Virus record (IMG/VR): IMGVR_UViG_3300021479_000014
Span: 1-64,000 of that record
DNA length: 64,000 bases
DNA from: a virus
Reading direction: 5' to 3' (one strand)
Both the position numbers and the translations under genes were made by a program. Of the stretch, positions 1-64,000 are shown one piece after another (position 1 is the stretch's first letter; each line of letters starts with the position of its first letter). The notes under the pieces were generated by a model. That model had not been told where the DNA came from and made no database searches. It saw only the letters and a list, made by a program, of their open reading frames with translations.

Positions 1-135
1 TGATGTACATTTGACATAATATCGTTGGGCAGCTACATTCCATAAAACTGTAATAGTATAGGTTTCTCCATCAAATATAGGCGTAAAAGATGGTGCTCTA
101 ACGTTTGAAGGAACAAATGGATAATACGCAATCAT
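1..135 (-). CDS. Baseplate plug-like protein, partial (N-terminal 45 residues)
   Basis: Only the N-terminus is in the window; the frame stays open to base 1. It starts MIAYYPFVPS and contains the segment FDGETYTITVLWN followed by QRYYV, which looks like the small baseplate 'plug' proteins that follow the hub gene in contractile-tail phages. The ATG (135..133) overlaps the stop of the upstream gene in the ATGA manner seen throughout this operon. The family call rests on a short pattern and on position; it could be another small baseplate protein. Confidence 0.6.
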   Translation of the reverse strand, partial: MIAYYPFVPSNVRAPSFTPIFDGETYTITVLWNVAAQRYYVKCTS

Positions 136-881
136 AATGGTGTAACAGGCATTGTAACAACTGGAGTACCACTAATCATTGGAAGTGTAACACCAGTACC
201 ATAATTTCCTATTGATGTAATACCAAGTGCCGTTTGTATAGCAGTTATTTGTGCGGCATTTGGCAAACCATTTGTAATTTTTGATATCAAATTATTCTCT
301 GCTGCAACAACATCTTGTAATGAAATAAGTGGAGCAGTAAAATCCCATCTCCAAGTATTTTGTGGTAATGGTGATTGTGATGTTGAAGCATCTGTTAAAT
401 TCTCAAGCAACATATTGTTATAAATATAAGCTGGTGTAAAAACAACATAACTTCCACCCAAATTATTATGATTGTCTAAAGCAAATTTAAGACTAGTCAT
501 TCTGGATTGCTTCATCGTCCATGCACTAGGTTCTTTCATAGGTGTCATCATAACTAATGAAACATTAAGAGGATTTCTCAACGTTGCATTAGAAGCAACA
601 TTCAAACTAGCAAAAGGATATTCTGCAATTGATTGTCTTATTAAAGCACCACCAGGTGCTGGCTGAAAAACAGCAAAAGCATTTTCAAAACTCCAATCAT
701 CTGGAACATTAACGCCTTCTGGTCCCATTTGTTGTGGTGCCAAAAATAATGCAGAAAAAACTTCAACATTAAGCAGTGCAAGTATTGGTAAATACCCACC
801 AACAACACCGGAAGCAATACCATTTTGCAACCAGATAGGAGTTAATTGATATAATAGTTGAACTTGACTAAGTGTGCTCAT
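132..881 (-). CDS. Tail/baseplate protein of unknown role
   Basis: A 249-residue protein encoded between the hub-like gene and a baseplate plug-like gene. It overlaps the upstream gene by 4 nt and the next by 4 nt, so translation is probably coupled. It has no signal peptide or membrane segment. The centre (about residues 120-160) has a stretch with SLKFALDNHN followed by GGSYVVFTPAYI, which I remember from other phage tail modules but cannot name. Position implies a virion or tail-assembly role; function is otherwise unassigned. Confidence 0.75.
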   Translation of the reverse strand: MSTLSQVQLLYQLTPIWLQNGIASGVVGGYLPILALLNVEVFSALFLAPQQMGPEGVNVPDDWSFENAFAVFQPAPGGALIRQSIAEYPFASLNVASNATLRNPLNVSLVMMTPMKEPSAWTMKQSRMTSLKFALDNHNNLGGSYVVFTPAYIYNNMLLENLTDASTSQSPLPQNTWRWDFTAPLISLQDVVAAENNLISKITNGLPNAAQITAIQTALGITSIGNYGTGVTLPMISGTPVVTMPVTPL

Positions 882-2098
882 TCTGCTGTACTAGATCCAG
901 TTCCACCAGATTCACCAGTAAATGCTAATTGTCCACCTACTTGTACTATTCCACCTAATGCAGCGCCAAATCCGGCAGCAAAAGAACTTGAAGAAGCTTC
1001 TATTATTGTAACCCAAGACTCACCAGTAGGTTGCCTATAATGACCAACATGCCTAATTTTATTTACAACCCAAGAACCAGTAAATAAAAGAACATTACCA
1101 TGTTCATAAGTATTAGCTCCTTGTCCACTAGTATAACTAAATGCAGCACCACCACCTTGGATATTAACTAAAAGTTTTTCAGGAAGCGTAATATACACTG
1201 GTGCGCCACCAGCCATAGCTGAATTAATATCAGCTCTTAAAACAGTTTTGACTTGAATTTTATTATTATCAATCCACGTAGGCTGTCCAACTAAATCTTC
1301 AAATTGAATAGCAATTGGCGTACCAGGACCAGTAAAATCAGTAATTACATATTTACCATATCCTACAGGAAGTGATTGTACTCCTTGATAACCAGTAGTT
1401 TCTGGCGTTCCTAAAATACTATGAGAAAGCTGTTTAACATAATTCATATATTGCTCTAAACTTTGATGATACCCTTGATCTGGAGCATTCAAGATAAGAG
1501 CATTACTAATATTCACAACAAATTGAGAATTTGGAAAAGCAGTTGATAAAGCATTTTGTATAGCTGAAGATAATTGTGAACCCTGCGGCATATTATGAAT
1601 AATATTCTTTGGATCTGTAGGCCCTCCCATTCCAGTTGGATTACCTGGTATTATAATAAACGTTAAACTTAAATCATTTCCAGTCCAATTGCCAAAAGCA
1701 GGATAAATTTGTCCATCTGCTATAAGACCTTGATGAACTACTTGATCATTAGCTAATGGCAATCCCTCTGTAAATCCACCAAATAATTGCACTCTTTGAC
1801 CTGTAAAAACAGTTGATTGTGAAATAAGATTTTGAGTAATGCCTTTTATCGTAATTGATCCTGCACAAGCACCAGAAGTAACTTCAATATCAAAATCAAT
1901 ATCTAATGCACCTGGATCATTAACACCATTAAAATTACTGCTCCATTGAGAACCAGAAGCATATGCACTTATTTCTGGAAGAACGGTTGATGATAAACCA
2001 GCTAAAGCACCTTCACCAGTTATACTAGCTGCACCATTTATAATACTTAAATTTGGTGCAGATCCTACTGCGCTCACTTTTATAGCATAAAATCTCAA
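878..2098 (-). CDS. Baseplate hub-like tail protein
   Basis: A 406-residue protein directly after the tape measure, the usual place of the baseplate hub (gp27/gpD-like) protein that caps the tail tube. The N-terminal part (FYAIKVSAVG, then FDIEVTSGACAGSITIKGIT) reads as a beta-rich tube-like domain, and a later segment (SWVVNKIRHVGHYRQPTGESWVT, about 345-370) fits the second barrel of hub proteins. It overlaps the tape measure stop by 4 nt. The C-terminus is Gly/Ser/Ala-rich. The hub assignment comes mainly from gene order and beta-rich content; no catalytic motif is visible. Confidence 0.6.
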   Translation of the reverse strand: MRFYAIKVSAVGSAPNLSIINGAASITGEGALAGLSSTVLPEISAYASGSQWSSNFNGVNDPGALDIDFDIEVTSGACAGSITIKGITQNLISQSTVFTGQRVQLFGGFTEGLPLANDQVVHQGLIADGQIYPAFGNWTGNDLSLTFIIIPGNPTGMGGPTDPKNIIHNMPQGSQLSSAIQNALSTAFPNSQFVVNISNALILNAPDQGYHQSLEQYMNYVKQLSHSILGTPETTGYQGVQSLPVGYGKYVITDFTGPGTPIAIQFEDLVGQPTWIDNNKIQVKTVLRADINSAMAGGAPVYITLPEKLLVNIQGGGAAFSYTSGQGANTYEHGNVLLFTGSWVVNKIRHVGHYRQPTGESWVTIIEASSSSFAAGFGAALGGIVQVGGQLAFTGESGGTGSSTAE

Positions 2099-5000
2099 GA
2101 ATCAAAATTCCCTTGAGCGCTTCCAATCGAAGCTGTCTGAAGATTAACATTTGAACCGGATTTATTAAATATCGTTACAACTGGACTTGCATCTTTGTGG
2201 AATTGGCTCATATCACCTAAATGCGGTGTCGGATCTCTACCATAAGGATCTGTACGACCTGGTTGAGCAGCAGCTTGCATTTGTGGTCTATTTTGTGGTC
2301 CATACGCAGCAGCAGTTTTTGCCATTTCCTCCTTTGTTGTGGGACTATATGCAGCAGCAGCAGTTTTCATCGTTTCATCTCGTTTTGCAATTGCATCACG
2401 AGTCATAGGATTAGCATCATCACCAAGATAACCACCGGAAGCTACTTTGATTGCTCTATAATTTCTGGCATTATTCTCACCAAAACCAGGATTATAACGG
2501 ACATTTTTATTACGATAATCCCCAGTCATAACTGGATTATCGTAATAATCTCTGACATGTGGTGCGCTGCCTTTGTACTGTTCTAAAACCTCCATACCAG
2601 TACGTTTACCTTTTTCATCAGTTAAATACTTTAAAAATTCAGCAGCATGATCTAGGCGCGCGCCCATAGTCCCTATGCCGCCACCAGCATAACGACCAGA
2701 TTGTTTTCCTTCTCTATCCAAAAATGTTGAAATTGGTGTGCCAGGTTTAATATCGCCCGACATCACATCTTCGCCTGGTCGCCAATCACCTACATGTCCA
2801 CCTTCTTTCATTGCTCCTGATTTAATACCAACCGCTGCTGATGCCAATGCAACACATTGCGGGCTTGTGATTAAACCATTATCTTTCATTTTCTTTAGAT
2901 CATCAGCCCAATGTCCTGTAGCGCCACCTTGGCTTGAAGCACTACCAACAAATGCTGGAGCTTTACCTCCACCGGTAGTAATGCCTCCACCATCTCCACC
3001 AGTAGTAACGGTTCCGCCACCTCCTTCTCCACCAGTATAAGAAGATACTGATGGAACGCCACCTAAATATTCCTGTTGGCGCTGCAAAGCATAACTGCCT
3101 GTCGCCACAGGCTTTCCATTTATTATCCGAGTTCCTTTTGGTCTTTCATATCCTAGTAAGTAGTCAGCAGCTTGTTGACCTGCCGCTGCATGAGTTTGCA
3201 TTTCCTTCCATACATTAGGATAATTCTTTTGCAAATTTTCAATTTGATATTCTGCTTGTGCCTTTGGATCACGCCAATTTTTACCCTGCTCTTTCATTGC
3301 CGCTAAAAAACGACCCTTTTCACTTCCGGCAGATGTACCAGAAAATTGCCAAAGACCAACACCTGTTCCACCTTCTTCAGTCGCTCCACCTTTGAATGCA
3401 CTCTCCGATTGAATATTAGCCATCATTCCAGCAATGCCTTCTTCAGAGGCACCTGCTTTACGAAACACATCAGCAACAATGGCAGCGTTTTGTTTGGCAG
3501 TAGCTCCAGGTCTAGGGTCTTTTCCGCCAAAACCCTTACCAGCTTCTTGCATTAATGGAGTAGCTTTTTCTCCAGTTACGGAAGGAAATACACCACCTCC
3601 ACCTCCACCGCCAGAAGCTAAAGGAGCGCCTCCACCTACGCCTCCACCATCAGCCATATCTTTAAATGCAACAGGACCAGCTCCGCCGCCACCTCCACCT
3701 CCGCCACCACCACCGCCTTCTCCACCACCATATCTTTCTGCAAGATATTTACCAGAAGTAAGTTCCATATTCAATGCTGACATATTATCAGCTAATGGCT
3801 TTATTTCTTTATTCAAATCAACAAAGATATCAGAACTCTTCATTAGTTCTCTATTAAATTCACCGAAGTCCTTACCACCTTCTGTTGTTGTATTACTCAA
3901 CATATTACGGAAAGCAGATGCCTCCTTTGCTGGCATTACAAGTTCATCTTGATGAAGCATAGCCATTCCTGTATCAGGAACACTATATGCTCCAGTTTGG
4001 AACTGTGGTACAAGAGGAGCCTCTTGTAATCCTTTCAAAAGATTATCAGTACTAGCGGATGGTTTAGATATTAAAGGATTTTCTTTTCCAATATTTTTAT
4101 CCCAAGTTTCTGGCTGTCCACCAAATGGTTTCCATAGCCATTCACTAAATGGATTTGGATTAGCATGACCCTCTCTTTCTTGTTTTGCAAATGGTGCATT
4201 AGTCAAATATACAATAATTTTATCAATAGCGGATGCCAATCCAACTAAATTCTTAGCCGCGACAGTTTCAAGAACTTGTCCAAACAGACCTAAGTGTTTA
4301 TTTAAATCAGTATATACTTGAGTAGTATCATCACCCAAATCAAGTAATTTTTCATTTTGTGCTGCTTCTTTAGCACCTTGTTCTAATTGAAATTCAGTAG
4401 CTTTTTTGATTCTAAATACATCATCTGGACTAAACATATCTTTAAGTGCTGTATTATTGAAATATGCCAGAAATTGTCCAAAATCTTTAAATCTATCCAT
4501 TAATTTTTTAAGAGCAATATTTTGATCAGCTAACTGTGCAGGACCAGATTTTACACCTTCTGTCTGTGGATTCAAACCTAATTGAATTTGGGCAATACGT
4601 GCTTGGGATGTAGGATCCAAAGCCATACGTGTTGCTGCCATACCGGCATTTACATCACGATATGGTCCTACTGAATATTCAGCAGCTTCAAAAGCACCGT
4701 ATGCTTGCCCATATCCTCTGGCTTGTCTACTCCTTCTTGCTACAGGTTCAGCTAAAGCGATAGCAGTACCAACCGCTAAAAGAGCACCAGCAGCCACAGT
4801 TTCTACTAATTGCATACCTCCTGGTGCCATAAAAAATTGTTTTAATAAACTAGTCATACCACCTATCAAACCATAATGGGCACCTCCTCCTGTTGCGCCA
4901 GCACCAACCCGTGCAGTATTCCCAAGAGCATTAATAAATTGAGATTCTTCTCTTCTTTTACCAGAAGTTTTCTGTTTTCCTTCTGTGAAGAACCCTTTAA

Positions 5001-5640
5001 CGTGGCCCCAAAATGAAGCAGCACCCTCTGAAGCTCTAACAGATTCAGCTTTAAATTCATCCGTTGTAGCTTTTTCTTTAGGTGATGACCAAGCTAAATT
5101 TTTAAATGGATCTTTGCCGATCCTTCTAGATTCAAATTCTTTTTCAAATGCTGTTTTTGGTGTTGGCCCTTTTGGTTGTTGAGCCATTTTTCGCGCTACG
5201 GGATCTACTTCTGGATTTTCTTGTCTCCATTTATTTATAGGACCAATTATTGGATCTCTTGCAGCCCTTTTAAGATCTTCTTCAAATTTTTTGAATTTAC
5301 TAGAAATGCTAGTATCAAATCTTTTACCTGCTCTATCAATAGCTTCACCAAATTTATTAACGCCTCCAATAAGATCACGATCTATACTAGATCCAACTCT
5401 TTTAAGTGATCCTTCAATCTTATTCAATTCTCTAGATTGTTTTATCCATAATGCCTCAGCAGCAGCATTAGCTTTATCATACCAAAATTTAGTAGTTTTT
5501 GTTGCTTGATTATTTTCACCAAGTCTTCTTGTTACATCAGCAAGTCTTTGTTCTAGTTTAATAGCCTTATCAACAGCATCGTCAAGCCCTTTAGAGGCTT
5601 GTTCCATTTGAACTTTAATTTCAAATTCCGATGTTGGCAC
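2095..5640 (-). CDS. Tape measure protein with two peptidoglycan-hydrolase domains
   Basis: At 1181 residues this is the longest leftward gene, lying after the tail-assembly chaperone overlap, as tape measures do. It sets tail length and leaves the tail at infection. The N-terminus (about 1-150) is Lys/Glu-rich and coiled-coil-like, with a hydrophobic segment at about 268-300 (LVETVAAGALLAVGTAIAL). A HQDELVMPAKEA motif, common in tape measures, lies near 560-575, and poly-Gly linkers near 640 and 890. Residues about 710-835 match a phage tail lysozyme domain (MMANIQSES, GVGLWQFSG, LLGYERPKGT). Residues about 930-1030 look like a Cys/His amidase of the BPSL0067/CHAP type (QCVALASAAVG, KPGTPISTFLD, LDHAAEFLKYL). 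Both would locally open the wall during DNA entry. Antisense open frames here mirror the Gly/Pro repeats. Confidence 0.9.
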   Translation of the reverse strand: MPTSEFEIKVQMEQASKGLDDAVDKAIKLEQRLADVTRRLGENNQATKTTKFWYDKANAAAEALWIKQSRELNKIEGSLKRVGSSIDRDLIGGVNKFGEAIDRAGKRFDTSISSKFKKFEEDLKRAARDPIIGPINKWRQENPEVDPVARKMAQQPKGPTPKTAFEKEFESRRIGKDPFKNLAWSSPKEKATTDEFKAESVRASEGAASFWGHVKGFFTEGKQKTSGKRREESQFINALGNTARVGAGATGGGAHYGLIGGMTSLLKQFFMAPGGMQLVETVAAGALLAVGTAIALAEPVARRSRQARGYGQAYGAFEAAEYSVGPYRDVNAGMAATRMALDPTSQARIAQIQLGLNPQTEGVKSGPAQLADQNIALKKLMDRFKDFGQFLAYFNNTALKDMFSPDDVFRIKKATEFQLEQGAKEAAQNEKLLDLGDDTTQVYTDLNKHLGLFGQVLETVAAKNLVGLASAIDKIIVYLTNAPFAKQEREGHANPNPFSEWLWKPFGGQPETWDKNIGKENPLISKPSASTDNLLKGLQEAPLVPQFQTGAYSVPDTGMAMLHQDELVMPAKEASAFRNMLSNTTTEGGKDFGEFNRELMKSSDIFVDLNKEIKPLADNMSALNMELTSGKYLAERYGGGEGGGGGGGGGGGGAGPVAFKDMADGGGVGGGAPLASGGGGGGGVFPSVTGEKATPLMQEAGKGFGGKDPRPGATAKQNAAIVADVFRKAGASEEGIAGMMANIQSESAFKGGATEEGGTGVGLWQFSGTSAGSEKGRFLAAMKEQGKNWRDPKAQAEYQIENLQKNYPNVWKEMQTHAAAGQQAADYLLGYERPKGTRIINGKPVATGSYALQRQQEYLGGVPSVSSYTGGEGGGGTVTTGGDGGGITTGGGKAPAFVGSASSQGGATGHWADDLKKMKDNGLITSPQCVALASAAVGIKSGAMKEGGHVGDWRPGEDVMSGDIKPGTPISTFLDREGKQSGRYAGGGIGTMGARLDHAAEFLKYLTDEKGKRTGMEVLEQYKGSAPHVRDYYDNPVMTGDYRNKNVRYNPGFGENNARNYRAIKVASGGYLGDDANPMTRDAIAKRDETMKTAAAAYSPTTKEEMAKTAAAYGPQNRPQMQAAAQPGRTDPYGRDPTPHLGDMSQFHKDASPVVTIFNKSGSNVNLQTASIGSAQGNFDS

Positions 5641-5643
5641 TTA

Positions 5644-5892
5644 CTACTGTCTCCAGAAGCGATACCGCCACTCTAAGGCGCTTATGTATTCAAAATTAAA
5701 TTGATACATAAATTCCTGAAATCCCATAGTAGAAAGATAATCTAGGATGGAATGGATAACGCTGATGCTACAGTTTGTTTCGGTGGCGCTGCTTTCTCCG
5801 GTGGTTTCTCGCCAGTACTGACGATCTGAGTCGATGTCTGCAAAGAACGCATGTATTCCATAGAACCCAATAATGTAGTTTCCGCTTTCCAA
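5644..5892 (-). CDS. Tail-assembly chaperone, -1 frame extension
   Basis: An 82-codon open frame that overlaps the last 150 nt of the upstream tail gene in the -1 register and ends 3 nt before the tape measure ATG. This is the classic arrangement of the two-product tail chaperones (lambda G/GT type), where a fraction of ribosomes slip back one base and make a longer protein. I expect it to be expressed as the C-terminal part of a fusion, not from its own ATG, which has no good ribosome site. I could not find a textbook X-XXY-YYZ slippery heptamer; AAA-containing stretches near 5775-5805 are the best candidates. Confidence 0.55.
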   Translation of the reverse strand: MESGNYIIGFYGIHAFFADIDSDRQYWRETTGESSATETNCSISVIHSILDYLSTMGFQEFMYQFNFEYISALEWRYRFWRQ

Positions 5893-6356
5893 ATTCCAGT
5901 CAATCCCTGATACGCCATTTGTAGTTCGCTTCTTAGGTGTAGAGCTGAGGCAACAATAAAATATACAATGGCGTTCTCGACCTCCATCAATATTTGTTCA
6001 TCAACTAGTTTTCTATTTTTAACTTCAAAATATGGTAAAGTTGTCCATCCTCCACCATTTGTACTTGGCATTATTACATTCGTAAGACGTTCAATTTCAT
6101 TCATCAGATTTTGACTAATATCTGTTTGATCATCTATCTCCTTTGCAGCATCACGTAAGGCAAGGCGCGCTATCCGTGGCGCCATACTAGGACCAACTCC
6201 ATTTGCATATAGATTTGCTAATGTTCTGGTCATTAGCATATAATTTGCTTCAAATACCTCCTTACCAATTGGCATAGAATGAAAGTATATTTTATGATGC
6301 TCATCTATTTCCATTGGAAGAACTAGATTAAGCTTCCTATTGATAGATATTGACAT
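5742..6356 (-). CDS. Tail-assembly chaperone (short product)
   Basis: A 204-residue, mostly helical protein between the tail tube gene and the tape measure, the fixed location of tail-assembly chaperones in long-tailed phages. These proteins bind the tape measure during tail polymerization. It begins SISINRKLNLVLPMEIDEHH and ends with a Pro/Ala/Lys-rich tail (GEKPPEKAAPPKQTVA) where the -1 frame partner overlaps. No enzymatic motif is seen. Function is inferred from position and from the overlapping frame. Confidence 0.75.
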   Translation of the reverse strand: MSISINRKLNLVLPMEIDEHHKIYFHSMPIGKEVFEANYMLMTRTLANLYANGVGPSMAPRIARLALRDAAKEIDDQTDISQNLMNEIERLTNVIMPSTNGGGWTTLPYFEVKNRKLVDEQILMEVENAIVYFIVASALHLRSELQMAYQGLTGIWKAETTLLGSMEYMRSLQTSTQIVSTGEKPPEKAAPPKQTVASALSIPS

Positions 6357-6380
6357 CTGCTACCTCTGTTGCCTCAACTC

Positions 6381-6869
6381 TTACTGATCGAACATAGAAC
6401 TGTTAACTTCGTAGTAACCCTTGATTGTAACCACGAAAAGGGGTGATTCGCCGGCGAATGACATTTCGCGAACAGTTTCAAGGACGGCATTTCTAATGGT
6501 ATATGCCTGCAATCCATAGGCTGTTCCGGCTTGTCCAACACCTGATGGCGCCGCTATACCCACATCTGGAAGAACAGTTATGTCTCCCAGAAGTGTACTC
6601 AACTCAAATTGAGTCTTGTAATTTTGCGCAAATGGTTGAGATTTAAGCAAGTTGATTGTCAATGTAGCGATTTGATATGGAACAGGCGAAGGAACAGCAC
6701 CTGTCATAGACGGGAAATAATCAGTCGCATTTCCCTCAAGAGCTAGTGATATTCCCTCCTTCCCAAGAAATTGTGGGTTGATATTTAAAGCTCCATTAGA
6801 TACATAAGGTATCTGAACCGAAGCCTTAACGCGATTGAGTGTACCCTGTTGTTGATTTGGATTAGGCAT
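6381..6869 (-). CDS. Tail tube protein
   Basis: A 162-residue protein immediately after the sheath gene, the standard position of the inner tail tube subunit. It is beta-rich with no signal peptide (PNPNQQQGTLNRVKASVQIP at the start; LFVVTIKGYYEVNSSMF at the end), in line with tube subunits that stack into hexameric rings. A good ribosome site (ATAGGAG) precedes the ATG, and base composition is richer in GC than nearby tail genes, as expected for a high-copy protein. No clear alternative. Confidence 0.8.
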   Translation of the reverse strand: MPNPNQQQGTLNRVKASVQIPYVSNGALNINPQFLGKEGISLALEGNATDYFPSMTGAVPSPVPYQIATLTINLLKSQPFAQNYKTQFELSTLLGDITVLPDVGIAAPSGVGQAGTAYGLQAYTIRNAVLETVREMSFAGESPLFVVTIKGYYEVNSSMFDQ

Positions 6870-6898
6870 CGTTTATCTCCTATGATAAGATTTTAGAA

Positions 6899-8350
6899 TT
6901 ATTGTGTCACAATGTTAGTTGCGACCACAACCACAAGAACATGCACGAAGCCACGTGACGGGATGAACATTGTCGAAAGTCCATCATATTCACCACGTCC
7001 ATAATCACCAGGATTCAGCTGTGCATACGTTAGAAATGGCACAGCATTCACATTGCATTTCGCCGCATATGTTCCCACTTGAATTTGTTGAGCAAGGTAT
7101 GCGGGATCATATCCAGTTTGAACAACTGGTCCATTAACCATACCGAACTGTACTCCAGCTGTCATTACACCAGCAAGAACAGCTTCCATAAAGTTAATGC
7201 CAAATTGATCGTAGTATAGCGGCGCCAACGGATTATTGGCACCATTGATGATAGCGTTTGAAAGGGTCTGATTTATATTGAGCTGGACCCAATCAATAGT
7301 CCACCACCAATTGAAGTAGTCCTGTCCATCAGCCGTAACACCCTCGTAGATGTTGGTGAAATTGATTCCACCTTCTGCACCAGTTTGGATGTAATTCACG
7401 GCATTTTGCTTCATGCTGAGAAGCAACGGGCCATTGTTTTGCAATGGGTACGGAGTAACACCGTAGATGAACTTAAAGCACATTGGCGCCACACGAGTAA
7501 TAGCAGTGGCACGAAATTGTATTCCTTGATAGAACATTCCTGCTAGAGTAAACTCAGCATAAGATCCCACAGCAGATGCCTGTCTGGCAGCTGCAACACC
7601 AGGAGCTTCCAACAATTGAACAACTGACTTGACAGTATCTGGAATCAAGCCGATGCAGGAAGGATCTCCAAGTGTAAGCCAGAAATAAGTCATCGCTTCT
7701 GGGTTAACAAACTGTTGGAAGACAGGGAGAGCTTGTGGAATATTAGCTGCCTCACCCCATTCGGCAGGCAACAAATAACCATAAAAAGAAAATGTATTAT
7801 TGGTTAGCCACTGTTCCAGTTTCGCAATTTGGTCAGCAATGTCTACTGCAACACCAAGTTCCAGAACAGAAACAGGCATAGCTGTTCCTTGTCTGAAATA
7901 TGATGCCACCATAGCATTCAATTCAACAGAAGAATATGGTGCAAATGTACCATATGTTGTTGGCAATCCAGGATCAACTGCCATAGGTACAGAGAAGATA
8001 TTCTGGGTAATATCAACAACAGTACAAGTATAAAGACCATTAAGTGTTGCTGGAACAAACCCCGAAAATGCCATGTCGAAAGTGTCGCCATCCTGCAAAC
8101 CCGCAGGTAATGGATTAGCGGCAGTCATTCTGAGAACGCCACTATTCCAAGTAGCAGAAGTCAAACTATTCGCTGGTTCCATCATTCCAGTCAAATCACC
8201 AAACTGTGTCAAAACGCCTACCGAATTGACAGGCAGATTTGAACCACCAAACGACACAGCAGCGCCAGTTTGCTGATACCCTGACGGAGTAGGTGCAAGA
8301 ATAGTGTTAACTTGAACAGTTACGATGGCATTAGGATCTAGCGCGGCCAT
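6899..8350 (-). CDS. Contractile tail sheath protein (DUF3383-like)
   Basis: A 483-residue protein resembling the DUF3383 group of phage tail sheaths: a long beta-rich N-terminal part with VNSVGVLTQFGDLTGMMEP, a middle segment (AKLEQWLTNNTFSFYGYLLP) and a C-terminal region ending in VHVLVVVVATNIVTQ that would supply the strand exchanged between sheath subunits. It marks the tail as contractile. The start is supported by TAGGAG 7 nt upstream. It is followed by the tube gene, as usual, and is more GC-rich than its neighbours. Confidence 0.85.
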   Translation of the reverse strand: MAALDPNAIVTVQVNTILAPTPSGYQQTGAAVSFGGSNLPVNSVGVLTQFGDLTGMMEPANSLTSATWNSGVLRMTAANPLPAGLQDGDTFDMAFSGFVPATLNGLYTCTVVDITQNIFSVPMAVDPGLPTTYGTFAPYSSVELNAMVASYFRQGTAMPVSVLELGVAVDIADQIAKLEQWLTNNTFSFYGYLLPAEWGEAANIPQALPVFQQFVNPEAMTYFWLTLGDPSCIGLIPDTVKSVVQLLEAPGVAAARQASAVGSYAEFTLAGMFYQGIQFRATAITRVAPMCFKFIYGVTPYPLQNNGPLLLSMKQNAVNYIQTGAEGGINFTNIYEGVTADGQDYFNWWWTIDWVQLNINQTLSNAIINGANNPLAPLYYDQFGINFMEAVLAGVMTAGVQFGMVNGPVVQTGYDPAYLAQQIQVGTYAAKCNVNAVPFLTYAQLNPGDYGRGEYDGLSTMFIPSRGFVHVLVVVVATNIVTQ

Positions 8351-8366
8351 TGGAGTCTCCTAGTGG

Positions 8367-9365
8367 TTACGGTGTTGGTATAGACGGTCTCACAGTAATT
8401 GATGCACCGCTACCTTCATCATGAACAATACATCCCAAAATGTGTTGCCTAGCAACATCACGTACAGATTGTTGAACATAATTTACTTCAACTACAATGT
8501 GTTTCTTTTGAGCCAAGACTTGTAACTCAGCTTGTTCTCGTTTTTCATCAGATATAATTGGCATATTCCTAATACCAATTAAACTCCAATCGGAACTATA
8601 TTGGATAATAAAATTAAGAAACGTAATTATATCATCATTATTTACGCCATACGTTGTAATTATAACTTTTTCACAAGCTAATTGACTACTTTGTAATCTT
8701 GGCCCTAAAAATGCGATAGCTTCCAATGCTCTTGTATCTTCAATATGAACTGCTCCATAAGGAGGTGGCTCATTCTGCGGAATAAGGAATGATGGATATA
8801 AAGGAAATGGACAAATAAATCCAGGATAGGGTGGCCTATAACTAGGCATTGCTAACCAAATAGGTAATGAATTAGAAATTATTTGTTCAGACGGTAGTTG
8901 CGCAACATCATCGATAATCTGTATATCAGTAATAGATGTTACAGCAACACCCATATAATGCCATAAACCTGCTTGCTCGTAATATTTACCATGTGAACTA
9001 AAAGCAAATCGAATTCCCATATAAGTGCCAATATACATATATTGTGGAGTAATTTCTTGAAAAGCATCTATACCAGCTAACGCAGTGAATACAATAGTAT
9101 TATATGGTATAGTAGCATCTTCCTCTTGCTCAACTTCTGTTGAATAATGTAAAGAACCAGTGACAATTACGGTATCTCTTAATGTTGGAATAGGTTTAGT
9201 CAAATTAGCTCTAACCCAAAAAACATAACCATCTAAAGGTAATACCAATTTTTTGTACAAAAGAAAGGTAATCTGAGTATCAGCAGAAAGTGTTCTAACG
9301 CCACCAGATAATACTCCATTCAACGCACCTTGAGCACTATTAGCTGCTTCACTAACAGTAGTCAT
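8367..9365 (-). CDS. Virion protein upstream of the sheath, unknown
   Basis: A 332-residue protein between the head-tail connector genes and the sheath. It overlaps the upstream gene by 4 nt. It has many aromatic and Pro residues (PSYRPPYPGFICPFPLYPSF near 195-215) and a mixed alpha/beta C-terminal part. In DUF3383-type tail modules a protein of this size often precedes the sheath, but I know no firm function. Tail completion or terminator is the most likely role from position. Confidence 0.7.
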   Translation of the reverse strand: MTTVSEAANSAQGALNGVLSGGVRTLSADTQITFLLYKKLVLPLDGYVFWVRANLTKPIPTLRDTVIVTGSLHYSTEVEQEEDATIPYNTIVFTALAGIDAFQEITPQYMYIGTYMGIRFAFSSHGKYYEQAGLWHYMGVAVTSITDIQIIDDVAQLPSEQIISNSLPIWLAMPSYRPPYPGFICPFPLYPSFLIPQNEPPPYGAVHIEDTRALEAIAFLGPRLQSSQLACEKVIITTYGVNNDDIITFLNFIIQYSSDWSLIGIRNMPIISDEKREQAELQVLAQKKHIVVEVNYVQQSVRDVARQHILGCIVHDEGSGASITVRPSIPTP

Positions 9366-9859
9366 TTAACCCAAGCTCTAAATGATGCTTTATAAATACC
9401 AGTTCGATCAAATGAAGGTCTTTGTCTTGTACTAATACCACGTTTACGTCTTTTACCTTTTGAAGCATCCGTAGGAACGCCTGGAATCATACCATTCATT
9501 TCTTCATCATCTATAAATGTCTTAAACAGATTTTGTATCTGATCTGTATGAGGTTTCATTAAATTTTTCATTTTAGCTCTAGTTGCGCCACCTCTATTCT
9601 GAATCGTATGTTCTGCAACTTCACGGAACCCATTATGGATTAAAGCATTAATTTCTTCTTTGTATACTTCAGAAAATGTTTCGACAATACCATATTTTCT
9701 TTCCAAAATCTTACTCAATTTATCTGCTGTCATCGTTCTAGAAAAACCACGCCTCCGTTTACGTCTTTCTTCCAATTTCGATGCGCGAACTGGAGCTTCC
9801 ATAGCTTCGGCAGTATAAGGAGTATTGATAAATCCCATATGTAACGTAATATCTTTCAT
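9362..9859 (-). CDS. Basic head-tail connector-type protein
   Basis: The chosen start (ATG 9859) overlaps the upstream stop as ATGA, like its neighbours; an in-frame ATG at 9892 would add 11 residues. The protein is about 165 residues, strongly basic (KLEERRKRRRGFSR near the N-terminus; GKRRKRGISTRQR near the C-terminus) and helical in the middle. Size, charge and location fit a neck or head-completion protein of the minor-tail (HK97 gp10-like) kind, but no motif proves this. Confidence 0.65.
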   Translation of the reverse strand: MKDITLHMGFINTPYTAEAMEAPVRASKLEERRKRRRGFSRTMTADKLSKILERKYGIVETFSEVYKEEINALIHNGFREVAEHTIQNRGGATRAKMKNLMKPHTDQIQNLFKTFIDDEEMNGMIPGVPTDASKGKRRKRGISTRQRPSFDRTGIYKASFRAWVK

Positions 9860-10167
9860 GGAGGTAACATTGATTGCGTTATTTCTACCCATGCACCATT
9901 CTGACGAACATAAAAGCCACCATCAGAAGGAGCATCAGGAATAGTGCCTCCAGCAGGTCCAGCAGGGCCTTGCGGACCTTGAGATCCTTGCGCTCCGGCT
10001 GTGCCAGGTGCCCCAGGAGGGCCTTGAGGACCAGGCGGTCCAGGCGGTCCTTCAGGTCCCTCAGGTCCAACATTACCACCGCCGCCGCCAATCACACTTT
10101 CTACGTGACCTTTGGTAACAAAGGTTGAGGCGCCACCCTTACCTGCCCCCATTGCATGTTGTGGCAT
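9856..10167 (-). CDS. Collagen-like virion protein
   Basis: A 103-residue protein with about 13 Gly-X-Y triplets (GPEGPEGPPGPPGPQGPPGA and on to GPAGPAGG, about residues 33-75), able to form a collagen-like triple helix, often found in phage fibres. The C-terminal end carries APSDGGFYVRQNGAWVE, nearly identical to the end of the protein at 10400..10819, so the two share a tip module. Probably a trimeric head or neck fibre. The Gly-Pro codons make this stretch locally GC-rich. Confidence 0.75.
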   Translation of the reverse strand: MPQHAMGAGKGGASTFVTKGHVESVIGGGGGNVGPEGPEGPPGPPGPQGPPGAPGTAGAQGSQGPQGPAGPAGGTIPDAPSDGGFYVRQNGAWVEITQSMLPP

Positions 10168-10178
10168 TACATCCTCAC

Positions 10179-10391
10179 TTAAAAGCCAGGTTTTGGACGT
10201 GGACGCGGAAGTGTACCTCCACCAGTTTTTATGACAGGAGGACGTTGAGGCTGTTGTTCGGGTTTTGGAGGACTAGGTTGTTGTTCTGCTTTTGGAGGAT
10301 CTTGAGGATCAAATGGCGGAGGATTGGGAGGATCAGGGAATGTCCAATATTGCCATCTTGGCATACGGACATATTGCGTTGTTTGTGGCAT
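10179..10391 (-). CDS. Proline-rich small protein
   Basis: About 70 residues, over a third Pro and Gln (PPNPPPFDPQDPPKAEQQP, then PPKPEQQPQRPP). The start at 10391 has AGAGG 5 nt upstream; an upstream ATG at 10421 would overlap the preceding gene by 22 nt without a ribosome site. Low complexity and intrinsically disordered. Located among virion decoration genes, so a linker or fibre-attachment role is possible; unproven. Confidence 0.6.
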   Translation of the reverse strand: MPQTTQYVRMPRWQYWTFPDPPNPPPFDPQDPPKAEQQPSPPKPEQQPQRPPVIKTGGGTLPRPRPKPGF

Positions 10392-10399
10392 TTTAACCT

Positions 10400-10819
10400 C
10401 TATGGAGGAAGTAGTACCCATGCACCATTTTGGCGAATATACATGTTACCGTCACTTGGTGCATCTTCTATACCAGCTGCGCCGCCGCCTGGTGGTAGTG
10501 CTGGTACCCATTGCGTAGAATTACCATCATCATATAATATATAAAGAACAGCATCATCATTTCTCCACCAAAGTGCTCCTGGTACAGCACCAATTGGTGG
10601 ATTTGTATCAACTGGAACAACAACTCCACCACTAATAACAGGAACAATGCCTACCCAAACAGCACCATCCCACTCATATGTAGCGCCATTTGGGGCTACA
10701 AATTGATCTCCAATATTAGGATTTTGCGGAAAATCAATTATAGCATACGGTATAGGATTTGGATTTTTTGTGACCGCATATTGCTTATTTTGGCCACGCC
10801 AATCTATTCTCTTTATCAT
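10400..10819 (-). CDS. Virion decoration/fibre protein with shared C-terminal tip
   Basis: A 139-residue protein with WDGAVWVGI and ALWWRNDDAVLYILYDDG segments typical of short carbohydrate- or fibre-tip-like repeats. Its end, APSDGNMYIRQNGAWVLLPP, is paralogous to the end of the collagen-like protein at 9856..10167. It overlaps the upstream Ig-like gene by 4 nt. Role inferred: surface fibre or decoration protein of the virion. Confidence 0.7.
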   Translation of the reverse strand: MIKRIDWRGQNKQYAVTKNPNPIPYAIIDFPQNPNIGDQFVAPNGATYEWDGAVWVGIVPVISGGVVVPVDTNPPIGAVPGALWWRNDDAVLYILYDDGNSTQWVPALPPGGGAAGIEDAPSDGNMYIRQNGAWVLLPP

Positions 10820-11415
10820 AGCGTCTTTCCAAGATTGACAAAAACCTGATTAGCAGTGAGTGTGCCTATACCAGAACCAACAGAATTTATTGCTAACATA
10901 ACTCCATCAATTGTTGTTCCTGCATCAGCAACAGTTGTTGTATAAGTATTAGCTGATGCTCCAACAATACTAACACCATTACGTCTCCAAGTATACATAT
11001 AAGATGTTGGATTATTTGTCCATAATCCAGTACTCATAGACAATGTAGCGCCAGGACTAACAGAGCCAGCAGGAGTTATTCTTGGCAGAACAACATTAAC
11101 TGGAGGGTTAATTGGCGCAATGCCAACATCCCAAACTGGCATTCCTACTGGAGAGTTATAAACTGGAATTGCACCGGCATTTTGACCTTGATCATTAGGC
11201 CATCTGCCTTCAGCATCTGGTGCGCTGCCTGTTGCTACCACTCTAACAGGAATTGGTCCTGAATCTGCTGCTATTGGCGCGGCTCCGAAAGAGACTGGAA
11301 TTCCACCATTATTTTGTTTATTTGGCCAAGGCGGACCAATAGGTGGTGTAGGCACAATATATACTGGAATTGCTCCAGCAGCATTACGCCTATCATTTGA
11401 ATAGTTATATGACAT
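10816..11415 (-). CDS. Ig-like domain virion protein
   Basis: Start taken at ATG 11415, which shares a base with the upstream stop (TAATG); an in-frame ATG at 11478 would overlap that gene by 64 nt. About 199 residues. The N-terminal half has repeated AGAIPVY / GGIPVSFG / SGPIPVRVV motifs spaced 30-40 residues apart. The C-terminal half (about 110-195) is an Ig-like fold: SPGATLSMSTGLWTNNP, YMYTWRRNGVSIVG, ANTYTTTVADAG. Such domains decorate phage capsids and tails and bind cell surfaces weakly. Confidence 0.75.
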   Translation of the reverse strand: MSYNYSNDRRNAAGAIPVYIVPTPPIGPPWPNKQNNGGIPVSFGAAPIAADSGPIPVRVVATGSAPDAEGRWPNDQGQNAGAIPVYNSPVGMPVWDVGIAPINPPVNVVLPRITPAGSVSPGATLSMSTGLWTNNPTSYMYTWRRNGVSIVGASANTYTTTVADAGTTIDGVMLAINSVGSGIGTLTANQVFVNLGKTL

Positions 11416-11888
11416 TAATATGTTAGTCCCCACATAGAACCAACACTCTGTGCCAAACCTAGATAAACACGTCCCCAAGGAGTTTTGAGCTGCTGTAAAT
11501 CAGCAATCGTTAAATTCTCCATAGCAGACAAAAGTTGCACGCTGGCCTCTGTACCTTGATCCTGGGCTTGATTTACTAAGCCAGGCAAGAAGCTATTAAC
11601 TCCCATAGAATTTCTTAAATCTGCCCAATAAGTATTATTAGGAGGTTGTAAATTGGGATTATCCTGTGCCATTTGAACTAAATAATCGCCACCTAAATTA
11701 TAAACACATTGAGTATAAACTATTCCGCTTGCCCATTCTATATATCTATTCACTATTTCTATAGACAAATCATACGACAATTCAATATATGGACTATTAT
11801 CTGGCAATACAATTTTTGGAACCGCCATAATTTCACGGATCCAAAACAAATATCCCGGCAGAGTTGGTTGCCTTTCTCCTATCATCAA
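11415..11888 (-). CDS. Head-completion/connector-like protein
   Basis: A 157-residue acidic, mostly helical protein located four genes after the portal, where neck connectors are usually found. It overlaps the gene before it (ATGA). The N-terminal part includes YIELSYDLSIEIVNRYIEWA; the C-terminal part LQQLKTPWGRVYLGLAQSVG. A second ATG (residue 21, MAVPKIVLP) is a possible alternative start. No family recognised beyond position and fold type. Confidence 0.65.
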   Translation of the reverse strand: MMIGERQPTLPGYLFWIREIMAVPKIVLPDNSPYIELSYDLSIEIVNRYIEWASGIVYTQCVYNLGGDYLVQMAQDNPNLQPPNNTYWADLRNSMGVNSFLPGLVNQAQDQGTEASVQLLSAMENLTIADLQQLKTPWGRVYLGLAQSVGSMWGLTY

Positions 11889-12451
11889 AATACAGCTTTT
11901 TTAATTATTGGTTTAGGACGAATAAAATCAGTTATAATTCCGAGTGGGCTCTTAGCCGTTGGGTCTTGCGGCGCACCACGCTCTTTGGAACGTGTAATCG
12001 TAATCTTTTCAGCTATTGTTGGATCACGATCTTTTGCAGGTTTCTCAGTAATTTCCATTTCAAAACTTGTAAGCTTTTCCTGAGCATTTTCTTCTATCAT
12101 AGCGTTAACAGCCACTGCTGCTTCTGCTCGAAGTTTTTCACCCTTAACCTTTTGAACTTCTCTATTGTGAATAACAAGCTCAGCAATAATCTCAGCAGAT
12201 ACTGGAGTATCAATAGAATAGACATAAGGAATGAAAAATCCACGAAATTGATCTAATTCATTAGATCTAATCATTCCATATTTTTGATGAAATTGAGCAA
12301 TAATATCAATTTGCTTTTCGTTTAATTCTCCAGAAATTCTAATCTGCCCACCAATAGGTATCATTTGTTGTCGATAGGTTTTATATTCAGGCAACCGATA
12401 TTGGAAATCAATGCTCTGATGTGTACCATTAGCAACAAACATTTTACTCAT
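11885..12451 (-). CDS. Unknown structural-operon protein
   Basis: About 188 residues from ATG 12451; a GTG at 12487 lies in frame but would run through the hairpin at 12477-12513. Follows the major capsid gene. It has a beta-rich N-terminal half (FQYRLPEYKTYRQQ, MIPIGGQIRISGEL) and a charged helical second half (VKGEKLRAEAAVAVNAMIEE), ending in IRPKPIIKKAVF. Position suggests a head protein, perhaps a decoration or stopper protein. Not recognised. Confidence 0.65.
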   Translation of the reverse strand: MSKMFVANGTHQSIDFQYRLPEYKTYRQQMIPIGGQIRISGELNEKQIDIIAQFHQKYGMIRSNELDQFRGFFIPYVYSIDTPVSAEIIAELVIHNREVQKVKGEKLRAEAAVAVNAMIEENAQEKLTSFEMEITEKPAKDRDPTIAEKITITRSKERGAPQDPTAKSPLGIITDFIRPKPIIKKAVF

Positions 12452-12476
12452 TTCACAATTCCTACTGCTACTAGGA

Positions 12477-12513
12477 GGGGCGACCACAAGGGTAGCAGTC
12501 TCATGATCGCCCC
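12477..12513. terminator. Hairpin after the major capsid gene
   Basis: A perfect 7-bp inverted repeat (GGGGCGA at 12477-12483 with TCGCCCC at 12507-12513) in the short gap between the capsid gene and the next leftward gene. There is no T-run, so it may be an mRNA-stabilizing or processing hairpin, not a strong terminator; it could lower expression of genes after the capsid. Confidence 0.4.
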
Positions 12514-12557
12514 ATTATCCGACGTTCGAGAAAAAATATCTCTACTAGCCGAATTGG

Positions 12558-13586
12558 TTATTGATAGAGCATCGTCATAATTGTAATTGTTTCAGGACGA
12601 ACAGCCCAACCAGATGTGATGCGCCACTCGGAAAGAACGTCAATGGCGCCGCCAGCAAGAGGAGTTGGAATCTCACGAGGCGCTGCCATATCAGAGTACA
12701 TCAAGGTGCAAGCCTCAATGCCGGGCGCAATTTTGGCGATTTCGTTTGTGTTGATCTTGCTACCAACCGGCTTTTTCACTTCCGGCATAACAAGAATAAC
12801 GGCGTCATTATCGCCGCCACCAACACCTTGACCGATCAAAGTATCGTCATAAACCCAAGTAAACGTATCGTCGTTCATATCCAGGATGCCTTGCACCATC
12901 CCTTTGGTTGTCACAGAACCTGCGCCTTCGCGTTGGAACTGAACAATCTGGACGATATTTTGGTATTCCATAGCCGCCAAAGTTCTCTGCGGCCCAAGAA
13001 TAACAAAATGGCGACCAATTCCGAGCTGATTGCATCTTGTCTTGAGAGCAGAGATTTGCGTGAGAAGCCATACGCCAAGCTCGCCATTATCATAGGTAAC
13101 GATAGTATCGTTACCGTTGCTATCAGGCGGAAGAGGAACTGAAACTGCTCCTTGCGCATTGAGTAGTCCTTCTCCATTAATAGGATTAAGACCATACAAG
13201 AGCGCGTTGCGCGCGAGTTGGAAATGACCTTGTCTCATGCCGAGGCGCTGTGCCTCAACCATATTGACGCCCCACTTGCCCATCGCCGCGGTGTCGTGAT
13301 GATCATATTCAGCACGCACTCTCAACAGATAACTCGCTGTTGAGATCATTGACATTGCAATGCTAACGCTGGGTAGCATGTTGTAAGCAGCCTGACCAGC
13401 AGCCATCCGCGTGCGAACGTCGAGACGCTTCATATAAACATAAAGGTCTCCATCACCCAATCTGACAAGAGGTTCTTCTCCAGCCAAAGTGCTAAAAGCC
13501 CCAGACGCTTGCACATAGGGCAGAATGATGCCTGGTTCAACGAACGACGGATTGACAATGACATAAGAAGGAGTGGCGCCAGCCAT
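12558..13586 (-). CDS. Major capsid protein (DUF2184-like)
   Basis: A 342-residue protein resembling the DUF2184 group of capsid proteins, with KWGVNMVEAQRLGMRQG followed by ARNALLYGLNPINGEGLLNA at about 103-145 and an ILVMPEVKKPVGSKINTNEI strand region near 265-290. It lies after the DUF2213 protein and a cement-like protein, the known order in this head type. Codon use is clearly more GC-rich than the flanking genes, as expected for the most abundant virion protein. The start at 13586 has a GAGGTGAA ribosome site. Confidence 0.85.
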   Translation of the reverse strand: MAGATPSYVIVNPSFVEPGIILPYVQASGAFSTLAGEEPLVRLGDGDLYVYMKRLDVRTRMAAGQAAYNMLPSVSIAMSMISTASYLLRVRAEYDHHDTAAMGKWGVNMVEAQRLGMRQGHFQLARNALLYGLNPINGEGLLNAQGAVSVPLPPDSNGNDTIVTYDNGELGVWLLTQISALKTRCNQLGIGRHFVILGPQRTLAAMEYQNIVQIVQFQREGAGSVTTKGMVQGILDMNDDTFTWVYDDTLIGQGVGGGDNDAVILVMPEVKKPVGSKINTNEIAKIAPGIEACTLMYSDMAAPREIPTPLAGGAIDVLSEWRITSGWAVRPETITIMTMLYQ

Positions 13587-13642
13587 GTTAAGTTCACCTC
13601 ATATTTGGAGGCGGGTTGCGCCTCAGTTACGGAGACTTGTGG

Positions 13643-14284
13643 TCAGATTTCAAGAAGGATAGCGTTGCCGTTACGAACCCAATTCGCAAAGCCTGTGGCA
13701 GGATCATAGGCGACAACCATAGAATTACCCATGTTGTAACCGATAATCTTGCATCCATTCAGCGGAATACCACCAGCAGCACCATTGACCCATTGATTCA
13801 CAGGATCAAAGAAGAAGCTGACAGCAGGAGGAACTGCTGGACCCGCAATTGGTAGGCCAGGAGGAGCAATGACAGGATTAAATGCCGGATCCATTGCCAG
13901 AGCAATACGCGCTCTACTACCAAACCTGTAGAAGTTCACAAGCATGCCAATGTCTGCTTGTGGCACATTGCTCTGCGGGCTATTAATCATAGCGTGGTTT
14001 TGATTGAACACGCTAATTCCAGAGGCAGGAATTGCAACAGTCGCACGCATAATGGAATTCTGCAATGATGGATCCCATAAATTACCTGTGGGAGGAATAA
14101 ACTCAGCAATTGGCACGCCACCGAACATAGGAAGCGTTTCGGTAGGCGCTAATTGACCTCCTGTCAATTGATATCTGACAGCAGGATCGTCCATCGCCAT
14201 ACCCTGCATAAGTCCATCGAGACTTACGGTAAAGGTACCAGCGGCATTTGTGGTAAGAACAGGATTAATCGAGATCATAACCAA
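13643..14284 (-). CDS. Head decoration/cement-like protein
   Basis: A 213-residue beta-rich protein between the DUF2213 protein and the capsid gene, which is where a structural cement protein is found in DUF2184-type heads. Segments include SINPVLTTNAAGTFTVSLDG at the start and VYNMGNSMV-like strands near the end (ILLEI terminus). GC-rich like the capsid gene, so probably abundant. The family is inferred from synteny, not from a diagnostic motif. Confidence 0.65.
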   Translation of the reverse strand: MVMISINPVLTTNAAGTFTVSLDGLMQGMAMDDPAVRYQLTGGQLAPTETLPMFGGVPIAEFIPPTGNLWDPSLQNSIMRATVAIPASGISVFNQNHAMINSPQSNVPQADIGMLVNFYRFGSRARIALAMDPAFNPVIAPPGLPIAGPAVPPAVSFFFDPVNQWVNGAAGGIPLNGCKIIGYNMGNSMVVAYDPATGFANWVRNGNAILLEI

Positions 14285-14318
14285 AGCTCCTTAATTTTTG
14301 TGATGCTCCTTGTTGCGC

Positions 14319-16109
14319 TCAACTTCCGTTTTTGATGCCAACTAGCCTCCGTTTTGGGGCAGCGAATTGACTCATCCAAGCGGAAGGTCTGCCGACGAAC
14401 TCAGAAATCTTGCGGCCCGTAACGTCCTCATGGACGATTTCACGCAAGAAGTCGGCATCATCACTAACAGGATGCAACCCAGCTTGTTCTGCATCGGCAT
14501 AGATTGTGGTCTCGATATTGCCAAATGCAGCATCGTCGGAAATGACCTTAAGGTCAATATCCTTCCAAGCCTTGGAATGTTCCTTTAGGCCATTCGCAAG
14601 GCGACGACGATACGCGATCAATGTTTCTCCATCGAGCGCGCGCGGAGCTTTGCCGCCATGCATGGCGTAAACTCGATCTGCTTTGACCTGAGAATCAGCC
14701 ATTGCAGCATAGTCTGCGTCCGTCATTTGACGGGGAAGTTTGGCTGCAACGTCAGCAACGCTCTTTCTGACTTCCTCGATGGCGTCAGCGCGCTTCTTCT
14801 CTGCTTCTTCAGCATCGGTTTTGGCTTTGGCTTCAGCATCGGCCTTGGCCTTAGCGTCAGCCTTTTCCTTTTCCTCAGCATCCTTCTTCTTCATTTCTTC
14901 TTCGCTCATATCAGCACGAGCTTTGGCATCTGCTTTCGCTTTGGCCTCAGCATCTGCCTTTTCTTTTTCTTTTGCGTCCCATGCATCAGAAACAGTCTGT
15001 TTGACTGAATCCTTAATTGCATCAGCGAAGGAGGCAAAGTAAGAATCAAATCTTGCCTTGTCAGCCTTTTCTTTTTCTTCTGCGTCGGCCTTGGCCTTTG
15101 CTTCATCTGCCTTACGAGCGGCTTCAAGGGCCGCAGCCTTATCGTCGTCAGCCATAACTATTTCCTTTTCGATGCTTGCGGTCACTACGCCACTCGGCGG
15201 TCTACCTTTGTCCCATACACCCACAAAACATATCGCAATGTGGTCAAGTAGTCTTGGTTTACCTTCAATTAGTAATTTGCTACCACTCTTTAACTTAATT
15301 TTCTGATCTTCACCAGTTAAAACCACACAAGGCGAAGTAGAAAGTTGATTCTCTTCCATTAATTTTGCGGCATGTTCGTCCCAAACTTTGACGATTGCCC
15401 AGACTTCATCCCCTTTAATATAAGGAATAAATACTGAACCTACATTTCTATTCACATATTCTGTGGTAGTTAATGTAGATGTTCCAGGATGTTCAAATAT
15501 AACAGGAAGTCCATTACACCTTTCAAGAAATTCTTGATTAAGATAAATGTCTTTGTCGCGCCACACATGCTCTTTAATGCCACTACGATATGATAATCCA
15601 GTCCCTGTAATTCTAATATCAAACATAGTTATATTGGCATAATGCTGCGGTGAGGTTAACTCACCAGCTGCCATTAACTTAGCAATACCTAATTCATCAG
15701 CGTGTAATTTCTTCAAACTAACAACTAAACCAGGATGCAATGGTTCTGGAGGATTATCTAGCGGCGCCCAAATATAAGAATTATGCTCACTATGTAACTT
15801 GGGTGGAGTAAATTTTTTATCTACTTCTTGGATAAATGTAGTATAATCAACCTCTCTAGTTGGATCTTCACCATTTCCTTCTATTGTGGATTTTCTACGG
15901 GAGAGTTCAAATAGTTCTCCAGAAGGGTAAAATCCAATCTCTTCAGAACACTCTCTAATAGCTGCTTCTGTTGAGGTTTCTCCATTCTCTCGTTTGCCGC
16001 CAGGTAGATCGTAATATCCAGGAAAATCTCCTGATTCAGAACGTTCAAGGAATAATGACTTCTTGTCAGGGGTAACAAATAAGATCCCGGCTGCATAGAT
16101 GGTCTCCAT
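14319..16109 (-). CDS. NUDIX hydrolase fused to DUF2213 head protease/scaffold protein
   Basis: A 596-residue fusion. Residues 1-155 form a NUDIX domain with a perfect NUDIX box at 38-60 (GKRENGE...REC-SEE-IGF, matching G-x5-E-x7-RE-U-x-EE-x-G-U), which normally binds Mg and hydrolyses nucleoside-diphosphate-linked substrates. Residues about 165-320 match DUF2213 (MFDIRITGTGLSYRSG, GLPVIFEHPG, RNVGSVFIPY), a phage head-maturation protein found beside DUF2184 capsids. Residues about 320-460 are a long Lys/Ala/Glu coiled coil resembling a scaffold. The C-terminal 130 residues end in FVGRPSAWMSQFAAPKRRL. GC content rises sharply at the start of the coiled coil. The start overlaps the upstream stop (ATGA), so the fusion is not an artefact of a missed start. 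Confidence 0.85.
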   Translation of the reverse strand: METIYAAGILFVTPDKKSLFLERSESGDFPGYYDLPGGKRENGETSTEAAIRECSEEIGFYPSGELFELSRRKSTIEGNGEDPTREVDYTTFIQEVDKKFTPPKLHSEHNSYIWAPLDNPPEPLHPGLVVSLKKLHADELGIAKLMAAGELTSPQHYANITMFDIRITGTGLSYRSGIKEHVWRDKDIYLNQEFLERCNGLPVIFEHPGTSTLTTTEYVNRNVGSVFIPYIKGDEVWAIVKVWDEHAAKLMEENQLSTSPCVVLTGEDQKIKLKSGSKLLIEGKPRLLDHIAICFVGVWDKGRPPSGVVTASIEKEIVMADDDKAAALEAARKADEAKAKADAEEKEKADKARFDSYFASFADAIKDSVKQTVSDAWDAKEKEKADAEAKAKADAKARADMSEEEMKKKDAEEKEKADAKAKADAEAKAKTDAEEAEKKRADAIEEVRKSVADVAAKLPRQMTDADYAAMADSQVKADRVYAMHGGKAPRALDGETLIAYRRRLANGLKEHSKAWKDIDLKVISDDAAFGNIETTIYADAEQAGLHPVSDDADFLREIVHEDVTGRKISEFVGRPSAWMSQFAAPKRRLVGIKNGS

Positions 16110-16282
16110 CAGACGGGGTTTCTTTTACTCAATCCACCAGTACGAAGTTCTTCACGTTCTGTTGAATCTTGCTCACTCTCAGTTTCATCATCATCCTTCT
16201 TAGGAGGAATTTCACAATCCTTTCCTAAGATAGAATCAAGTTTTGCATCCAGCTTCTTAAGATGTTCAGGAGAGCATGGCAT
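16109..16282 (-). CDS. Small charged protein before the NUDIX-DUF2213 gene
   Basis: A 57-residue acidic and polar protein (PCSPEHLKKLDAKLDSILG, then KKDDDETESEQDSTEREE). It starts at ATG 16282 directly after the upstream stop and its stop overlaps the next ATG, so it fills the gap exactly and has a GTTCAGGAGAG-type ribosome region. Predicted disordered. Function unknown; perhaps an assembly accessory. Confidence 0.6.
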   Translation of the reverse strand: MPCSPEHLKKLDAKLDSILGKDCEIPPKKDDDETESEQDSTEREELRTGGLSKRNPV

Positions 16283-16465
16283 TTAGAACCTCAGATATCC
16301 TGATAGGAGTAAAATAACCAAGATAATAAGAAGAATACCAACAATGCCAATTCCTGTATGTCCGTACCCATAACCATATTGCCATCGTCCAATATATGGG
16401 CCTCCAACTCCTCCAAGAAGAACAATAATAAGTATGACGATGAGAACTATACCAAGTGGGCTCAT
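16283..16465 (-). CDS. Small membrane protein, DUF3309-like
   Basis: A 60-residue protein with two hydrophobic segments (residues 4-20, IVLIVILIIVLLGGVGG; 40-56, IVGILLIILVILLLSG) separated by a Tyr/Gly-rich loop (YGYGYGHTGIG). This is the pattern of the DUF3309 family found in many Proteobacteria and some of their phages; its role is unknown. It overlaps the portal stop by 4 nt. Lying in the head operon, it might be a membrane-active lysis accessory; this is inference. Confidence 0.7.
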   Translation of the reverse strand: MSPLGIVLIVILIIVLLGGVGGPYIGRWQYGYGYGHTGIGIVGILLIILVILLLSGYLRF

Positions 16466-18036
16466 TGGGCTTCAGTCGTCTGTTGAGCTGGTAAACGCTG
16501 TCTTGCACGCCTATTTTCAATTTCAGTAAGCAAATCTACCACTGCTTCTTCCATTGAATCAATCTTTGTTCCACCACTTTTACCCAGTGGACCCATCTTA
16601 AATGATGGCTTCTTTGCTCCTGGTGCGCCACCAGCTCCTTCTTCAACAGGAGGCTTATATTTAGCCAATTTTTCGTAATCAAGTATAAGCGGAGATGGAA
16701 AAAGTACCTTCAAATCGTTGAAATTGTCTGCTGCCCACTCGTAAATATCAGCTTTATTGTCATCATCAGAGACCGGAAGCAGAATTTCAAGCATAGAAAG
16801 TATGGCGCGCAACTTAACGTTGGCAACTTTAATCTTTTCTGAGTCAGGTTCAGTCAAAAGTGATGGCCAAATCGCAATAAAGTGATTTGACCATTCGGTA
16901 AAAGCCTGATTGTAGCTCTTTTTCTTGTATTCGTCAGGAAAATCGTTTTGAACTGTTTCGTAAAAATCAATATTCCAAGCTCTATGTTGCACTATTCTAG
17001 TGAAAAAATTGTATAAACCCTGCATAGATTCACGTAATTTATCAATATAACGTGCTATCGCTTTGGCATCTTCCTCACCTTCAGCAAAGGCAACCGCTAA
17101 TGTTTCAGAATTTACTAATTTTGCTGGCATACCTGCTGCTGCTGCTATATTTTCAAGTATGTTTTTTCGTGCTGTGCGTGATGAGTTGTCTATATTCTGT
17201 AAATTTAATGATTCGACCTCTTCGTCAATACCGATATTCATTACAGAGCCGGTCATTGCCTCCTTAAGCATACCACGCTTAATGCCAGCAATGCGCTGCA
17301 TAACGTCATTTATGATAGAACCAGGCGCTTTTAGCTTTGCAATAATTACACCAGCTTTTTTCGTCACTAAATCATCAGTAATCATCGACTGTAAGAATGA
17401 TTTAAGTGGAAAAAGCGCGCGCTGATATACAGAGCGGCCAACATAACCCCAAGCTGAAGTAGTATAATCAAGATAAATTGGATCTTCATTCTGATAAATA
17501 CTAGTTCTGTTAAAATGATAAGATTGCCCTTGTACAGAAATGGTTAAAGGCTTCAAAAATGTTGGAGAATTTGGATTTTGATTTAAAACTAAGCTTCCTG
17601 CTGTATTTAATGGATCAAAAACGTTGAAAGTAATTGGTTTATTGGCTAAACTTGCAAAATCTAATGGTTTTGTAGGATCTTCATTTGGAATCATTAACGC
17701 TACAGATGCAATTCCATAAATTCTTGCTAATCTTACCACATTTGCAATAATTCTATCAGCATCTATCTTTTGCCATTCATCTGTAAATGCTTTTCTAACG
17801 CGATCTTCTGGAGAACCAGGTATATTTATCTTTCTTCCTTGTGATTGCGCTAATTGTACTGGAACATCTACAAGTTTTGCACCATATGGATGATAAGAAT
17901 AGATGAGTTTACATAGCTCATAGGACGCACTCGATCCCAGCTCTATGTTATCAGCCATCAAAATTTGCATCAAAGGGGTGCCTAGCGGCGAACCGCCAAA
18001 CAATCCCCCTTGACTTTCTACGACAGCTTCTGCCAT
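16462..18036 (-). CDS. Portal protein (DUF1073-like)
   Basis: A 524-residue protein resembling DUF1073-type phage portals: GSSASYELCKLIYSYHPYGA, then VDVPVQLAQSQGRKI at about 35-65, a central LDYTTSAWGYVGRSVYQR segment, AAAAGMPAKLVNSETLAVAF at about 300-320 and a helical C-terminal half. The portal forms the dodecameric DNA entry ring. Gene order (terminase, portal, DUF2213, cement, DUF2184 capsid) supports the call. The C-terminus is basic and Gly/Gln-rich. Confidence 0.85.
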   Translation of the reverse strand: MAEAVVESQGGLFGGSPLGTPLMQILMADNIELGSSASYELCKLIYSYHPYGAKLVDVPVQLAQSQGRKINIPGSPEDRVRKAFTDEWQKIDADRIIANVVRLARIYGIASVALMIPNEDPTKPLDFASLANKPITFNVFDPLNTAGSLVLNQNPNSPTFLKPLTISVQGQSYHFNRTSIYQNEDPIYLDYTTSAWGYVGRSVYQRALFPLKSFLQSMITDDLVTKKAGVIIAKLKAPGSIINDVMQRIAGIKRGMLKEAMTGSVMNIGIDEEVESLNLQNIDNSSRTARKNILENIAAAAGMPAKLVNSETLAVAFAEGEEDAKAIARYIDKLRESMQGLYNFFTRIVQHRAWNIDFYETVQNDFPDEYKKKSYNQAFTEWSNHFIAIWPSLLTEPDSEKIKVANVKLRAILSMLEILLPVSDDDNKADIYEWAADNFNDLKVLFPSPLILDYEKLAKYKPPVEEGAGGAPGAKKPSFKMGPLGKSGGTKIDSMEEAVVDLLTEIENRRARQRLPAQQTTEAQ

Positions 18037-18138
18037 TTTCTTCTTGTGCTGAAAAAAGATACGCGGAGGAGGCTGTCAGTCCCCCTTGCCAGTTCACAGA
18101 GTGTTAATTCACCCCGCCGCGCACCATCCCAGTATTAC

Positions 18139-18939
18139 TTACCGACGAGTGGGATCAACTTCCGGCGACCCACCTGGGCGCTGTGGCGGTCGACCACCAA
18201 CTCCACCAGCCGGCGGGGTCGGACGACCAGGAGGAAGCGGTTGACCTGCCGTCGGAGGGCGAACGCCAGGACGACCAGGCGCCATCGGAGGTTGTGGATG
18301 TTCACCTTCGCCGCCTTCACCAGGAGGCTCGCCAGGTTCATTCGGAGGAAGCCCCTGATCAGGATGAACAGGAATTTCCAACACGACGTAACGATAACCG
18401 ACGCCAGAAATCAAAACAAGAACGAGCGTCTTGCCGGCTGGGATAGTTGGCGGAAGTGGCGGCCAAATTGTGCCAGGAGGCGGATCAACCGGAGGAAGTT
18501 CAGGTTCACCAGGCTGCGGAGGCGCGATAGGATGCGTTGGATCGACAGGCCAAGCAGGAATATGGCCTTCATCCACACCGTAGTCTGGATCAACAGGACG
18601 CCCACCCCAACCACCAGGAGGACGATGACCAGGTCGCTCAGGAAATTCTGGACGTTCCCAAGAACCCGGAGGACGATTGCCTGGACGACCAGGACGACCA
18701 GGAAGTCCCTGATCAGGATAGCCGCCGCCACCAACACCCCAATCCGGGTCAACAGGACGACCAGGACGCGACGGGAGATGACCAGGACGGTCGCCTACGC
18801 CACCCCAACCCGGAAGATGACCAGGACGTTCGGGGCGCCCAGGAAGACCTTGGCCAGGTCTGCCACCTTCATCAATACCGTAGTCAGGATCCACCGGACG
18901 GCCCTCCCTATCGAGGAACTGAATATATGCAAAGGGCAT
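18139..18939 (-). CDS. Pro/Gly-rich repeat protein
   Basis: A 266-residue low-complexity protein, GC-rich against an AT-rich background. GRPVDPDYG or GRPVDPDWG occurs three times (about residues 13, 60 and 112), separated by LPGRPGRPG-type runs. One ordered island (TIPAGKTLVLVLISGVGYRY, about 165-185) may be a beta domain. The start has GGAGAAG upstream. It lies between the portal and terminase genes; a disordered virion tether or DNA-binding head protein is possible, but I do not recognise it. The repeat copies look internally duplicated. Confidence 0.65.
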   Translation of the reverse strand: MPFAYIQFLDREGRPVDPDYGIDEGGRPGQGLPGRPERPGHLPGWGGVGDRPGHLPSRPGRPVDPDWGVGGGGYPDQGLPGRPGRPGNRPPGSWERPEFPERPGHRPPGGWGGRPVDPDYGVDEGHIPAWPVDPTHPIAPPQPGEPELPPVDPPPGTIWPPLPPTIPAGKTLVLVLISGVGYRYVVLEIPVHPDQGLPPNEPGEPPGEGGEGEHPQPPMAPGRPGVRPPTAGQPLPPGRPTPPAGGVGGRPPQRPGGSPEVDPTRR

Positions 18940-19098
18940 TCATCTTCTCCATTTGGTTTCTGTTGTTAGTCTGGATCTTCAAACACATAGTGTCCCAGAC
19001 AAAAGTGCAGGGTGGTATCTGATCGACGGGAGAGCCGAGACGCACTCAATTGTCGCTAGTTGGGAGGTCTTCACGACAATTTATTACCCTGCTGAAGC

Positions 19099-19308
19099 TT
19101 AAAACTGCCGACCTGTCCTAAAATGATGTTCTTCACTACTAGGCGGTTCGGACTTCTTTGGTGGTTCTGGTTTCTTTTCTGGCTCAGATTTCTTTGGTGG
19201 CTCAGATTTTTTATTCGCTTGCTCATTTTGATAATGAGTAGAATAAGAAATAGCTTTTCTGAGCGCAGGTTGTTGCGCCACAAATCGCTTCCTCTGCTCA
19301 AAGTTCAT
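19099..19308 (-). CDS. Small Lys/Pro/Glu repeat protein
   Basis: A 69-residue protein whose second half is a tandem of KKSEPPKKSEPEKKPEPP-type units. The N-terminus (NFEQRKRFVAQQPALRKAI) is basic and helical. It overlaps the upstream gene's stop by 4 nt. Disordered and of unknown function; adjacent to the other low-complexity gene at 18139..18939. Confidence 0.5.
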   Translation of the reverse strand: MNFEQRKRFVAQQPALRKAISYSTHYQNEQANKKSEPPKKSEPEKKPEPPKKSEPPSSEEHHFRTGRQF

Positions 19309-19520
19309 AGCTTCAGATCCTTTTTAAGCTGTTGCCAAAACTCTTCGCGTTTACCTTCAGCTCTGATCTTCTTAATTTCAATATCCCTAATTATTATATC
19401 AAAGTAACCATCTGGTGCAATAGAAGCAAGATCATCTATTAACCATAACGCACGATCATAATCATGATAGCCTAAAGCTATTATGTGTTCTTCCCATACT
19501 CTTTTAAGACGATCTATCAC
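19305..19520 (-). CDS. Small helical protein, unknown
   Basis: A 71-residue protein rich in Asp, Glu, Arg and Trp (RVWEEHIIALGYHDYDRALW). Both ends overlap neighbours by 4 nt, indicating coupled translation in the virion operon. Not recognised. Confidence 0.6.
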   Translation of the reverse strand: MIDRLKRVWEEHIIALGYHDYDRALWLIDDLASIAPDGYFDIIIRDIEIKKIRAEGKREEFWQQLKKDLKL

Positions 19521-20302
19521 ACTGGTCCTAAATCTTCAAGAACTGCCTGCCAAGCATATTTTGATGATCCTGGTGATTGAGGATGATCCATAGTATTACA
19601 AAATGGCAGAAGAACAGGACCATTAAAAGCAGTAACTGGATGAACTGAAATCACAATCTCCTTATCTCCACCATTTATAACTGTAACAAATTCAATAGGA
19701 CTTGCACCAATATAAGGAACAGATAGTGGAGGATCAACACCACCAGTAAATCCTGGTGATTCAGCTTTACCCGTATATTGATTAGGACCAGAAAACATTA
19801 AAAAATTATCATTAGGCGGACAATTCCCCATAGCTGTACTTTTATTGCATCTAGCATCAATTATGACTTCTCCATTACTCCCAACAATAATCTGCCCGCT
19901 CAAATTTTGATATGCTAAACCAAATCTATTTATCCAAGCATTAGAAAAAATTGGCGTTCCAGGAGGTAAACCAGTAAATTTAATTTTACCTTTAGCTTGT
20001 GTATTGATATCTTTATATGTATCATTAAAATAATTTGTTGGGACAGGTATAACCAAACCAAGTGCTTTAAAATAAATAGGTATTTCAAGAGTAGACATTC
20101 TTGGTATAGGAGATCCGCCTGGATAAGAAGGTGGTCTTTCTGGTTGAGAAGGAGGTGACAAAATACCCCCAGACAAACTAAGTCTAATTAGACGATTTCC
20201 AGAATCAAGAGTTGCTGGAAATCTAAATACCTCAGTATCTACATCAACAGGTGCATTTAAAATACCATTTAATACAACAGAAGCTATAAGTTCAACAGAC
20301 AT
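19517..20302 (-). CDS. Unknown protein following the large terminase
   Basis: A 261-residue, beta-rich protein. It has paired Cys residues (DARCNKSTAMGNCPPND) and a Pro-rich patch (SPPSQPERPPSYPGGSPIP). No signal peptide. Its location directly after the terminase suggests a virion protein. The family is unknown to me. Confidence 0.65.
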   Translation of the reverse strand: MSVELIASVVLNGILNAPVDVDTEVFRFPATLDSGNRLIRLSLSGGILSPPSQPERPPSYPGGSPIPRMSTLEIPIYFKALGLVIPVPTNYFNDTYKDINTQAKGKIKFTGLPPGTPIFSNAWINRFGLAYQNLSGQIIVGSNGEVIIDARCNKSTAMGNCPPNDNFLMFSGPNQYTGKAESPGFTGGVDPPLSVPYIGASPIEFVTVINGGDKEIVISVHPVTAFNGPVLLPFCNTMDHPQSPGSSKYAWQAVLEDLGPV

Positions 20303-20311
20303 TTTATTCTC

Positions 20312-21823
20312 CTACCACAAATCCGGATCACCTAGTGCGCTACAAACACCATAACAGAACGCATCTACTAAGTCATCTTCTTGATCTGGTACGCCAACAT
20401 TGAAAGTATGAACCTGCTTAATCAAATGATTCGCGTGACGTTGTTTAAAATCAACAGTCTTACGATAGGCAAGTTCTGAATATTTTACTTTGCCAACGGA
20501 AACGTAGCCACTAGCGTTAAGAGCACGCGGCTGTTTGCCAAGTTGTACCAACTTAGCGTCAATACCAGTTGCCAAAAGGTTGCGTCGATTACATTGTTGC
20601 AAAAGGACAATGCCAGAGCCCTTTTCTTCAATTAATGTACCGATTGACCCTCGCCGCGGGTGACACTCTCTAGCAAATTCTTCAAGTCTCAAATAAACAT
20701 TTGGAATCCAATCTATCAATAAATCAGAAGGAACCTGCAATATATCATAATCTAAAATTGTTAAAGGACGATCTTGAATGTATTGATTTAATGCCCAATA
20801 TATTACGGCTGTTGCGTCATGTTTTGCATCAGCTTTAATGCCAGTATCAATAGTGGCAAAGACGCAATCACACCACTCAGGAAAGTTGACAGGAGATCCG
20901 TCAACAAGTAAGTCCTTTTCGAGGAAAAACGTACCACCAGGCGGCTGCGGATTTTGTTGATAGAGAGACTCAAAATCTCGAATCCCAACGATTGTGCGTT
21001 TTCGTTCAAGAGCAGCAGCATCTTCCCAAGATGGCCAGAGCGCCTCACCTACGCCGCGCCCCAAAGGATCATCTGCCACTGCAAAAGCCGGAAGGCATAT
21101 AACTGTCCATTGATCTCCACCCTTCTCCATTTCATGGAGAAGCATTCCACCTAAATCTTCCAAATGCCATCTTGTTTGAATCAAAATAATTCTAGCATCA
21201 GGTTTAAGTCTTGTAACCAAATCACTTTTGTACCATTCATACGTTTTCGCCCTAACGGTTTCTGACTCAGCATCTTCTCGTGATTTAACAGGATCATCAA
21301 TGATTGCGAGATCAGCTCTTCGTCCTGTAATAGCCCCACCGACGCCCGCCGCAAAGTACTCACCGCCGTTCGTAGTTTCCCATCTTGAAGCGGCCCTATT
21401 TGATTCATCTAAAGAATATCCTAAAGTGGATGCTTTCAATAATATCTTGTTGCGCACCCTGCGGCCAAAACGTTCCGCAAGTTCACCTGTATGTGAGCAA
21501 CCTATCACGCTTGAGCGTGGAAATTGTTTAAACCAAAATGGAGGAAGTAGTTCGCTGGTATAAGTAGATTTGGCGCTCCCAGGAGGAGCAAATATCATCA
21601 AACGATCTATTTCGCCAGATACTACTTTTTCTAACGCTTTGATAATAAGTCTATGGTGCGCTGCTGGTTTGAAACCAAAATCACCAACACACTCTGAACA
21701 CCACGCCAATAAATTAGTTTGACATTTACGGCGCCAAGCAGCAGTCCTAAGCTTAAAAACCTGAGCACGACGGATACGATCGAACTGGGATGGATGCTGC
21801 GGTGGCTCAAATCCCATGCTCAT
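20312..21823 (-). CDS. terL: Terminase large subunit
   Basis: A 503-residue DNA-packaging motor. The ATPase half has Walker A APPGSAKST at about 79-87, the segment IGCSHTGELAERFGRRVRN, and Walker B LAIIDDP near 170-176. The nuclease half has ATIDTGIKADAKHDATAV near 320-337 (first catalytic Asp) and DDLVDAFCYG near the C-terminus (last acidic residue of the RNase H-like site). The stop of the upstream HTH gene abuts the ATG. A small-terminase-like gene lies 9 kb away at 30601..31245. Confidence 0.95.
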   Translation of the reverse strand: MSMGFEPPQHPSQFDRIRRAQVFKLRTAAWRRKCQTNLLAWCSECVGDFGFKPAAHHRLIIKALEKVVSGEIDRLMIFAPPGSAKSTYTSELLPPFWFKQFPRSSVIGCSHTGELAERFGRRVRNKILLKASTLGYSLDESNRAASRWETTNGGEYFAAGVGGAITGRRADLAIIDDPVKSREDAESETVRAKTYEWYKSDLVTRLKPDARIILIQTRWHLEDLGGMLLHEMEKGGDQWTVICLPAFAVADDPLGRGVGEALWPSWEDAAALERKRTIVGIRDFESLYQQNPQPPGGTFFLEKDLLVDGSPVNFPEWCDCVFATIDTGIKADAKHDATAVIYWALNQYIQDRPLTILDYDILQVPSDLLIDWIPNVYLRLEEFARECHPRRGSIGTLIEEKGSGIVLLQQCNRRNLLATGIDAKLVQLGKQPRALNASGYVSVGKVKYSELAYRKTVDFKQRHANHLIKQVHTFNVGVPDQEDDLVDAFCYGVCSALGDPDLW

Positions 21824-22018
21824 TTAATATAACTTTTCACGTACCTTTGCGAACTTTCCACCCATACCATTGGCACGTAATATTAAACTAACTGTCCCTT
21901 GAGAAATTCCAACTTCAGCCGAAATCTCACCCTGCGTCATTTTCTGAGAGCGCAGTTCTTTAATTCGATGGACCATACGTTGGTCAACTTTTAAAGGTGA
22001 TCCTCTTCGATCTCTCAT
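21824..22018 (-). CDS. Small helix-turn-helix protein
   Basis: A 64-residue basic protein with an HTH at about 27-50 (MTQGEISAEVGISQGTVSLI). It is the first gene of the leftward virion operon, directly before the large terminase. It could recognise packaging DNA, like a small terminase, or act as a regulator of the late operon; the sequence does not decide. The ribosome site is weak. Confidence 0.75.
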   Translation of the reverse strand: MRDRRGSPLKVDQRMVHRIKELRSQKMTQGEISAEVGISQGTVSLILRANGMGGKFAKVREKLY

Positions 22019-22077
22019 AATTAGCCAACTGTACCAACTTTGTGACGGTTTCCCATCCCAATTAAAAAGTCAAAATA

Positions 22078-22092
22078 CACCAAATGATAAAT
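22078..22092. repeat. 15-bp motif shared with the 28-kb noncoding region
   Basis: The sequence here is the exact inverse of the 15-bp word at 28187..28201 (ATTTATCATTTGGTG). It lies about 60 bp upstream of the leftward operon's first gene. Shorter versions occur at 27841 and 27968. Possibly a phage regulator or origin-protein site. Confidence 0.4.
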
Positions 22093-22116
22093 GGAAAATT
22101 TCCTCCTTCTATGATC

Positions 22117-22161
22117 CCTGGACCCCTCTGGGCTGGGGGCACGTTAAAAAAGGGGTCCAGG
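22117..22161. promoter_or_regulatory. 11-bp perfect inverted repeat in the divergent control region
   Basis: CCTGGACCCCT (22117-22127) pairs exactly with AGGGGTCCAGG (22151-22161), loop of 23 nt. It lies in the 394-bp gap between the divergent leftward late operon and the rightward NusG-like gene. It could be an operator, an insulating terminator or part of an RNA leader. No T-run follows on the plus strand. The rest of the gap (22201-22349) shows no further structure that I can name. Confidence 0.5.
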
Positions 22162-22169
22162 TTATTAAA

Positions 22170-22200
22170 ATCTCAGCTAGAGGGGGATCATTGCTGAGAT
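22170..22200. promoter_or_regulatory. Second inverted repeat in the divergent control region
   Basis: ATCTCAGC (22170-22177) pairs with GCTGAGAT (22193-22200), loop of 15 nt. It follows the first inverted repeat by 8 bp. The pair of hairpins between divergent operons suggests a control or insulator element. Confidence 0.45.
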
Positions 22201-22349
22201 AGCGGCCTTGTGTTCTCACCAGCTCGGTTGCAGGAAATCACACTGGCGAGCCTTCAATGATCCGCTTAAATTACGGCGAAACTAAGGCGCGCAAGGGTAA
22301 AACTACGTGGACGATACATTAAATTTTGTTAATGTTTACAATGTAAGCG

Positions 22350-22378
22350 TAGACTTCATCTCTCAGTTGTGCTATAGT
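22350..22378 (+). promoter_or_regulatory. Putative sigma70-type promoter
   Basis: TAGACT (22350-22355), 17-bp spacer, TATAGT (22373-22378). Transcription would start near 22385, giving a short leader before the GTG start at 22413. This is the best promoter-like pair in the divergent gap. Confidence 0.5.
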
Positions 22379-22412
22379 GTACGAAAGGGAACACAGAGGG
22401 CTGGAGCATCAA

Positions 22413-22940
22413 GTGCAAGATCTCTTCGATCAGCAATCAGTAAATGATTTCCATTGGATTGTAGCAGTCTTCGCCAATACTGGTGCCGTAGATGTCATTA
22501 GAAAAGCTAATGAAGTTCCTCTCAAAACATTTTATCCAATACGTTTTAATGGACGTGGAGAGCCAATACCTATGTGGCGCCACTATTTATTCATCGAATT
22601 TCGCCAATTTATAACAGCTGAGATTTGTCGTAGTACAAAGAAGTTCATAAAAGTTTTGAGTATGAGAGATAAATTTGGCATAGAATATCCAGTAATGGTA
22701 CGCAAGAATGCCATTGATGAACATATGAGATTATTGTTATCTGGTAAATTTAATGAAAAATTACGTATGAGAAGATTTTATGGTAAGGGTTCATTTGTTA
22801 GAGTAATTGAAGGAACATTTATTGATAAACGTGTAAGATTGGATATGGACATTACACCAGATATGCCAGGTACTAAGAAAGTTTTGGTAGACATTAATGG
22901 GTTCAAAGGTTCAATAGAACTATGGAAGTTAAGCTTATGA
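22413..22940 (+). CDS. NusG/RfaH-like transcription elongation factor
   Basis: About 175 residues. The N-terminal part resembles the NusG NGN domain (HWIVAVFANTGAVDVIRKAN, then PIPMWRHYLFIEF, the equivalent of the YLFV strand). The C-terminal part has a KOW-like motif (GKGSFVRVIEGTFIDKRVRL, then VLVDINGF). Such proteins bind RNA polymerase and modulate pausing or termination. GTG 22413 is chosen because GGAG lies 6 nt upstream; GTG 22377 overlaps the predicted -10 box. As the first gene of the rightward operon, it could act as a phage antiterminator for early or late transcription. Confidence 0.7.
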   Translation: MQDLFDQQSVNDFHWIVAVFANTGAVDVIRKANEVPLKTFYPIRFNGRGEPIPMWRHYLFIEFRQFITAEICRSTKKFIKVLSMRDKFGIEYPVMVRKNAIDEHMRLLLSGKFNEKLRMRRFYGKGSFVRVIEGTFIDKRVRLDMDITPDMPGTKKVLVDINGFKGSIELWKLSL

Positions 22941-23095
22941 ACGATGATGAAGACGAACATTATAACGATTATGATGAAGGATACTTTCCTCCATCTAAAT
23001 ATCCTTGGAGGGAATTATTTACGTTTATATTATTTCTATCAATTTTCCTAGCAGGACTATGGTGGTTAATATGGAAGATATATGAATGGGTCTAA
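22937..23095 (+). CDS. Small single-pass membrane protein
   Basis: A 52-residue protein that starts inside the stop of the NusG-like gene (ATGA). The N-terminus is acidic (NDDEDEHYNDYDEG) and is followed by a hydrophobic segment (FTFILFLSIFLAGLWWLIW, about 28-47). Unknown function. Confidence 0.55.
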   Translation: MNDDEDEHYNDYDEGYFPPSKYPWRELFTFILFLSIFLAGLWWLIWKIYEWV

Positions 23096-23132
23096 GAGTA
23101 AAAATCATGTCAATGGCTGGAGAGCATAGAAA

Positions 23133-23327
23133 ATGGACGCTGCTATCATAGAAAATTTGGTACAAGAAACTGTGTTTACAATATCTCCTCACAAACTAAA
23201 GATCGCAACAGATGAAGCACTAAGAGTAATGATTAATAGCGGTGTATTCTATCCACGAGAAATAGCTGAAAACATCGCCTACGCTGTACTCAGAATCGTA
23301 CACCAGAATGGAGGTTTCATTGACTAA
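23133..23327 (+). CDS. Small protein, unknown
   Basis: A 64-residue helical protein (IIENLVQETVFTISPHKLKI). GGAGAG lies 9 nt upstream of the ATG. It has no motif I recognise. It overlaps the following gene. Confidence 0.6.
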   Translation: MDAAIIENLVQETVFTISPHKLKIATDEALRVMINSGVFYPREIAENIAYAVLRIVHQNGGFID

Positions 23328-23583
23328 AGATGAAGACTTCCCTCGAATGAGCGAACCATATGTCATAGCGTGTCTGCGAATATATGGCGCTGCACCAACA
23401 GAATCACTAGTGGGATGGTGCGGTAGATGCGGACATGATATATGGATCGCTAAAAGCACTCCTCAGATCAAAAACGCAAAATACATATGTCTCAATTGTG
23501 TTAACTGGAGTGAGGTTGATGATATTGAAGCGCCAACTCCAGAACAAATTGAAGATGTACTGAGACATAGGAAGAGACAATGA
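23308..23583 (+). CDS. Small zinc-ribbon protein
   Basis: A 91-residue protein with two Cys pairs, WCGRCGHD and ICLNCVN, about 30 residues apart: a zinc ribbon. An in-frame TTG at 23320 has GGAGG 5 nt upstream and may be the true start. Probably a nucleic-acid or protein adaptor; unknown. Confidence 0.65.
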   Translation: MEVSLTKDEDFPRMSEPYVIACLRIYGAAPTESLVGWCGRCGHDIWIAKSTPQIKNAKYICLNCVNWSEVDDIEAPTPEQIEDVLRHRKRQ

Positions 23584-24074
23584 AACTAGAAAATATTACT
23601 AGTGAAGGTGATTTGCGCAATTGGCTCACAGATCAGATCTTCGAGTGCGAAGGCCGATTAGGATTGGAATGGATAGAACCTGCCAAGTTCGGTTCCACTA
23701 TTGGCGCACCAGACTGTAAAATCAAATATGGTATTAGCTCCATAGGTCTTGAGCTAAAATATTTAATCAGTACAAAGAAAGGCATAAAATGGGCGGTAAG
23801 ACCTGCCCAACGACGCTATCATCACATGCTTGCTTTTCATGGTGGTCGTAGTGCGCTTATGGCTTTCATTGCCGCCAAACAAGAATTGTATTTAGTGCGA
23901 GGTGACCATATTCCATTGAGAGATTATGCTTCTGATCCTCAATCTGGATGCGCCAATAGATTAGTTAAAATGACACACTTAGACTTTATGAGTATTGATA
24001 GAGATCGCCAAGCTATGTTCGCTCTTGAAGATAATTTGTTTCAAGACGAGTTTTGGGAGAAGAGCAATGGTTAA
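23580..24074 (+). CDS. PD-(D/E)XK nuclease-like protein
   Basis: A 164-residue protein with the core of restriction-endonuclease-like nucleases: P44-D45 in IGAPDCKIKYG, then E58-x-K60 in IGLELKYL, and a helix with RPAQRRYHHML (about 74-84, Gln possibly catalytic). Size and motif spacing fit small phage nucleases of the VRR-NUC or junction-resolvase kind. It overlaps both neighbours by a few bases. Expected to cut phage or host DNA; substrate unknown. Confidence 0.65.
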   Translation: MKLENITSEGDLRNWLTDQIFECEGRLGLEWIEPAKFGSTIGAPDCKIKYGISSIGLELKYLISTKKGIKWAVRPAQRRYHHMLAFHGGRSALMAFIAAKQELYLVRGDHIPLRDYASDPQSGCANRLVKMTHLDFMSIDRDRQAMFALEDNLFQDEFWEKSNG

Positions 24075-24309
24075 GATGGTACCGCCACAATACAAAAAGG
24101 GAGGATTACATGGGCCACCTAATGATAGAATATTTCATCACTTTGTTGGTCAAGCAGTACAAAAAATCAAAGGCTACAAATATCCAGGTATCATCTTAGT
24201 TGCATTCAAAACATTAGATGGAAAGGCACGCTATGTCGTTGAAGCTGATCATCCTGATTTTCGCGGTATGCTTCATATTTTCTCTGATGCGGACATTGAG
24301 GAACGGTAA
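24067..24309 (+). CDS. Small protein, unknown
   Basis: An 80-residue protein starting at ATG 24067 with GGGAGAAG just upstream. It contains GIILVAFKTLDGKARYVVEA, a strand pair, and HPDFRGMLHIFS. Related-looking small proteins occur in many phages without known function. It overlaps the nuclease gene by 8 nt. Confidence 0.65.
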   Translation: MVKMVPPQYKKGGLHGPPNDRIFHHFVGQAVQKIKGYKYPGIILVAFKTLDGKARYVVEADHPDFRGMLHIFSDADIEER

Positions 24310-24638
24310 TGAAATGTGAAAACTGCCATGGCAAAGGAAATATTTGGTCACAATTAACTCAAGAATATCTACTTTGCATGGAGTGTAATGGTAGTGGCAT
24401 AACATCATGTTGTGAAGGAAATCCAAATATGACTGAGCAGCGCCCAATGTATGAGTGTGACGTTGAACTTTATACATGTCCATACTGTAAAGAAGATGTG
24501 GTAGTATATGTCGAACTAGATGGCACAGGAATCATTTCACACGAGAGCTATGATCTCATTGCCAATTGGGTGTATCATTCCAAATGTTGGGATGAACAGA
24601 TGCGTAAATTTCCACCTGGAGGAACCAATGTCGAATGA
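24309..24638 (+). CDS. DnaJ-type zinc-finger protein
   Basis: A 109-residue protein with CENCHGKG and CMECNGSG repeats in the first 30 residues (the CxxCxGxG pattern of DnaJ zinc fingers), a CC pair, and a further CPYCKED motif near 57. It has no J domain. Probably a zinc-stabilised adaptor protein; role unknown. Confidence 0.7.
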   Translation: MKCENCHGKGNIWSQLTQEYLLCMECNGSGITSCCEGNPNMTEQRPMYECDVELYTCPYCKEDVVVYVELDGTGIISHESYDLIANWVYHSKCWDEQMRKFPPGGTNVE

Positions 24639-24951
24639 TCCACTAAAAGAACTCCAAGAATATAATGCGCGGCGTGATGCTTTATTCCGCAACCCAACTA
24701 CAGAAGGTGCTGTGGCGCTCCTAAAGGAAACGGGCGTTACTCAATTTGACAGAGAAGATGTGCCATTGGCCACAGTCCACAAAGCAAGATTGCAATGGCT
24801 TGGCGCCACAAACGAAATGATAACAGAGAGCATTGTGTGGCTAAAAGAACATGGCTATCTAACTACTTTTAAAGGAGCGCCACCACTCACACCTGAACAA
24901 CGTGACGCAGATCGCGTGTCAATAGGAAAGAAACCATTGGGAGAAGAATGA
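24628..24951 (+). CDS. Small protein, unknown
   Basis: A 107-residue protein from ATG 24628, chosen because GGAGG lies 5 nt upstream. Helical and acidic (SNDPLKELQEYNARRDALFR; ITESIVWLKEHGYLTTFKGA). It ends in GKKPLGEE. No domain recognised. Confidence 0.65.
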   Translation: MSNDPLKELQEYNARRDALFRNPTTEGAVALLKETGVTQFDREDVPLATVHKARLQWLGATNEMITESIVWLKEHGYLTTFKGAPPLTPEQRDADRVSIGKKPLGEE

Positions 24952-25157
24952 TGGAAGTATCAGAAATGTCTGATGATGAACTCATGAGATATGCCGCACA
25001 ATATAATTTAGAATTACGTCGTGGCAGAGAATTATTGAAGGAAGGTGACGATATCATCAAAGCGAACATTAACCTATATGTGGCATGCCAAAATGAATTA
25101 ATGTCTCGAATGACCAATCGTATTGAACAAGAAACAAACAAGTTGGGAGAAGAATGA
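24948..25157 (+). CDS. Small helical protein, unknown
   Basis: A 69-residue, mostly helical acidic protein (SDDELMRYAAQYNLELRRGR). It overlaps both neighbours by 4 nt. Its end, NKLGEE, resembles the end of the preceding protein (KPLGEE) because both stop codons sit in the next gene's GGAGAAGAATG ribosome site. Confidence 0.6.
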   Translation: MMEVSEMSDDELMRYAAQYNLELRRGRELLKEGDDIIKANINLYVACQNELMSRMTNRIEQETNKLGEE

Positions 25158-25528
25158 TGGGAGAAGCCAAACGAAGAGGAATAATAGTCAATACTACCAG
25201 GCTAAGTTATATTTGTGATTGTCTAAATTGTGGAGTAGAAATTGACGCTGCTACAAGCGTTGGCCATAAACATTTACCAAAACCAGGAGCCATTGCCATT
25301 TGTATAGTGTGTAGTCATATTATGGCTTATGATAAAAATCTACACTTGCGAGAACTTACAGATGATGAAATTCTAGCCATTGCGGGTAGACCAGAAATCA
25401 TCTTCCTCATCAACGGCCTAGGTGGCGCCAAAGCAAAATGGGAGAGTGAACATGGTAAAGGAACGTGGGGTCAAAAAGCCAGGGAGAGGCTCGCGCAAGT
25501 TCGAGCATCCAGGGCTCAGATTCAATAA
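25154..25528 (+). CDS. Zinc-ribbon protein, unknown
   Basis: A 124-residue protein with CDCLNCGVE and CIVCSHI pairs (about residues 22-30 and 53-59), a zinc ribbon, followed by LTDDEILAIAGRPEI. The basic C-terminus (WGQKARERLAQVRASR) overlaps the next gene. Function unknown. Confidence 0.65.
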   Translation: MMGEAKRRGIIVNTTRLSYICDCLNCGVEIDAATSVGHKHLPKPGAIAICIVCSHIMAYDKNLHLRELTDDEILAIAGRPEIIFLINGLGGAKAKWESEHGKGTWGQKARERLAQVRASRAQIQ

Positions 25529-25754
25529 ACTCAAAGGAGAGTTGAATAAAAATGAATATGAGTGCGCTGCATGTCACGAAGTGTTCATTGCTGCGATAAG
25601 TGATGAACAAGCCATAGCAGAAGCAGCGGAGAATTTCCCAACAGTACCGATTGAGGAAACTTCAATCGTGTGCGAGGACTGCTTTCAAAAGATGATGGCA
25701 GACGTAGCTGCGCACCCATGGGCATACCCACCACTCCCACCGGAGAAAAAGTGA
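25452..25754 (+). CDS. Zinc-ribbon protein, unknown
   Basis: A 100-residue protein from ATG 25452 (GGGAGAG upstream). It has CAACHEVF and CEDCFQK pairs, a basic N-terminus (VKERGVKKPGRGSRK) and an Ala/Glu-rich middle. It starts inside the previous gene in another frame, as is common in this densely packed block. Confidence 0.6.
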   Translation: MVKERGVKKPGRGSRKFEHPGLRFNKLKGELNKNEYECAACHEVFIAAISDEQAIAEAAENFPTVPIEETSIVCEDCFQKMMADVAAHPWAYPPLPPEKK

Positions 25755-25843
25755 TGCGGATCGACATATTATGGATCATAGCTGTCATGTTTATGGTGGC
25801 CTATGGTGGCCAAATCATCATCAATCTACTGGGGTTAAAATAA
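25754..25843 (+). CDS. Tiny membrane peptide
   Basis: A 29-residue frame, RIDILWIIAVMFMVAYGGQI and on to a Leu-Gly-Leu-Lys end, one hydrophobic helix. The start overlaps the preceding stop (TGATG region) and the stop abuts the next ATG (TAATGG), so it fills the gap exactly. Probably real but unproven. Confidence 0.4.
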   Translation: MRIDILWIIAVMFMVAYGGQIIINLLGLK

Positions 25844-26394
25844 TGGTCAATTATGATAAGTTCAAACGTCCAGGCAGCGGAGTAGCGCCAAAGCCGCTTG
25901 ATAAGACTGAGCTTGAGATCGTAAGAGCAGACATGAAGTATCTCATTGAGAAAGAAAAAGAGAATGGTGATTGGGCCAAATGGTTAGAATCACAAAAACC
26001 ATTTGGAGCATATACAATCCCACTCAACTTCGTTGAAGTTGATCTAAGTATACAGGTCACGATCCTCGATGCTCATGGCAATCCGGTAGTTGTGGCTGGC
26101 CCAACTCCCATCTTCCAAGCCATATCAGAAGAAATTCAACGCCGTGCCCATATCAATCATGACCCCAATCTTGACCCAATGGCTCCTCTTCTAAGGCCAG
26201 GCAGCATCACCGCAGAAATATTCACATTCTATGTTGGTCGCGCCCCAGAGAATGATGATCTTCTTCGGTGTAATTGTGAACTAGCAGGACAGTGGGGCCA
26301 TATTGGATGTGGTTGGTGCAATCTGTGCGTGAAGCCAAAATTCATGTGCCATGGCCATCCGCGAATGCCACGACCTGGAGATGCTCTATGGTAG
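25843..26394 (+). CDS. Unknown protein with Cys/His-rich C-terminus
   Basis: A 183-residue protein from ATG 25843. The N-terminal half is charged. The C-terminal 45 residues contain CNCELAGQWGHIGCGWCN and CVKPKFMCHGHPRMPR, which look like a treble-clef zinc site. A segment VDLSIQVTILDAHGNPVVVA suggests a beta domain. Not recognised. Confidence 0.7.
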   Translation: MVNYDKFKRPGSGVAPKPLDKTELEIVRADMKYLIEKEKENGDWAKWLESQKPFGAYTIPLNFVEVDLSIQVTILDAHGNPVVVAGPTPIFQAISEEIQRRAHINHDPNLDPMAPLLRPGSITAEIFTFYVGRAPENDDLLRCNCELAGQWGHIGCGWCNLCVKPKFMCHGHPRMPRPGDALW

Positions 26395-26600
26395 ATGATG
26401 CGCAACATGATGACCATATTTGGGTGACCGTGAGAGGTGAATCTTGGGCTATAGCTGAGATCTACAAAAGTTGGATATGGTTATGGAGAGGTTATTGGCC
26501 AAACATGGAAGTTGCGCTCCTAGATACAAATGGCATTGACTGGGTTGGATATTGTGATAGGGCTGTCTTTATGATGTATGGTGATACTATTGTGTGGTAA
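26388..26600 (+). CDS. Small Trp-rich protein
   Basis: A 70-residue protein from ATG 26388 (GGAG 8 nt upstream). Unusually rich in Trp and aromatics (SWAIAEIYKSWIWLWRGYWP). Last gene before the hairpin-dense noncoding stretch. Unknown. Confidence 0.6.
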   Translation: MVDDAQHDDHIWVTVRGESWAIAEIYKSWIWLWRGYWPNMEVALLDTNGIDWVGYCDRAVFMMYGDTIVW

Positions 26601-26659
26601 TTTTACTGGTGAAGGTTGTAGAATTATGGTTCGTGGATTTTTGACGCTAGTGCAGAGAC

Positions 26660-27021
26660 GGTGGCCACCAAGTGGTGGGCGCAAACAGGTGAATTTCTGA
26701 TTCTCCGAAAGCGTCTCCGACGCTTCTGGCTATCCCTAGATCGTCTAGGAAGCTCTAGGAGCTGGGGCTTTTTCTAGGGGCACGGACATAGCGGGCAACG
26801 ACCGAGGGCTGATGGACGGCCTTCCTAATGCGTTTAAACGCATATCGCCAAGGTTAGGCGACAATCGTCGCCGAGGGCGACTGGCCCTATTTATTAGATG
26901 CCCATAGATGTTTTTTAGGGGCAAAACCATTAAAATAATTCTAGACTTTCCTACGCGGTAGGAGTAGCTTGTTTCTTGTCGGACGGCGATGTCGCCCTCC
27001 GCTAAAACGCCCCGAGCGGGC
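26660..27021. repeat. Array of about ten short perfect hairpins (noncoding)
   Basis: The 432-bp gap 26601-27032 has no gene but is packed with near-perfect inverted repeats: 26660-26669/26665-26678 (GGTGGCCACC, CCACCA-AG-TGGTGG), 26711-26723 (GCGTC-TCC-GACGC), 26735-26749 (CCTAGA-TCG-TCTAGG), 26751-26763 (AGCTC-TAG-GAGCT), 26828-26843 (ATGCGTTTAAACGCAT), 26845-26861, 26867-26881 (GTCGCC-GAG-GGCGAC), 26950-26962 (CCTAC-GCG-GTAGG), 26985-26996 and 27009-27021. Most have 2-5 nt loops. GC content is far above the flanking DNA. It could be a structured RNA leader of the gene at 27033 or a DNA-level element (origin, packaging or recombination site). Confidence 0.6.
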
Positions 27022-27032
27022 AGGAGAGAAAA

Positions 27033-27494
27033 ATGGGTAAGGTATCGTTAGACGAGCGCATTGCGCTCGCCGTGTCCCAGGCGCTTGCGCTTAAGACACG
27101 CAAGGCTCGCGATCCGGTCGTTCCGGTGGACGAGAGCGAGTGGGACCGCGTTGCGCGTGTCCTGCGTATGCAGAAGGGCATGCGTGGTATGCTCTTGCGG
27201 CATATCGTGCGCAAGGGTCCGGGCGTGTACACGTTCGAGGGCATACATGCGGTGGAGGGTCTCGAGTGGATCTCGGCGCCTAATGTCGCTGCGTGCCTAA
27301 CGCATATCGCCTGGAAGATGCAGGGCGGTTCGGGGTCGGGCACGGTCGCCCCGTGTGGGTACACCCTCGCCGTCGATGGGACGGGTGTTAACGTGCGGGC
27401 AATGCTCGCCCGCGTTAAGCCCGCGAAAAAGCCGGTGGCTCGCAAGGCGAAGGCTTTGCCCGCTCCGGTGGCGAAGAACACAGACGCCGCGTAA
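27033..27494 (+). CDS. GC-rich basic protein, unknown, probably highly expressed
   Basis: A 153-residue protein with codon use strongly shifted to G/C in an AT-rich genome. It is helical at the N-terminus (SLDERIALAVSQALALKTRK), has a central domain (VLRMQKGMRGMLLRHIV, GVYTFEGIHAVEGLEWI) and a Lys/Ala/Pro tail (RVKPAKKPVARKAKALPAP) resembling histone-like tails. It has its own ribosome site (GGGCAGGAGAG) and a strong terminator. It could be a highly expressed DNA-binding or anti-host protein adapted to a GC-rich host, or a recent import. Not recognised. Confidence 0.75.
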   Translation: MGKVSLDERIALAVSQALALKTRKARDPVVPVDESEWDRVARVLRMQKGMRGMLLRHIVRKGPGVYTFEGIHAVEGLEWISAPNVAACLTHIAWKMQGGSGSGTVAPCGYTLAVDGTGVNVRAMLARVKPAKKPVARKAKALPAPVAKNTDAA

Positions 27495-27499
27495 AAACT

Positions 27500-27530
27500 G
27501 GGGAGGCGCAAGCCTCCCCTCTTTTCCCCT
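27500..27530 (+). terminator. Intrinsic terminator with GCAA tetraloop
   Basis: GGGGAGGC (27500-27507), loop GCAA, GCCTCCCC (27512-27519), then TCTTTT. A GNRA loop on an 8-bp GC stem just after the GC-rich gene. Confidence 0.85.
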
Positions 27531-27558
27531 CGTTTCTCACTAGTCAGGAGTCATCAAA

Positions 27559-27687
27559 ATGGCACACATCTACTCGGGAGTTAACTCCCAGCATCGCGAC
27601 CCCATCGATCACCTCGAAGATGGGTGGGTGGTCTACGTCAGCGACGACCAGGTCCAGATCCTCATCATTATCGTGGAGGTGGAGTGA
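27559..27687 (+). CDS. Small protein, unknown
   Basis: A 42-residue acidic protein (AHIYSGVNSQHRDPIDHLED, ending QILIIIVEVE). CAGGAG lies 8 nt upstream of the ATG. GC-rich codons match the preceding gene. It sits between two terminators and so belongs to a short separate unit. Confidence 0.55.
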   Translation: MAHIYSGVNSQHRDPIDHLEDGWVVYVSDDQVQILIIIVEVE

Positions 27688-27743
27688 TGGCCAAACTCCA
27701 GCGCTTATGGCGGCGCATCATGGGTCAAAGACCATACTTCTAA
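27687..27743 (+). CDS. Tiny basic peptide
   Basis: An 18-codon frame starting inside the previous stop (GTGATGG): AKLQRLWRRIMGQRPYF. Strongly basic, with GGAGG upstream inside the previous gene and a terminator immediately after. Small size makes it uncertain. Confidence 0.35.
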   Translation: MAKLQRLWRRIMGQRPYF

Positions 27744-27747
27744 GATG

Positions 27748-27771
27748 GGGTGGCGCAAGCCACCCTTTTTT
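27748..27771 (+). terminator. Intrinsic terminator with GCAA tetraloop
   Basis: GGGTGGC (27748-27754), GCAA, GCCACCC (27759-27765), followed by six T. The same loop as the terminator at 27500, closing the rightward unit. Confidence 0.9.
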
Positions 27772-28276
27772 ATCAACGTGGTGATAGATGATATTTGGCT
27801 TTTGATGCGCACCAATTTGCGTGTCACCATGCCATATGTCATTTATCATTTCACCAATGGTGAGAGATAATTTTTGACTGATGATATATGATATGGATGA
27901 TATTTGGCGTGATATGTTCTCGGTTTGTTCTCAGCTGTCATATGTGTTCTTGATCTGTTCTTTATGATTATCATTTGTGGTGACTTCTGATTTTCCGCTT
28001 TTGGCTTTGGTTGCGCACCAAGCATTATGATGTTATCATTGTCTACTTTGTTCTAAAATAAAGCAGACATAAAAAGCATAACGATATCAATGACTTAGGT
28101 GCATCAGTCTACTTTGTCCGCTTTGTATGCTTATCATACCGTCCTACATGTATGATTTAAAATACAGCTATACCAGGTCAGCAAAGATTTATCATTTGGT
28201 GGAGCACTTTCCCCAAGCATTTCAGTTGGTTATGCCTGAAACTTAATCTAAAACATTAAGCAGACAATTTACAGAT
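27772..28276. repeat. Noncoding, repeat-rich gap between converging transcripts
   Basis: 505 bp without a credible gene. TGTTCT occurs at 27915, 27926, 27945 and 27956 (two pairs, each with an 11-bp period, 19 bp between them). GATGATATTTGGC occurs at 27787 and 27896. TTATCATT occurs at 27843, 27968, 28033 and 28189. GTCTACTTTGT occurs at 28041 and 28107. AT-rich, iteron-like, and next to a helicase gene: a candidate replication origin or multi-operator region. No promoter pair stood out. Confidence 0.5.
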
Positions 28277-29821
28277 CTAGAATAGATTATGCGATGACAT
28301 GATGTTTCTTTCAGTAAAAGTAGGATATTCCCACACATCATTATCATCACCCCAATTAAATTTTGATTTAAGTCTAAAATCCATTAGCGCGCGACAAATA
28401 CTCAATTTCGGAATTGTATAAACATTCAGCCGTTCTTTTCCGGCATTGTATTTATCAGTATGTTTTATCATACTAACAATTTTACCATTTGGATAAGTTT
28501 GTACTCTACCATTATCAAGCTTTGGTATGAGCGCAGCAAATTGCATTCCAAACGATCGTGGATCACATCTATGTTTATCATTTATCCTCTTTTGAGCATC
28601 AACAAAATCTTGATATAATTTTTCTTTCACTACCATATATCCATTATCATTTTGATTAACAAATGGCAATTGGCCACTCACCAATAGATTAAACCACCAA
28701 CGCTCTACACCTGTCATAGTTTCAGTTTTCTGTTCAATTTGCGCCTCAGTTACCAATGCTGTTCTGAGATTAACATCAATTTTCCAATTCATCAATTCAT
28801 ACATGAATGCTTCCAATCCACCATGCTCCAATAGTTCTTCATCAAGAGCATCGAAATATGATTTAACATCCTTCTGAGCGCTGCTAACATTCAATACAAA
28901 AAATCTTCTTTCATCATATGATGCTGGAACTAGCCAATCAGCATTGCCAATTATGATTGAGCGAATATAGCTCTTCACACTACGACCTGGTAAGTTCTTT
29001 GGATTGATAAATAATGTATCGCCAGTTATGATATGTTTCAATGTGCTCTCGTGAGCCTTATCGCCTGCCCATATTGCTTCTTCCAAACATAACAATATTA
29101 TCTTTTCCAAATGATCATTATGAGGGCCAAATATGGAATTTTTACTATCAATTGGCAAATAAATCTTTTGTTTTCGCTCTTCTGGGTAGCCATTCATCAA
29201 TCGTCCAAGTGTGAGAGCCAAATATGATTTTCCTATCCCTTTGATACCTTTCAATACCAATGCTGTTCCAAGTTTATTCCATGGCTCTTGGAATATCTGA
29301 GCGCACCAACACATTAGCCAATGATAATGCTCTTCATTACCACTGCATATAATATTTCTGATATAATCCAAGAACAAATGGCAATCGCCTTGTTTTGGCT
29401 CCATAGCAAATCCACGCCATGTATTATATGCTCCACTGCGCATTGTTTTAGAATCAAATTTATATTTGGGATCGAATATGATTCCTTTCTCATATGTGCG
29501 CCTCAATGGCCAATCCAACCATAATTGTGATGCTGGAACTGCTTTTGGAGGTCCATCTTCTTGAGTTACATTGATTTTAATATGTCTTAATGAACTGATA
29601 AAATCTTTCTCAGTACGCAACTGCATTTCATCTTCTAATCGCTCATCAATAATCATAAATTTGCCCACTATAGATGTAATGGCTGATATGCTATCCACCC
29701 ATTCGTTTGAATCTCTTGTAGATTTGATTTCTGGGCGCTCAGAACGTTTCTGTTGTGCGCCAAAGAGTGGATTATTTCTGAGCTGATTGAGACGGATGAT
29801 GTTATCATCTTCTTCAGACAT
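28277..29821 (-). CDS. DUF5906-type phage helicase (superfamily 3-like)
   Basis: A 514-residue ATPase of the type found at the C-terminus of phage and plasmid primase-helicases. Walker A is GIKGIGKS near residue 190, followed by YLALTLGRLMNGYPEE. The Walker B region, EKIILLCLEEAIWAGDKAHE, lies near 240-260, then ITGDTLFINPKNLPGRSVK and the sensor-like segment SIIIGNADWLVPAS. It has no primase domain of its own; a separate primase-like gene lies at 44709..45950. It probably unwinds the fork as a ring. Last gene of a leftward three-gene unit. Confidence 0.85.
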   Translation of the reverse strand: MSEEDDNIIRLNQLRNNPLFGAQQKRSERPEIKSTRDSNEWVDSISAITSIVGKFMIIDERLEDEMQLRTEKDFISSLRHIKINVTQEDGPPKAVPASQLWLDWPLRRTYEKGIIFDPKYKFDSKTMRSGAYNTWRGFAMEPKQGDCHLFLDYIRNIICSGNEEHYHWLMCWCAQIFQEPWNKLGTALVLKGIKGIGKSYLALTLGRLMNGYPEERKQKIYLPIDSKNSIFGPHNDHLEKIILLCLEEAIWAGDKAHESTLKHIITGDTLFINPKNLPGRSVKSYIRSIIIGNADWLVPASYDERRFFVLNVSSAQKDVKSYFDALDEELLEHGGLEAFMYELMNWKIDVNLRTALVTEAQIEQKTETMTGVERWWFNLLVSGQLPFVNQNDNGYMVVKEKLYQDFVDAQKRINDKHRCDPRSFGMQFAALIPKLDNGRVQTYPNGKIVSMIKHTDKYNAGKERLNVYTIPKLSICRALMDFRLKSKFNWGDDNDVWEYPTFTERNIMSSHNLF

Positions 29822-29836
29822 GGCATTTCCCCAGAA

Positions 29837-30040
29837 CTATTCTTCTTCGCTGATATGTACTACTCTCAGCGCATCATATATTTTCTTGAATTCTCTATTG
29901 GCCATACTTATATTCTCAAATTCTATTGGCCTAAATGATTCACTATTATCTGTGTCCCACAATTTTATGACATTATCTTTTATAGTGACACAACGTATAT
30001 GATCCATATTGGTGATGATAGATCCTGATTTAATCCACAT
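29837..30040 (-). CDS. Small protein, unknown
   Basis: A 67-residue protein (WIKSGSIITNMDHIRCVTI; YDALRVVHISEEE). GGGAGG precedes its ATG. Second gene of the leftward helicase unit, 15 bp before the helicase. Its fold looks like a small beta-hairpin plus helix, as in other single-domain phage proteins; unknown function. Confidence 0.65.
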   Translation of the reverse strand: MWIKSGSIITNMDHIRCVTIKDNVIKLWDTDNSESFRPIEFENISMANREFKKIYDALRVVHISEEE

Positions 30041-30052
30041 ATTAACCTCCCA

Positions 30053-30226
30053 TTACGCTGCAAATAAATCACGTCCCATTATTTTAAGTTTACGATTTCT
30101 TTTTCTGAAATCACGTTTCCTACAAACATCACAACAAAATCTCTGATTTTTTATTACCTTTATGAATTCTTTATTGCATTCGTGACAATTGATAACTAGC
30201 TTTTTTAGTTCTGTATCAATATCCAT
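30053..30226 (-). CDS. Small zinc-finger protein
   Basis: A 57-residue protein: NCHECNKEF and FCCDVCRKRDF form a zinc finger, followed by a basic tail (RKRNRKLKIMGRDLF). GGAGAG precedes the ATG. First gene of the leftward helicase unit; a DNA-binding accessory is plausible. Confidence 0.65.
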   Translation of the reverse strand: MDIDTELKKLVINCHECNKEFIKVIKNQRFCCDVCRKRDFRKRNRKLKIMGRDLFAA

Positions 30227-30286
30227 CTTTCTCTCCTGCTACCGGGATCGTAAGCATAGAACGAGACGAGTCTCTCAGCAAGCCCT

Positions 30287-30321
30287 AAAAATCAGAAATC
30301 GTAGATCATATTTCTGTTTTT
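30287..30321. promoter_or_regulatory. Hairpin in a divergent gap
   Basis: AAAAA-t-CAGAAAT (30287-30299) pairs with ATTTCTG-TTTTT (30310-30321), loop of 10 nt. A-tract and T-tract on either side make it a bidirectional terminator shape, placed between the leftward helicase unit and the rightward gene at 30369. Confidence 0.4.
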
Positions 30322-30368
30322 CAGATATCGCCTTAATTTCGACACAATTGGAGAGTTATCATGCAAGC

Positions 30369-30611
30369 ATGATAAATGAACACCCAGAAACTGCTAGACA
30401 AAGAGCAGCGCGTATCTGGCGCAATCATCAAATTCAACAAATGGGTATTCAACAGCCAGAGCCAACTATACCTGAAGTGACATTGAATGAGATTGAGGCG
30501 CGATTCAGAAAAGAAATGAGAGATGCGCTCCAACAACACAATAAGAACAAATCATTACTCCAATATTTGATATTGAAACTACGTCAGAGGAAGAGTAAAG
30601 ATGACAAGTAA
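30369..30611 (+). CDS. Small Gln-rich helical protein
   Basis: An 80-residue protein (INEHPETARQRAARIWRNHQ, then IQQMGIQQPEPT and RFRKEMRDALQQHNKNK). The start is uncertain: GGAGAG at 30350 is better spaced for ATG 30361, which gives only a three-codon frame that ends inside this ATG. It overlaps the small-terminase-like gene by 11 nt. Unknown; may work with that gene. Confidence 0.5.
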   Translation: MINEHPETARQRAARIWRNHQIQQMGIQQPEPTIPEVTLNEIEARFRKEMRDALQQHNKNKSLLQYLILKLRQRKSKDDK

Positions 30612-31245
30612 TGCGTATCATCCTGATGATCAACCAGCCATGTTGGCTGAAGATTGGGAGCGTATGAAATTTGAGCAGCGCCAACAAGCTGAACAAGAAC
30701 GTATCAGAAAAGCTCAACAAGATGAGATCAATCGTGAACTCCATAAAGAACAAATCAAAATAAAGGACAAAATCAATTATACTGAAGAATTGGCACAAGA
30801 GATATGTGAACGTATTGCTGCTGGTGAGTTGCTCATTAATATTTGCAAAGATGAGCACATGCCCACTGTGCGCCGCTGTAATGTGTGGCTGAAGCAAAAT
30901 GACGACTTCAGTATTCTATATAAAGACTCAATCAATGATCGCTTATCCATATTTGAAGAGCAGGTGATCAGCATCGCTGATGATGCAGCGCATGATTTTA
31001 GAGAAATAGTGAAGAATGGAAAGACCATCAAAACGCAAGATGCTGAGGTGATTGCCAGAGCCAAGTTGCGCGTCGAAGTGAGATTCAGGCATCTCAAAGC
31101 TGGTAGGCCTGGCAAATGGGGCGATACTTCAACTCTCATCACTAAGAGTGAGGATGAGGCTGCCATTGACAATATGACCACAGAAGAAATGGAAAAGAAG
31201 ATTGCTGATCTGGAAGAAAAAGACAATATCATCAAAGTGGTATGA
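30601..31245 (+). CDS. Small terminase-like protein
   Basis: A 214-residue protein resembling phage small terminase subunits: an HTH-like part, AQEICERIAAGELLINICKD, then MPTVRRCNVWLKQNDDF (about 62-100). It is followed by a helical oligomerization part with IADDAAHDFREIV, a RAKLRVEVRFRHLKA segment and GKWGDTSTL near the end. This order matches the family pattern 'helix-turn-helix, helical hairpin, K-x-R..., YGD'. It lies far from the large terminase (20312..21823), which is unusual. The N-terminus is a charged coiled coil. Confidence 0.65.
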   Translation: MTSNAYHPDDQPAMLAEDWERMKFEQRQQAEQERIRKAQQDEINRELHKEQIKIKDKINYTEELAQEICERIAAGELLINICKDEHMPTVRRCNVWLKQNDDFSILYKDSINDRLSIFEEQVISIADDAAHDFREIVKNGKTIKTQDAEVIARAKLRVEVRFRHLKAGRPGKWGDTSTLITKSEDEAAIDNMTTEEMEKKIADLEEKDNIIKVV

Positions 31246-31318
31246 TTGATGATAAATGATGTTGTAACTTAGCACGTAATTCCTGCCCTCGATCCGAGGC
31301 GCTAGATTGAGTGGCTAA

Positions 31319-32332
31319 TCAGCTATATCTTGTCCACATTTCTTCAAAATCTTCTCTGAACCAGCATCGCTGAACTGGGCCACGTTGGTGCCTATATGGA
31401 CGGCTTCTGATTTGGAATTCCACTAGTATGTTACCCAATACTCGTTTTGTGACTTTGTGCTCAGTATAATCAACCTCGAAATCACCGTCCTTATCTTCAC
31501 GTAATGTTTCGCAAAGATAATCTGTGGTGATGATCTTGGCCTTTGTTTTTGTGAACACTTTCTGTGTATCACGCAACACTGACTCTCTTATATCAAGAGT
31601 AGCACTCTCATTCATATACGTGAGAGCCATACTTCTGACTAAATGGCCTCTACCAAAATAGTCAGCAATGGCAATTAGAGGGCGCCACTTGTCTGCATTA
31701 CGTCCAACCATCGAAAGAGGCATTTTCGGATCTGGATCCAAATTTTGACCCGAATGTTCGGCCCATCTATGCAATTGAGATGCATAGTAATGTTCTCTTG
31801 GGCTGAACCTCTCAAGAGGTTTAGATGAGCGATGCAACCTGATTACAACTGATCTACTCATTAGAGTTGCTGGCACTTTACCGATACCAGCAAGTGCAAC
31901 TGGGCCATAAACTGGCCAATTGACTACAGTCTTATCTGGTTGTACGCGCGATACACTTCCACCGAAACTATGCCCGTCATTAAGAATGGATCTCATTCTC
32001 TTAACGATTGACATATTGTCCACTTCGTCAATCAACAATGAGTGTTTGTTGGCTAGACGAAGCAGAGATGCTTCAGATGGATCTATCACTCTTTTGGATT
32101 CCCACGCCATTGCACCAAGAATATTCAGAACTGTGCTCTTTCCACAATTCGGAACAGGACTGAGGATAGTCAATCTTGGTGACTTATCGTATTGCATGAA
32201 GACGTGAGTATGTAGCGCCCATAGAGCTGCGCCCCACATATAGTGTGGTTTAGCATCCATATAAGTGTCGAAGACCTTTACCACTTGATCAAGTGGATTT
32301 GGCGCTATGGTAGTTTTCTTTGTCAGACTCAC
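31319..32332 (-). CDS. DUF3631-type ATPase/helicase-like protein
   Basis: A 337-residue protein of the DUF3631 kind, found fused to prophage and plasmid primases. Walker A is PNCGKST at 61-67 and Walker B LLIDEVDN at about 99-106. Downstream are DGHSFGGSVSRVQPDK, a sensor-like VALAGIGKVPATLMSRSVV, and RWRPLIAIADYFG-type residues near 215. Together with the DUF5906 helicase it gives the phage two different primase-associated ATPases. It is a single-gene leftward unit with its own promoter at 32455-32483. Confidence 0.8.
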   Translation of the reverse strand: MSLTKKTTIAPNPLDQVVKVFDTYMDAKPHYMWGAALWALHTHVFMQYDKSPRLTILSPVPNCGKSTVLNILGAMAWESKRVIDPSEASLLRLANKHSLLIDEVDNMSIVKRMRSILNDGHSFGGSVSRVQPDKTVVNWPVYGPVALAGIGKVPATLMSRSVVIRLHRSSKPLERFSPREHYYASQLHRWAEHSGQNLDPDPKMPLSMVGRNADKWRPLIAIADYFGRGHLVRSMALTYMNESATLDIRESVLRDTQKVFTKTKAKIITTDYLCETLREDKDGDFEVDYTEHKVTKRVLGNILVEFQIRSRPYRHQRGPVQRCWFREDFEEMWTRYS

Positions 32333-32380
32333 AACGGTTCTCCTAATAGGCCGAAATTACGTGCAAAGTTACACGTATGG

Positions 32381-32400
32381 CTTGGCAGTATTGCCTAAAA
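32381..32400 (-). promoter_or_regulatory. TTTTAGGCA-NNNN-TGCCA leader motif (minus strand copy)
   Basis: In the leader of the DUF3631 gene the minus strand reads TTTTAGGCAATACTGCCAAG. The same motif occurs on the plus strand at 35597-35614 and 36607-36624 before other genes. Stem GGCA/TGCC is kept; the loop differs. Confidence 0.5.
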
Positions 32401-32454
32401 GGTGAGCCGTCCATAGGCGATTTACGATGTCAAACAGCACATTGGTCTAGCCCT

Positions 32455-32483
32455 ATTATAGCACGTTTTCTAATGTGAAGCAA
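32455..32483 (-). promoter_or_regulatory. Strong sigma70-type promoter (leftward)
   Basis: On the minus strand: TTGCTT (32483-32478), a 17-bp spacer, TATAAT (32460-32455). Transcription would start near 32448, leaving a leader of about 115 nt before the DUF3631 gene. Confidence 0.7.
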
Positions 32484-33219
32484 ACCCACATTAAATAGTG
32501 GCGCATCAAGTCATCTATCACCATTATCAATAGCTGATGATATTTGACAATTGAACATGGCAAATCTGTGTATGAATTCTGAACCGCCAAAGTGCGGCAA
32601 AAATAGGGCTTGCCTTCCTTCGCGATTTCGGCTAGACTACCCTCTAGCCCGCTATAGGCGCGGGCGAAGACGATCTGATCTGACTTCTACTGCGGTTACA
32701 CTTGACATTCCGCCGAAAGCGGTCTCTGCGGTTTTTGACAGATCCTACGACCCGCTGTTTGACATTCGAGGATTGCTTTATGCCGGCTGGGCTCGTCCGT
32801 GTTCGGGGCTGATTACGCATGTCTGAAGACATGCGGAGAATCAACAGGAGCGGTAAAAGGATCACTCGTAGAATAGCGCAAGTATCACGGGGTTGCGAAG
32901 AACAACGCTCTGATACGAAAGGCAAGCGCATGACAAGTTGCCTGAGGATGTTTGACCAGCCTTAGATGCAGGAAAACAGATTTGACGAACTCATGTAACA
33001 CCCTGTTGAGTCCAAAAAGGCAAGAGACAGTGTTTTGAGGGTGCAAACTGGACGGGAAAAGAAACCGTACGTGGCGAGCAAGGGAACATCCGAAACCCAG
33101 ACATTGTGCGATAGTGTCTGGTGACCCAAAAAATCAAAGACAGCAATACAGAGCACAGCGGGATGAAATAATCCTGCTGTGTTCAATAGTGCTGTCAGCA
33201 CTAGAAAGGAGAAATCAAA
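32484..33219. other. Long mostly noncoding, hairpin-rich region
   Basis: About 740 bp (890 bp between the flanking long genes) with no convincing long gene and higher GC than its surroundings. Visible structure: GGCTAGA/TCTAGCC (32630-32636/32643-32649) competing with GCCCGC/GCGGGC (32647-32652/32660-32665); palindrome GCATGTCT-GA-AGACATGC (32817-32834); CCAGACA/TGTCTGG (33097-33103/33115-33121); AGTGCTG-T-CAGCACT (33188-33202), directly before the ribosome site of the next gene. It could hold small RNAs, an origin or a long leader. Confidence 0.5.
32819..32965 (+). CDS. Possible small basic protein
   Basis: A 48-codon frame beginning SEDMRRINRSGKRITRRIAQ, strongly basic. The ribosome site is poor and the start lies inside the palindrome 32817-32834, so this may be a chance frame. 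Confidence 0.25.
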   Translation: MSEDMRRINRSGKRITRRIAQVSRGCEEQRSDTKGKRMTSCLRMFDQP

Positions 33220-33654
33220 ATGTCTTATAGAAGTAAAAAGATTCAAAAAGAAAAGCATGAATCTTATTCTGCATCATTGCGACAAATAGTTCTCTCAACA
33301 ACAAGAGAACGTCTACCACAACAAGACGGATATGTTGTGGCTCAAACGCCAAGAAAGAAGCGTTCTAAGTGGCGTATCGTAATTGATCCTGAAAATAGCA
33401 AGAAAACGCGAAAAGTTTCAGGATTCAGAATTAAAACATCAATTAAAGATCCAACTGTCAATCGTTATAGAGAAAACGATCAGAATTTAGGATATATCAA
33501 CAAGAAGAAGTATTATGGGAGGTTTACGACTAATCCAAAGACCAAAGGGCGCGTCTTAGCTGTTATTCAGCAACCAGCGCAAGCAGCGTCTCAAGAGTCA
33601 GAATATATGCAGATCGAAGGAATAGTCATCGAAGGCGAGTATACTGAGGAGTAA
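33220..33654 (+). CDS. Basic protein, unknown
   Basis: A 144-residue protein, strongly basic in its first 110 residues (RSKKIQKEKHESYSASLRQ; TPRKKRSKWRIVIDPENSKK) with an acidic tail (QIEGIVIEGEYTEE). AAAGGAG precedes the ATG. First gene of the long rightward early block. Possibly nucleic-acid binding; not recognised. Confidence 0.65.
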   Translation: MSYRSKKIQKEKHESYSASLRQIVLSTTRERLPQQDGYVVAQTPRKKRSKWRIVIDPENSKKTRKVSGFRIKTSIKDPTVNRYRENDQNLGYINKKKYYGRFTTNPKTKGRVLAVIQQPAQAASQESEYMQIEGIVIEGEYTEE

Positions 33655-33659
33655 GTACA

Positions 33660-33815
33660 ATGCGTGTCAAACACTTCGTGCATTCTAATCAACCAGAACA
33701 GAAGCGCACCAGAATAGAGATTGAACTGCGAATGATGAATAATCGCAGAAAGAAAAGAGGACCAATAACACTAAAGCAACTAAACTTCATAAACAAACAA
33801 CCACAGGAGAAGTAA
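33660..33815 (+). CDS. Small basic protein
   Basis: A 51-residue protein (RVKHFVHSNQPEQKRTRIEI; MMNNRRKKRGPITLKQLNF). GAGGAG lies 8 nt upstream. The stop overlaps the ribosome site of the next gene. Unknown. Confidence 0.55.
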   Translation: MRVKHFVHSNQPEQKRTRIEIELRMMNNRRKKRGPITLKQLNFINKQPQEK

Positions 33816-33816
33816 A

Positions 33817-34149
33817 ATGGCCGTATATGCGTTTGGACACCCAGGACAATGGTGGGCTGATGTAATGGGTAAAAGATACCCTTGCGTTGGCGCAATGCGA
33901 ATAAAGAATGACCACTACCAACAAGCGTATTCTCTTAATAAAGAGAAGTCGTGGAACCTCATAGAGGAAATTGAGGAGCTTCAAAAGGTTATAGTCAGAG
34001 AGGAAATACTGCAAGCTAATGGCATCTATAAAGTGATAGGATATGTTGGCTTATTTCATGTACTCAATTTTATAGTAACAATTACTGATACCCACAAGAT
34101 CGTTGATTTCGATCTTGGTCCGAAAATTGTTACGATCAAAAACCGCTAA
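33817..34149 (+). CDS. Small protein, unknown
   Basis: A 110-residue protein with an aromatic N-terminus (YAFGHPGQWWADVMGKR), a helical middle and a hydrophobic stretch (YVGLFHVLNFIVTITDT). AGGAG precedes the ATG. No family recognised. Confidence 0.6.
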   Translation: MAVYAFGHPGQWWADVMGKRYPCVGAMRIKNDHYQQAYSLNKEKSWNLIEEIEELQKVIVREEILQANGIYKVIGYVGLFHVLNFIVTITDTHKIVDFDLGPKIVTIKNR

Positions 34150-34164
34150 CCACAGGAGAGTAAA

Positions 34165-34410
34165 ATGGCAAACATAAGCATACCGGTGGAACTTATCGAC
34201 AGCTTCAACTACTTCCTCAATAAGGGAGCTGGCGATCACAAAGCGAAGCCAATGATAGACGAACTTGGAATGACTAAGATAAGAAAGATAATGAAATTAA
34301 GAACGTTCTTCAATAAGAACGAGCAATATGGATACAGAATTGTTGCTCATGGTCCAGACGATAAAGAAGAAACTGGAGATGATAGCTATTACGAATTCAT
34401 ATTTCCGTAA
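34165..34410 (+). CDS. Small protein, unknown; upstream of hammerhead ribozyme 1
   Basis: An 81-residue protein (NISIPVELIDSFNYFLNKG; RIVAHGPDDKEETGDDS). AGGAG precedes the ATG. Its stop codon is only 3 nt from the first base of a hammerhead ribozyme, so its mRNA is predicted to end in the ribozyme's stem III after self-cleavage. Confidence 0.6.
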   Translation: MANISIPVELIDSFNYFLNKGAGDHKAKPMIDELGMTKIRKIMKLRTFFNKNEQYGYRIVAHGPDDKEETGDDSYYEFIFP

Positions 34411-34413
34411 ATA

Positions 34414-34470
34414 GATCGAAACAGCCAGTGCGATTGGCTGTCCTAGCGTTTGGCGCTAGCTGATGAGATC
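34414..34470 (+). ncRNA. Hammerhead ribozyme 1 (type II)
   Basis: All core elements are present in type II (open stem II) order. Stem II 3' strand GATC (34414-34417), G12-A13-A14 (34418-34420), stem III ACAGCCA/TGGCTGT (34421-34427/34435-34441, 7 bp, loop GTGCGAT), cleavage base C17 (34442, site G-U-C), stem I CTAGCG/CGCTAG (34443-34448/34454-34459, loop TTTGG), CTGATGA (34460-34466), stem II 5' strand GATC (34467-34470). A15.1-U16.1 is intact. Predicted cut after 34442 leaves a 46-nt leader on the next gene (ATG 34489). Starts 3 nt after a stop codon. Confidence 0.9.
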
Positions 34471-34488
34471 AGTAACAGGAGAAGTAAA

Positions 34489-34908
34489 ATGAAGATAAAT
34501 CTTAACATACATATCATGTCGTGGATGTGTCGCGAACATGACATCATCGATCCAGATCTTATCCAACTAAAGAACAATCACGAACAAATGATTGTGGATA
34601 TTTCAGAAAGGATATCAATAAGATTTGATTATCCTCTTTCACATTCTGTATTGCTCCAATTTGGTGGCAAGAAGCCGTGGAGATTATCAGATCTAATTGA
34701 TGTTGTCTGCGCCGGATATGTGAAGATATATGACGAGGAAGATGAAACCAGAACGCTTCCAGCTAGTGCTCCGTTGGATTCGATTCTGGTCAATCGTCCT
34801 AAAACTGACGGCAAGCACGGCATCTGGGGACACATCCTAAATGACTTGTATATTGAAGGAATATACAAAGGATCAGACGGTGTTTGGTTGCTACAAATGG
34901 GATCATAA
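34489..34908 (+). CDS. Unknown protein downstream of ribozyme 1
   Basis: A 139-residue protein from ATG 34489 (CAGGAG 7-8 nt upstream; an upstream in-frame ATG at 34450 lies inside the ribozyme). Contains HIMSWMCREHDIIDPDLIQL and LSDLIDVVCAGYVKIYDEED; the C-terminus looks like a winged-helix (GKHGIWGHILNDLYIEGIYK). Unknown function. Its stop directly abuts ribozyme 2. Confidence 0.65.
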   Translation: MKINLNIHIMSWMCREHDIIDPDLIQLKNNHEQMIVDISERISIRFDYPLSHSVLLQFGGKKPWRLSDLIDVVCAGYVKIYDEEDETRTLPASAPLDSILVNRPKTDGKHGIWGHILNDLYIEGIYKGSDGVWLLQMGS

Positions 34909-34969
34909 GACCGAAAGGGTGGCGCCACAAGCGCCATTCTCCTAGCGTTAGGCGCTAGCTGACGAGGTC
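34909..34969 (+). ncRNA. Hammerhead ribozyme 2 (type II)
   Basis: Stem II 3' strand GACC (34909-34912), GAA (34913-34915), stem III 10 bp (34916-34925 with 34931-34940, two G-U pairs, loop CACAA), cleavage base C34941 (site C-U-C), stem I CTAGCG/CGCTAG (34942-34947/34953-34958, loop TTAGG), CTGACGA (34959-34965), stem II 5' strand GGTC (34966-34969). Stem II differs from ribozyme 1 at two positions with both partners changed, so pairing is kept. Starts at the base after a TAA stop; the predicted cut is 46 nt before ATG 34988. Confidence 0.9.
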
Positions 34970-34987
34970 AGTAACAGGAGAACTAAA

Positions 34988-35209
34988 ATGGTAAAAGCAG
35001 TATATTGGTATGGACCAGATAAAACTGGTCACGACGACTTTGGTATGCCATACGGCGATTTTATGTTTGATGGCAAAACAAAGATGGGACCTTGGGCCTG
35101 CATGAGTAGCTATAGCTGGGAGAAACACGGCTGTGGCAAACTCGGAACTGGCTTTGGCCAGAAGTACAAGAGACAGGCTGATGGCCGTTGGCTTAAGGTG
35201 GAGGGTTAA
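34988..35209 (+). CDS. Small protein downstream of ribozyme 2
   Basis: A 73-residue protein rich in Gly, Lys and aromatics (VKAVYWYGPDKTGHDDFGMP; KHGCGKLGTGFGQKYKRQ). CAGGAG precedes the ATG. Unknown. Its stop touches the next ATG. Confidence 0.6.
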   Translation: MVKAVYWYGPDKTGHDDFGMPYGDFMFDGKTKMGPWACMSSYSWEKHGCGKLGTGFGQKYKRQADGRWLKVEG

Positions 35210-35560
35210 ATGGCGCGCATCAGTGTAAGACGTGGATCTGAAGGTCCAGAACACGATCCGTATTCATATACGGAGATCACGTTCTACTTCACAGATTCTG
35301 AGCGATCAAAAGTCGTTTATCATAGAGGATTAGGTGAGTGGCTTAAATATGGTGGTCGAACATACGACGCTAGTGACAGTTGGTTACCATCGTCAATTGA
35401 CTATCTATTTAAGCACATAACTGGACTCTCAGTTCGTAGAGCCGAAGAGATTCCAGAGATGCTGTTTGAGCGTTCCATGCGTAAATACACTAAAGCTGAG
35501 CGCTGGGCCATCATGGAATGCATCGAAGCCGATGAGGCCATGCTCAGAAACTGCTATTGA
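35210..35560 (+). CDS. Unknown protein
   Basis: A 116-residue protein starting right after the previous stop (TAAATGG). Mixed alpha/beta: SYTEITFYFTDSERSKVVYH, then LGEWLKYGGRTYDASDSW, and a helical end (AERWAIMECIEADEAMLRN). Followed by a repeated two-hairpin leader for the next gene. Confidence 0.6.
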   Translation: MARISVRRGSEGPEHDPYSYTEITFYFTDSERSKVVYHRGLGEWLKYGGRTYDASDSWLPSSIDYLFKHITGLSVRRAEEIPEMLFERSMRKYTKAERWAIMECIEADEAMLRNCY

Positions 35561-35564
35561 AATA

Positions 35565-35613
35565 ATTGAACTTTGGAGCGCAGCAATGCGCTCCGCTTTT
35601 AGGCAATTTTGCC
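35565..35613 (+). ncRNA. Two-hairpin leader element, copy A
   Basis: ATTGAACTT (35565), hairpin GGAGCGCA-GCAA-TGCGCTCC (35575-35594), then GCTTTTA and hairpin GGCA-ATTT-TGCC (35602-35613). Copy B at 36575-36623 has the same flanks and second hairpin but an unrelated first stem. The first hairpin plus CTTTTA also looks like a weak intrinsic terminator. It sits right after a stop codon and just before a ribosome site. Confidence 0.6.
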
Positions 35614-35630
35614 AGACTGAGGAGAATAAA

Positions 35631-35930
35631 ATGAGGTACGTTGTTATCAATAGAGCATGTGATGGAACACATATTTCGTCACATGCTACGTTTGAGAAAG
35701 CACAAAAGCGTGTGGAAGAAATGGTTGGCAGAAGAGAAGGGCCATTCAAACTTAATCAACCCTATTGTTCTGATTGGGGTAACGTTCTCACAATCGAGGA
35801 GCGCCCAGGCAATTGGACTGCGAATACTGAGCGGCGCGTTTCCGAGGCTTTTGATGCTAACGAATGTGGTTTTGCAACAAAGGCTCAAATTAAATTGTTG
35901 CATGAAAAGGGTTGGCTGACAGGAGAGTAA
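35631..35930 (+). CDS. Unknown protein downstream of leader A
   Basis: A 99-residue protein from ATG 35631 (GAGGAG 8 nt upstream). RYVVINRACDGTHISSHATF at the start; ERRVSEAFDANECGFATKAQ and then LLHEKGWLTGE at the end. Unknown. Confidence 0.65.
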   Translation: MRYVVINRACDGTHISSHATFEKAQKRVEEMVGRREGPFKLNQPYCSDWGNVLTIEERPGNWTANTERRVSEAFDANECGFATKAQIKLLHEKGWLTGE

Positions 35931-36125
35931 ATGACAGAAAATCAAGAGTTTAGTATTTGGATGTCAAGGGTAGAATTTTACCTTGAATCTATGGTAAAGA
36001 AGTCGTTGACACTATTGAAGTCATATGACTATCGCGATGACTTCAATAAAGGTTTTCTACCAGAAGAAACAGCAACTCGTGTAATTCAAAGGAGCAGAAA
36101 ATGGCAAAGAAAGACCCGTGGATAA
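35931..36125 (+). CDS. Small protein, unknown
   Basis: A 64-residue protein (TENQEFSIWMSRVEFYLESM; basic end RSRKWQRKTRG) that starts immediately after the previous stop. Unknown function. Confidence 0.55.
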   Translation: MTENQEFSIWMSRVEFYLESMVKKSLTLLKSYDYRDDFNKGFLPEETATRVIQRSRKWQRKTRG

Positions 36126-36400
36126 TATGCCCTGTCTGTGAAGGAGAGGGAAAGACAGTCAATCCAAATATTGACGCGAATGGATTGACTGCGGAAGACT
36201 TCAATGAAGACCCAGACTTCAGAGAAGACTATATGAGCGGCGTATATGACATTACGTGCGCTGCATGTGGAGGTCAACGCGTCATCAAGAAGCAACGCAT
36301 GAAAGAGCTGGCGCGAAATGCCGAAAGTCGCCGTCTGGCTGCTCGTGAAGATGGCGATTATGAAGGCTATTGCGGCGCTGGTGATTGGAGATATGGATAA
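36101..36400 (+). CDS. DnaJ-type zinc-finger protein
   Basis: A 99-residue protein with CPVCEGEG (about 10-17) and CAACGGQR (about 53-60), the paired CxxCxGxG motif of DnaJ-like zinc fingers, with an acidic insert between. Basic second half. GGAG precedes the ATG. One of several such small zinc proteins in the window. Confidence 0.65.
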   Translation: MAKKDPWIICPVCEGEGKTVNPNIDANGLTAEDFNEDPDFREDYMSGVYDITCAACGGQRVIKKQRMKELARNAESRRLAAREDGDYEGYCGAGDWRYG

Positions 36401-36579
36401 TGCATATCCTCCTTACCATAATTGTTATCATTGTACTAGTGGTTGTTTTTAGCAACCTAAATCAACAAGGAGTGATAACAGCTTGGAAAGGTCCAAATAA
36501 CAATCTTGGTTGTATACCATTATTGTTAGTCTTTATATTTACCATTTGGGCCTTATGCCAATTGCCTGTAATACATTGA
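36400..36579 (+). CDS. Small two-helix membrane protein
   Basis: A 59-residue protein from ATG 36400 (TAATG overlap with the previous stop; an ATG at 36385 is the alternative). Two hydrophobic segments: LLTIIVIIVLVVVFSNL and LLVFIFTIWALCQLPVI, joined by a polar loop. A holin-like or inner-membrane accessory is possible; there is no adjacent lysin to support that. Confidence 0.6.
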   Translation: MHILLTIIVIIVLVVVFSNLNQQGVITAWKGPNNNLGCIPLLLVFIFTIWALCQLPVIH

Positions 36580-36623
36580 ACTTAATGGCAGGTGCGATCT
36601 GCCATCTTTTAGGCAATTTTGCC
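36575..36623 (+). ncRNA. Two-hairpin leader element, copy B
   Basis: ATTGAACTT (36575, overlapping the stop), hairpin ATGGCAG-GTGCGAT-CTGCCAT (36585-36605), CTTTTA, hairpin GGCA-ATTT-TGCC (36612-36623). Flanks and second hairpin match copy A. The first loop, GTGCGAT, is identical to the stem III loop of hammerhead ribozyme 1. Confidence 0.6.
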
Positions 36624-36639
36624 AAACTAGGAGAATAAA

Positions 36640-36897
36640 ATGGATAATCCTACAGTAGTGGTAGAAATAGAAGTGGATGCCGTACAAGAGGCCATCCAAA
36701 CAATCCGAAAGATCAATAGCAAGATTGCTTGGGTGCTGGAAAATAATCCGCCATACAAGCAGAAGGAGCTTGATGATCTGAAGTATCGCAACGCCAATCT
36801 TACACTGGTTGAGTTGCGCCTCACTAAAGCTCTGAGCGATAGGGCTTTGGCCAATCAAGCCAAGGGCAATGTCGTTAAGATGGGAGGCAAGAAATGA
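36640..36897 (+). CDS. Small coiled-coil protein downstream of leader B
   Basis: An 85-residue helical protein (VVVEIEVDAVQEAIQTIRKI; LRLTKALSDRALANQAKG). TAGGAG precedes the ATG. Ends in a basic GGKK tail. Unknown. Confidence 0.65.
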   Translation: MDNPTVVVEIEVDAVQEAIQTIRKINSKIAWVLENNPPYKQKELDDLKYRNANLTLVELRLTKALSDRALANQAKGNVVKMGGKK

Positions 36898-37139
36898 GAA
36901 AGGCTCTATTGGCAGAATATAAAGTCAAGCCAAATGGCACAAAACTCCTTGACGATTTCAGAGGAGACAGAATTTATGGTAATTGTTATATTATCATAAA
37001 GGCTGGCGTAGAAATCTACGAGGTTATTACCTCAACGTTGGGTGATTGGTGTAACTGCCCAGCCGGACAACATGAGAAGAAATGCAAGCATCTATCTATG
37101 GTGTATGATTTCAAAGAGAAGGAAGAAAAGGTCATATGA
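36894..37139 (+). CDS. SWIM zinc-finger small protein
   Basis: An 81-residue protein with the SWIM pattern CxC-xn-CxH: CNCPAGQHEKKCKHLS at about 53-68. SWIM fingers bind DNA or protein and are rare in phages as free-standing domains. It overlaps both neighbours by 4 nt. A second, diverged SWIM protein lies at 43117..43317. Confidence 0.75.
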   Translation: MRKALLAEYKVKPNGTKLLDDFRGDRIYGNCYIIIKAGVEIYEVITSTLGDWCNCPAGQHEKKCKHLSMVYDFKEKEEKVI

Positions 37140-37348
37140 AATACAATGCGACGTGTACGCTTCAAGCAGTACATATCAAAACTGGCAAAGTGATAGATAT
37201 TTGTCAGTTTGATTCTTCTCCTCTTGAGATAGAAGCATCTTCACAAGAAGACGCAGACGAAAAATGGTCCAGACGCTGCCTCATCGAGGCAATGTGCTCT
37301 GGTTCTGATATAGCCAGAAAAGAATACAAGCAAGGGAAATGGAAATGA
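37136..37348 (+). CDS. Small protein, unknown
   Basis: A 70-residue protein (KYNATCTLQAVHIKTGKVID; ASSQEDADEKWSRRCLIEAM). Four-base overlaps with both neighbours. Unknown; may function with the SWIM protein before it. Confidence 0.6.
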   Translation: MKYNATCTLQAVHIKTGKVIDICQFDSSPLEIEASSQEDADEKWSRRCLIEAMCSGSDIARKEYKQGKWK

Positions 37349-37593
37349 ATAAACAAGACAAAGCCAGGTATCCTTTTATACGTGCCTGGGGCTACCAACT
37401 TGGTTCTTTTCAATATTATATCGAGAGTGAAATTGAAAGAGCCATTCGAGAAAATGCTCCTGAGCGTGCCATTTATAAAAGTGGTGCAGGAGGGTGGCGA
37501 ACTATAGATGACTGCAAGGATGAAGCAGTCAAACAACAGTGTATTGATTGGGTAGAAGCACATAAGAACGATCAATACGTTTCTGACGAATAA
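37345..37593 (+). CDS. Small protein, unknown; upstream of hammerhead ribozyme 3
   Basis: An 82-residue protein from ATG 37345 (ATGA overlap; ATG 37339 is two codons upstream). NKQDKARYPFIRAWGYQLGS at the start; helical, charged remainder. Its TAA is followed at once by the first base of ribozyme 3. Confidence 0.6.
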   Translation: MNKQDKARYPFIRAWGYQLGSFQYYIESEIERAIRENAPERAIYKSGAGGWRTIDDCKDEAVKQQCIDWVEAHKNDQYVSDE

Positions 37594-37654
37594 GACCGAA
37601 ACTGGCCGCAGTGATGCGCCCAGTCGTTGCGTAATGCGCAGCCTGACGATGGTC
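37594..37654 (+). ncRNA. Hammerhead ribozyme 3 (type II, slightly diverged)
   Basis: Stem II 3' strand GACC (37594-37597), GAA (37598-37600), stem III ACTGG-c-CGC/GCG-c-CCAGT (37601-37609/37616-37624, one C-C mismatch, loop AGTGAT), cleavage base C37625 (site G-U-C), stem I GTTGCG/CGCAGC (37626-37631/37637-37642, one G-U), CTGACGA (37643-37649), then one extra T and GGTC (37651-37654). The stem sequences differ from copies 1 and 2 but still pair. The extra T next to stem II may reduce activity. Starts directly after a stop; cut to ATG is 49 nt. Confidence 0.8.
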
Positions 37655-37674
37655 AGTAACCCAAGGAGATGTAA

Positions 37675-37818
37675 ATGGGCGATCCAGAAGAGCATAAAGA
37701 CGAAGAGTTGACTGTAAAATCTGATGCTCCAAAGGAAGAAGGGCCAAAAACAGATCCAGAAGAGAAAGAGGCGGATCCAATTCGCCCAGGAGAAGGCGGA
37801 CAACCTGAAGTAGCGTAA
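37675..37818 (+). CDS. Small acidic protein downstream of ribozyme 3
   Basis: A 47-residue, very acidic, Pro-rich protein (GDPEEHKDEELTVKSDAPKE). AAGGAGAT lies 7 nt before the ATG. Predicted disordered; DNA-mimic or inhibitor roles are imaginable but not shown. Confidence 0.6.
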   Translation: MGDPEEHKDEELTVKSDAPKEEGPKTDPEEKEADPIRPGEGGQPEVA

Positions 37819-37826
37819 TCAACTTG

Positions 37827-37860
37827 CCGCTCCCATTTTAGGGAGGATGGGAGCGGTTTT
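37827..37860 (+). terminator. Intrinsic terminator
   Basis: CCGCTCCCAT (37827-37836) pairs with ATGGGAGCGG (37847-37856), 10 bp, loop of 10 nt, followed by TTTT. Confidence 0.8.
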
Positions 37861-37875
37861 AACTAGGGATGGAAA

Positions 37876-38085
37876 ATGATAACCATAAAAGAAATCACTT
37901 CTATGAAAGAGTTTGCTATCATAAGAAGTGCTTTGGAACTATATGTCGCTACTCTGAGTGAAGAGTATGACAGTAAGCAAACACGCCTCAAACTTAAAAA
38001 ACTTGAGGAAGCCCAAAAATGTCTGAAAGACTTCAAACAACTAGGAGAACAAAATGGCAAACTTCAAAAGGCTACCGTCACTTAA
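37876..38085 (+). CDS. Small coiled-coil protein
   Basis: A 69-residue helical, Lys/Glu-rich protein (ELYVATLSEEYDSKQTRLKL; LEEAQKCLKDFKQLGEQNG). First gene after the terminator. Overlaps the next gene. Unknown. Confidence 0.55.
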   Translation: MITIKEITSMKEFAIIRSALELYVATLSEEYDSKQTRLKLKKLEEAQKCLKDFKQLGEQNGKLQKATVT

Positions 38086-38323
38086 ACCCTGCCATTGCGG
38101 CAGCGGTTTGGAAAGAGAAGCGCGTTATGATGCGCGTGGAATCTTCCTCACATATGTCTGCGAGAAGTGTGTGGAAGAGAAACTGGGTAAATTTCGCCCG
38201 GAAGTTCTAACTGATCCCAATTATGATCTTATGGGAGAAGAGTTAGACGATGATGGTGATCTTGCAGATCCTGATATTCATCGCGATCTGCCGGATTTTG
38301 AAGATCCGGATGTTCTCAGATGA
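38054..38323 (+). CDS. Small zinc-finger protein with acidic tail
   Basis: An 89-residue protein: CHCGSGLERE and CEKCVEEK form a zinc site (about 13-38). The C-terminal 35 residues are very acidic (MGEELDDDGDLADPDIHRDL). AGGAG precedes the ATG. Unknown. Confidence 0.65.
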   Translation: MANFKRLPSLKPCHCGSGLEREARYDARGIFLTYVCEKCVEEKLGKFRPEVLTDPNYDLMGEELDDDGDLADPDIHRDLPDFEDPDVLR

Positions 38324-38679
38324 AAACTCTTATCACGATGGGTGCGCTGCTAATTTCAGGCAGCGCACAGGCTATGTGTGATTTTGAACATCATTGCTAT
38401 CAAGATACACCACCGCCGCAAGTATATCATAATCTAAACGGAGACGTGATACCGCCTCCGCCTCCTCAATATCCTAAGCCTAATCAAATTATAGTTCATG
38501 CACCAACACCACAAGTGACAATAAATGCGAATGTTTGTAAGTTGGTAAGAATTAGAGTAGCGCCAGAAGCTCCACAAACAATAGTTGAAATCTGCACAAT
38601 GTCTGATGATGAAGAAAGAATGTATCGTCAGAGACAGAGTCAACTACAAGCATCTATTCCACAATTTCAACCCTATTAA
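38320..38679 (+). CDS. Exported Pro-rich protein
   Basis: A 119-residue protein with a Sec signal peptide (KTLITMGALLISGSAQA, cleavage probably after Ala18) and a mature part with PPPQVYHNLNGDVIPPPPPQ, three Cys and a Gln-rich tail. Expected in the periplasm; might act in superinfection exclusion or lysis. Overlaps the preceding gene by 4 nt. Confidence 0.65.
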   Translation: MKTLITMGALLISGSAQAMCDFEHHCYQDTPPPQVYHNLNGDVIPPPPPQYPKPNQIIVHAPTPQVTINANVCKLVRIRVAPEAPQTIVEICTMSDDEERMYRQRQSQLQASIPQFQPY

Positions 38680-38683
38680 GGAA

Positions 38684-38773
38684 TCACCTGGTCTTTTCAA
38701 CAGCCCCCCGGTTGTTATAGGCCAGGTGAAGACTTGCCGCCAGGATTTGTACTGCGTACCTGGCGGATTTTTT
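38684..38773 (+). terminator. Two stem-loops ending in a T-run
   Basis: TCACCTGG/CCAGGTGA (38684-38691/38722-38729) followed by CCGCCAGG/CCTGGCGG (38737-38744/38759-38766) and ATTTTTTG. The second is a good intrinsic terminator; the first encloses a C-run and an inner CAAC/GTTG stem and might be a regulatory leader. Confidence 0.65.
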
Positions 38774-38792
38774 GTCAATTTAGGAGGCAGTA

Positions 38793-39005
38793 ATGGCAAC
38801 CTATCATTATTCCATGTTGGGAATGGTAAGAGTAAGACAACTTCCAGATAAATGGGTACTTGAAGTATCCTACAAGGATGAGGATGTCCAATCTGGATAT
38901 TACAAACATGACCAGATATGGCACCTAGTAGGCGAATGTTCTGATCTTGTCCAAGTAGGTGAACTAGTTTTGAACCTATGCAAAGAGGAGACCAAACGTG
39001 TCTGA
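38793..39005 (+). CDS. Small protein, unknown
   Basis: A 70-residue beta-rich protein (YHYSMLGMVRVRQLPDKWVL; VLNLCKEETKRV). AGGAGGC precedes the ATG. Unknown. Confidence 0.6.
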   Translation: MATYHYSMLGMVRVRQLPDKWVLEVSYKDEDVQSGYYKHDQIWHLVGECSDLVQVGELVLNLCKEETKRV

Positions 39006-39022
39006 CTCAAGGAGGAAAGAAA

Positions 39023-39214
39023 GTGGTTGAGCAAAGGCGTTATATGAGTATCGTAATTGCCATCCTCAGAGAGGAAGGTTTGTACAGTATGGCAATGTCT
39101 AATGATCTGTATGTGTGGATCAACAAGCGTATCAGCGAGAACCATCAGAAAGGTCTCACTGTCCTAGAATGTGTGAAAAATATCAAGAAGGAACTTCAGC
39201 ATGCCAGAGCATAA
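39023..39214 (+). CDS. Small helical protein
   Basis: A 63-residue protein from GTG 39023, chosen because AAGGAGG lies 7 nt upstream; an ATG at 38978 would overlap the previous gene by 28 nt without a site. RRYMSIVIAILREEGLYSMA, then LTVLECVKNIKKELQHA. Unknown. Confidence 0.6.
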   Translation: MVEQRRYMSIVIAILREEGLYSMAMSNDLYVWINKRISENHQKGLTVLECVKNIKKELQHARA

Positions 39215-39569
39215 ACTGCCAAAGCGTTTAAAGCTACCAGTAGTTCCGATGGAAGGTAACTTCATGTTTATAATTAAACCTGAAGATACTCAATTTGCTG
39301 AAGGGAAGATATTGGAGACTTTACCAGATGTTGATATGCTTACATTTGGAGTTGGCGGTTTATTAGAAATCATCCCTTTATTCACTAAGTTTGGTGGACG
39401 TCCATGTGTTGCTTTCTGTAATGAAGAAGGCAAATTATATGGACTTCCTCCTAATCATTTAGCCCATATGCTTTGGGAACAAAACTTGGGGCGCATCATA
39501 ACTGAAGATCAACTTGTTGGAAATGTGGTTGTTGTTGTAGGATCACCATCATTCTTAAGGAGGATGTGA
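39201..39569 (+). CDS. DUF3846-like protein
   Basis: A 122-residue protein resembling DUF3846: LTFGVGGLLEIIPLF, then PCVAFCNEEGKLYGLPPNHL and LVGNVVVVVGSPS at the end. The family is common in phages and in plasmids of many bacteria; its function is unknown. It overlaps both neighbours. Confidence 0.7.
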   Translation: MPEHKLPKRLKLPVVPMEGNFMFIIKPEDTQFAEGKILETLPDVDMLTFGVGGLLEIIPLFTKFGGRPCVAFCNEEGKLYGLPPNHLAHMLWEQNLGRIITEDQLVGNVVVVVGSPSFLRRM

Positions 39570-39868
39570 TGAAGAAAATCCTCGTCATAACTCTAACCAT
39601 AGGAACGATAAATGCAGCAGATGCTCATTGTTACTCTCGCTGGTATTATCCGTTTCCTCAAAACTGTGGAGTCGCTTATCGCAGCCACTCCCATCGCATG
39701 GCTCTATTACAGCTTGATTCCACTCCTCCTGTTCGTCCTGTTTCTATTGATTTCCCATTACCTGATCTGAGTGGAATATGGATCAACGCTACAGAAACTC
39801 CAGAACAATTAGAATTAATGGAAGCAATGGATCGTATCAAAGCTATTAGAATATTATCAAATAATTAA
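39569..39868 (+). CDS. Exported small protein
   Basis: A 99-residue protein with a signal peptide (KKILVITLTIGTINAADA) and a mature part starting HCYSRWYYPFPQNCGVAYRS, with two Cys that could form a disulfide. AAGGAGG is 5 nt before ATG 39569. Periplasmic; unknown function. Similar in layout to the exported protein at 38320. Confidence 0.65.
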   Translation: MKKILVITLTIGTINAADAHCYSRWYYPFPQNCGVAYRSHSHRMALLQLDSTPPVRPVSIDFPLPDLSGIWINATETPEQLELMEAMDRIKAIRILSNN

Positions 39869-39894
39869 TTTGCCAATTTGGCAAGGAGACAGCT

Positions 39895-40227
39895 ATGAAT
39901 AAGGCAGAACTCAAGGTAGTTGCTGATGCCAAGGGAGAAATTGAAGATGCAAAGGAGAAAGTTTCCAATTTTATCGATGAGATCATAACAAAGACAATAG
40001 ATCCAATGATAGAAACCATTGGAAATCTGCAAGATGAGCTGCAAGCGCAGTTTGACGATCTTTCTGAGAAGACCCAGGAAGGTGATAAGGGGACAAAACT
40101 CACAGAAGAAATAGACGCTCTTGGTGAGCTCAAAGATGAACTCGATACGTTCAAGACAGAGTTTGATGATACAGCGTTCGACGATATCATCGCTAAGTTC
40201 GATGATGTACCAGGACTGACTGCATAG
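39895..40227 (+). CDS. Acidic coiled-coil protein
   Basis: A 110-residue, highly acidic helical protein (KVVADAKGEIEDAKEKVSNF; LGELKDELDTFKTEFDDTAF). AAGGAG precedes the ATG; the gap before it holds a TTTGCCAATTTGGCAA hairpin. Might be abundant or a DNA mimic; not recognised. Confidence 0.65.
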   Translation: MNKAELKVVADAKGEIEDAKEKVSNFIDEIITKTIDPMIETIGNLQDELQAQFDDLSEKTQEGDKGTKLTEEIDALGELKDELDTFKTEFDDTAFDDIIAKFDDVPGLTA

Positions 40228-40229
40228 TT

Positions 40230-40314
40230 TTGCTTGACGTACCAGCCTTAAGGCTACCGCAAACCCCCGACAGGAACTGGCGTTGATATAGCACAGTCAA
40301 CGAAAGTCAAGCAA
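40230..40314 (+). ncRNA. Structured RNA: three-helix junction, unidentified
   Basis: An outer 9-bp helix TTGCTTGAC/GTCAAGCAA (40230-40238/40306-40314) encloses CCAG/CTGG (40242-40245/40277-40280) or the competing hairpin AGCC-TTAA-GGCT (40244-40255), and CGTTGA/TCAACG (40281-40286/40297-40302), followed by AAA. This is the shape of a small riboswitch or ribozyme, but the hammerhead core CUGANGA is absent and I match no known class. It lies between a gene and a terminator. Confidence 0.5.
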
Positions 40315-40318
40315 TGGG

Positions 40319-40364
40319 TGGGAGGAGGTATTTTGAATGGCATCCTAGCCTCCTCCCATTTCTT
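40319..40364 (+). terminator. Intrinsic terminator
   Basis: TGGGAGGAGG (40319-40328) pairs with CCTCCTCCCA (40349-40358), 10 bp, loop of 20 nt, followed by TTTCTT. It directly follows the three-helix RNA, so the two could be coupled as a switch. Confidence 0.7.
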
Positions 40365-40378
40365 ATATGGAGAGAAAA

Positions 40379-40609
40379 ATGAACACATGTGAAGTTATGC
40401 ACCAATATAAAGATGGGTTAGTAATAAAATGGAATAATTCTATATGGGTTGTTAGAGCAGATGGAGATCAGCCATCCTTGTGGCCTGTTGCGATTGTTGA
40501 GCGCAATGCACAAGGAAGATTATCATTCAAAATTCCTAAAGGAACTGACATTGCTAATGCCAATGCAGTTCTTGCATCACTTATCGGAATTAATGACTTC
40601 TTTAAATAG
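40379..40609 (+). CDS. Small protein, unknown
   Basis: A 76-residue protein from ATG 40379 (GGAGAG 5 nt upstream). NTCEVMHQYKDGLVIKWNNS, then PVAIVERNAQGRLSFKIPKG. First gene after the structured RNA and terminator. Unknown. Confidence 0.6.
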   Translation: MNTCEVMHQYKDGLVIKWNNSIWVVRADGDQPSLWPVAIVERNAQGRLSFKIPKGTDIANANAVLASLIGINDFFK

Positions 40610-40618
40610 GAGCGCCAC

Positions 40619-40843
40619 ATGCCAGTAGGTCCAGGTAAATATGATGGAGAAGCAACATGGGTACAAGCGCGCACCCAAGCTACTGGTGTATTACTAATGA
40701 TAGTAGACGGTAATAAAGGTAATGGATTTTCAATAGCCAGTTTTGATATTCAAGCAACTCTTGATATTACATTGGTATTACCAAAATTATTAAGGGAAAT
40801 GGCAAATCAAATCGAACAAGAAATCTCTAAAATGGGTCATTAA
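40619..40843 (+). CDS. Small protein, unknown
   Basis: A 74-residue protein (PVGPGKYDGEATWVQARTQA; LVLPKLLREMANQIEQEISK). TAGGAG precedes the ATG. Unknown. Confidence 0.6.
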   Translation: MPVGPGKYDGEATWVQARTQATGVLLMIVDGNKGNGFSIASFDIQATLDITLVLPKLLREMANQIEQEISKMGH

Positions 40844-40844
40844 A

Positions 40845-41078
40845 ATGACAAAAACTAAACCGTCTAATCAACAAGTACAATTCCGATTGTTACAAATGCC
40901 ATGTTGTAATATTTTGATCTGTTGGGTTAATCCACGCAGACCAATGTATTGTCCAGAATGTGGAACAAGAGTGTTCCATGCCTATCCAAAAGCAAGATGG
41001 GAAGAACAATATTCTGAAGCATGGTTACGTGTAACTGACTATGAGAAAGCGACTTGGAAAGATGAAAAAGAAACATGA
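40845..41078 (+). CDS. Small zinc-ribbon protein
   Basis: A 77-residue protein with CCNILICW and CPECGTRV Cys pairs separated by about 14 residues, a rubredoxin-like knuckle arrangement. Unknown role. Confidence 0.6.
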   Translation: MTKTKPSNQQVQFRLLQMPCCNILICWVNPRRPMYCPECGTRVFHAYPKARWEEQYSEAWLRVTDYEKATWKDEKET

Positions 41079-41304
41079 AGAGCATGATGAAAAGACCTGC
41101 TTTCGTTGCAGACTTCATGCACTATTTGAAGAAATATATCCGAAAGGTATTGGTGATGATGAAAGATTTATATTGACTACACTTGCTGAGGCAGTAGGTC
41201 AACTATTATCAGGAATGGATGATCGTGAAGCAGCATATTTTATGTTTGCAGTAATGAAATATATGCAAGAAGATGATGAAGACGAAACACCCACAGAACA
41301 CTAG
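41062..41304 (+). CDS. Small helical protein
   Basis: An 80-residue protein from ATG 41062 (ATG 41041 is an alternative; neither has a strong ribosome site). KKHEEHDEKTCFRCRLHALF, then FILTTLAEAVGQLLSGMDDR and an acidic end. Overlaps the preceding gene. Unknown. Confidence 0.5.
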   Translation: MKKKHEEHDEKTCFRCRLHALFEEIYPKGIGDDERFILTTLAEAVGQLLSGMDDREAAYFMFAVMKYMQEDDEDETPTEH

Positions 41305-41314
41305 GAGGCGCAAC

Positions 41315-41599
41315 ATGGCTAAGTTTGAAGAATCAATCGATCCCACTGAAAGGCTTACGTTCTTTCCAGATGGAACTGCTCTAGTTATCAGGTATTCGCC
41401 GTGGACAGGTAAATTCAATAAAGTTACCATACGACTTACTGAAGAACAATATAATAATTGGCACAACAAGCGTATGCTGATACAAGATGCAATGCCTCAT
41501 CTAGATAAAGATGAGCGTGAGTTTTTAATGACAGGCTATACCCCTACAGATTGGGCGACAATATTTCCTCCAGAAGACGAGGATGATAAAGACGTTTAA
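41315..41599 (+). CDS. Small protein, unknown
   Basis: A 94-residue protein from ATG 41315 (AGGAGG 7 nt upstream). FEESIDPTERLTFFPDGTAL, then RYSPWTGKFNKVTIRLTEEQ. Acidic C-terminus. Unknown. Confidence 0.6.
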   Translation: MAKFEESIDPTERLTFFPDGTALVIRYSPWTGKFNKVTIRLTEEQYNNWHNKRMLIQDAMPHLDKDEREFLMTGYTPTDWATIFPPEDEDDKDV

Positions 41600-41610
41600 T
41601 GGGGGAATAA

Positions 41611-41811
41611 ATGGAAACGTCTCCTTGGAACAGGAAGCTCCATAAATATCTAATGACTAATGGATATAAATACACTCAACATTATCGTTATGATAGATAT
41701 GACAAAGGTAAGATAACCATCTTCTATTATATCAATAACTACATAATGATTCTAGAGGGAGGGGAACCAGCATCAAGTAGAATAGTACGTGAAATAGAAA
41801 GTGTACTCTAA
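41611..41811 (+). CDS. Small Tyr-rich protein
   Basis: A 66-residue protein unusually rich in Tyr (YKYTQHYRYDRYDKGKITIF). A GGGGGA ribosome site precedes it. Unknown function. Confidence 0.55.
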   Translation: METSPWNRKLHKYLMTNGYKYTQHYRYDRYDKGKITIFYYINNYIMILEGGEPASSRIVREIESVL

Positions 41812-41824
41812 CCAGGAAACTAAA

Positions 41825-42835
41825 ATGTATCTCATGGATCATATAATAGAAACAGTTCACGAAGCTAAAAAGAGACGATTGTTGAATCATCCAGTTATAA
41901 GTGTCTTCCCAATATTGGAAGAGAAACTGAAAGGATGTCCACGTTTCTTATTTGATGAAAACTCAATACATACAGCAGTTGAACTTACTCTGGGGCGCCC
42001 CAAAGTTCTCAGAGAAGCCATGGCGCATCTTACCATACCTTATTCAAGAATGTGGATAGAATGGCCAGAATCTGGTAGAGAAAGATTGAGGCAAACATTC
42101 TCAATAGATGCTTTTGAGCATCCAAATAGACCTTTACCAACCCGTCTTGGCTTTTTGTTAGAAGCAGATGAAGCTGGTAGAAAAGGAATGGTAACTTGGG
42201 TCTGGAGTAATCATTTTATTAAAAAAGGAGAGCCACCTAATGTGTGTCCAATATCTGCTTTCTTTGATCTAGATTTTGATTACGGAAAGTTATCCAATTC
42301 GCATATGTCAAGCTTTTTGGACGCAAATCTAGCACACATTTGGAGAAACAAACCAATTCAATTAGCTGCGCTCCAGAGTATATGGGACACAGCAGTACAT
42401 AAGCCATCTGATTGGGGAATGAGATTTCTAGAACTTCCTACTCCAACATCTCCATTTGGACACACCAATAATGAAGTAGCCAATTTCTACGCAGACGTTT
42501 ATGGTGAATACATTATGGTTTGGTCTTGCCTAATGCTTCTTACCAGTTCTAGGAAGATCATAGATCTAGAAGAAGTTGACATGTCTAAACTTAATCAGAT
42601 TCGTAAACGAATGAACAAACCTGTAAAGCTGGACCATACTGTAGTGAGCATGTATATTAATCAAGATGTTCACGTACACAAGCCAGGTGTGCCGTTAGGA
42701 TTTGATAGAAAGAGTCCTCGAATTCATATGGTTTCTCGCTATCTAAATAGACGTGGCGATAAACATTGGATAGTGGAGCCTTTCTGGCGCGGCAAAGGTG
42801 AAGTTATAAGCAGACATGTGAAGGTAAAAGTTTAG
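41825..42835 (+). CDS. Unknown protein with conserved C-terminal 'HWRGKGEV..RH' block
   Basis: A 336-residue protein from ATG 41825 (CAGGAAAC upstream), by far the largest gene in the early small-gene block. It starts YLMDHIIETVHEAKKRRLLN. The last 50 residues (RIHMVSRYLNRRGDKHWIVE, then FWRGKGEVISRHVKVKV) resemble a block seen at the C-terminus of phage proteins in alphaproteobacterial and marine phages whose function is unknown. No catalytic motif is visible. May be a host-takeover protein; this is inference. Confidence 0.7.
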   Translation: MYLMDHIIETVHEAKKRRLLNHPVISVFPILEEKLKGCPRFLFDENSIHTAVELTLGRPKVLREAMAHLTIPYSRMWIEWPESGRERLRQTFSIDAFEHPNRPLPTRLGFLLEADEAGRKGMVTWVWSNHFIKKGEPPNVCPISAFFDLDFDYGKLSNSHMSSFLDANLAHIWRNKPIQLAALQSIWDTAVHKPSDWGMRFLELPTPTSPFGHTNNEVANFYADVYGEYIMVWSCLMLLTSSRKIIDLEEVDMSKLNQIRKRMNKPVKLDHTVVSMYINQDVHVHKPGVPLGFDRKSPRIHMVSRYLNRRGDKHWIVEPFWRGKGEVISRHVKVKV

Positions 42836-42844
42836 GAGTGCAAC

Positions 42845-43120
42845 ATGACTTATGAAGTAGTATCATTTACCGGTGATTTCCCATTAGCACATCAGCCTAA
42901 TTGGGATGTCCAATACGTAACAAGAGCAGAAGCTATCAAAGAAGGTAGACTTCAACATGAACTATTCAACATAGAACAACATAATGAACATTATACTATG
43001 GTTTTAGATTTAGATAAAGATGAAGATAATGAAGTTGAATGGATAATTTATCAAGATAAAGAATATGTAGGACGTAAAGCTCAAATACTTGCTGATGATT
43101 TAGCAGGAGAATGTACGTGA
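42845..43120 (+). CDS. Small acidic protein
   Basis: A 91-residue acidic protein (TYEVVSFTGDFPLAHQPNWD; LDLDKDEDNEVEWIIYQDKE). A GGAG ribosome site is just upstream. Overlaps the SWIM gene by 4 nt. Unknown. Confidence 0.6.
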   Translation: MTYEVVSFTGDFPLAHQPNWDVQYVTRAEAIKEGRLQHELFNIEQHNEHYTMVLDLDKDEDNEVEWIIYQDKEYVGRKAQILADDLAGECT

Positions 43121-43317
43121 CAGCAGACGAATATGAATATTTCATTAAGCAATTAAATCCAAATTGTTGGAAAATATATAAAGTAGATGGACATTATAAA
43201 GAACCAACTGATACTTATACAGTTATGCTACACCGTGGCTATTATCAATGTGATTGTCCAGCACCAAAACACTGCAAGCACATTGATATGGTCAAACCCA
43301 AGAAGGATCTATTCTAA
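43117..43317 (+). CDS. SWIM zinc-finger small protein 2
   Basis: A 66-residue protein with CDCPAPKHCKHID near 47-59, the SWIM CxC-xn-CxH motif, preceded by YTVMLHRGYYQ. GTG 43117 has AGGAG 7 nt upstream and overlaps the previous stop; ATG 43111 would be too close to the site. Paralogue-like to 36894..37139. Confidence 0.7.
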   Translation: MTADEYEYFIKQLNPNCWKIYKVDGHYKEPTDTYTVMLHRGYYQCDCPAPKHCKHIDMVKPKKDLF

Positions 43318-43550
43318 TGAAATGTCCTTACTGTAATGGAACTGGAGATTTAATAAATCCTGAAGTTGGTGCACTCATTCTGTTGGCGCGCCAAGCTAAA
43401 GGAATGACACAAGAACAACTTGGTATAGGTTCTAGCTTATCACGCGCACAAATTGCTAATATTGAACTTGGTAAATCAGATGTACCAACAAGAACTTTAG
43501 CGCGTATTGCCCAGACACTTGGTGTTTCTATGAAGGATTTAGTACCGTGA
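43317..43550 (+). CDS. Zinc-knuckle/XRE helix-turn-helix fusion
   Basis: A 77-residue protein joining a half zinc motif (KCPYCNGTGD at 2-11) to a Cro/CI-type HTH (about 18-75): LLARQAKGMTQEQLG, then LSRAQIANIELGKSDVPTRT and LGVSMKDLVP. The HTH is complete. A likely phage transcription regulator in which the CxxCxGxG-like piece may aid dimerization. Four-base overlaps with neighbours. Confidence 0.75.
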   Translation: MKCPYCNGTGDLINPEVGALILLARQAKGMTQEQLGIGSSLSRAQIANIELGKSDVPTRTLARIAQTLGVSMKDLVP

Positions 43551-44056
43551 CTCGTGAATGTGGAGACTGTACTCTTTGCTGCAAATTGGTACCAGTCAAA
43601 GAGATAGATAAGCCAGCTAATACACGTTGTAAGCATCAACGACAAATAAAGGGTTGTCTTGTTTATCATACAAACAAAATGCCATTCTCTTGCCATGTTT
43701 GGAATTGTCGTTGGCTTGTTAATGCTGATACACACGATTTGGCGCGCCCAGATAGATCGCATTACGTCATAGATATGATGCCAGATTTTGTTATTGCCTT
43801 AGATGGAGATAAGAAGATTCAAATTCAAGTAGTCCAAATTTGGTGCGATGCTAATTATCGAGATGCTTGGAAAGATCCTAAGCTCAAAGCATATATGATG
43901 CGTCGTGGCGCAGAAGGAATTGCGTCTATGATTCGTTACGACTCTTATGAAGCGTTCATTGTTTTTCCGCCTAATATGACTGCCGAAAAGCAATGGATGA
44001 TTAGGTCTGGTGACATGAGAGAGAAGAGTGAGCTAATCGAACTATTGGAGGAATAA
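43547..44056 (+). CDS. YkgJ-like CxxCxxCC metal-binding protein
   Basis: A 169-residue protein starting at GTG 43547. The N-terminus is TRECGDCTLCCKLVPVKE, the CxxCxxCC motif of the YkgJ/UPF0153 zinc- or iron-chelating family, with further Cys at CKHQRQIKGC and FSCHVWNC. The C-terminal half is a helical/strand domain. The family is thought to bind metal ions; its role in phages is unknown. Confidence 0.75.
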   Translation: MTRECGDCTLCCKLVPVKEIDKPANTRCKHQRQIKGCLVYHTNKMPFSCHVWNCRWLVNADTHDLARPDRSHYVIDMMPDFVIALDGDKKIQIQVVQIWCDANYRDAWKDPKLKAYMMRRGAEGIASMIRYDSYEAFIVFPPNMTAEKQWMIRSGDMREKSELIELLEE

Positions 44057-44481
44057 TGGTAAAGTATAAACCAGGTTATGAACATCTATATAAAAGATTT
44101 CCAGGTCATTATAGACAACTCATAATGAATCCAACAAAACCATTTAGACCTAATTATGAATATTTATATACACCATATCCTCCAGAAGATGATGAGGAAA
44201 AATGGCATCATTGGTGTGAATTTCATGGTGTAAAATTATGGACAGATTTAATATTTTGTGACAATTGTTGTAAAATAATTAATCCAAACAGACATTATAA
44301 TAGAAGTATGGTGCCAAATTTATTACCAGCAAGAATACGATATTCAGTACCTGAAAAAATTCTCTGTCAAAGTTGCACAGCAAAAGAAAATTATCAATAT
44401 TACCAACTTGAAGAGATTACGCATCTCACTAGGGAGATTCGTAATATGACGAGGAGAAGCAAACGTGGGAAAAAAGAATAA
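44056..44481 (+). CDS. Unknown zinc-site protein
   Basis: A 141-residue, Tyr-rich basic protein with FCDNCCKIIN and LCQSCTAKEN Cys pairs (about 72 and 109) that would form a zinc site. GGAGGA precedes the ATG. Unknown. Confidence 0.6.
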   Translation: MVKYKPGYEHLYKRFPGHYRQLIMNPTKPFRPNYEYLYTPYPPEDDEEKWHHWCEFHGVKLWTDLIFCDNCCKIINPNRHYNRSMVPNLLPARIRYSVPEKILCQSCTAKENYQYYQLEEITHLTREIRNMTRRSKRGKKE

Positions 44482-44716
44482 TAAACCAAGACAGATCGTA
44501 AATGACACTCGTGGTTTACGATGGCTACTTTTAGTCTGTATAGATGATCTTGCGAACAGCAGGATCACACCCAACAAGGCAAACGCAATGTCCAATGTTG
44601 CTAATTCGATAATGGACACAATGCGTTTAGAGATGGTATCCACCAGGATTGGCAGTTCTGATGGATACGCGCCTCTGATTCTTGCTAACGTTCCAGAAGA
44701 GATCGAGGCTAGTTAA
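44465..44716 (+). CDS. Small protein, unknown
   Basis: An 83-residue protein from GTG 44465 with GAGGAG upstream. GKKNNKPRQIVNDTRGLRWL, a helical middle, and an acidic end. Its end meets the leftward primase-like gene tail to tail. Confidence 0.6.
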   Translation: MGKKNNKPRQIVNDTRGLRWLLLVCIDDLANSRITPNKANAMSNVANSIMDTMRLEMVSTRIGSSDGYAPLILANVPEEIEAS

Positions 44717-45950
44717 ACAGGTCTTTGACCTCCTGAGAGACAGGCAAAATCTTTTCTCCAAGCTCTTTTGCCTGTCTCTCAAAATCTGGTTCCCATTTAA
44801 CTTCGTTTATCCATGGAAGAACCATCCCATTCTGTTGCGCTGCAAAGATTAAACCGCCAAGACTTTTAGTCCCATTTCTAGGTAGTTCTGGCCGATGCGA
44901 TTTCCATTGCCGTGTAAAGTATCCTTGGCCTCTACCCATAGTTCCGTAGCGTGCGCCTCCTGATACTGCTTCTAAGAACAGTTCAAATGCTTGATCAATT
45001 GTTAGTTGATTAGCTTCGTTGTCGTCATGTATTGCACCTATTAACGGTAGCATAACATTGAGTGTGTACCACTCGTTACTATCTGCTAGATGGTTATCAC
45101 GTATGTAATCAATACATGCTGATGCTTTCTTATACGCTGTCCATTTTGAATCTTTACGAGGGATATATGGTGTACGAACTGTTTCTCGCTGTACTGACAT
45201 CTCTGGTACTAGGCTGCGTAGCTTACGTATATCAGTCTTATGATAGTATTCCTTTAAGAGGTGAGCTAACGCTGGTTTTTGTCCTTTTGCTATCTTTTCT
45301 AATTTTGGATAATTAACAGTGCCAGGTAAGCGCATAACACGATCAACGTTGGACATGTTGTCTACTTTGACAGGTAGATCTTGGAATATGTTGCGCAGCA
45401 TAGCTTCAAAATCGTGTGATAAATTGGTTACACCAGAACGAAATTTTATTAGTTCATTATTTATTTCTTTTTGCACTTCATCATTAGCTGGACGGAATAG
45501 TTGAATATCTATTGCTTCAATAAGAAAATATACAAGCTGAAAACCACCCCCAGAATTAACAACAACTGATGGGCAAATATCTCCTGTTAGTTTCTCATCT
45601 ATAAAGGACGCGATTTGATCTGCATCTCTTTGGAAGGATGTAAAATCTATGTCAAAAGCTAAAGCTCTGATAGCGATAATATCATCAATATTATTCTTGC
45701 CCCACCAACCTTGCCTTTGTGAAACTTTGCACGGTCTATTGACGCTATAATATACGTTTGATTTACGATCTTGTCTTTCTTGAATATCTTGTATGAGTTG
45801 TTTCTGTTGTTGCGCCTCAAAGGTGCAACCTGGTTCCCATTTAGGACCGTTTTGTGGACCTCCGAATGGAGCTTCACTTGCAATAGTATGGCGACCTCCT
45901 GGATCCAGGAGGTCTAGAAAATACAGGCATTGTTTGATATTTAGTTCCAT
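44709..45950 (-). CDS. Archaeo-eukaryotic primase-like (Prim-Pol/RepB-type) protein
   Basis: A 413-residue protein with the AEP primase motifs. Motif I is ALAFDIDF (D100, D102; metal ligands). Motif II is VVNSGGGFQLVYFL near 131-143, where the usual His of sGxGxH is Gln. The third block is NVDRVMRLPGTVNYPK near 201-216. The C-terminal 170 residues are helical and may be the primase C-terminal helix bundle. It likely lays primers for the C-family polymerase, with the DUF5906/DUF3631 ATPases acting as helicases. Leftward two-gene unit with the coiled-coil gene upstream. Confidence 0.8.
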   Translation of the reverse strand: MELNIKQCLYFLDLLDPGGRHTIASEAPFGGPQNGPKWEPGCTFEAQQQKQLIQDIQERQDRKSNVYYSVNRPCKVSQRQGWWGKNNIDDIIAIRALAFDIDFTSFQRDADQIASFIDEKLTGDICPSVVVNSGGGFQLVYFLIEAIDIQLFRPANDEVQKEINNELIKFRSGVTNLSHDFEAMLRNIFQDLPVKVDNMSNVDRVMRLPGTVNYPKLEKIAKGQKPALAHLLKEYYHKTDIRKLRSLVPEMSVQRETVRTPYIPRKDSKWTAYKKASACIDYIRDNHLADSNEWYTLNVMLPLIGAIHDDNEANQLTIDQAFELFLEAVSGGARYGTMGRGQGYFTRQWKSHRPELPRNGTKSLGGLIFAAQQNGMVLPWINEVKWEPDFERQAKELGEKILPVSQEVKDLFN

Positions 45951-45951
45951 T

Positions 45952-46173
45952 TTATTCCTCCGTGTTGTTTGGACGGAAATTGACTACGTTTTCCTTTTCC
46001 AATTTTACTTCTTGTTTTTGAAATTTATCCCAGGCTTCGTTAAGTTCTTGTTGAGCTTGTCTTAGAATTGAAAATGTATCTTTATAAAGCTTAACAGCAT
46101 CGTCAAACCTCTTTTTAGATGTTTCCCATTCTTTCTTCGCAGATTCAAATTCTGCGGGAAAAAGTTCTGGCAT
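45952..46173 (-). CDS. Small coiled-coil protein
   Basis: A 73-residue charged helical protein (PELFPAEFESAKKEWETSKK; ILRQAQQELNEAWDKFQKQ). ATG 46173 has AAGGAG 9 nt upstream; a TTG two codons earlier is unlikely. First gene of the leftward primase unit; its promoter region shares the repeated operator sites at 46203-46255. Confidence 0.65.
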   Translation of the reverse strand: MPELFPAEFESAKKEWETSKKRFDDAVKLYKDTFSILRQAQQELNEAWDKFQKQEVKLEKENVVNFRPNNTEE

Positions 46174-46202
46174 TACCAATTCTCCTTTTCTTACTTTCTT
46201 GC

Positions 46203-46255
46203 CCTAAGTATAGCGCAAGTAGAGGCGTAAGTATAGATCGAATATCGCAAGTAGA
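46203..46255. promoter_or_regulatory. Four tandem operator-like sites
   Basis: CCTAAGTATA (46203), CGCAAGTAGA (46214), CGTAAGTATA (46226), CGCAAGTAGA (46246): spacings 11, 12 and 20 bp, close to whole helix turns. They occupy the gap between the leftward primase unit and the rightward HTH gene. An inverted copy overlaps the ligase promoter (47563-47573). Likely binding sites of the adjacent HTH protein. Confidence 0.6.
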
Positions 46256-46285
46256 ATGTTAACTCTCACAGCAGGAGCACAACTA

Positions 46286-46636
46286 GTGGCAAACTTCACG
46301 TACAAATCATACAACTTTGTAGACAAAGATCCCATAATTGATGAGATAAGGACTGTCTATCAAGATAGCGGTGTGAATTATAGGTGGATTGAAGAAAATT
46401 CTGGTGTAACTGCCCAGACATTATCTGCTTGGTTTAATGGCAGAACTAAGAAGCCACAGGCAGCAACCATCAACGCAGTTCTTCGATCATTAGGCTACAA
46501 GCTCGGTATTGTTGAATATGGGAAACAACAAGTTAAAGTTTTTCCAGCAATGGAACAGCCAAAAACTTCTGTTAGACATCAAAATGTCGTAACAATCCAG
46601 AAATACAACAAGTTCAAGAAAGCTAAAAGAAGATGA
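46286..46636 (+). CDS. Helix-turn-helix regulator
   Basis: About 116 residues from GTG 46286 (CAGGAG 8 nt upstream; GTG preferred to the unsupported ATG 46256). The HTH lies at about 22-55 of this version: NYRWIEENSGVTAQTLSAWF, followed by NGRTKKPQAATINAVLRSLG, XRE-type. The C-terminus is basic (IQKYNKFKKAKRR). With four repeat operators just upstream, it is probably autoregulated and controls the divergent primase unit and the ligase operon. Confidence 0.75.
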   Translation: MANFTYKSYNFVDKDPIIDEIRTVYQDSGVNYRWIEENSGVTAQTLSAWFNGRTKKPQAATINAVLRSLGYKLGIVEYGKQQVKVFPAMEQPKTSVRHQNVVTIQKYNKFKKAKRR

Positions 46637-46641
46637 AGAAT

Positions 46642-46880
46642 CCCACCGAGGATAAAACCCCGGCAGCGGACGCGTGATTACCGGCTAGTGATGGGTAACA
46701 GGATTGTGCCAGTACATGGCCAGACGTAGCAATAACGCCGTCGCATGTGACTCCAGGTTGCCTGTTATTTTGGCACTACAAGATGAGATTCAGGTCTTCG
46801 GTGGGTGTGGTATCATTGCCTGTGAAATCTCATAACGTCACGTATTGGCGCTGCTATCGGAATGGGCCGGTAGCAGCGCC
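46642..46880 (+). ncRNA. Compact structured RNA region with crossing helices
   Basis: The 273-bp gap after the HTH gene has no frame of note but many helices: CCCACCGA/TCGGTGGG (46642-46649/46798-46805), TAACAGG/CCTGTTA (46696-46702/46761-46767), GTGCCA/TGGCAC (46706-46711/46771-46776), ATGAGATT/AATCTCAT (46783-46790/46826-46833), and a 14-bp hairpin at 46847-46880 (one G-U). The second and third cross, as do the first and fourth, so pseudoknots or alternative folds are implied. It ends just before the ribosome site of the gene at 46910. Riboswitch, ribozyme or sRNA are all possible. Confidence 0.5.
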
Positions 46881-46909
46881 TCTTACTCTCAAACATCAGG
46901 AGAAATAAA

Positions 46910-47128
46910 ATGGGTAGACCAAAGAGAAAGATTCCAAAAAGCCCTGTACCAGTTAGTGAACAGGGTTATAAAAAATGCATCATGCAATTACGACATGCTG
47001 CTTTATATCAAAATTTAGAATTGAAAGATTTATTCAAGAAGAGTGATGAATGGTTATTAGACCAACCATATATCGGTATCAAATGTCTGTACGTGTTACG
47101 TCAAATCCAGCAAGGAGAAGTAAAATGA
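46910..47128 (+). CDS. Small basic protein
   Basis: A 72-residue protein (GRPKRKIPKSPVPVSEQGYK; helical LRHAALYQNLELKDLFKKSD). CAGGAG precedes the ATG, directly downstream of the structured RNA. Unknown. Confidence 0.6.
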   Translation: MGRPKRKIPKSPVPVSEQGYKKCIMQLRHAALYQNLELKDLFKKSDEWLLDQPYIGIKCLYVLRQIQQGEVK

Positions 47129-47538
47129 AATATAAGATAGAGTTCTCAGGTCAAGCTGAGCTTTTATTCTCAATGATGGCCAAACTACTGCCAGATGAGC
47201 TTAATGTACATGTGGAGGAAATACCTGATATACAACCAGGTAAAAGCTCTAAAGTTGCGCAACAGATGATATCTGCATTAGGTCCACCACAATTAGAAAA
47301 GCCAAAACGAGTAAAACATTTTATACATCCTACTGGAAAAACATCGTCTGATTTTATTCTTGAGTATTTACAAAAACATCAAACAGGACGATGGAGAGAT
47401 ATGAGTAAGCATCTTGTCAATATTGGTTATAATAAAAGTACAATCAATAATTCTGTAACCAGATTAAAGAGTAAGAAAATTATTGAACAAACAGGTATTG
47501 GTGTGTACAGATTGATAAAACAAGCCAAAGCCTCTTAA
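47125..47538 (+). CDS. Winged-helix-like protein
   Basis: A 137-residue protein from ATG 47125 (AGGAG upstream, 4-base overlap). The C-terminal 70 residues look like a winged helix: SDFILEYLQKHQTGRWRDMS, STINNSVTRLKSKKIIEQTG, and GVYRLI. Basic. A second possible DNA-binding regulator beside the HTH gene. Confidence 0.6.
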   Translation: MKYKIEFSGQAELLFSMMAKLLPDELNVHVEEIPDIQPGKSSKVAQQMISALGPPQLEKPKRVKHFIHPTGKTSSDFILEYLQKHQTGRWRDMSKHLVNIGYNKSTINNSVTRLKSKKIIEQTGIGVYRLIKQAKAS

Positions 47539-47562
47539 TCACATGTAGATCATGTATTATTA

Positions 47563-47597
47563 TTCTACTTGCGTCGCGAAGGAAAGTATGCTATTCT
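47563..47597 (+). promoter_or_regulatory. Ligase-operon promoter with overlapping operator
   Basis: TTGCGT (47569-47574), 17-bp spacer, TATTCT (47592-47597). TTCTACTTGCG (47563-47573), the exact inverse of the CGCAAGTAGAA site at 46246, overlaps the -35 box, as expected for repression. Confidence 0.55.
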
Positions 47598-47618
47598 AAC
47601 CGTAGGAAGGAATGAGTA

Positions 47619-48767
47619 ATGGAATTGGCCAAGTTGTACAAGAAGGATGCATCAGGTAATACAAGAGTTTGGTGGGCAGAAGTAGGTGAGAGTCCTCATG
47701 AAGGTTATTGGCGCACCCATTCTGGTCGTATAGATGGACAAATATCTGTATCAGAATGGAAATGGGCTGCACCTAGATCTCAAGATACTGCTTATGATCA
47801 AGCGCATTTTTATGCTGCCGCAGCTATGGAAAAAAGATTGAAAACTGGCGACTATAAATCTAATGAGGAGAATATTGGAGAACAACGCTCCAGTATAATT
47901 AGTCCCATGCTTGCTCAACCTTATGCAGGTTGGCAACGTCCTTGTTATGCTCAACCCAAATTAGATGGAATACGTTGCCTAGCTAATAAAGATGGTCTAT
48001 GGTCGCGCACCAATAGACAATTGGTTGCCACACCGCATATAGAGGGAGAATTGAAAGAATTCTTTGTAGAATATCCTGATATAGTTCTTGATGGAGAACT
48101 ATACAACCATGATCTGCATGACAATTTCAATAAGATAATTTCACTTGCTAGAAAGACAACGCCAGATTTTGCGGAGCTAGAAGAATCAGCACAATTAATA
48201 GAATATTGGATATATGATATGTATGATGCAACCTATCCCAATATTTTATTTGGAGATAGATGGCGTTTTCTATATGATAAATTATTCAATCTTGATCATA
48301 ATATAAATATGATCAGATCTGTTCCAACTAAATGGGTAAATTCAGAAGATGAACTAAACATATATAATATTGAATTGCTAACTAACGGCTATGAAGGCCA
48401 AATTGTGCGGCATAATACGCCATATGAGCAGAAGCGCACCAATAATCTTTTGAAGAGAAAGGAATTTGTTGACCAAGAATTTGAGCTTAAAGATATATTG
48501 GAAGGTCAAGGACAATGGACTGGATATGCGAAAATAGCTGTTTGTTCTTTGCCGGATGGTAGAGAATTTAGAGCTGGTATAAGTGGCACTCAAGAATTTA
48601 ATTATCAACTCTTATTGGAAAAAGACAAATATAAATCAGTTACAGTCAAATATCAAGCATTAACACCAGATGGTATTCCACGTTTCCCAATAGCAATTAA
48701 GTTCTATGATGACATATTTGGTGGATTGGAAGAGAGAATCAAACCGCGAAAGGATCTGTTCGCATGA
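47619..48767 (+). CDS. ATP-dependent DNA ligase
   Basis: A 382-residue ligase. The N-terminal 80 residues form a WGR-like domain (KLYKKDASGNTRVWWAEVGE, YWRTHSGRIDGQ) common in phage ligases. Nucleotidyltransferase motifs: I KLDGIRC with Lys114, III LDGELYN, IV YEGQIVR, V LLKRKEF. The C-terminus is a short OB-like domain (RFPIAIKFYDD near 355). Seals nicks in lagging-strand DNA. Starts the rightward replication operon; overlaps the SSB-like gene by 4 nt. Confidence 0.9.
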   Translation: MELAKLYKKDASGNTRVWWAEVGESPHEGYWRTHSGRIDGQISVSEWKWAAPRSQDTAYDQAHFYAAAAMEKRLKTGDYKSNEENIGEQRSSIISPMLAQPYAGWQRPCYAQPKLDGIRCLANKDGLWSRTNRQLVATPHIEGELKEFFVEYPDIVLDGELYNHDLHDNFNKIISLARKTTPDFAELEESAQLIEYWIYDMYDATYPNILFGDRWRFLYDKLFNLDHNINMIRSVPTKWVNSEDELNIYNIELLTNGYEGQIVRHNTPYEQKRTNNLLKRKEFVDQEFELKDILEGQGQWTGYAKIAVCSLPDGREFRAGISGTQEFNYQLLLEKDKYKSVTVKYQALTPDGIPRFPIAIKFYDDIFGGLEERIKPRKDLFA

Positions 48768-49591
48768 GTGATGCACACGCTAGAGACATTATGAATACAG
48801 CCGCATCTGGTAATCTTGTGCTAGATGATGAACTCCTAAAATTAGGAGGGATGGGCACTGAGAATGTCAAGGCTAAAGATGTTGTTATTCCTCGCCTAGT
48901 CATTCTGCAAGCTCTATCTCCACAACTCAATAAAAAGAAAGCTGAGTTTATTGAGGGCGCAGAGATTGGTGACTTTTGTAATGTTGCCACTGGCGACATT
49001 TACAAGGAATCAATTCTTGTTGTTCCTTGCCATTTCGCTACAGCATATATGGAATGGACAAAGAACAGAGGTGGTCTAGCTGGTAACCACGGAGATGATC
49101 CTTCCATTCTAGCTAAAACAACTCAGAATGACAAACGAGAGAACATATTGCCTAATGGCAATGTGATTCAAGAACAGGCGCAATGGTTTTGCTTGGTACA
49201 AAATGGTGCGCAATGGCAGCGTTCATTCTTGCCACTAAAAGCAACCAATCTAAAACATAGCAGAAAATGGCTAACACTCTGTCAAACGGAGACAGTCCAA
49301 CTTCCAAATGGAGAGTTCTGGAAGCCACCTCTTTTTTGGCGTTCTTGGAAGCTCATTATTGTTGACGACAGTAATGACCAAGGAGACTGGGCGACATTCC
49401 GTCCAGAAAAAGGCGATTTAATAATGGATATTGATCCAAATCGCCAGCTTCTTAGAATGTGCAAATCATTCTACGAAGATATTAGAACTGAAAAGGTTCG
49501 TCCTGACATCGAACAGACTCAGGATGAAGGTGGTCCTATTATTGAAGGTAGTAGGGCTAAAGGCCCTGATGACAAAGACGTAGCGTTTTGA
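48764..49591 (+). CDS. SSB-like phage DNA-binding protein
   Basis: A 275-residue protein with a beta-rich core (RLVILQALSPQLNKKKAEFI; GDIYKESILVVPCHFATAYM; NGEFWKPPLFWRSWKLIIVD) and a very acidic tail ending DDKDVAF. The acidic tip with a terminal aromatic resembles the end of bacterial SSB proteins, which recruits partner enzymes. It lies in the replication operon between the ligase and nucleotide genes. Assigned as single-stranded DNA-binding by tail, size and context; not proven. Confidence 0.55.
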   Translation: MSDAHARDIMNTAASGNLVLDDELLKLGGMGTENVKAKDVVIPRLVILQALSPQLNKKKAEFIEGAEIGDFCNVATGDIYKESILVVPCHFATAYMEWTKNRGGLAGNHGDDPSILAKTTQNDKRENILPNGNVIQEQAQWFCLVQNGAQWQRSFLPLKATNLKHSRKWLTLCQTETVQLPNGEFWKPPLFWRSWKLIIVDDSNDQGDWATFRPEKGDLIMDIDPNRQLLRMCKSFYEDIRTEKVRPDIEQTQDEGGPIIEGSRAKGPDDKDVAF

Positions 49592-49602
49592 AAGGAGAAA
49601 GC

Positions 49603-50028
49603 ATGTCTGAAGAAAACGTTGAGCGCGCAACAATAGACATTGAAAATCTAATAAAAGGTGAAGCATCTAGGCCAAGATTTCTACGCCAAATAGAAGCAAT
49701 ACCAGTTAAAGAACCAATGCCTGAACCTAAACCACCTAAGATAGATCATACATATCTTCCTCTAGATGCCCTTGAGGAAGTATCACGTTCTCTTATGTAT
49801 GGCGCTGCAAAACGAGAAGCTTGGAATTGGGCTGTAAATCCAATTAGCTGGACAGAACGTTTGGCTAAAGCGCAACGCCATATATTTGAATTCCAGAAAG
49901 GGATAAATATTGATCCTGCTTCTGGAGATGCGCAACTTCAGCATCTTGCATGTGCCATAACTCAACTTATGTTCTTGCAGTCATATGTTATAAATGACGC
50001 AGGAACGGACGATAGATTCAAGCGGTAA
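49603..50028 (+). CDS. dATP/dGTP diphosphohydrolase N-terminal-like protein (MazG-like)
   Basis: A 141-residue protein from ATG 49603 (AAAGGAG 5 nt upstream). The second half matches the DUF5664/dGTP_diPhyd_N pattern: LPLDALEEVSRSLMYGAAKR, WNWAVNP, RLAKAQRHIFEFQKG, then SGDAQLQHLACAITQLMFLQ. Such proteins hydrolyse dNTPs to monophosphates and adjust phage nucleotide pools. In 2-aminoadenine phages a relative (MazZ) acts with PurZ, which is not seen here. Confidence 0.65.
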   Translation: MSEENVERATIDIENLIKGEASRPRFLRQIEAIPVKEPMPEPKPPKIDHTYLPLDALEEVSRSLMYGAAKREAWNWAVNPISWTERLAKAQRHIFEFQKGINIDPASGDAQLQHLACAITQLMFLQSYVINDAGTDDRFKR

Positions 50029-50033
50029 TATTT

Positions 50034-50141
50034 ATGGCGCGATCAGGCTACAGAAGCTTGGTGAGTGGACCTTATGCTTCGAGGACTAATTCCAGGAAAG
50101 TGGGAGGCAGCTTTCACTGGCGCGCCTATTTGGAGGATTAA
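50034..50141 (+). CDS. Possible small basic protein
   Basis: A 35-codon frame (ARSGYRSLVSGPYASRTNSR) that fills the gap exactly and ends 1 nt before the next ATG. Poor ribosome site. GC content is slightly raised. Uncertain. Confidence 0.35.
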   Translation: MARSGYRSLVSGPYASRTNSRKVGGSFHWRAYLED

Positions 50142-50142
50142 A

Positions 50143-50340
50143 ATGGCAAAAGACGTAGTGAATTATAAAGAGTTTGACTGCATAGATTGTCATTGCCACG
50201 TCTATACTTGGATGGATGATCCAAGAGATCGTTGTGCTGTCTGTACATGGATATACATGCAGCCCAATTTAACTAAAAGTGAAATCGCTGAAATACGGTT
50301 GATAACTGCAACACCAATCTTGGAGAAGAATGATGACTAA
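50143..50340 (+). CDS. Small zinc-site protein
   Basis: A 65-residue protein from ATG 50143 (GGAGG 6 nt upstream). CIDCHCHVY and CAVCTWIY give a zinc site. Unknown. Confidence 0.6.
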   Translation: MAKDVVNYKEFDCIDCHCHVYTWMDDPRDRCAVCTWIYMQPNLTKSEIAEIRLITATPILEKNDD

Positions 50341-51067
50341 AGAGACCATCTCAAAGTCTTATATTGATGGACAGAAAGTTCTCCATTCTGGAAAAAGAGC
50401 ACCAGATAATAGACTCATTGCAGTTACTGGTGCATATAAGGAAGGATCTATTGGCGAAGCAATTAAAGAAAAATTCTCAGATGCTAGATCATTTGATGGA
50501 TATGATGTTATACTTGACGATTTTGATTTTACTGGCTTTACAGATTTAGTTATGTGTCACGGATATACATATATGGATTGGTTAGAAGAAGTTCCTGATG
50601 AAGAAGTTGATAAAATTATCAACGTTAATCTATATGGCTCTATAAGAGTGATCAAACAATTTGTAAACCAGACTATAGATGAACCATTTCGTAAGAAAAT
50701 CATTTCTATAGGATCAATGGCACATAATCACGTATTAAATGGAAGTGCAGCGTATTGTGCGTCCAAAGCAGGATTGAACCATTACATTAGGTGCGCAGCA
50801 TGGGAGTTAGCGCCAAAAGCATATGACGTCTATTGCATTAACCCTTCCAATGTATTAGATGCACCTATGACAAAAGATACAATTAATCATTTGATGAACT
50901 ATAGGCAGTTAACATTGGAACAAGCGTTAGAATATTGGGGTGCAAACAATCCAAGGGAAGTATTTTTGACAAAAGCTGAAATAGTAGATACAGTTCAACA
51001 TTTACTCTTTATTGACAAAGGCTATCTTTCTGGAAATCCTATAGATATGGCAGGTGGACAACGCTGA
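50330..51067 (+). CDS. Short-chain dehydrogenase/reductase (SDR)
   Basis: A 245-residue SDR oxidoreductase. N-terminal nucleotide site AVTGAYKEGSIGEA (31-44, a variant of TGxxxGxG); catalytic tetrad N100 (INVNLYGS), S129 (ISIGSM), Y142 and K146 (AAYCASKAG). The C-terminus has GNPIDMAGGQR, the usual SDR end. These enzymes reduce carbonyls using NAD(P)H. A phage copy inside a DNA-metabolism operon suggests a role in making a modified nucleotide, sugar or cofactor. ATG 50330 and 50333 are equivalent starts. Confidence 0.8.
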   Translation: MMTKETISKSYIDGQKVLHSGKRAPDNRLIAVTGAYKEGSIGEAIKEKFSDARSFDGYDVILDDFDFTGFTDLVMCHGYTYMDWLEEVPDEEVDKIINVNLYGSIRVIKQFVNQTIDEPFRKKIISIGSMAHNHVLNGSAAYCASKAGLNHYIRCAAWELAPKAYDVYCINPSNVLDAPMTKDTINHLMNYRQLTLEQALEYWGANNPREVFLTKAEIVDTVQHLLFIDKGYLSGNPIDMAGGQR

Positions 51068-51627
51068 TGTCTGATACAGAAGATGTCCGTGATATGTTCG
51101 GATTCATAGCTCCATCCGAGGCGCAACTATCATCCATTTCTAAATGGGCACAAAAAGCCCTAGAGCTTCATGCTGAGATAGAACAAGCTGAAGCGCACCT
51201 TAAGGAACTGAATAGAGAGCTAGCTCAAATAGAGGAAATTGATCTGCCTAGAGCTATGATGACAGCAGGCTCTGCTGAATTCAAAATGGTAGGTGGTGGC
51301 AAGATAACTATTAGCGATGAGATTCAAGGTAGTCTTGCCAAAGGTGAAGAGAAACGAGAATATGCTATTGATTGGGTAGCAAAGAATGATGGTGCAGATC
51401 TTATTAAGAGGCATTTTGAAATTGACTATACAAGAGGTCAACTTTCTTATGCTACAGCATTTCGTGAACTTCTGCAAAAGAATCAAGTGCATTTTGATGA
51501 GTTCGAATCAATACATACCAGTACATTTAAGTCGTTCTTACATGAGAAGCTAAGAAAAGGTGTGACGCCACCTTTTGATAAGATGGGCTTTCGCTACTTC
51601 AAAAAAGCTAACATCAAGACAAAGTAA
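51067..51627 (+). CDS. Unknown protein of the replication operon
   Basis: A 186-residue protein with an N-terminal coiled coil (QKALELHAEIEQAEAHLKEL) and a C-terminal helical/basic half (FEIDYTRGQLSYATAFRELL; FDKMGFRYFKKANIKTK). Resembles phage proteins of unknown function from replication modules. Its start and the SDR stop share bases. Confidence 0.65.
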   Translation: MSDTEDVRDMFGFIAPSEAQLSSISKWAQKALELHAEIEQAEAHLKELNRELAQIEEIDLPRAMMTAGSAEFKMVGGGKITISDEIQGSLAKGEEKREYAIDWVAKNDGADLIKRHFEIDYTRGQLSYATAFRELLQKNQVHFDEFESIHTSTFKSFLHEKLRKGVTPPFDKMGFRYFKKANIKTK

Positions 51628-51636
51628 GAGCTAATC

Positions 51637-52518
51637 ATGACAGAGATCCATATAATCGGTGCGGGTATGGCAGGACTACTGGCAGCCAATATTTTGAGGC
51701 GCCACAAAGTAACTGTACTTGAAAGACAAAATGAATTGCCTAACAATCATCATGCTGTATTGCGCTTCAAATCAGATGAAATTGGACATCTCTTGGGTAT
51801 TCCATTTAAAAAAGTTAATATGATTAAGACAGTTGCATCATATACTAATAATATAGTGGCAGATAGTCTATCTTATTCAAAGAAAGTAACTGGTAAGTAT
51901 TTGTCAAATAGATCTATTATTGATGGAACTGTTACTGCTGAGCGTTGGATTGCTCCAGAAAATCTAATCGAACAGATGGCTGAATCTGTTCAAATTTCTT
52001 TTGGTACAGAATGGACGCCTAGAGTAAAAGCGCAAATTCCAATACCTGTTATATCAACAATACCTATGCCACAACTAATGAATATACTAGGTTATGAATG
52101 TGAGGAGTTTTTCACAAGTATACCAGGTGTAGTATTTACTGGCACAATACAAAATTGTGATGCTTATTGTTCAATTTTATTTCCTGGACCAGAACCCTTT
52201 AGTCGCGCCACTATTACTGGAGATCAATTAATAATAGAATTTCCAGGTATGGAAGAAGTACCAGAAAGTCTGGATATAGCTAAAGCCTATTGGCAATTAG
52301 GTTTTTCGGATGCTGTTATTCTTGACGCAGAATTCAGTAATCAGCCATACTTCAAAATTACAGAAATAGATGAAGCAGAAAGAAAAGCATTCCAGCGTTG
52401 GGCAACTGTCACGTACGGGGTCTATTCTCTGGGGCGTTACGCGACTTGGAGACCAAAGTTACTACTTGATGATCTCGTAGATGATATTCGCAAAATAGAA
52501 GGATGGATCTGCAAATGA
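51637..52518 (+). CDS. FAD/NAD(P)-binding Rossmann-type oxidoreductase
   Basis: A 293-residue protein beginning TEIHIIGAGMAGLLAANILR, a classic GxGxxG dinucleotide-binding start, followed by VTVLER, whose acidic residue binds the ribose. The C-terminal segment (YGVYSLGRYATWRPKLLLDD) resembles the closing part of flavin-dependent oxidoreductases. It lies two genes before ThyX, itself FAD-dependent, so a flavin-supply or base-modifying role is possible. Short for a full monooxygenase. Confidence 0.7.
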   Translation: MTEIHIIGAGMAGLLAANILRRHKVTVLERQNELPNNHHAVLRFKSDEIGHLLGIPFKKVNMIKTVASYTNNIVADSLSYSKKVTGKYLSNRSIIDGTVTAERWIAPENLIEQMAESVQISFGTEWTPRVKAQIPIPVISTIPMPQLMNILGYECEEFFTSIPGVVFTGTIQNCDAYCSILFPGPEPFSRATITGDQLIIEFPGMEEVPESLDIAKAYWQLGFSDAVILDAEFSNQPYFKITEIDEAERKAFQRWATVTYGVYSLGRYATWRPKLLLDDLVDDIRKIEGWICK

Positions 52519-52778
52519 AAAAACACGGTCTAGGTGATGCTCCAATAGAGCCAGAATATGAACAGAAGATGAATGAACTAGCTATGTTCATCGATACATA
52601 TTTTAACGGAAGTCAGCATAATAAGAAAGTAGGCTTCTGTCTAATGGTATTTCCATTTGAAGGGTTTGAGGGACGTGCCAATTATATCTCTAACGCTCAA
52701 CGCAGCGATATAGTGACGTTGCTTAAAGAACAAATTAAACGTTTTGAAGGTATGGCAGATCAAACAGGGAGGGCATAA
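52515..52778 (+). CDS. Small protein, unknown
   Basis: An 87-residue protein from ATG 52515 (ATGA overlap). Central YFNGSQHNKKVGFCLMVFPF and GRANYISNAQRSDIVTLLKE resemble a short alpha/beta fold common in phage early genes. Unknown. Confidence 0.65.
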   Translation: MKKHGLGDAPIEPEYEQKMNELAMFIDTYFNGSQHNKKVGFCLMVFPFEGFEGRANYISNAQRSDIVTLLKEQIKRFEGMADQTGRA

Positions 52779-53027
52779 ATGATCAAAGCAACTGCAAAAC
52801 AGGCTAATGGAAAAGATCTATTGATAATTGGTCTAAGTTTCGGAAATCTTGATAAGTTCCGTGCTGAGCCAGGAGATACATTCATCAAAATTCTTGGCGA
52901 AAATATGGGCATATCTATGGATGTTTTGATATTCTCTGGTCAAACTGAAGCGCATATGCAAGGTTTAATGTCAAAAATGATCGGTCCAGATACTAAGCTC
53001 CATATTGATCCAAAACTAAAGAGCTAA
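52779..53027 (+). CDS. Small protein, unknown
   Basis: An 82-residue protein (IKATAKQANGKDLLIIGLSF; LIFSGQTEAHMQGLMSKMIG), starting directly after the previous stop. Unknown. Confidence 0.6.
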   Translation: MIKATAKQANGKDLLIIGLSFGNLDKFRAEPGDTFIKILGENMGISMDVLIFSGQTEAHMQGLMSKMIGPDTKLHIDPKLKS

Positions 53028-53039
53028 TGGAGGTAGCAA

Positions 53040-53783
53040 ATGCAAGTGACTCTCTTTGATGGAACAGGCTTTGGCGCTCCAAATCCAGAACGCCACGCAG
53101 CTAATGTGATTGTTTTCACAAGAAATACTCGATTGAAGATGACGCCAGGAGGCTTCGCTGCTGTTCAAGAAAAGCCAGATTATGAAATTCTAAAAGAACT
53201 CAAAGAGGCAGCTAACACGCTGCCTTCATCATGGGAGTTTGTTCACTTCTCATTTCTAATCGAAGGCGTCACAAGAGCTTTTACCCATCAATTGGTGCGC
53301 ACCAGAACTGCCAGTTATGCTCAACAAGCTCTGCGTATTGTAGAAGTGACAGACTTTCAATACTCAACAGGACCAACAATAGCAAACGACAGATTGATAA
53401 AAGGTGCGTACCATAATACAATGGAAAATGCTCATCAGTGTTATAAATTCTTGATAGAAGCAGGTGCCAGCACAGAAGATGCACGTGGCGTTCTTCCTAT
53501 GAACATTCATACAAATATCTGCATGTCTATCAACATGCGAAACTTTATTAACTTGACTCGTAAGCGCGTCAGTAAACGAGTGCAAGATGAATACAGAAGC
53601 GTACTGGACGCCTGTATAATGCAAGTTGAAAAAGTCTATCCATGGTTCTATCTATTTTATAAAAATGATGCATTTAAAGCTAGGAAAGACTTGCAGGATA
53701 TGATATGGGAGAATAAGTATCTTACGCCTGAAGACAAAACAAACATGGTCAAGAAACTCGATATAATGATGCCGGACCTGTAA
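53040..53783 (+). CDS. thyX: Flavin-dependent thymidylate synthase ThyX
   Basis: A 247-residue FAD-dependent enzyme that methylates dUMP to dTMP with methylenetetrahydrofolate. Family signature: EGVTRAFTHQLVRTRTASYA followed by QQALR (about 75-99). Compared with the usual RHRxxSxNxxSxRY, His is Thr88 and the second Ser is Ala97. Further support: LPMNIHTNICMSINMRNFIN, the C-terminal ThyX block with Asn and Arg for dUMP binding. GGAGG precedes the ATG. Confidence 0.9.
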   Translation: MQVTLFDGTGFGAPNPERHAANVIVFTRNTRLKMTPGGFAAVQEKPDYEILKELKEAANTLPSSWEFVHFSFLIEGVTRAFTHQLVRTRTASYAQQALRIVEVTDFQYSTGPTIANDRLIKGAYHNTMENAHQCYKFLIEAGASTEDARGVLPMNIHTNICMSINMRNFINLTRKRVSKRVQDEYRSVLDACIMQVEKVYPWFYLFYKNDAFKARKDLQDMIWENKYLTPEDKTNMVKKLDIMMPDL

Positions 53784-53972
53784 ATGGATAAACCTAAACT
53801 TAGCTGGGCTGAGACCAATAGTTTAGATGTCTCGGCCTGTTATCAGCAAGGCAAAGTGGCGCGACAGAAGAATGAAAGTAGATTCAAAAATCCCTATACG
53901 AATGAAAAATTCGTATTCGAGAAGTATTGGGATCAAGGTTGGGTTGATGAGGACGATCTAATCAATAAATGA
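53784..53972 (+). CDS. RMF/CrpP-like small protein
   Basis: A 62-residue protein with the pattern CYQQGKVARQKNESRFKNPY followed by YWDQGWVDED, which resembles short ribosome-modulation-factor/CrpP-type proteins (G...NPY...W..GW) often encoded by proteobacterial phages. Function unclear. Starts right after thyX. Confidence 0.55.
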   Translation: MDKPKLSWAETNSLDVSACYQQGKVARQKNESRFKNPYTNEKFVFEKYWDQGWVDEDDLINK

Positions 53973-54397
53973 TAATACTGGTTGACATTGATCATACTGT
54001 TGCAAACGCCTTCTGGCGCGACGGTATGATTGGGACTGAAACTTGGGATTACTATCACGAGCAGTCTAAATTCGACAAGCCATTTAAGAACGTAGTGAAT
54101 TTATTAAATGCTTTATCCAATTCTGGATATAATATAATGGGCATAACAGGGAGGAATGAAAAACATAGACAATTGACTGTTGCTTGGTTAGTACAGAACA
54201 AAGTTGATATAGATGAATTATTGATGCGCCCAGATGATGACTATACTAAGAATGGAGAACTAAAAGTCAAACTAATACAGGAATACTTCAAAGGAGACTT
54301 CAAAGAAATACACTTCCTTATTGATGATAATGAAGATGCAATCCTAGCGTTTATGGCTATAGGTATCGCAACACTCCAGATAAGGAACATAAGATGA
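53969..54397 (+). CDS. HAD-family phosphatase, polynucleotide kinase 3'-phosphatase-like
   Basis: A 142-residue HAD phosphatase. Motif I is LVDIDHTVA (Asp6 nucleophile, Asp8 general acid). Motif II is IMGITGR (Thr). A LLMRPDDDY loop is followed by Lys in ELKVKLIQE. Motif III is HFLIDDNEDA. The MRPDDDY...K arrangement is like the 3'-phosphatase domain of T4-type polynucleotide kinase, which removes 3' or 2',3'-cyclic phosphates. There is no kinase domain. It could also act on dNMPs or sugars. Four-base overlaps on both sides. Confidence 0.75.
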   Translation: MIILVDIDHTVANAFWRDGMIGTETWDYYHEQSKFDKPFKNVVNLLNALSNSGYNIMGITGRNEKHRQLTVAWLVQNKVDIDELLMRPDDDYTKNGELKVKLIQEYFKGDFKEIHFLIDDNEDAILAFMAIGIATLQIRNIR

Positions 54398-55269
54398 TCG
54401 TATTCGAGATGCCATGTCACAGAGGTCATCTATTAGCGCACATTGTTACTGTGGCAAGAAACACTAAATCTGACAAAATTGCTTTTGCAGTTGCTACAAA
54501 TGGCAAAGAAATGCATGGTAGGGAAGATTATAACATACTTACTCATAATTTTGCTTCTGAATATATCCCAAACGAAATTACAGATCCTTGGGTCTCAATG
54601 GTAGAGTTGCGCGCCAATGCAAATAAAGTGGCCACTAAATATTTTGACTACCAATATAGAATTATGGGTGATCATAACTTTATATTTAAGGATGGTTGGG
54701 AAGACTATATACTTGAAGCTGTTGACGATATGAAAAGATTTTCCAATCTAGTTAAACGACCTTGCTACATGGGTATGGGTGGTGCTTTTGGATCATATGG
54801 TCACGGACGAAAAGCATTTATTGGTCCGCAGCCTATATTTCCATGCGGTAGAGGGATCATCTATAATATGCCATTTGTTTGGGAGTTTATGGAGAGATTG
54901 CCTTGTGCTGGAGAAGAACAGTACATGACATCAATTCTATTCAAACGAGGCCATGTTCCGCTTAGAAAGATGATGAGTCCAATTCATCATACGATGAATA
55001 CTAATCGCTCTGTATTGGATAATATAAATACTGATGTATACAATCCAGAACTTATTAGGCAAATTTGGAATGATCCTAATTGGATGTTTACACCCAAATA
55101 TTCTAATACGCGCAGCCCTCCTCCTGGGCGCTACTTTGCTCATTGTCCAAGAAATGCTATGAAAGAAATGGCAAAATTAAAAGCTTTTTTGTTAACACTT
55201 CCAGGTGTAGAAGAATTCACTAGACCAGACTATGGGATAAAACTGAAAGGAAAGGATCTATTCATATGA
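54394..55269 (+). CDS. Putative glycosyltransferase-like protein 1
   Basis: A 291-residue protein. The pattern fits a GT-A-type glycosyltransferase: N-terminal FEMPCHRGHLLAHIVTVARN, MGDHNFIFKDGWEDYI near 90-105 (a DxD-like acidic site), GPQPIFPCGRGIIYNMPFVW and GEEQYMTSILFKRGHVP (an ED-type acidic motif), then PIHH. C-terminal ends KGKDLFI. No signal peptide or membrane segment. The family is not certain. Start of a four-gene block with 4-nt overlaps. Confidence 0.45.
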   Translation: MIVFEMPCHRGHLLAHIVTVARNTKSDKIAFAVATNGKEMHGREDYNILTHNFASEYIPNEITDPWVSMVELRANANKVATKYFDYQYRIMGDHNFIFKDGWEDYILEAVDDMKRFSNLVKRPCYMGMGGAFGSYGHGRKAFIGPQPIFPCGRGIIYNMPFVWEFMERLPCAGEEQYMTSILFKRGHVPLRKMMSPIHHTMNTNRSVLDNINTDVYNPELIRQIWNDPNWMFTPKYSNTRSPPPGRYFAHCPRNAMKEMAKLKAFLLTLPGVEEFTRPDYGIKLKGKDLFI

Positions 55270-56018
55270 TTCTTCTTAATAAAGAAATTGAACCTTTATT
55301 CTGGACTCCTAGTCGTCTTGATAAAGATAGTTCTTGGTGGGGTCATGTGCCATTTGCCCATTGGATGGTATCAAATTGTAAACCTCGTAGCCTAGTTGAA
55401 TTAGGAACTGAGAAAGGCGTATCTTACGCAGCTTTCTGTGATGCAATAGCTAAGTCATATATTTTCAAAGCTAAACTTTTTGCTGTTGATACTTGGAAAG
55501 GAGATAATCATACAGGATCGTATGATGATAGTGTTTATCAAGAATTATATGAATTCAATGATGCTCATTATTCTAGTTTTTCCAAATTATTACGTATGAC
55601 TTTTGATGATGCACTAGATGTATTTTTTGATCATACAATAGATATTCTTCATATAGATGGATATCACACATATAATGCTATTAGTCACGACTTTAATAGC
55701 TGGCGTATAAAGCTCTCTGATAGAGCAGTTGTTCTTATCCATGATACCAATATACGGAATAAAGAGGATTTTGGTGTTTGGAAATTTTTTGAAGAATTAA
55801 CACAAAAATTTCCAACTTTTAATTTCCTCCATTCTTATGGTCTTGGTATTGTCGCAATTGGTAGTGATCCTCCACAATCAATTATAGATTTATGCTCATT
55901 AAGTGATAGTGATATAGAAAAAGTCAGTAATATCTTTGCGCATTTAGGAGCGATTTGGGTTGGTGTAAACCGTTCTTATCGCTCATTAGATCTTCTTAAT
56001 GGTGGGAGCATACGATGA
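55266..56018 (+). CDS. Class I SAM-dependent methyltransferase (Methyltransf_24-like)
   Basis: A 250-residue methyltransferase. SAM motif SLVELGTEKGVSYAAFCDAI at 42-61; AVDTWKGDNHTGSYDD at the second strand; DILHIDGYHTYNAISHDFNS and VVLIHDTNI near 140-170 match the Methyltransf_24 pattern seen in sugar- and glycan-modifying enzymes. Lies between two glycosyltransferase-like genes with 4-nt overlaps. Probably methylates a sugar or a glycosylated product; the substrate is unknown. Confidence 0.8.
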   Translation: MILLNKEIEPLFWTPSRLDKDSSWWGHVPFAHWMVSNCKPRSLVELGTEKGVSYAAFCDAIAKSYIFKAKLFAVDTWKGDNHTGSYDDSVYQELYEFNDAHYSSFSKLLRMTFDDALDVFFDHTIDILHIDGYHTYNAISHDFNSWRIKLSDRAVVLIHDTNIRNKEDFGVWKFFEELTQKFPTFNFLHSYGLGIVAIGSDPPQSIIDLCSLSDSDIEKVSNIFAHLGAIWVGVNRSYRSLDLLNGGSIR

Positions 56019-56821
56019 GACTAGCTTTCAGTTTGATGTGCGCATATGTGGAACGTTTTGGTAAACTACGGGAGAGTTTTCATTATAAAATAGGTGATCC
56101 AATTACTTCTTTTACCAAAAATGCGTTGACGAATCCACCATTTCAAAGATATTATTATTATGATTTTAATACTCCAGATTGGAATGTAGAATGGAAATGT
56201 TACAATCCATCAGAAGGATTAATTGATTTTTTCTCTATTCGCCAAGATGCTTTGGACATGTCACCACATGCAGATTTCATCTTTATGCTAGATGATGAAT
56301 TTGTATTCAAAGAAGGATCAACAGAAGTTATAAATCAATGTTGCAGATATTTATATGATAACCCAGATTGTGGCGCCATATATCTTGCTGGTAATTTTGG
56401 TGGCGAAGGTGATCATCACGGAGATGAAATATATATTACAAATAATAAACTTTTGAGTTTAAACCGCGGTATCGTGTTGCGCAACAAGCCTGTGAATATG
56501 GACAACCGTCTTCATGGATTAGGTTGGGCAGACGAAACTGTTATTGGCTTTACTAACTTGATACAAGGATATTATCTTGCCAGAAGGATGCATGTACCAA
56601 TTGAACATGATAGTATAAATTGGCTAAGTGAAGATAATAAAAATTTGAATTACAATACGAATTACATTATAAATGAAGGAATTGGAGCTGGAATCAACAG
56701 AACAATAGGAAGATGGAATAAACTTGATGTTTGGCCAGAAAATATATTTAACCTATATCGTCAAGCGGCGATGTTGAAAGGGTTCGTGCCTAAGTACGAT
56801 GTTGACGGGAGTGTACTATGA
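56015..56821 (+). CDS. Putative glycosyltransferase-like protein 2
   Basis: A 268-residue protein with GT-A features: RLAFSLMCAYVERFGKLRES, ADFIFMLDDEFVFKEGSTEV (D93-D94 as DxD-type site), GAIYLAGNFGGEGDHHGDEI, and LGWADETVIGFTNLIQGYYL (acidic second site). Similar in layout to the protein at 54394..55269 but not obviously a duplicate. Paired with a methyltransferase gene. Confidence 0.5.
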   Translation: MRLAFSLMCAYVERFGKLRESFHYKIGDPITSFTKNALTNPPFQRYYYYDFNTPDWNVEWKCYNPSEGLIDFFSIRQDALDMSPHADFIFMLDDEFVFKEGSTEVINQCCRYLYDNPDCGAIYLAGNFGGEGDHHGDEIYITNNKLLSLNRGIVLRNKPVNMDNRLHGLGWADETVIGFTNLIQGYYLARRMHVPIEHDSINWLSEDNKNLNYNTNYIINEGIGAGINRTIGRWNKLDVWPENIFNLYRQAAMLKGFVPKYDVDGSVL

Positions 56822-57306
56822 CAGCAACGCGACAAGAAATCGTATCTCTGGTTGTTGGTGCATTTTTTGATGCTGAGAAATCACCAGCCCAAAGAAAGCT
56901 TAAAAGATTAGCTGAAGACGATGGTGTCGATCTTCAAAACAACAGAATAGCTTTTGCCGAATGGCTAGGCCAAAAGTTGAATGGTCAATCTGAACCTCAA
57001 CCTCAAACTCAGCAAAGGCCAAATAGTAGAGTTAAGGACAGATTCAAAAAACATTCTCCAAGAGAATGGATAGATACAAAGATGAAAGATAGCCCATGGG
57101 CTAAAGCAGGTTTTCAAGGTATGAATAATAGAGATGAGGCACAAGATGTCATTGATGGAAATGATGCCATATTAGGTTTTCCATCATATAGAGATTGTAC
57201 ATGGGAGGAATTAGAAAATGCGCCAGGTAATAGACCTGGATTTCTAATTAAGATGATCGTTGCACTCGAAAGCTTCAACGAAAAATACGCCTATATTAAA
57301 CGATGA
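56818..57306 (+). CDS. Unknown protein before DnaQ-like gene
   Basis: A 162-residue protein: helical start (TATRQEIVSLVVGAFFDAEK), a Gln/Pro linker (EPQPQTQQRPNSR), then KDRFKKHSPREWIDTKMKDS and a helical end. Four-base overlaps on both sides place it in the polymerase operon, so it may be a polymerase accessory. Not recognised. Confidence 0.65.
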   Translation: MTATRQEIVSLVVGAFFDAEKSPAQRKLKRLAEDDGVDLQNNRIAFAEWLGQKLNGQSEPQPQTQQRPNSRVKDRFKKHSPREWIDTKMKDSPWAKAGFQGMNNRDEAQDVIDGNDAILGFPSYRDCTWEELENAPGNRPGFLIKMIVALESFNEKYAYIKR

Positions 57307-57836
57307 TAGCCACAGTCTTTGATACAGAAACTACAGGATTGATCATCAATCCAGCACGTTCTCTTGCGCTGCAACCAGAGATCATCTCTTTTGCAGCGCA
57401 AGAGTTCAATTTGATGACTGGTGAGAAATTTAATTCATTTTATAGAATATTCAAGCCAACTAGACCTATAAGTGAAGAGATAACAAAGATCACAGGATTT
57501 ACCAATGAGCAACTTGCTATAGAACCGCCAATAAAAGATAGTTTAGATGAGATAACTATAATGCTGGAAAAAGCAAATTTGCTTATTGGTCAAAATATTA
57601 CGTTTGATAAAGGTATGGTGGAATTAGAATTGAAACGATACGGTAAGAGAATTTTATGGCCAATGTCACTAGACTTAGTTGAGCATACTATCTATCTTAA
57701 AGGGTACAGATTGAGTTTAACTAATTTACATTTGGAGTTGTTTGGTGTAGGATTTGAGTCTGCGCACCAAGCCAATGTAGACGTTGATGCAACATATCGT
57801 TGTGCTGTGGAATTATACAAGCGAGGGTTACTGTGA
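57303..57836 (+). CDS. DnaQ-like 3'-5' exonuclease (DEDDh)
   Basis: A 177-residue proofreading exonuclease. Exo I is ATVFDTETTGL (D7, E9), Exo II LIGQNITFDKGM, Exo III SAHQANVDVDATYRC with the general-base His. It is encoded immediately before the polymerase with a GTGA overlap, so it probably forms the epsilon-like subunit for it. Confidence 0.85.
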   Translation: MIATVFDTETTGLIINPARSLALQPEIISFAAQEFNLMTGEKFNSFYRIFKPTRPISEEITKITGFTNEQLAIEPPIKDSLDEITIMLEKANLLIGQNITFDKGMVELELKRYGKRILWPMSLDLVEHTIYLKGYRLSLTNLHLELFGVGFESAHQANVDVDATYRCAVELYKRGLL

Positions 57837-60718
57837 GGATCAGGTCTGAGTATAGCTTTCGCTATGCTTATGGTAAACTACCAGACGTACATAATCGCGT
57901 TCTGGAAATGGATTGGAGTGCTTGTCCAATTAGTGATAGGATAAGCACATTCAGCTTTACCTCTTGGAATTTACTATGCGAACAAGTAAAAATGAAGCCA
58001 GTATTTGGTGTAGAATTAGGAGTCACATCTCTATTAGGTGTTAAGAGACCAGCTACATCTTTTTGGTCATTCTTTGCGCTCGATAAGTTGCGCACCATAA
58101 ATGAATTGGTATATCAGACTACAAATAAGCCAGGACATTATCCATTATTAGATTATGGAGAAGCTTGCACTACTATAGATATGATTAAGATAGCTGACAA
58201 TAAGGTCCAGTTACATGAAGTATATCCACATGATAATTTCTATATTGCACTGTCTCCATCAACGCCAATTGGATTATTTAGAGAAGCCAAATCTAGATGT
58301 TTTAACTTTATGGCATCATCAGATAATGTGTTTCCATATGTAGAGGATAGAATACCGTATCATACCATTCTCTATAAAAATGCTGAGACAGCATCCTATC
58401 CACAATACATCTTAACAGACGAAGAATGGCGCAAGTCTTTGCCATATGTCATAACAGATGAAGATGCACAACAGGCTATCAATAATAGAAATGAAGCTAT
58501 GTTGCGGTGCAATGCAGTCTTGCTCAAAGCTGATGTATTTAAGCCAAAGAACAATTTCTCATTAAGAGATATGTGTGAGGAAGGTGCGCGTGAATTAGGT
58601 GTAGATTTAAATGATCCTCTCTATGCAGAACGTATGGAGAGAGAATTAAAAATGATTTACGATAAAGGATTTCAAGATTATTTTTACATTGTGGCAGATA
58701 TGATGGCGTTTGCCAAGCAACACATGATAGTGGGGCCAGGCCGTGGATCATCAGCGGGTTCTTTGGTTTGTTATATTTGTGGCATTACAGCTGTTGATCC
58801 TCTTAGGTTCAATCTATTATTTGAAAGGTTCATCGACGTTACACGTACAGATCTTCCTGATATTGATCTTGATTTCAGCGATGTTAAGCGCCAGTTGGTT
58901 TTTGATTATATTCGTGACAAGTATGGAAATAACCATGTAGCGCGCTTAGGCTCAGTAATGAGTTATAAGCCTAAGTCCATCCTTAATACAGCTGGCGCTG
59001 CATTAGGTATACCAAAATGGCTATGTGATAAAGTAGCTGATACTTTGATCGAAAGATCTTCAGCTGATTCGCGTGCGCTGCAAACGTTTGAGGAAACCTT
59101 CTATGACACAGAAATAGGAAGGAAATTACTCAATGATTATCCAGAAATTTCTGCTGTTTTTGAAGTCGAAGATCATGCAACAAATGCAGGCCAGCATGCA
59201 GCCGGTATCGCCATTACTAGTGGTGAAGTATTGGACTATGTTGCTATTGATGGTCGCACTGGCGCAATCATGGCAGATAAGTACGATGCAGAGATTCTCA
59301 ATATTCTTAAAATCGACTGTCTGGGCCTTTCCCAGCTATCTATATTTGAACGCGCCTTGGAATTAATAGGAGAAAATCCAAAGAACGGATTTCTTGAAAT
59401 GCTGCCGTTAGATGATCAAACAGCATATGACGTTTTAAATAAGAAGCAATTCTCAGGTATATTCCAAGCAAATGGAAAAAGCTTGCAGATTTTGTTCCAA
59501 TCTATTCATACTGATAGATTTGATGATTTAGTAGCAATCACTTCTCTGTCGCGCCCAGGTCCAGTTGCCTCTGGCGGTGCTGTTCGTTGGACACGCAAGA
59601 GAATGGGAACAGAGCCAACAGTTTTTAAACATCCATTATTGGCGTCACATCTTGAAAGTACATATGGAGAAGTAGTCTATCAAGAACAGATTATGTCCAT
59701 TTGTAGAGATGTTGGGAAAATGCCTTTCTCTGAAATAGAGAAGGTTAGACGCGCCATGTCTAAGTCTCTGGGCGTAGAAGCCATTAAAGAATGGGGACAA
59801 TCATTCAAAAGAGGCGCGCTAGAGAATGGAATATCAGAAGAATTGATAGATGTTATTTGGGGAGAGTTGACGCAATTCGGAGCATGGGCTTTTAATAAAT
59901 CTCATGCACTATCTTATTCTCTTATCACATATTGGTGTTGCTGGCTTAAGGCGCATCATCCAGTAGAGTTTGCTGCGGCTACTCTTGATAATGAAGCAGA
60001 GCCTATGAAGCAATTGCATCTTCTACGCGAACTTGACATAGAAGGTATTAAATATAAGCCATTAGATGTTGAACATTCAATAGATAAATGGACAATTAAA
60101 GTAGAAGATGGTAAGAAAATTCTAGTTGGACCTTTGACAAATATCAAAGGCGTAGGTCCAGTTACTGTTCGCAAGATAATGGAATCACGCAACGGTGGTG
60201 CGCCACTAACGCCAGCAATCTTAGATAAATTGGCAATAGCATCAACAAAGATAGACTCATTAACGCCTATTAGTGATGCAATCAATAAGTTGCATCCAGA
60301 TTTAACTGCAATAAAAATCTTTTCTAGTCCAACTCCTATATCTGATTTGTATGCAGGATTAGATGGAGAATATATGATCTTTGGATTAGTCAAAAGAATA
60401 CAGCCTAGAGATGAGAATGACTTGCACTCGATAGCAAAAAGAGATGGCAGAAAGTTGGAAGGTCCATCTTGGAGTTTAAATCTGTTTATGCATGACGATA
60501 CAGATGAGATACTCTGTAAGATTGATAGATTTGATTACGAAACATCAGGAAAGAGAATTGAAGAAATAGGCGGACAAGGTGATGCGCTCTATGCCATAAA
60601 AGGCCGCATCCCACGCGGCTTTAGAATGATTTTAATATCAGGTATAAGATATTTGGGACGTATGTCTGATTTGGATATAAAAACGCCTAAGTATCAAGGA
60701 GCGGATCTGTTCGCATGA
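57833..60718 (+). CDS. C-family DNA polymerase (DNA polymerase III alpha-like)
   Basis: About 961 residues, shorter than bacterial DnaE (about 1160). GTG 57833 has GAGGG 5 nt upstream and overlaps the exonuclease stop. The N-terminal PHP region lacks the usual metal-binding His residues (RIRSEYSFRYAYGKL). Palm: GPGRGSSAGSLVCYI near 300, LPDIDLDF (catalytic Asp pair) near 340, LKIDCLGLS (third Asp) near 492. Fingers/beta-binding parts: NAGQHAAGIAI, VVYQEQIMSICRDVG, AFNKSHALSYSLITYWCCWL. The C-terminal OB/tau region is reduced. Replicates phage DNA with DnaQ-like proofreading. Confidence 0.9.
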   Translation: MRIRSEYSFRYAYGKLPDVHNRVLEMDWSACPISDRISTFSFTSWNLLCEQVKMKPVFGVELGVTSLLGVKRPATSFWSFFALDKLRTINELVYQTTNKPGHYPLLDYGEACTTIDMIKIADNKVQLHEVYPHDNFYIALSPSTPIGLFREAKSRCFNFMASSDNVFPYVEDRIPYHTILYKNAETASYPQYILTDEEWRKSLPYVITDEDAQQAINNRNEAMLRCNAVLLKADVFKPKNNFSLRDMCEEGARELGVDLNDPLYAERMERELKMIYDKGFQDYFYIVADMMAFAKQHMIVGPGRGSSAGSLVCYICGITAVDPLRFNLLFERFIDVTRTDLPDIDLDFSDVKRQLVFDYIRDKYGNNHVARLGSVMSYKPKSILNTAGAALGIPKWLCDKVADTLIERSSADSRALQTFEETFYDTEIGRKLLNDYPEISAVFEVEDHATNAGQHAAGIAITSGEVLDYVAIDGRTGAIMADKYDAEILNILKIDCLGLSQLSIFERALELIGENPKNGFLEMLPLDDQTAYDVLNKKQFSGIFQANGKSLQILFQSIHTDRFDDLVAITSLSRPGPVASGGAVRWTRKRMGTEPTVFKHPLLASHLESTYGEVVYQEQIMSICRDVGKMPFSEIEKVRRAMSKSLGVEAIKEWGQSFKRGALENGISEELIDVIWGELTQFGAWAFNKSHALSYSLITYWCCWLKAHHPVEFAAATLDNEAEPMKQLHLLRELDIEGIKYKPLDVEHSIDKWTIKVEDGKKILVGPLTNIKGVGPVTVRKIMESRNGGAPLTPAILDKLAIASTKIDSLTPISDAINKLHPDLTAIKIFSSPTPISDLYAGLDGEYMIFGLVKRIQPRDENDLHSIAKRDGRKLEGPSWSLNLFMHDDTDEILCKIDRFDYETSGKRIEEIGGQGDALYAIKGRIPRGFRMILISGIRYLGRMSDLDIKTPKYQGADLFA

Positions 60719-60897
60719 AAAATCATCCACGAATAGTCGATCCAGGACACACTCATCCAATTCGACAATTGACGCCTGAAGAAAGTGCTGCGTCTCAAAA
60801 GGAACACGGTTTTGATATAAATGAACATTTAGCTGCACTTCCAGAGAAAGTGCGTGACGATTATGCAAAAGCCATAAAGAGACAATCTAAAATATGA
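60715..60897 (+). CDS. Small protein, unknown
   Basis: A 60-residue charged protein (KNHPRIVDPGHTHPIRQLTP). Four-base overlap with the polymerase gene. Unknown. Confidence 0.6.
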   Translation: MKNHPRIVDPGHTHPIRQLTPEESAASQKEHGFDINEHLAALPEKVRDDYAKAIKRQSKI

Positions 60898-61040
60898 GAA
60901 TATTCATATGGTTATTCAGTCTGTCTTTGATAGGATTATGGCTTACAGCACTGATAATAGTGCTGTTTGTTCCAAAAGTTCATAAGCATTTGTCAATAGA
61001 TGGAGTGCAATATGAAAATATGTCCAAGATGCGGAGGTGA
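60894..61040 (+). CDS. Small membrane protein
   Basis: A 48-residue protein with one hydrophobic segment (IFIWLFSLSLIGLWLTALII, then VLFV) and a short polar tail (HKHLSIDGVQYENMSKMRR). ATGA overlap with the preceding gene; overlaps the next gene by 29 nt. Unknown. Confidence 0.5.
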   Translation: MRIFIWLFSLSLIGLWLTALIIVLFVPKVHKHLSIDGVQYENMSKMRR

Positions 61041-61215
61041 AAAGAAAACTAATAAAGGAATTTATTGTCAGCCTTGTGCTGTTCACATTGCTGCTGTAAA
61101 AGGTAAACTGTCAAAACAGGCTAAGAAAAGTTCAAGTAAAGGAGGACTTAAAGGTGGTCCTTCATCGAGAAAAGGTAAAGTCAAAATAACTTTGCCTCCA
61201 GTTGGGAAGAAATAA
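61012..61215 (+). CDS. Small basic zinc-site protein
   Basis: A 67-residue protein from ATG 61012 (GGAG 6 nt upstream). CPRCGGEK and YCQPCAVH form a zinc site; the rest is Lys/Ser/Gly-rich (KQAKKSSSKGGLKGGPSSRK). Possible nucleic-acid binding. Overlaps the SNF2 gene start by one base. Confidence 0.6.
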   Translation: MKICPRCGGEKKTNKGIYCQPCAVHIAAVKGKLSKQAKKSSSKGGLKGGPSSRKGKVKITLPPVGKK

Positions 61216-62930
61216 TGATACGAGTTGTTGCTGAAAATAGATATCTCACGGTCTATGGGCCATTTCCTTTAGATTTTTTGAAGGTATTGTCGCGCACCAG
61301 TGGACGTAAGATCTGGACCCAATCTAAGCAAGTTAGAGTGGAAGGTTCTGCATGGAATCTTAACATCTTAAAGAATAGTGGATTTGATTTAAATTTTGAA
61401 GATGCTACTAATGATATAAAAGAAATTGAAGAAATTAAGAATATGCTCACAATTGCTGATCCTATCAAACATAATTATCGTCCAAAACTTGCTCTTAAAG
61501 ATCATCAAGTAGAAGGATTGAACCTTAGTTGTTATCGTCATGCATTTGCTTGGTTCCTAGAAATGGGTCTAGGTAAGACTGCAATGGCTATTGCCAATTT
61601 TTGTATTTTATGGCTACAAAATACAATTGAAGCAGTTCTTATTTTAGCACCAAAAGGCGTACATAAGCAATGGATAGCAGAGGAAATTCCAAAACATATA
61701 GATCCAACTATTCCTCTAAACATGACATTATGGACAGCTGGCGCTGCATACGAATCATCAGAATTAAAGGTGCATGGTGCGCTCAATATCTTTGCCATGA
61801 ACATAGATTCAGTTAATACTAATGATGGTGATTTTGCAATTCGCCAATTTTTTAGTTTGTTTGGTGCTAAGTTCGATATGAAATATAGCAAGAAAGGAGA
61901 AAGATCATTCATAGTTGATAAGAAAAGCAAAGTAATGATGATTATTGATGAGTCTCATCAAATAGGAAATTATTCATCTAAAAGAACTCAAGAAACTATT
62001 GAGTTTGGTAAATTAACAGAATATAGAAGAATATTGACTGGAACTCCTATTGCCACAAGTCTACTTAATATTTGGTGTCAATTTATGTTTTTGGATAGTC
62101 GCATTATAGGTATTGATTATATCACGACATTTAAGTCGCGCTTCTGTGAGACTGGTGGCCATACAGGATATGATGTTATTGGCAGTAAGAATGTTGAAGA
62201 ATTCTATACTCTTATTGCATCACATTGTTATAGAAAGACCAAAAAAGAATGTCTGGATCTTCCAGATAAAATTTATGCTCAACGTACTTATGTGTTAGGA
62301 AATGAAACTCGTTGGCATTATGAAAATATTAAACAAGCTTTTATGACAAAATTAAAGTCAGGCAACGTAGTAGCGCCAGCTAATGCTCTCGCGTCTCTGG
62401 TGCGCCTCCAACAGATATGTTCAGGGTTTTTGCCAGACGAAAATGAGAATGAAATAGCAAGTAAGAGAGTTTATGAAATCTTCTCTTATGAGCGTGCAGA
62501 TATAGCTCTGGATATGGTTAAGCAAATTGAAGGTCAAGTTATTATATGGGCACGATTTATTCCTGATATCAAATGTATAAGGCATAAATTCCAGAAAGAT
62601 TTTGGAAAAGATATAGCTTTAATGGAAGAAAATGAACAATTTAAATCTGGTAAGAAAAAGATATTGCTCTCTAATCAAGCTAAAGGAATTGGCGGTAACT
62701 TACAAGAATCAGGTTGCACAAATATGATATTCTATAATAACAGTTTCAATTTGATACATAGATTGCAACCAGAAGATCGTGTCCATAGAATGGGTATGCG
62801 TGGTGCATTAACTATTTGGGATATAACCGCAGATAGAACAGTTGATAAAATTATTGCGGATAATTTAAAAGCCAAAAAAGATTTATCTCAATTCGTATTA
62901 GATGACATTCGGCAGATAATAGAGGCTTAA
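61215..62930 (+). CDS. SNF2-family DNA-dependent ATPase/helicase
   Basis: A 571-residue SF2 helicase of the SNF2 group. Motifs: LKDHQVEGLNL (Q-like), I EMGLGKT, Ia LAPKGVHKQW, II DESHQ, III LTGTP, V GNLQESG, VI QPEDRVHRMGM. The N-terminal 95 residues are a short accessory domain. Phage SNF2 proteins act in replication fork or recombination processing. End of the polymerase operon. Confidence 0.9.
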   Translation: MIRVVAENRYLTVYGPFPLDFLKVLSRTSGRKIWTQSKQVRVEGSAWNLNILKNSGFDLNFEDATNDIKEIEEIKNMLTIADPIKHNYRPKLALKDHQVEGLNLSCYRHAFAWFLEMGLGKTAMAIANFCILWLQNTIEAVLILAPKGVHKQWIAEEIPKHIDPTIPLNMTLWTAGAAYESSELKVHGALNIFAMNIDSVNTNDGDFAIRQFFSLFGAKFDMKYSKKGERSFIVDKKSKVMMIIDESHQIGNYSSKRTQETIEFGKLTEYRRILTGTPIATSLLNIWCQFMFLDSRIIGIDYITTFKSRFCETGGHTGYDVIGSKNVEEFYTLIASHCYRKTKKECLDLPDKIYAQRTYVLGNETRWHYENIKQAFMTKLKSGNVVAPANALASLVRLQQICSGFLPDENENEIASKRVYEIFSYERADIALDMVKQIEGQVIIWARFIPDIKCIRHKFQKDFGKDIALMEENEQFKSGKKKILLSNQAKGIGGNLQESGCTNMIFYNNSFNLIHRLQPEDRVHRMGMRGALTIWDITADRTVDKIIADNLKAKKDLSQFVLDDIRQIIEA

Positions 62931-62991
62931 AGATGGTAATTAACCCTGATCAAACAGTAGAAAGAAAGTTGCTTTTCCTTCGCTTTTTTAG

Positions 62992-63020
62992 TTGCAATTG
63001 TCCGCGAAATGTGTTATACC
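62992..63020 (+). promoter_or_regulatory. Sigma70-type promoter for the last full gene
   Basis: TTGCAA (62992-62997), 17-bp spacer, TATACC (63015-63020). A second TATAAT lies at 63039. The gene at 63073 has codon use typical of high expression, in line with its own promoter and terminator. Confidence 0.6.
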
Positions 63021-63072
63021 AGCGGTGTGAAGACGCTGTATAATCAACGTCTCTAGCAAGGAGAGCAGAGTA

Positions 63073-63912
63073 ATGGCTAAAATCTACCAGGTACGATACA
63101 CAGTTGCTGACAGCACTGTGGCGCACGAACACTATACTGAAAAAGGCGCCAAGGCTGACGCAAAGCAACTGTCCAAGGCTATCGGAAATGCGATGCTTGG
63201 AGAGATCGAGCGCGCAGAAGATGGCACAGACCTTATTCTACGTGTTTGGGAATATGCTGGCGGAGAACCAGGAAAGGCAATTCCAAAAGAAGGTTCACCT
63301 TCGGCAGTCAATGTAGTCAAGACCGCAGACGAAACGAAGTTGGCGGAAGGCACTATCGAAAAGAAGCCAAAAGCTCCGAAGAAAACTGACGAAGAGCGTA
63401 TCGCTGAAATTGCTGCCGACGCGCAGCGCAAACTTGATGAGATCGCTTCTGGTACCTTTGTTCTTCCAACTCGCGGTCGTCGCGTAGCTTCTGGCGAACC
63501 CAGAGCAGAACGTAAGCCCAAGACGCCTGATCTCGACAAGGCGAAGAAGTTCCAGGAGCTTATGGGCGCCTCGGAAGGCGTTGCCAAACTTCTTACGGAA
63601 ATTGGCGTTACGACGGTCAGCCGGCGCGCCAAGGTTGCGGTTATTGTTATGGACAACAATGGCCCTATCTTCGCTTCGCAGGTTGCTGAGCTCTACAACA
63701 CCAATCTTGATGAAGGCGAAATCAAGATTGAAGTCAAGGAAGTTATGGCGTGCGTTAACCACGTTGTGTACCTGCTTACGCGTGAAGAGAAGCCTTGGCG
63801 CATTACGGTTCGGCCGAAGGATGGCGGAGATAAGCGCCTGAACTTCGTTCCAATTCGTGTCGAATACGAGGACAATGACGACGAACCGGAAGCGGATCAA
63901 TCCGCTGCCTGA
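63073..63912 (+). CDS. GC-richer basic/charged protein, probably highly expressed
   Basis: A 279-residue protein. N-terminal KIYQVRYTVADSTVAHEHYT domain, a Lys/Ala/Glu-rich linker (TIEKKPKAPKKTDEERIAEI), then a helical C-terminal domain with VYLLTREEKPWRITVRPKDG. Codons are more GC-rich than the polymerase operon. Own promoter (62992) and terminator (63921). The middle resembles disordered tails of DNA-binding or scaffold proteins. Not recognised. Confidence 0.7.
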   Translation: MAKIYQVRYTVADSTVAHEHYTEKGAKADAKQLSKAIGNAMLGEIERAEDGTDLILRVWEYAGGEPGKAIPKEGSPSAVNVVKTADETKLAEGTIEKKPKAPKKTDEERIAEIAADAQRKLDEIASGTFVLPTRGRRVASGEPRAERKPKTPDLDKAKKFQELMGASEGVAKLLTEIGVTTVSRRAKVAVIVMDNNGPIFASQVAELYNTNLDEGEIKIEVKEVMACVNHVVYLLTREEKPWRITVRPKDGGDKRLNFVPIRVEYEDNDDEPEADQSAA

Positions 63913-63920
63913 AGACTTGG

Positions 63921-63949
63921 GGAGCGCCCTTGTGGCGCTCCTTCTTTTA
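63921..63949 (+). terminator. Intrinsic terminator
   Basis: GGAGCGCC (63921-63928), loop CTTGT, GGCGCTCC (63934-63941), then TTCTTTTA. Confidence 0.85.
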
Positions 63950-63959
63950 TGAGGCGAAA

Positions 63960-64000
63960 ATGGACGCGTTTGACAAGATTAGATATTCTCCAATGGAGAA
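63960..64000 (+). CDS. Start of a gene cut by the window end
   Basis: ATG 63960 with GAGGCG 4-5 nt upstream, then DAFDKIRYSPME before the window ends. Too short to identify. Confidence 0.45.
   Translation, partial: MDAFDKIRYSPME

Follow-up and report, generated by a model that had tools for sequence, protein, structure and literature searches.

What do ribozyme-like sequences do between the genes of a phage operon, and why should they follow directly upon stop codons? The question is raised by a stretch of 64,000 nucleotides (the window, positions 1 to 64,000 of the IMG/VR record IMGVR_UViG_3300021479_000014) from an uncultured dsDNA tailed phage, in which three such elements, here called HH1, HH2 and HH3, sit in an operon of small genes. 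No DNA similarity of this phage to known phages was found, nor any informative family for the neighbouring small proteins, and the label "early" that the initial annotation had attached to the operon is not established.

Three predicted type II hammerheads

The window was searched with CM R1, whose training set consists of 48 unrelated viral hammerheads and does not contain this phage group. The search yielded exactly three type II hammerheads, all on the + strand, at 34414–34470 (HH1; 55.3 bits, E = 6.2e-18), 34909–34969 (HH2; 46.1 bits, E = 1.7e-14) and 37594–37654 (HH3; 40.9 bits, E = 1.6e-12), and no further element up to E = 5, so that the initial annotation, made from the sequence alone, is recovered independently. 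A scan for a strict hammerhead motif found two copies in the window, HH1 and HH2, and a single copy appeared in only one of 200 dinucleotide shuffles.

The elements present the conserved core CUGANGA, GAA, A15.1-U16.1 and H17 in the order II-GAA-III-UH-I-CUGANGA-II, stems I and III being closed by loops and stem II open, with pairing backed across sequences. HH1 is composed of stem II (34414–34417/34467–34470), GAA (34418–34420), the stem III hairpin (34421–34441), C17 (34442), the stem I hairpin (34443–34459) and the core CTGATGA (34460–34466), with the predicted cut between 34442 and 34443. The corresponding parts of HH2 are stem II at 34909–34912/34966–34969, GAA at 34913–34915, stem III at 34916–34940, C17 at 34941, stem I at 34942–34958 and the core CTGACGA at 34959–34965 (predicted cut 34941/34942), and those of HH3 are stem II at 37594–37597/37651–37654, GAA at 37598–37600, stem III with one mismatch at 37601–37624, C17 at 37625, stem I at 37626–37642 and the core CTGACGA at 37643–37649 (predicted cut 37625/37626). 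The core had been described as invariant, which holds for HH1 and HH2, whereas HH3 carries an extra U (T37650) between A9 and stem II. Covariation had likewise been claimed for the stems: it is borne out for stem II (GATC/GATC vs. GACC/GGTC) but not for stem I, which differs in HH3 alone. Stem I and the tail are common to HH1 and HH2 (34441–34491 and 34940–34990 are 92% identical over 51 nt), and such near-duplicates with an identical stem I provide no stem I covariation.

Stem covariation is also seen in the training set of CM R1, the elements of which had been preselected for pairing. A further comparison relies on matches to a GACC-class pattern picked by stem II, GAAA and the core alone: 96% of them also contain stems I and III and the correct cleavage triplet, as against 2 of 2680 shuffled middles. 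Taken on their sequence, HH1, HH2 and HH3 are thus almost certainly type II hammerheads; Mg2+-dependent self-cleavage at C17 is predicted, and activity in vivo is very probable.

Placement and conservation

As initially annotated, each element starts 0–3 nt past a stop codon: the TAA at 34408–34410, which ends the gene at 34165–34410, lies 3 nt ahead of HH1, and those at 34906–34908 and 37591–37593 abut HH2 and HH3, respectively. The distances of 46, 46 and 49 nt given there from the predicted cut to the next ATG (34489, 34988 and 37675) are also correct, and each downstream gene is preceded by a Shine-Dalgarno sequence AGGAG on the + strand (34477–34481 for gene 34489–34908, 34976–34980 for gene 34988–35209, and 37664–37668 for gene 37675–37818). 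This placement is a general rule and not a local oddity: among approximately 700 type II hammerheads collected from viral contigs, 60% begin within 3 nt of the upstream stop codon or one base inside it, whereas only 4% of terminator hairpins, taken for comparison, lie equally close to a stop codon.

The same operon in relatives contains three to six type II hammerheads, in sense orientation every time, and all family copies are recovered by CM R1. Comparison with one relative, L006, reveals ribozymes identical at 57/57, 61/61 and 59/60 positions, the extra U of HH3 being absent from its ortholog, whereas the adjoining genes are either replaced or only 70–96% identical; the gene ahead of HH3 has been swapped and HH3 itself retained. 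Near-identity of the ribozymes next to diverging genes points to selection on the ribozymes.

A strand complementary to the catalytic core

A large subset of the approximately 700 elements, including HH1, HH2 and HH3, contains the sequence RUCAG in or just 3' of stem II. This strand is the complement of CUGAY in the core, and its R covaries with the otherwise free N7. The strand in HH1 (ATCAG, 34468–34472) is complementary to CTGAT at 34460–34464, that in HH2 (GTCAG, 34967–34971) to CTGAC at 34959–34963, and that in HH3 (GTCAG, 37652–37656) to CTGAC at 37643–37647. The initial annotation had overlooked this strand.

The covariation was tested on the 359 elements whose stem II cannot spell RUCAG. 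The base preceding TCAG is A in 41 and G in 9 cases if N7 is T, and A in 1 and G in 23 if N7 is C (p = 6.8e-11); counted by cluster, the figures are 24/6 vs. 0/14 (p = 3.4e-7), and in held-out classes 15/1 vs. 0/4 (p = 0.001). TCAG itself occurs in 109 tails, the control words AGTC, GACT and CTGA in 29–34. Moreover, AG follows stem II in 148 of 198 elements whose strand ends in TC and in 62 of 511 whose strand does not (p = 3.7e-58), and the pairing is lengthened by a C opposite G8 in 24 of 40 cases (p = 5.6e-7). Two copies in L286 with an identical tail differ by a compensatory change. These patterns make it highly probable that the CUGAY:RUCAG pairing is real and under selection.

The pairing has its limits. 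Elements of the GATC stem II class have N7 = C, which gives a C-A mismatch with RUCAG, about as often as N7 = T (10 vs. 12), so that UCAG:CUGA alone is constrained there. Among elements with a stem II strand ending in something other than TC, the majority are without the motif, which is therefore not required for the whole class. A GGAC scan of genome contigs, intended as replication, left 17 elements, 2 of them with the motif, which are too few, and two consensus queries did not find the subtype in cultured phages. We propose the RUCAG-tailed type II hammerhead as a subtype, within the sequence definition of which HH1, HH2 and HH3 fall; a tail able to pair with the core was apparently undescribed before.

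Relation to the Rfam model and to known hammerheads

A search with the Rfam type II model RF02276 (gathering threshold 37 bits), suggested as a check in the initial annotation, detected no hammerhead here at either the gathering or more permissive thresholds and matched nothing at E <= 10 anywhere in the 80.6-kb record. The positive controls do match, namely 35 pseudoknot-type elements in six loci, as do the cultured Streptomyces phages Celia and Alvy; the Streptomyces phage hammerheads found are mostly of the pseudoknot type. The positive controls show that RF02276 covers the pseudoknot subtype, and the miss is a limit of this model and not evidence against the elements. Complementarity of loop I to the 3' tail over 4 bp or more, which characterizes that subtype, occurs in the RUCAG classes at the shuffled level, whereas elements without RUCAG show it in 99 cases against 55 after shuffling. 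The RUCAG elements have no loop I pseudoknot such as the Rfam type II model includes, and that model does not detect them.

Clusters of type II hammerheads lying between the genes of phages have been described previously (Perreault et al. 2011, PMC3088659). The window shares with these bacterial and prophage elements (PMC3088659, RF02276) the permutation, the core, cleavage at C17 and the intergenic clustering in phage operons; it differs from the RF02276 type in its 4-bp stem II, the RUCAG strand and the absence of a loop I–tail pseudoknot. The pseudoknot (PK) hammerhead of PDB 8YDC (PMC11300833) has the same core and chemistry, but there the pseudoknot replaces helix II, whereas the elements in the window have a short stem II helix and a tail that can pair with the core. 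HHphage of the haloviruses HF1/HF2 (PMC3088659) also lies upstream of a gene start in a lytic prokaryotic virus, with a mapped transcript 5' end near the cut; unlike the elements in the window, it occurs singly, its core has insertions near C3, and the host is archaeal. For the A. tumefaciens hammerhead, cleavage has been demonstrated both in vitro and in E. coli (PMC3088659).

Proposed course of cleavage and alternative explanations

The role of prokaryotic hammerheads has been described as unsettled (PMC6155905). For prophage hammerhead arrays, mRNA processing was proposed earlier (PMC3088659). Processing of the message into pieces with a stem III hairpin at the 3' end and a stem I hairpin at the 5' end is also the natural reading here. 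The polycistronic mRNA of the small-gene operon would be cut by the three hammerheads, each folding and then cutting 3' of C17. At its new 3' end the upstream mRNA would carry the stem III hairpin, a 1-nt overhang and a 2',3'-cyclic phosphate, and the stem II partner strand would depart with this product. The released CUGAY(G) would then pair with (C)RUCAG and form a second hairpin immediately next to stem I, which could block the reverse (ligation) reaction and aid product release, leaving a downstream message with a blunt 5'-OH end of two adjacent hairpins and a largely open Shine-Dalgarno sequence. RNA folding of the predicted 3' products gives stem I and the CUGAY/RUCAG hairpin with pair probabilities of 0.74–0.99. 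To the whole account, functional hammerheads that cut the operon mRNA and refold through RUCAG after cleavage, we assign a probability of roughly 0.6; for the specific role of RUCAG in capture and capping, as modelled, we see even chances.

The main rival to this capture role is an off-switch acting before cleavage, with CUGAY sequestered until a ribosome, protein or helicase frees the core. Nearest-neighbour folding, which ignores stabilization of the core by tertiary contacts and Mg2+, places the alternative hairpin in the minimum free energy structure of the precursor, at an energy equal to or below that of the hammerhead fold; being stable already at this stage, the hairpin fits an off-switch too. 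RUCAG also lies just 5' of the Shine-Dalgarno sequence and the stop codon abuts stem II, so that ribosomes could affect both folds. On the other hand, RUCAG is found anywhere from 0 to 15 nt past stem II, with no conserved sensor, and no ligand- or protein-binding element was seen, which leaves the off-switch rather unlikely. It is less likely still, and improbable in our view, that these are ordinary type II hammerheads in which UCAG is a tertiary contact or a translation-related tail motif without core pairing. Loop–tail contacts are essential in type II hammerheads (PMC3088659) and TCAG is located where such a contact is expected, but loop I–tail complementarity shows no excess (15 vs. 16.3 shuffled; 20 vs. 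17.2 in the GRTC class), and R covaries with N7, a non-conserved core base on the opposite strand of the hairpin, despite the variable distance from stem II.

Two further explanations are very improbable. The elements might persist chiefly because they serve as recombination linkers for small genes that can be swapped, rather than for RNA processing, as the retention of HH3 in L006 beside a replaced gene could suggest; 34 of 118 ends of homologous blocks between relatives fall at a hammerhead, where a uniform null gives 15.0 (maximum 28). Ends placed at random gene boundaries match hammerheads equally often, however (null mean 40.7), and strict conservation of catalytic bases together with pairing-preserving changes elsewhere requires selection at the RNA level; the idea was dropped, the block ends not exceeding the gene-boundary control. 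Decayed or inactive hammerheads acting only as hairpins, as a 3' stabilizer or terminator, would agree with the core insertion and stem III mismatch of HH3 and with the inactivity in vitro of 4 of 18 consensus-like hammerheads (PMC3088659). Against this, the core bases are intact and conserved, and no terminator-like site was seen on the + strand of the region. Like HH3, the plus-strand hammerhead of CChMVd has an additional residue between A9 and G10.1, an A in a viroid instead of a U in a phage operon, and changing this A to U raised trans-cleavage 3–4-fold (PMC3705267), a precedent that weakens the case for HH3 as a dead ribozyme.

Fusion to stop codons and a covarying anti-core strand lead to testable hypotheses on how phages use hammerheads. 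If the capture reading holds, trapping of the spent catalytic strand by the tail would offer a natural answer to the reversibility of hammerhead cleavage, of direct use in ribozyme engineering, and a large subtype would have been overlooked by the standard type II model. More tentatively, and with somewhat less confidence than in capture itself, this widespread phage subtype could be a one-shot cutter: RUCAG would trap the core and make the reaction irreversible, the spent ribozyme would become a double hairpin capping the 5' end, and the stop-fused position would seal the upstream 3' end, so that each junction would yield a pair of protected mRNA ends with no need for host nucleases. The conserved loop III motifs GUGCGAU and CCACAA were also considered as protein sites and discarded, loop III being an ordinary UNCG/GNRA-type tetraloop in other phages.

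Identity and conservation of the hammerhead elements

The initial annotation placed three type II hammerheads on the + strand at 34414–34470 (HH1), 34909–34969 (HH2) and 37594–37654 (HH3); the sequences follow the type II plan exactly, and an independent covariance model trained on 48 unrelated viral elements agrees. A motif scan matched two elements strictly and the third once one inserted base was allowed, while the covariance model matched these three at the same coordinates and nothing more in the window up to E = 5. No additional copy was found in the other 16.6 kb of the IMG/VR virus record, which is 80,609 b in full, the window being its first 64 kb. The core, described as invariant, is not so in HH3, where a U (37650) is inserted between A9 and stem II; this base is absent from the HH3 ortholog in the relative L006. 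HH3 need not be a dead ribozyme, because the viroid CChMVd carries an extra A at the corresponding position and its replacement by U raised trans-cleavage 3–4-fold (PMC3705267). Covariation was upheld for stem II, and for stem I in comparisons with HH3; HH1 and HH2 have stem I in common, and their 3' halves are near-copies (92% over 51 nt).

The source is a dsDNA tailed phage, with genes for terminase, portal, DNA polymerase III alpha-type polymerase, helicase and ligase; no close relative was found among 50,697 phage records. The hammerheads sit at 34–38 kb between small genes without known function, a region in which promoter-like sites are no more numerous than expected by chance and the scan found no terminator-like site on the + strand. 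A strong hairpin (z = -4.6) at 37822–37861, followed by a short T run and lying 3' of the gene 37675–37818, is possibly a terminator. Relatives located via the protein of gene 34489–34908 have the same operon with 3–6 hammerheads each, every one in the sense direction. Identity to the L006 ribozymes is 57/57 (HH1), 61/61 (HH2) and 59/60 (HH3), that of the adjoining genes is 70% (only partly alignable), 91%, 78% and 96%, and the gene before HH3 is replaced outright.

Placement relative to stop and start codons

Six stem II patterns were searched, giving 31 to about 120 viral stretches per pattern (at least so many for five of the six). Filtering left at least 709 distinct elements, including 17 on contigs of bacterial genomes; sampling is biased in that elements were drawn by stem II pattern among the matches listed. 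Since the filter demanded stems I and III, pair counts in the training set are conditioned on pairing. Of the 136 matches listed for the GACC pattern, 131 also had both stem I and stem III and a correct cleavage triplet, vs. 2 of 2680 shuffled controls; the lowest pass rate among viral stem II classes was that of GAAC (45% of matches listed).

Summed over the tabulated offsets, no more than 3 nt separate the upstream stop codon from stem II, or the two overlap by one base, in 428/709 elements (60%) among the matches listed, compared with 10/228 terminator-like hairpins of the same viral contigs used as control. The commonest offset among the matches listed is one base inside stem II (182 elements), the first base of stem II being the last base of UAG (142) or UAA (39). 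From the cut to the next start codon the distance is mostly 46–57 nt among listed matches of the GACC pattern. No report of this placement rule was found in the searchable literature, a scope outside which most subscription journals fall. Because the stop codon abuts stem II, a ribosome at termination would occupy both stem II and GAAA, and might thereby gate cleavage.

Complementarity between RUCAG and the catalytic core

In RNA folds of the window elements, core CUGAY forms a hairpin with RUCAG, a strand in or just after stem II; in the stem II class of the window, the 3' strand of stem II supplies RUC, and AG comes directly after it. Chance was assessed, independently of the stem I/III filter, on the elements whose stem II cannot spell RUCAG (n = 359, among the matches listed). 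There, the base before TCAG varies with the otherwise free core position N7 (N7 = T: A41 G9 C3 T3; N7 = C: G23 A1 C2; p = 6.8e-11), and the association persists when related or same-contig elements are clustered (p = 3.4e-7). Two new stem II classes, for which the prediction was fixed beforehand, gave A15 G1 vs. A0 G4 (p = 0.001), and two copies on the contig L286 share the same tail (ACATCAGCCACTGAGGAG / ACGTCAGCCACTGAGGAG) with N7 = T / C matching. Among the matches listed, stem II is commonly followed by AG only if UCAG is thereby completed (148/198 vs. 62/511), and C opposite G8 is enriched (24/40). There are exceptions: in GATC-type elements N7 = C is about as frequent as T, and where the stem II strand has an ending other than TC, RUCAG is absent from most elements.

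Cleavage would leave the upstream RNA with a 3' end formed by stem III with a 1-nt overhang, and the downstream RNA with stem I at its start and the CUGAY/RUCAG hairpin directly after. In folds of the predicted downstream products this hairpin has pair probabilities of 0.74–0.99, and the Shine-Dalgarno sequence is mostly unpaired, except in HH3, where about half of it is. RUCAG would capture the core strand after cleavage, conferring irreversibility and capping the 5' end. The same complementarity could serve as an off-switch before cleavage; in precursor folds of HH1 and HH2 the hammerhead and the alternative are close in computed energy, a computation that ignores stabilisation by the core. 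Judged from sequence, we favour post-cleavage capture over the off-switch by about 2:1.

A proposed second subtype of type II hammerhead

The Rfam type II model RF02276, proposed initially as a check, did not recover the window elements, which lie under its threshold even at E = 10. Its matches comprise 35 elements at loci of the pseudoknot type (L258, L293, L295, L329, L336 and L337) as well as elements of the cultured Streptomyces phages Celia and Alvy; it finds no match on L019, L088, L109 and L286, and the RUCAG subtype escapes it in every locus tested. Only the elements without RUCAG show more loop I–tail complementarity of at least 4 bases than expected (99 vs. 55); the two RUCAG groups are at chance level. 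The window elements are therefore regarded as a second subtype, characterised by RUCAG, a stem II of 4 bp and the lack of a loop pseudoknot, whose annotation would need a second model beside RF02276.

About eleven type II hammerheads over the Rfam threshold lie within ~7.6 kb of one phage contig (L336, 6402–14004). In L258 (5300–10821), Rfam type II hammerheads are mixed with four Twister-P5 ribozymes in ~5.5 kb; the same role between genes may therefore be taken by more than one class of ribozyme. Intergenic type II hammerheads also occur in the cultured Streptomyces phages Celia (L737), Alvy (L738), Wentworth (L736) and Lizz (L739), in arrays of the pseudoknot subtype in Celia and Alvy; the annotation shown for the four phages does not include them, and such phages are handy for experiments.

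Two intergenic elements of another kind, at 35561–35636 and 36577–36642 of the window, have a common layout: TTGAACTT, a hairpin, CTTTTA, a small hairpin GGCAATTTTGCC, then AGGAG..ATG. They are candidates for a terminator plus operator or for a processing element of unknown kind. The viral loci L006, L008, L034 and L055 contain copies; a related stretch also occurs in the window on its minus strand, at position 31601 in reverse-strand numbering.
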